From Candidatus Latescibacterota bacterium (GTDB lineage: Bacteria > JAAXHH01 > JACQVL01), in contig JACQVL010000339.1 of NCBI GenBank assembly GCA_016209865.1, forward strand, positions 1 to 9,913: DNA of 9,913 nucleotides. The letters are read 5' to 3'. The notes under the pieces are model-generated. The model searched no databases, was not told the origin of the DNA, and saw only the letters and a program-made list of their open reading frames with translations. Of the stretch, positions 1 to 9,913 are shown one piece after another. Positions within the stretch are counted from its first letter, which is position 1, and the number at the start of each line of letters is the position of its first letter. The position numbers and the translations under genes were made by a program.

Positions 1-1
1 G

Positions 2-115
2 CGCCGGGCAGATCAGGATATCGTCAACGTCCTCAAATCCAGGGTGGAATCCGATGAGAATACGTACATTCGCACCCGGGCGAGAGCGGTCTTAGAGGAG
101 ATCAAGCAACAATGA
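2..115 (+). CDS. C-terminal end of a probable HEAT-repeat protein (partial)
   Basis: An open frame enters from the left edge and ends at a TGA at 113-115, giving 37 residues of a protein's C-terminus. The last part (DENTYIRTRARAVLEEI) resembles the second helix of a HEAT repeat: an Asp-Asn-x-Tyr-Ile-Arg turn followed by an Ala/Leu-spaced helix. The stop overlaps the start of the next gene in an ATGA junction, so the two are probably translationally coupled. From general knowledge, DUF4097-type genes often follow a sigma factor and an anti-sigma or HEAT-containing protein; this fragment is too short to say whether that is the case here. The HEAT assignment is an inference from one repeat-like segment. 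Confidence 0.6.
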   Translation, partial: RRADQDIVNVLKSRVESDENTYIRTRARAVLEEIKQQ

Positions 116-1359
116 CCCGCCGCATCCGGCTGTTTCTGATCCTGTTGTGCTTCGCCGTCCGCCTGATGGGGATGTCCGCCCTGGCGGGAGAGGTCGAGAA
201 ACAGTCGAAGGACAGGAATCCCAACAGGAATCGTAACGTGAACCGTACCCGGTCGCTGGGAGAGAGCCGGTCTGAGTCGTTCTCCGTCAGCCCAGGCGGG
301 ACGCTGGACGTGTCGAGTGAGGTCGGGAGTATTCTCATCTCCGTGTGGGAGAAAAATCAGGTCGTCGTCCGGGTCCAGGGCATCGACCCGGATGACCTCG
401 ACCAGGTCAGGATGACCCAACTGGGCAGCACCGTCCGTGTGGAATACCATTCCTCCGGCCGGCGCCCGCGCCGGATGCGATTTGAGGTCAGCATCCCGTC
501 CCACTTCAACCTCGACCTTCGGACTGGCGGTGGCGACATCGAGCTGCAAGGGCCGCTCACTGGCGATCTCCGGGGCAAAACATCGGGCGGAGATGTCCTC
601 CTCGCCGACGTCAGCGGGAGGGTGGATATGTCAACCTCCGGCGGGAACATCCGGACGGGCAAGATTCAAGGAGAAGGATACCTCAAGACCTCCGGAGGGG
701 ACATCCGGGTGGAGATGGTCGGCGGGAATATGGACGTGTATACCTCCGGGGGGAACATCAGCGTCGGGAACGTCGGCAAGACGTTGAGGGCGCAGACCGC
801 CGGCGGGGACATCGAGATCGGGGATGTGGGCGGGGAAGCGACCGTCTCGACCGCGGGCGGGAATATTCAGGTGGGCAAGGTGTCCGGCAGGGCGACGTTG
901 AAGACGGCCGGGGGGGATATCGAGTTAAACGGGGGGAGCGGGATCGTTTCGGCCATCACCGCCGGGGGCAACATTACGCTCGACAACGTGTCCGGGTCCG
1001 TGGAGGCCAGGACGGTGGGCGGGGATGTGACGGCCGCACTCAGACCGAGTGGACAAGGGAGAAGCCGGCTGATCACCACAGGCGGTGAAGTCACCCTCTA
1101 CCTGCCGGCCAACGCGAAAGCGACGATTGAAGCGCGTATCCGTGTTCAAGGATACTGGAAGCGTGGAAGACGGTATAACCAGGATTACGAGATCCGATCC
1201 GACTTCAAGGCCGACTCGTACGAGCAGGATGACCGGCTCAGAGAGATCCGCGCGACGTACACGCTCAACGGCGGCGGTGAGACCATCTGGCTGGAGACAG
1301 TCGAGGGGAATATCGAGATTCGCAAGCTGGAATCGCGTCCCCGGCAGGATGAACGATAA
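112..1359 (+). CDS. secreted DUF4097-family beta-solenoid (putative adhesin-like) protein
   Basis: This 415-residue protein has a signal peptide: MTRR, a hydrophobic core (LFLILLCFAV), then SALA before Gly26, a plausible signal peptidase I site. A basic Asn/Arg-rich stretch follows (about residues 34-48). Residues 50-135 form the N-terminal part, and residues 138-327 carry eleven T-x-G-G-[DNE]-[IV] motifs, eight of the intervals being exactly 18 residues. This is the pattern of the DUF4097/DUF4098 'putative adhesin' beta-strand repeat family, which folds as a right-handed beta-solenoid. The C-terminal 90 residues are less repetitive and end with another such turn (TVEGNI). The protein should act in the periplasm or at the cell surface; the name 'adhesin' is a family label and no function is demonstrated. 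The ATG overlaps the upstream stop. It is convergent with the aminotransferase gene, 11 bp away. Confidence 0.85.
   Translation: MTRRIRLFLILLCFAVRLMGMSALAGEVEKQSKDRNPNRNRNVNRTRSLGESRSESFSVSPGGTLDVSSEVGSILISVWEKNQVVVRVQGIDPDDLDQVRMTQLGSTVRVEYHSSGRRPRRMRFEVSIPSHFNLDLRTGGGDIELQGPLTGDLRGKTSGGDVLLADVSGRVDMSTSGGNIRTGKIQGEGYLKTSGGDIRVEMVGGNMDVYTSGGNISVGNVGKTLRAQTAGGDIEIGDVGGEATVSTAGGNIQVGKVSGRATLKTAGGDIELNGGSGIVSAITAGGNITLDNVSGSVEARTVGGDVTAALRPSGQGRSRLITTGGEVTLYLPANAKATIEARIRVQGYWKRGRRYNQDYEIRSDFKADSYEQDDRLREIRATYTLNGGGETIWLETVEGNIEIRKLESRPRQDER
523..1092 (+). repeat. in-frame 54-bp coding repeats (18-residue beta-solenoid rungs)
   Basis: Motifs of the form T-x-G-G-[DNE]-[IV] begin at residues 138, 157, 175, 193, 211, 229, 247, 265, 283, 301 and 322 of the DUF4097 protein. 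From residue 157 to 301 the spacing is a constant 18 residues (54 bp). The fifth position of the motif alternates Asp and Asn through nine consecutive copies (157-301), suggesting that the unit of duplication was a pair of rungs. The second position changes from Ser (copies 157-211) to Ala (229-283), which also fits block duplication. Confidence 0.85.
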
Positions 1360-1399
1360 CGTTGGAACGTTCACACGTTCGAACGTTCGAACGTTAAAA
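1360..1399. repeat. tandem octamer array CGTTNNAA, copy 1 (5 units)
   Basis: Five consecutive 8-base units begin at 1360, 1368, 1376, 1384 and 1392: CGTTGGAA, CGTTCACA, CGTTCGAA, CGTTCGAA, CGTTAAAA. Positions 1375-1394 form a perfect 20-bp palindrome. The array begins directly after the TAA of the DUF4097 gene and runs into the 3' end of the convergent aminotransferase gene, so it spans the junction and contributes codons to the latter. The same octamer family occurs at 5140-5179. It could form a short hairpin on either transcript, but no T-run follows, so I do not call it an intrinsic terminator. Confidence 0.85.
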
Positions 1400-2516
1400 C
1401 GCGCTGCACCGCCGCCACGCCCACCCCCACCTTGAACTGATAGCCCAAATACGCCAGTCCCATCTCGAGGGCGGATATCCCGACAACCGCGTGGAATTCG
1501 TCCGCGTACCCCAGATGGGCGATCCGCACGATCTTCCCCTTCAGATGATCCAGACCGCCGCCCATGATGATCCCGTACCGCGCCTTGAGGTGCTTGAGGA
1601 GTTGATTGCCGTCGATCCCGGCGGGCAGGGTCACAGACGTGAGGACGTTCGACGGGCGTGTGGCGAAGAGTTCGAGACCGATCGCGCGGACGCCCGCGCG
1701 GGTGGCCTCGGCCAGGCGTGCATGACGGGCAAAGACGTTCGCTAACCCCTCGGCTTTGATCTGACGGAGCGCCTCGGCCAGCCCCATGATGAGGGTAATC
1801 GCAGGAGTGTACGGGTTCAGCCCTTTCTTCAGTGCCTCCTTCGCACGTTTGAAGCTCAGGTAGTACCGCGGTGAGGTTGCCCGATCCGACGCGGCCCACG
1901 CCCGCGGCCCGACACTGGCGAACGCCAATCCCGGCGGCAGCATCAGTCCTTTCTGCGAACCGGACACGACAACGTCCACATGCCAGTCGTCCGGACGGAG
2001 GTCGTTCGCCCCCAGCCCGCTGATGGCATCGACGACGAACAGCACGTCCCGGCCGCTCACCACCCGGCCGAGGGTCTCGATGTCGTGCAGGACGCCCGTT
2101 GACGTCTCGCTGTGGGTGGCAAAGACCGCCTTGATGCCTGATTCGCGGCTCAGGACGTCCGCGACGACGCTGGGATCGACGGCGTGGCCCCACTCCACGT
2201 CGATCGGGACGGCCTCGACCCCGTACGCGGCGCAGAGTTCCGCCCACCGGCCGCCGAATTTCCCCGCCCGGATGACGACCGCCCGGTCACCCGGCGATAA
2301 CAGGTTGGCGACCGCCGCTTCCATCGCCCCCGTCCCGGAGGCGGTGAACGTCAACACGTCGTGCGCCGTCTGGAACACGTACTTGAGGTGCTCCGTCACT
2401 TCCTCGAACAGCCGGACGTACTCGGGCGACCGGTGATTCAGGATGGGCTCCGACATCTTCAACGTCACGTGAGGCGGAACGGGAGTCGGACCCGGCGCGT
2501 AGATGTAGGATCTCAC
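1371..2516 (-). CDS. PLP-dependent class V aminotransferase (alanine-glyoxylate / serine-pyruvate type)
   Basis: This 381-residue fold-type I PLP enzyme belongs to the class V AGXT/serine-pyruvate aminotransferase family. The start is a GTG at 2514-2516 preceded by AGGAGA, and the protein opens with the family's YxxAPGPTPVPP motif. SGTGAMEAA (60-68) is the phosphate-binding loop, HSETSTGVLHD (135-145) the substrate/PLP segment, Asp163 (VVDAIS) should pair with the pyridine nitrogen, and Lys189 in GSQKG is the expected Schiff-base lysine. Members of this subgroup carry out glyoxylate, serine or aspartate transamination; substrate cannot be read from sequence. It is last in the dap gene run, 100 bp after dapH. 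The final residues (about TFERSNV) and the stop come from the CGTTNNAA array, so the native C-terminus probably lay near AAVQRVL. A link to serine/glycine metabolism is the default; a role in lysine synthesis is speculation from position. Confidence 0.88.
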   Translation of the reverse strand: MRSYIYAPGPTPVPPHVTLKMSEPILNHRSPEYVRLFEEVTEHLKYVFQTAHDVLTFTASGTGAMEAAVANLLSPGDRAVVIRAGKFGGRWAELCAAYGVEAVPIDVEWGHAVDPSVVADVLSRESGIKAVFATHSETSTGVLHDIETLGRVVSGRDVLFVVDAISGLGANDLRPDDWHVDVVVSGSQKGLMLPPGLAFASVGPRAWAASDRATSPRYYLSFKRAKEALKKGLNPYTPAITLIMGLAEALRQIKAEGLANVFARHARLAEATRAGVRAIGLELFATRPSNVLTSVTLPAGIDGNQLLKHLKARYGIIMGGGLDHLKGKIVRIAHLGYADEFHAVVGISALEMGLAYLGYQFKVGVGVAAVQRVLTFERSNV

Positions 2517-2534
2517 AAGGCTCTCCTACGGAGA

Positions 2535-2623
2535 GCAGTGAAGAGTTAAGAGTGAAAGGCAAAGAGAGCCAGTGGGATGCAATGTTTTTCACTCTTCACT
2601 CTACATTCTTCACTCTTCACTGC
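2535..2623. repeat. inverted heptamer array (AGTGAAG / TTCACTC family)
   Basis: The right arm has five heptamers from 2588 to 2622: TTCACTC, TTCACTC, TACATTC, TTCACTC, TTCACTG. The left arm from 2537 has the complementary type: AGTGAAG, AGTTAAG, AGTGAAA, then decaying units. The ends form a perfect 12-bp inverted repeat, GCAGTGAAGAGT (2535-2546) against ACTCTTCACTGC (2612-2623). The element fills nearly all of the dapH-aminotransferase spacer and could fold into an imperfect hairpin in the mRNA. The dapH stop codon (TGA, complement of 2617-2619) lies inside the last heptamer. There is no reading frame, transposase or target duplication that would make it a conventional insertion sequence. Confidence 0.85.
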
Positions 2624-3351
2624 TTTTTTGGCAGTTCTCGTAGCGCATCGACAATCTGTGTCTTCGCTTTCGTCCGGTCGTCGACGCGCTTGATGGCCCG
2701 CGCGGGCACACCGGCGACGACCGTCTCCGGGGGGACATCCTCGACCACCACCGCCCCGGCGGCCACGACCGCGCCCCGTCCCACCTCCACGCCCTCAAGG
2801 ATGACCGCGTTCGCCCCGACCATCACGTCATCCCCGATGACGACGGACTTCGCGCTGGGCGGCTCGACGACCCCGGCGACGACCGCGCCCGCCCCGATGT
2901 GACAGTTCGCCCCGATGATCGCCCGCCCGCCGACGACCGCGTTCATGTCGATCATCGTCCGCGGCCCGATGAACGCCCCGATGTTGATGACCGCCCCCAT
3001 CATGATGACGCACCCGCTGCCGATCGACACCCGATCCCGGATGATCGCCCCCGGCTCGATCCGGGCGTCGAGGGTGCGGATGTCCAGGAGGGGCACGGCG
3101 GAGTTCCGCCGGTCGTATTCGAGATGAGAATACTGGATCGTCTTGGCGTTGGCCTCCAGCAGCCGAGCCACCTGATCGCTCTCCCCGATGATGACCGGGT
3201 CCTGGTCGGGGTGGAAGACTTTCACCCGACCGGTTCCCTCAGGAAACGTCGTCAGCCGTCCCCGGATATACACTTTGACTGGGGTAGATTTCGGGCTTTC
3301 TTTGATGAACCGGATGATGCTCTCTGCGCTGTCGAGGTCAACGTCCGCCAT
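2617..3351 (-). CDS. dapH: 2,3,4,5-tetrahydropyridine-2,6-dicarboxylate N-acetyltransferase
   Basis: DapH transfers acetyl from acetyl-CoA to tetrahydrodipicolinate, giving N-acetyl-L-2-amino-6-oxopimelate in the acetylase branch of lysine/diaminopimelate synthesis. The 244-residue protein has the DapH N-terminal domain (STPVKVY at 22-28), then [10 protein letters not shown] (81-90), [10 protein letters not shown] (97-106) and a left-handed beta-helix of hexapeptide repeats with MIDMN (133-137), [19 protein letters not shown] (149-167) and VVAGVPA near the end. These match the Bacillus-type DapH I recall very closely; succinyl-type DapD lacks this N-terminal domain and these motifs. The ATG is preceded by GGAG seven bases upstream. 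It sits 60 bp downstream of dapB, in the same run as dapA. The stop codon falls inside a heptamer repeat, leaving a normal RELPKKQ end. Confidence 0.95.
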
Positions 3352-3382
3352 GATGATCTCCGTTGATTCGGTCTCACTCGGG

Positions 3383-3430
3383 GTATGGAAGTATGGGAGT
3401 GGGGTGACTCGTCACTCGTCACTCGTCACT
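3383..3430. repeat. composite short-unit array (GTATGGRA octamers then ACTCGTC heptamers)
   Basis: Three octamer-like units start at 3383, 3391 and 3399 (GTATGGAA, GTATGGGA, then a degraded GTGGGGTG). They run directly into three perfect heptamers ACTCGTC at 3407-3413, 3414-3420 and 3421-3427, plus a partial ACT. A lone CACTCG remnant lies at 3375-3380. The array occupies most of the dapB-dapH spacer and extends into dapB, whose last six residues and stop are read from it. Ribosome-binding sequence for dapH begins just beyond it at 3358-3361. Confidence 0.8.
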
Positions 3431-4227
3431 GTCTTGATGATGTCCGCCATCCCGTACAGGCCGGGGGGCTTGCCCTGCAGGAATCGGACTGCCCGGAGCG
3501 TCCCGTGCGCGAACGTCTCGACGCTGTGCGCCCGGTGGGTGATCTCCAGCCGCTCGCCCAGCCCGCCGAACATGACGGTGTGATCCCCGACGATGTCGCC
3601 GGCGCGGATGGCGTGGACGCCGATCTCCCCGGCCTGACGCGGCCCGACGCGGCCGTGCCGGCCGTGGACGACCTGGTCGGCTTCGGGACGTGCCCGTCCT
3701 TCTGTGATCGCGTTGATGATCGCTCGCGCCGTGCCGCTCGGCGCATCCTGTTTGAACCGGTGATGCGTCTCTAAAACCTCCACGTCGAACCCCTCGCCGA
3801 GGGCGCTCGACAGCATCCGGGCGATGGTGGTCAGGAGGTGCGCGCCGACCGACAGGTTGGGCGCGACGACGCAGGGGATTCGGGCGGTAGCGGTGGCGAG
3901 GGTCTGGGACTGTTCAGGCGACAAACCGGTGGTGCCGACGACGGCGGACAGGCCGCGGCTGACGGCAAGCTGGACATGAGCAACGGTCGCGTCCGGGGTG
4001 GAGAACTCGACGAGGGTGTCCCCGCGATCCAGGACGGACTCAAGGTCAGCGCTGATCGCCACACCGATTCGGCCCACCCCGATCAATTCTCCGTAGTCCA
4101 TCCCGAGGTACCCGCGCCCTGGCCGGCCGACCGCCCCCACGATCGTCATGTCGTCGCAGGCGGCCATGAGCTTTCCGACCGCGCGGCCCATCCGGCCAGC
4201 CGCCCCGGAGAGGATCACCCGGATCAT
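3412..4227 (-). CDS. dapB: 4-hydroxy-tetrahydrodipicolinate reductase
   Basis: DapB reduces hydroxy-tetrahydrodipicolinate, the DapA product, to tetrahydrodipicolinate with NAD(P)H. The 271-residue protein has the N-terminal Rossmann motif GAAGRMG (8-14), GTTG (98-101), and the signature ETHHRFKQDAPSGTA (153-167) with His155/His156 and Lys159 at the expected catalytic places. The C-terminal domain has GEIGVHAIRAGDIVGDHTV and the GERLEITHRA strand. Length is normal for the family. Its ATG overlaps the dapA stop by four bases (ATGA), indicating translational coupling. The C-terminal residues after about ADIIK (TVTSDE) are read from the ACTCGTC heptamer array, so the gene's natural end has apparently been replaced or extended by the repeat; this tail lies outside the conserved core and is probably harmless. 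Confidence 0.96.
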   Translation of the reverse strand: MIRVILSGAAGRMGRAVGKLMAACDDMTIVGAVGRPGRGYLGMDYGELIGVGRIGVAISADLESVLDRGDTLVEFSTPDATVAHVQLAVSRGLSAVVGTTGLSPEQSQTLATATARIPCVVAPNLSVGAHLLTTIARMLSSALGEGFDVEVLETHHRFKQDAPSGTARAIINAITEGRARPEADQVVHGRHGRVGPRQAGEIGVHAIRAGDIVGDHTVMFGGLGERLEITHRAHSVETFAHGTLRAVRFLQGKPPGLYGMADIIKTVTSDE

Positions 4228-5117
4228 GCGGCCTGCTCCGTCCCCGCCAGGAGACCGGCCTGGTCGATGGTCTCTCGGATGAGACGCAGGTTGGCGTCCG
4301 AAGGCGGGACGAGCGGCAGACGCATCTCCCCGGAGATCAGGCCCATCAAGGCCAGGGCGGCTTTCACCGGTCCCGGGTTCGTCTCGACGAACAGCGCCCG
4401 GCTGACGGGGAACAGATGGTTGTGCAGCCGGCGCGCCTCGGCAGAGTTGCCTTCCCGGAACGCGCGGACCATCCGGGCGACCTCACGGGGAGCGATGTTG
4501 GCGGTCACCGAGATCACCCCCTTGCCCCCCACGGCCAGGATAGGCAGGGTGAGCGAGTCGTCCCCGGACAGGACGGTGAACCCGTCCCCGCAGCGGTGGA
4601 CGATCGCGCTGACCTGGTCGAGGTTGCCGCTCGCCTCCTTGATGCCGACGATCTGATCGACCTGGGCCAGCTCGGCAACCGTCTCCGGCAGGAGGTTCGT
4701 GCCGGTGCGTGACGGAACATTATACATGATGATCGGCAGGTTCGTGCTGGCCGCGATCGCGCGATAATGGGCGACCAGCCCGCGCTGGGTCGGGCGGTTG
4801 TAGTAGGGGGTCACGATCAGCAGCCCATCGACGCCCGCAGACTGGGCGTACCGGGACATGGCGATCGTCTTGGCGGTGTCGTTCGTTCCGGCCCCTGCGA
4901 TCACCGGGATGCGTCCGCCGACCTCCTCGACAGTGATGGCGATGACTCGCTCGTACTCCTCATGGGAGAGGGTGACCGCCTCCCCGGTCGTCCCGCATGG
5001 CACGATCCCGTCGGTCTCGTGTTCCAGGTGCATCCGGAGCAAACGACGGAGGCCGGTCTCATCGATCTGTCCATCGCGGAAGGGGGTCACCAAAGCCACG
5101 ATCGATCCGGTCAACAT
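4224..5117 (-). CDS. dapA: 4-hydroxy-tetrahydrodipicolinate synthase
   Basis: DapA condenses pyruvate with aspartate semialdehyde, the first committed step to diaminopimelate and lysine. It is a 297-residue TIM-barrel aldolase. Thr43-Thr44 (CGTTGE) and Tyr132 (YNVPSRTG) form the proton relay, Arg137 binds substrate carboxylate, and Lys160 (GIKEASGN) is the Schiff-base lysine; these correspond, one residue offset, to the E. coli Thr44/Thr45, Tyr133, Arg138 and Lys161. The start ATG has a strong GAGGAGG upstream. Within the large DapA/N-acetylneuraminate lyase family, linkage to dapB and dapH makes the DapA assignment secure. The 62-bp spacer to the upstream TPR gene contains a CGTTNNAA array. 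Confidence 0.97.
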   Translation of the reverse strand: MLTGSIVALVTPFRDGQIDETGLRRLLRMHLEHETDGIVPCGTTGEAVTLSHEEYERVIAITVEEVGGRIPVIAGAGTNDTAKTIAMSRYAQSAGVDGLLIVTPYYNRPTQRGLVAHYRAIAASTNLPIIMYNVPSRTGTNLLPETVAELAQVDQIVGIKEASGNLDQVSAIVHRCGDGFTVLSGDDSLTLPILAVGGKGVISVTANIAPREVARMVRAFREGNSAEARRLHNHLFPVSRALFVETNPGPVKAALALMGLISGEMRLPLVPPSDANLRLIRETIDQAGLLAGTEQAA

Positions 5118-5139
5118 CGTCCTCGCCTCCTCGAAAAAA

Positions 5140-5179
5140 CGTTATAACGTTCGAACGTTCAAACGTTTAAACGTTCAGT
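5140..5179. repeat. tandem octamer array CGTTNNAA, copy 2 (5 units)
   Basis: Five consecutive units begin at 5140, 5148, 5156, 5164 and 5172: CGTTATAA, CGTTCGAA, CGTTCAAA, CGTTTAAA, CGTTCAGT. Contained palindromes are AACGTTCGAACGTT (5146-5159) and AACGTTTAAACGTT (5162-5175). The array has the same unit, unit length and copy number as the one at 1360-1399, but a different pattern of variable positions. It lies exactly between the TPR gene stop (5180-5182) and the dapA ribosome-binding site (about 5121-5133). Confidence 0.87.
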
Positions 5180-5848
5180 TTACAGTGCCGCAAGCGCCAC
5201 CTTGGCCTCCCGGACGTACCGGGAGGTCTTATAGGCCGTTACCACTTTGTCGTACATCTGCTTGGCCTGTGCCTTCTGCCCGGCAGCATCGTAACACCGT
5301 CCGGCGTCGATGAGGAGCCGGGGGGCGATGAAGGACGTCGCAAACTGTTCGGCCGTCTGCTGGTATCGCTTAGCCGCGTCGAGATATTTCCCTTGCTGTT
5401 CTCCACACGCCGCCATCCCGGCCATCGCGGAGATCGTCAGCAACTCGTCCTCGTCCTGATGGTCATTCAAGTATCGCTGGAAGGTTTTGAGTGCGTCGTC
5501 CGTACGGCCGACATGAAAGTAGGCGTTGCCCAACGCGATCGCCGCCTCCCCGGCGCTCCGCGTCCCGTCATGCTCCCTCAAGACTCGCTCATAGGCCGGA
5601 ATCGCTTCTTTGTACTGCCCTCGCTGAGCGGCGATCTGCGCGGGCGCGAGCAGGCGAGCCGCTTCCTCGTCGCGCGATTGCCTCATCCGGGAATACAGGT
5701 ACCCGGCTCCTCCCGCCACGACGACCACCCCAACGATGATAAACACCTGCTGGACGTGCCGGAGCAGGTAATCACTCGCGCGATAGACGAATTCCACGAA
5801 CGTATCATGCTTCACTTCTCGTCGTTGCAGTTTCTTCCTGACCGCCAC
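5180..5848 (-). CDS. membrane-anchored tetratricopeptide-repeat protein
   Basis: The protein has 222 residues when read from the GTG at 5846-5848, which is preceded by GGAGGG at good spacing. An in-frame ATG at 5957-5959 would add 37 residues but lies inside the promoter -35 element and is rejected. A basic, charged N-terminus (about 1-33) is followed by one membrane segment (FIIVGVVVVAGGAGYLY, about 36-52), then helical repeats: QYKEAIPAYERVL, RTDDALKTFQRYL, KYLDAAKRYQQTAEQF and QKAQAKQMYDKVV each look like the second half of a TPR. This architecture (short cytoplasmic tail, single anchor, TPR domain in the periplasm) resembles the YfgM/TPR_21 type; partners are unknown. It is the first gene of the presumed operon leading to dapA. 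Its role beside lysine genes is not evident. Confidence 0.8.
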   Translation of the reverse strand: MAVRKKLQRREVKHDTFVEFVYRASDYLLRHVQQVFIIVGVVVVAGGAGYLYSRMRQSRDEEAARLLAPAQIAAQRGQYKEAIPAYERVLREHDGTRSAGEAAIALGNAYFHVGRTDDALKTFQRYLNDHQDEDELLTISAMAGMAACGEQQGKYLDAAKRYQQTAEQFATSFIAPRLLIDAGRCYDAAGQKAQAKQMYDKVVTAYKTSRYVREAKVALAAL

Positions 5849-5931
5849 TGCGTTTCCCTCCGATATCACGGATGACCCTGATGAAACAACCGGACGACAC
5901 CGCTCCCATCCCCACCCGTCACTCATAGGGC

Positions 5932-5959
5932 AATATAGGAAGGAGAGACCGGAAGTCAA
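5932..5959 (-). promoter_or_regulatory. sigma-70-like promoter for the TPR-dap operon
   Basis: Read on the minus strand, TTGACT (5954-5959) and TATATT (5932-5937) are separated by 16 bp, close to the sigma-70 consensus. Transcription would begin near 5925, giving a leader of about 77 nt before the GTG start of the TPR gene. No T-box, lysine riboswitch or leader peptide was recognised in that leader. This is a sequence prediction only. Confidence 0.6.
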
Positions 5960-5994
5960 GCGGTTTCCTGTGTCATCTGTAGATCACTTTTCAC

Positions 5995-6022
5995 TTGACA
6001 AACAATCGCAGTCGCGTATCTT
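5995..6022 (+). promoter_or_regulatory. sigma-70-like promoter for the ilvBNC-leuA operon
   Basis: TTGACA (5995-6000, a perfect consensus -35) and TATCTT (6017-6022) are 16 bp apart. The predicted start near 6029 leaves a leader of about 290 nt before ilvB, unusually long and therefore likely regulatory. The two divergent -35 elements are only 35 bp apart (5960-5994), so one bound regulator could affect both operons. I see no convincing operator palindrome in that interval. Confidence 0.6.
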
Positions 6023-6105
6023 ACGGAAACATCATGATGATAGCATTGATCGGTTCGATGTCCTGTCCAGGTCGTTCCTCATCTCTCTTCGGACACGCGA
6101 CAGAC

Positions 6106-6183
6106 ATGCCAATCGGACGCACCCTTGTCTTACTACTTCCTCTCCTCTTATGGAGCCTTGTGGGATTCCCTGTCCCGCTGTAA
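6106..6183 (+). CDS. putative Leu/Val-rich leader peptide of the ilv operon
   Basis: A 25-codon frame, ATG at 6106-6108 and TAA at 6181-6183, encodes a peptide in which 9 of 25 residues are Leu and 3 are Val, nearly all in the last 19 codons; the core reads TLVLLLPLLLWSLVG. Codons such as TTA and CTA, which should be rare at this GC content, are included. Upstream in-frame ATGs at 6034 and 6037 would give about 49 residues, and neither start has a strong ribosome-binding site. Position between the promoter and ilvB, composition, and a stop codon located inside a hairpin loop match leader peptides of attenuated branched-chain operons. The alternative is a chance hydrophobic frame. Translation is not proven. 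Confidence 0.45.
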   Translation: MPIGRTLVLLLPLLLWSLVGFPVPL

Positions 6184-6248
6184 GGGAATCGCCGGACGCG
6201 CTCCATTCCCCAGTCCGTTTCCGAATTCGTGTCACTCCACCTGTGGAG
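6162..6248 (+). promoter_or_regulatory. candidate attenuator: competing RNA hairpins in the ilv leader
   Basis: GATTCCC (6164-6170) pairs perfectly with GGGAATC (6184-6190), extendable by GG:CC around one bulged base; the leader-peptide TAA (6181-6183) lies in its loop. The same GGGAAT (6184-6189) also pairs perfectly with ATTCCC (6205-6210), with an inner GGA:TCC stem, so the two structures exclude each other. CGGAC (6193-6197) can also pair with GTCCG (6213-6217), followed by a short TTT. A separate small hairpin CTCCAC/GTGGAG occupies 6235-6248. Stalling of a ribosome on the Leu codons would cover the first arm and favour the second hairpin. No long U-run follows, so the outcome may be Rho-dependent or translational rather than classic intrinsic termination. 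Positions 6249-6304 show nothing further. Confidence 0.4.
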
Positions 6249-6318
6249 AATGAATCAACTCAAGAACCGAGGATGCCGCATCTTGCATACCGGGTCGGTC
6301 GCATAAAGGGGGTCTCAC

Positions 6319-8055
6319 ATGGAATTGACAGGTGCTGAAATCGTCGCTGAGTGTTTGCTCAGGGAGAAGGTGGACCTCGTGTTTGGCCTGCCGGGCGGTG
6401 TGGTCATCCCCCTGTATGACGTGCTCCGGCGGACGCCCAAGATCCGCCATATCCTCGTCCGTCACGAGCAGGGCGCGGCGCACATGGCGGACGGGTACGC
6501 GCGCGCGACCGGGAAACCCGGCGTCTGCATCGTCTCCTCAGGGCCGGGGGCGACGAATACCGTGACCGGCATCGCCACCGCATACATGGACTCGATCCCG
6601 ATGGTGATCTTTACCGGCCAGGTGCCGGTCCATCTCATCGGCAACGACGCGTTCCAGGAGGCGGACATCGTCGGGATCACCCGGCCGATCACGAAGCATA
6701 ACTATCTGGTGAAGGAAGCCGGGGAAATCGCTGACGCGATCGCGGAAGCGTTCTACATCGCCACGACGGGCCGGCCGGGGCCGGTGTTGATCGACCTGCC
6801 CAAAGACGTGCAGGTCATGAAGGCGAAGTTTGAGTACCCTGAGCGCCCGCACGTCCGGGGGTACCGGCCGACGTATGAAGGCCATCCAGGCCAGATCAAG
6901 AAGGCGGTCGAGATGATCGTCGCGTCGAAACGGCCGGTGATCTACGTCGGCGGCGGGGCGATCCTCTCCGGGGCGGCCGACGAGGTTCGTGACCTCGCCT
7001 ATCGCGCGCGCGCGCCGGTGACGACGACCCTCATGGGTCTGGGCGCCTTCCCGGAGACCGACTCGCTCTCCCTCAAGATGTTGGGTATGCACGGGACGTG
7101 GTACGCCAACACCGCGGTCATGCAGTGTGACCTGCTGATCGCCATCGGGGCCCGGTTCGACGACCGGGTGACGGGCAAGTTGTCCGATTTCTCCCTCCAG
7201 TCCAAGAAGATCCACATCGTCATCGACCCGGCGGATATCGGGAAGAATGTGCAGGTCGACCTGCCGATCGTGGGGGATGTGAAACGGGTGCTCCAGCAAC
7301 TCAACCCGCTCATCACCAAACCGTTGGGTACCGACGAGTGGCTCCAGCAGATCGAAGTCTGGAAGCGGGAGCATCCGTTGACGTACGAGAGCACGGCCAG
7401 TTGCCATGAGGAAGGTCTGGACGGTGGGTCTGACGGCACTGCTCCCCCCTCGCACATCCCGCTCCGGGCGCAGTACGTCATCCAGAAGATCGGAGAGATG
7501 ACGCACGGGGACGCGATCGTGGTCACAGACGTCGGACAGCATCAGATGTGGGCGGCGCAGTGGTATGGGTTCACGAAACCCCGGAGCATGATTACCTCCG
7601 GGGGACTGGGGACGATGGGGTTCGGCCTGCCGGCCGCGATCGGGGTCGCCTTCGCTGTCAAGGACCGGCCGATCGTCGTCATCAGCGGGGATGGCAGCAT
7701 CCAGATGAACATCCAGGAAATGGCCACCGCGGTCGGCTGCCGGCTGCCGATCAAGATCGCCCTGTTGAACAACGGCTATCTCGGCATGGTCCGCCAGTGG
7801 CAAGACCTCTTCTACGGCAAACGGTTCTCGGAAGTCGACCTGCGGGAATCGAACCCGGACTTCGTCAAGCTGGCGGAAGCCTTCGGCGCGGTCGGGCTGC
7901 GGGTGTTTAAAGACGAGGACGTGGAAGAAGCGTTCGCGGAAGCGATGAAAGTCACGGATCGTCCCGTCCTGATCGATTTCGTCATCGGGGAGGAGGATAA
8001 TGTCTTCCCGATGATCCCGGCTGGCGCGGCTGCCCATGAGATGCGGGAGAGTTGA
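6319..8055 (+). CDS. ilvB: acetolactate synthase large (catalytic) subunit
   Basis: This ThDP-dependent enzyme condenses two pyruvates to acetolactate, or pyruvate with 2-ketobutyrate, opening valine/leucine and isoleucine synthesis. The 578-residue protein has the N-terminal pyrimidine-binding domain with GLPGG (23-27) and catalytic Glu50 in HEQGAAHMADGYARATG, a central FAD-type domain with IGARFDDRVTGK, and the ThDP-Mg motif running from GDGS (457-460) to NN (484-485). The following NGYLGMVRQWQ and the anabolic-type C-terminus separate it from catabolic, FAD-independent AlsS enzymes and from other ThDP family members. A somewhat Gly/Ser/Pro-rich linker (about 360-380) precedes the C-terminal domain. 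The ATG is preceded by AAGGGGG at six bases. It heads the ilvB-ilvN-ilvC-leuA operon. Confidence 0.96.
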   Translation: MELTGAEIVAECLLREKVDLVFGLPGGVVIPLYDVLRRTPKIRHILVRHEQGAAHMADGYARATGKPGVCIVSSGPGATNTVTGIATAYMDSIPMVIFTGQVPVHLIGNDAFQEADIVGITRPITKHNYLVKEAGEIADAIAEAFYIATTGRPGPVLIDLPKDVQVMKAKFEYPERPHVRGYRPTYEGHPGQIKKAVEMIVASKRPVIYVGGGAILSGAADEVRDLAYRARAPVTTTLMGLGAFPETDSLSLKMLGMHGTWYANTAVMQCDLLIAIGARFDDRVTGKLSDFSLQSKKIHIVIDPADIGKNVQVDLPIVGDVKRVLQQLNPLITKPLGTDEWLQQIEVWKREHPLTYESTASCHEEGLDGGSDGTAPPSHIPLRAQYVIQKIGEMTHGDAIVVTDVGQHQMWAAQWYGFTKPRSMITSGGLGTMGFGLPAAIGVAFAVKDRPIVVISGDGSIQMNIQEMATAVGCRLPIKIALLNNGYLGMVRQWQDLFYGKRFSEVDLRESNPDFVKLAEAFGAVGLRVFKDEDVEEAFAEAMKVTDRPVLIDFVIGEEDNVFPMIPAGAAAHEMRES

Positions 8056-8181
8056 CTGGAGAATGGGAACTGGGAACTGGAAAATGGGAAATGGGAAAGA
8101 GGAACTGGAAAAGACGATCAGAGTGAGGCCGTTCCCCTCTTTTTCCTGTTCCTGGCCATTTTCCATTTTCCATTTTCTGTG
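8055..8181. repeat. inverted heptamer array (AMTGGRA / TYCCAKT family)
   Basis: Eight consecutive heptamers run from 8055 to 8110: ACTGGAG, AATGGGA, ACTGGGA, ACTGGAA, AATGGGA, AATGGGA, AAGAGGA, ACTGGAA. After a spacer (8111-8138) complementary-type units run to about 8181, including two perfect TTCCATT (8161-8167, 8168-8174). TGGAAAATGG (8078-8087) has perfect complements at 8156-8165 and 8163-8172, and 8101-8113 pairs almost fully with 8139-8152, so a long imperfect hairpin is possible in the ilvB-ilvN mRNA. The array starts on the last base of the ilvB stop and ends just before the ilvN ribosome-binding site (AGGGAG, 8185-8190). Confidence 0.87.
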
Positions 8182-8196
8182 AGAAAGGGAGCGGGA

Positions 8197-8760
8197 ATGC
8201 GACGTCATACGATTTCTTTGATCGTCGAGAACAAGTTTGGAGTCCTGGCGCGCATCGCCGGCCTGTTCAGCGGCCGCGGGTTTAATATCGACAGCATCAG
8301 CGTCGGAGAATCCGTCGAACCCGGCACCGCCCGGATGACGATCGTCACGCAAGGGGATGAGATCATCATCGAACAGATCATGAAACAACTCAACCGGCTG
8401 ATCAACATCATCCGCGTCGTCGACCTGACGGACGACAGTTTCATCAACCGGGAATTGGCCCTCATCAAAGTCAACGCGAGTGCGGGCACGCGGCCGGAGA
8501 TCGTCCAGATCGCGGAAATCTTCCGGGCGAAGATCGTCGATATCAGTCAGAAGACCTTAACGATCGAGGCGACGGGGAACGAGGACAAGATCGACGCGGT
8601 CATCGGGATGCTGCGTCCGTTTGGGTTGAAGGAGATCGCCCGGACGGGACGGGTCGCCCTCAGCCGGGAGTACCGGGGCAAGGATCAGCCGCGTCAACCG
8701 GCCCCGGCGGCCCCGGTGTGGGAGCGGGAGCGGCTGAACATCGCGGCGGACCCAGCGTAA
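8197..8760 (+). CDS. ilvN: acetolactate synthase small (regulatory) subunit
   Basis: IlvN activates the IlvB catalytic subunit and usually confers valine feedback inhibition. With the ATG at 8197, which has AGGGAG at suitable spacing, the protein has 187 residues and begins [21 protein letters not shown]. Residues 5-75 form the ACT domain, with [20 protein letters not shown] (12-31) carrying the effector-site loop, and residues 80-160 form the ALS small-subunit C-terminal domain ([35 protein letters not shown]). About 25 Pro/Ala- and Arg-rich residues extend beyond the usual end near residue 162. A GTG at 8179 in the same frame is rejected because it lies in the repeat array. The gene follows ilvB by 141 bp and precedes ilvC by 26 bp. 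Confidence 0.95.
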
Positions 8761-8786
8761 GCTTATTCTTCAAAGGAGCCTTCTAC

Positions 8787-9782
8787 ATGGCACGGATGTA
8801 CTATGACCGGGATGCGGATCTCGGCATCCTACGGGGGAAGAAGATCGCAGTCATCGGCTACGGCAGCCAGGGACACGCCCACTCACAGAACCTGAGGGAT
8901 TCCGGGCTGGATGTCATCGTCGGCCTCCGGCCGGGGAAATCCTGGGAGGCGGCGTCGAAGGATGGGTTCGAGCCGAGGATCGTGGCGGACGCGGTGGCTG
9001 AAGCGGACATTATCATGCTCCTCGTGAACGACGAATTACAGGCGCGGCTGTACAACGGGGAGATCAAACCGCATCTGAAGGTCGGGAACGCGCTGGCGTT
9101 CGCGCACGGGTTCAACATCCACTTCGGGCAGGTCGTGCCTCCCCCCGACATCGATGTCTTCATGGTCGCGCCGAAAGGTCCGGGCCATCTCGTTCGCCGG
9201 GTGTACACGGAAGGCGGCGGCGTGCCGTCGATCCTGGCCATCCACCAGGACACCACCGGAAAGGCCAGGGACATCGGCCTCGCCTACGCCAGGGGCATCG
9301 GAGCGACCCGGGCCGGGGTGATCGAGACGACGTTCAAGGAAGAGACGGAGACCGACTTGTTCGGCGAGCAGACCGTCCTCTGCGGGGGGTGCACCGCGCT
9401 CGTCCTCGCTGGGTTTGAGACGCTGGTCGAAGCCGGGTACCAGCCGGAGATCGCGTACTTCGAATGCCTCCACGAACTCAAGCTGATCGTCGACCTGATG
9501 TACGAAGGGGGCATCGAGCACATGCGCTACTCCATCAGCGATACGGCGGAGTACGGCGACCTGACACGCGGTCCTCGGATCATCACGGAGGAGACGCGCG
9601 CGGAGATGCAGCGGATCCTCAAGGCGATCCAGGCGGGCGAGTTCGCGCGGGAATGGATCGTCGAGAATCAGGCGAACCGGCCGGTGATGAACGCGCTGCG
9701 CCGTCACGCCGCCGAGCATCCGATCGTCACGGTCGGCCAGGAGCTCCGGAAGATGATGAGTTGGATCAAGAAATCGCGGTAA
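8787..9782 (+). CDS. ilvC: ketol-acid reductoisomerase (class I)
   Basis: IlvC isomerises and reduces acetolactate or acetohydroxybutyrate to the dihydroxy acid using Mg2+ and NAD(P)H. The 331-residue length is that of the short class I enzymes. The start is the ATG at 8787 with AAGGAG eight bases upstream; earlier in-frame codons overlap ilvN and are rejected. The Rossmann motif [13 protein letters not shown] spans 24-36, the cofactor-specificity loop after VGL is RPGKSW (48-53), His107 is the conserved active-site histidine, and the metal ligands Asp190, Glu194, Glu226 and Glu230, with Ser251, are all present at their standard numbers. The specificity loop appears about one residue shorter than the common seven-residue form. 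Gene order places it between acetolactate synthase and leuA, as expected. Confidence 0.97.
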
Positions 9783-9805
9783 ACGCGACGTAAGGAGGTA
9801 GACCG

Positions 9806-9913
9806 ATGGAACTGCGCAAGGTTGATGTGTTTGATACGACCCTGCGGGATGGCGAGCAGGTCCCGGGGGCGTCGTTGAACCGGGATGAGAAATTGGAGAT
9901 CGCCTTTCAATTA
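9806..9913 (+). CDS. leuA: 2-isopropylmalate synthase, N-terminal fragment (cut by window edge)
   Basis: Thirty-six codons from an ATG at 9806, preceded by a near-perfect AAGGAGGT (9792-9799) six bases upstream. The fragment has [18 protein letters not shown] followed by RDEKLEIA, the N-terminal signature of the LeuA/homocitrate synthase/citramalate synthase TIM-barrel family: the Asp of DTTLRDGEQ ligates the metal and the Arg binds the 2-keto acid. GEQ-x-PGAS followed by EKLEIA fits LeuA better than citramalate synthase, which typically has GTQ. Val replaces the more usual Ser before PGAS. Context after ilvC also favours LeuA, the first step from 2-ketoisovalerate to leucine. Homocitrate synthase is not fully excluded from 36 residues. 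Confidence 0.82.

Follow-up and report, generated by a model that had tools for sequence, protein, structure and literature searches.

The STRR heptamers of filamentous cyanobacteria are tandem, intergenic, and present as several families per genome, and they resemble the arrays described here; to our knowledge, neither a convergent-pair rule nor a five-core limit is known for them. The GGGAATC heptamers of Xanthomonas have a conserved core, usually come as four units, and lie in intergenic regions between aligned ORFs, with the G-rich strand in sense orientation near stops and antisense near starts; they are rare between divergent genes, form ∼70 convergent inverted pairs per genome, and overlap ORF ends (PMC4692102). 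A counterpart in Nostoc has the repeat GGGGA(C/T)T (PMC4692102). The TAACTGA heptamers of Beggiatoaceae are dispersed intergenic direct repeats of two to six copies, mostly forward and upstream of start codons, with one inverted case reported (PMC4679880). A literature search yielded no system nearer than the Xanthomonas heptamers (PMC4692102). The initial annotation of the DNA studied here had named STRR as the nearest analogue; the kinship with known heptamer repeats holds, but the Xanthomonas GGGAATC set, and not STRR, is the nearest.

The window, a 9,913-nucleotide stretch of a Candidatus Latescibacterota genome, had been listed as carrying arrays of 7- or 8-base units in five spacers, all of which were borne out by TRF with corrected boundaries (Table 1). 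As claimed, these arrays are richer in A/T than the genes, with a GC content of 43 to 54% versus 63% in the window. Arrays were counted in a 748-kb sample of the same genome, and ∼970 kb of its 3.75 Mb was covered by reading in total. Spacers of at least 30 bp in the 748-kb sample contain 125 arrays of 7- or 8-mers, whereas each of 10 dinucleotide shuffles yielded none, which rules out a chance origin. The intergenic 7- and 8-base repeats are genuine, and the window's five are local cases of a genome-wide set, in support of the proposed genome-wide process. The coexistence of several families is also confirmed, with at least 26 recurring units in the genome, as are the placement next to stop codons and the near absence from promoter regions; array-bearing spacers are co-directional and convergent, and only 4 of 37 divergent spacers carry an array. 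The proposal that every within-operon spacer longer than 30 bp has an array does not hold, with arrays in 94 of 250 co-directional spacers of at least 30 bp, in 50 of 89 such spacers of 100 to 200 bp, and not in the 35-bp ilvN-ilvC spacer of the window. Nor are arrays confined to spacers, since two in the window (1358-1401 and 3407-3430) extend into coding ends.

Each of the two single octamer arrays has five exact ACGTT cores separated by 3-base spacers (GGA, CAC, CGA, and CGA in the first; ATA, CGA, CAA, and TAA in the second). The first lies between convergent genes, so it is not intra-operon; the second begins ∼3 bp past the stop of a TPR gene, whose product has no relatives among the genome contigs searched, and ends ∼20 bp ahead of dapA. 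In the dapD-aminotransferase spacer, the first arm reads AGTGAAG AGTGAAG AATGTAG AGTGAAG AGTGAA, with the dapD TGA coming from the first unit, and the second, upstream of the aminotransferase start, reads AGTGAAG AGTTAAG AGTGAA. The interior of this element is 84% identical over 31 bp to that of an element elsewhere in the same genome (L019:5555), so that two AGTGAAG elements have a common interior. The array ending dapB (AGTGACG three times, plus AGT) lies mostly within the end of the ORF and provides its stop codon (AGT GAC GAG TGA), and the start side of that spacer is occupied by a degenerate stretch of a different family; dapA and dapB overlap, with no array between them. Between ilvB and ilvN, TRF reported the units TGGGAA and CCATTTT for the two arms, the first being built of TGGR plus NNN heptamers (e.g., TGGGAAC, TGGAAAA, and TGGGAAA). 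No Rfam family was matched in the window.

Table 1. Arrays, element parts, and host genes in the window
Feature	Position	Strand	Basis or remark
LiaG-like gene	112-1359	+	Stop touched by array 1358-1401
Octamer array AACGTTNN, single	1358-1401	.	TRF, ORFs, stop-codon sequence
Aminotransferase ORF	1371-2516	-	Last residues and TGA encoded by array 1358-1401
Second, inverted arm of the dapD pair	2537-2556	+	TRF, pair listing
Interior of dapD-aminotransferase element	2557-2587	.	Interior comparison, listing
dapD first arm	2588-2621	-	TRF, stop-codon sequence
dapA-dapB-dapD run, arrays in spacers	2617-5117	-	NCBIfam TIGR00674, TIGR00036, TIGR03532 above cut-off
Degenerate octamer-like stretch GTATGGAA GTATGGGA GTGGGG	3383-3406	+	Sequence
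AGTGACG array (read as ACTCGTC)	3407-3430	-	TRF, stop-codon sequence
Octamer array, single	5137-5177	.	TRF, stop-codon sequence
ilvB, acetolactate synthase large subunit	6319-8055	+	NCBIfam TIGR00118, 800 bits
First arm after ilvB stop	8055-8108	+	TRF
CCATTTT x3, inverted second arm before ilvN	8156-8177	+	TRF

Throughout the genome, the unit consists of a fixed core of 4 or 5 bases followed by ∼3 looser bases, repeated at a pitch of 7 or 8 bp. The commonest families (AGTGACN, GATTNNN, AAGGACN, and ACGTTNNN) all have this architecture and contain no GGG runs; families with G-runs also occur (CGGG, CAGGGG, and TGGG). Formation of G-quadruplexes, as proposed for the repeats of Xanthomonas and Nostoc, would suit the common layout and the G-run families and has the Xanthomonas work behind it (PMC4692102). 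However, because the commonest families lack GGG runs, with no change in architecture and with no GGGA core of quadruplex potential, quadruplex formation fails as a general explanation and is very unlikely to underlie the arrays, although it may apply to a subset of families.

The arms have a fixed length of ∼31 bp. Their TRF copy numbers peak at 4.0 to 4.5 units, arrays of many families end at ∼4.4 to 5 cores, and exact cores end at five in the families examined, with a single exception of seven. The open-ended copy-number distribution of a slippage-type SSR is not seen, the limit lying near five cores. Spreading or slippage had been suggested as the origin, and the first of these stands, since one family at dozens of places requires dispersal; open-ended slippage does not accord with the core limit. 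Slippage could also be local, through replication slippage or template switching by a polymerase favoring a 7-bp step, and PMC4692102 and PMC4679880 report that heptamers are over-represented among the SSRs of many bacteria and that a 7-bp polymerase footprint has been proposed. Unit variants that are independent between arms and stop codons lying inside an array (49 of 740 genes) are consistent with such a process, but lengths stop at about five cores without tailing off, and copies of a single unit are found in one polarity at dozens of unlinked loci; we consider local slippage quite unlikely.

The main organization of the arrays, missed in the initial annotation, is inverted convergent pairing. 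Pairs within 400 bp are inverted in 70 cases and direct in 2, with one polarity in each multi-pair family, and ∼40% of arrays lie within inverted pairs of one unit family; 162 of 277 are outside a detected pair. The G-rich strands always converge (AGTGACG…CGTCACT), the left arm having G>C in 79 elements and C>G in 3, and a whole-genome pattern search for AGTGACN pairs found convergent order at five loci and the reversed order at none; the AGTGACN family has the same polarity in other phyla. When read in mRNA sense, stop-side arrays are G-rich (85:13) and start-side arrays C-rich (65:7; p 1.6e-25). The first arm starts at the stop codon or mostly within 12 bp of it, and the second ends at a median of ∼17 bp ahead of the next start. 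The core-plus-spacer heptamers in about four units, the convergent pairs, the strand rule, and the scarcity in divergent spacers are all as in the Xanthomonas GGGAATC set, but there are at least 26 recurring units here compared with one G-rich family there, and octamer families are present too. Unlike the TAACTGA repeats of Beggiatoaceae, the arrays lie on the stop-codon side and in convergent pairs.

A possible role for repeats so placed is at the RNA level, with an arm hairpin at gene 3′ ends stabilizing, processing, or partly terminating the upstream mRNA, as for REP hairpins between cistrons. The location after stops in co-directional or convergent spacers and the A/T-rich flanks outside the arms are compatible with this, and in three of the window's five spacers the fold is better than in shuffled sequence (z of −4.1, −2.0, and −2.2; the ilvB-ilvN element, at −49.3 kcal/mol, has a z of −2.0); in Xanthomonas, transcripts start or stop more often at G4-forming heptamer arrays (PMC4692102). 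Nonetheless, an arm matches its own partner no better than it matches randomly chosen arms of its family, and arm mismatches on the transcribed strand show no G·U excess (70 G·U versus 67 A·C), so selection at the RNA level is not apparent. The A-run preceding arm 1 is stronger than the T-run that follows arm 2 (3.37 versus 2.45 of 8, p 0.0016), an asymmetry of the opposite sign to that of a directional terminator, which is rejected, and no intrinsic terminator was called at array sites. Many arrays are single, and the neighbors at 3383-3430 form no stable stem because they belong to different families; folding of the spacer at 3352-3435 is no better than that of shuffles (z −0.29). The mRNA-folding role suggested in the initial annotation thus finds no support in arm pairing, in the mismatch ratio, or in this fold, and we regard an RNA-level element as rather unlikely.

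Because different families share the spacer at 3383-3430, pitch may outweigh pairing. This is consistent with an array of binding sites, in which cores at 7- or 8-bp pitch would be recognized by a multimeric protein that binds DNA or RNA (of the nucleoid, partition, or Rho-like kind) and determines both the length of five cores and the strand rule. The combination of core and loose spacer, the constant pitch, and the limit of ∼5 cores also fit, and heptad-binding systems exist (parS of pSM19035 and heptameric SARP sites). However, at least 26 recurring units call for as many specificities or for a reader of pitch only, placement tracks gene ends, and no candidate protein was identified; this explanation is unlikely.

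The comparison of partner arms also rules out arm 2 being an inverted duplication of arm 1: because arms of the same element are no more alike than those of different elements, they are not simple inverted copies, and they carry independent unit variants. In the CGGG family, an arm's own partner is a worse match than random (P 0.002); other families are not significant, and nothing is concluded from this. Interiors are mostly unrelated, with shared content limited to a separate REP-like motif and a few shared interiors. There are 345 occurrences of AGTGACN x3 in this genome, compared with none in the 15 other genomes of the order, as expected from lineage-specific dispersal. Orthologous spacers were compared at six comparable gene pairs, with ilvB as a host gene. 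Four element-bearing spacers, of 139, 161, 186, and 162 bp, correspond to spacers of 0 to 5, 19 to 36, 23, and 31 to 131 bp in relatives; of the remaining two, one has a similarly long counterpart in a relative and the other is short on both sides of the comparison. As array-bearing spacers are longer than those of relatives at most of the six gene pairs, the arrays resemble insertions.

We tentatively favor, with slightly less than even confidence, the reading that the arrays are copies of a dispersed noncoding foldback repeat of the general REP/MITE type. A full copy would comprise two convergent arms that flank a short, largely unrelated interior, each arm being a ∼31-bp iteration of a 4- or 5-base core at a pitch of 7 or 8 bp. 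Copies and single arms would have inserted into the short gap that separates a stop codon from the ribosome-binding site that follows and persisted there, this gap being favored because added DNA is presumably least harmful in it. An element already formed would be copied in the course of spread, with an enzyme that acts in trans and recognizes the iterated cores, and retention would be permitted by near-neutrality at the ends of genes. Convergent polarity, capped arm length, stop-codon placement, and spacers longer than most orthologs tested are observed parts of this reading, and so are the many families per genome and the polarity that one family keeps in other phyla. REP/BIME repeats with RAYT likewise fold back and are dispersed among intercistronic and convergent spacers, but here the arms are iterated cores with unrelated interiors, and no Y1 transposase was found (PF01797 was unmatched in the 83% complete genome, with a positive control), by which RAYT mobilization is rejected. 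MITEs are similarly short and noncoding, with terminal inverted repeats, lineage-specific copies, and lengthened spacers at most orthologs tested; unlike a classic MITE, these elements have no visible target-site duplication (direct flank identity of 0.238 versus 0.240 when shuffled) and most interiors are unshared. These departures, together with the missing Y1 transposase, the unpaired majority of arrays, arms that are not mutual copies, and the two of six comparable spacers that do not fit, count against the foldback-repeat reading.

It is possible, although doubtful, that the arrays represent a broad class of bacterial intergenic element, with ∼5-core arms, 7- or 8-bp pitch, and 3-base loose spacers, always G-rich-convergent and at stop codons, in many families and several phyla, and made or moved by a dedicated enzyme that sets arm length. 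Over-representation of heptamers in bacterial spacers has been noted previously, with slippage and quadruplexes offered and the mechanism unsettled. Here, more than 20 units, the commonest of them without G-runs, have one architecture, convergent, limited to ∼5 cores, and flush with stop codons, which argues against slippage and quadruplexes as general explanations. The polarity, core limit, and position provide rules for seeking the enzyme or binding protein behind the arrays.

In the window, the plus strand has an ilvB-ilvN-ilvC run, and the minus strand has a TPR gene, dapA, dapB, dapD, and an aminotransferase gene, a group preceded by a LiaG-like gene. Tandem Repeats Finder detected arrays of 7- or 8-base units in each of the five locations named by the initial annotation, and the core ACGTT occurs exactly five times in each of the window's two octamer arrays. 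Their description as intra-operon spacer repeats holds less well. One array sits where two genes converge and codes for the final part of the aminotransferase ORF, another lies mostly inside dapB, and the proposal that every within-operon spacer longer than 30 bp contains an array fails at the 35-bp ilvN-ilvC spacer. The stop codon is part of an array unit in the aminotransferase ORF, dapB, and dapD, and arrays supply stop codons and C-terminal residues in 49 of 740 genes in the genome sample.

The host genome (3.75 Mb, 83% complete) is a fragmented draft in which repeats are possibly under-assembled. It was sampled in stretches, first 748 kb and later 968 kb, with genes called approximately by a simple codon model. 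In the 748-kb sample, spacers of at least 30 bp held 125 arrays with a 7- or 8-base period, compared to none in each of ten dinucleotide shuffles. Exact 4-mer cores recurring at least four times show an excess, with 438 versus 42 at period 7 and 98 versus 48 at period 8 (six masked contigs are included, adding an equal background to both columns), with no excess at periods 5, 6, 9, 10, or 11. When contigs picked for a match are left out, the density is 317 arrays per Mb, and arrays occupy 94 of 250 co-directional spacers of at least 30 bp, 50 of the 89 that are 100 to 200 bp long, and only 4 of 37 divergent spacers.

When aligned in phase, the units consist of a constant core of four or five bases and about three looser ones (AGTG+NNN, GATT+NNN, CGGG+NNN, CAGG+NNN, AAGG+NNN, and ACGTT+NNN); the loose bases are not free, each family favoring certain ones. 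Open-ended slippage would predict a tail of long arrays, but exact core counts stop at five, apart from a single array with seven. Five cores are present in 11/20 ACGTT arrays, four or five in 36/43 GATT arrays, and four in 48/92 AGTG arrays, where a partial AGT usually follows; copy numbers from Tandem Repeats Finder peak at 4.0 to 4.5. A very long ACAAGTG array in Clostridium sp. UBA701 (see table) is unlike these capped arms.

Adjacent arrays that share a period and belong to one family are inverted relative to each other in 70 cases and in direct orientation in 2, counts in which overlapping rows may register a locus twice; de-duplication gives 84 elements (inverted arms around an interior of 7 to ∼220 bp). 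Arm order is fixed within each multi-copy family (AGTGACG...CGTCACT, AAGGACG...CGTCCTT, GGATTTT...AAAATCC, AGTGAAG...CTTCACT, CGGGATT..., and CAGGGGT...), and in a whole-genome pattern search five loci had AGTGACN arms in the convergent order, with no locus showing the opposite one. G exceeds C in the left arm of 79 elements and is the scarcer in 3; in the mRNA sense, arrays near stop codons are G-rich (85:13) and those near starts C-rich (65:7). Because the first arm mostly begins no more than a dozen bases from the stop codon, and the end of the second is a median of ∼17 bases before the next start, the element fills the gap from stop codon to ribosome-binding site. A separate REP-like palindrome, TCATTCCCGCGAAAGCGGGAATCCAT, is present in the interiors of elements from several heptamer families, looking like an independent insertion at those places.

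Six spacers, a small sample, lie between gene pairs that could be matched to those of relatives. Where the host genome has element-bearing spacers of 139, 161, and 186 bp, the relatives have 0 to 5, 19 to 36, and 23 bp, respectively, and the 162-bp ilvB-ilvN spacer corresponds to 31 to 131 bp; as counter-cases, a relative has 123 bp opposite one 139-bp spacer, so that both are long, and one array lies within a spacer whose length is short here and in the relative alike. The ilvB-ilvN spacers of two relatives (L096 and L102) contain a short GC-rich hairpin, GGCCGGGCGGATCGTCCCGGC, present twice in L102, which suggests another lineage-specific intergenic repeat. Array densities of sister genomes are sharply unequal: G001 and G002 have 0 per Mb, and G011 has 13 per Mb. 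Three tandem AGTGACN units occur 345 times in the host genome and are absent from the other 15 of the 16 genomes covered for the phylum, a small group from a single order. Sister genome G013 (51% GC; sampled in stretches L227 to L238) has 107 arrays per Mb, but their 7/8-mer units are other ones (AATCACC, AAATCACC), and that sample yielded no convergent pairs.

Public genomes of many phyla contain the triple AGTGACN pattern in at least 110 stretches; these loci were picked by the pattern itself and are informative for polarity, arm length, and neighbors only. Among the matches listed, the AGTG arm comes first in 13/13 cases of two adjacent arrays on opposite strands, arms are often 30 to 31 bp, and Pyrinomonadaceae and other Acidobacteria have several unit families side by side. 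Two Pyrinomonadaceae elements are nested, with one pair of arms enclosing another.

Coordinates of arrays, overlapped genes, and elements with nested or inserted repeats
Sequence	Positions	Feature
Window	1358-1401	Array at aminotransferase ORF end
Window	3407-3430	Array mostly inside dapB
Window	1371-2516	Gene 3' end overlapped by array giving stop codon and C-terminal residues
Window	3412-4227	Gene 3' end overlapped by array giving stop codon and C-terminal residues
L112	4304-4720	ACAAGTG tandem array, 417 bp
L130	4166-4328	AGTGACA pair around second-family pair (GTGAATC or AATCGTG)
L133	7467-7610	AGTGACA pair around second-family pair (GTGAATC or AATCGTG)
L028	4921-5086	TCATTCCCGCGAAAGCGGGAATCCAT palindrome
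L038	12783-12906	TCATTCCCGCGAAAGCGGGAATCCAT palindrome
L049	1900-2029	TCATTCCCGCGAAAGCGGGAATCCAT palindrome
L063	4790-4966	TCATTCCCGCGAAAGCGGGAATCCAT palindrome
Others		TCATTCCCGCGAAAGCGGGAATCCAT palindrome

The nearest description of such arrays is that of the GGGAATC repeats of Xanthomonas, with 186 arrays typically of four units, ∼70 convergent pairs, and locations near or overlapping stop codons and rarely between divergent genes (PMC4692102). Transcript starts and ends are more frequent at those arrays when G4-capable, and the authors interpreted them as quadruplex repeats, finding no link to mobile elements (PMC4692102). The same rules hold here, but with at least 26 recurring units, and because the commonest of these, unlike GGGAATC, lack G-runs, quadruplexes are ruled out as the general basis. 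Placement and polarity set the TAACTGA repeats of Beggiatoaceae apart from the present arrays (PMC4679880).

Of the five spacers in the window, three fold better than their shuffled versions, one is marginal, and one is clearly no better (z −0.29). For all families tested, pairing of an arm with its own partner is no better than pairing with the opposite arm from a different element, transition mismatches on the transcribed strand are even (G.U, 70; A.C, 67), and the T-run that follows the second arm is less pronounced than the A-run that precedes the first. Foldback potential is thus a consequence of shared family and polarity, with no trace of selection on paired RNA in arm matching, mismatch types, or the T-run, although the arrays may still have an RNA effect.

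The elements are not MITEs or REPs by definition, because no RAYT-type transposase was found in the 83% complete genome, no target duplication is present at elements, and interiors are mostly unrelated to each other. The arms may move together or singly, with 162 of 277 arrays lying outside any detected pair. Dispersed families, convergent polarity, capped arms, and placement are observed, as is added length for the small spacer sample. We favor dispersal of pre-formed foldback elements, which would be spread by a copying enzyme and, once inserted, tolerated at the sites of least interruption.
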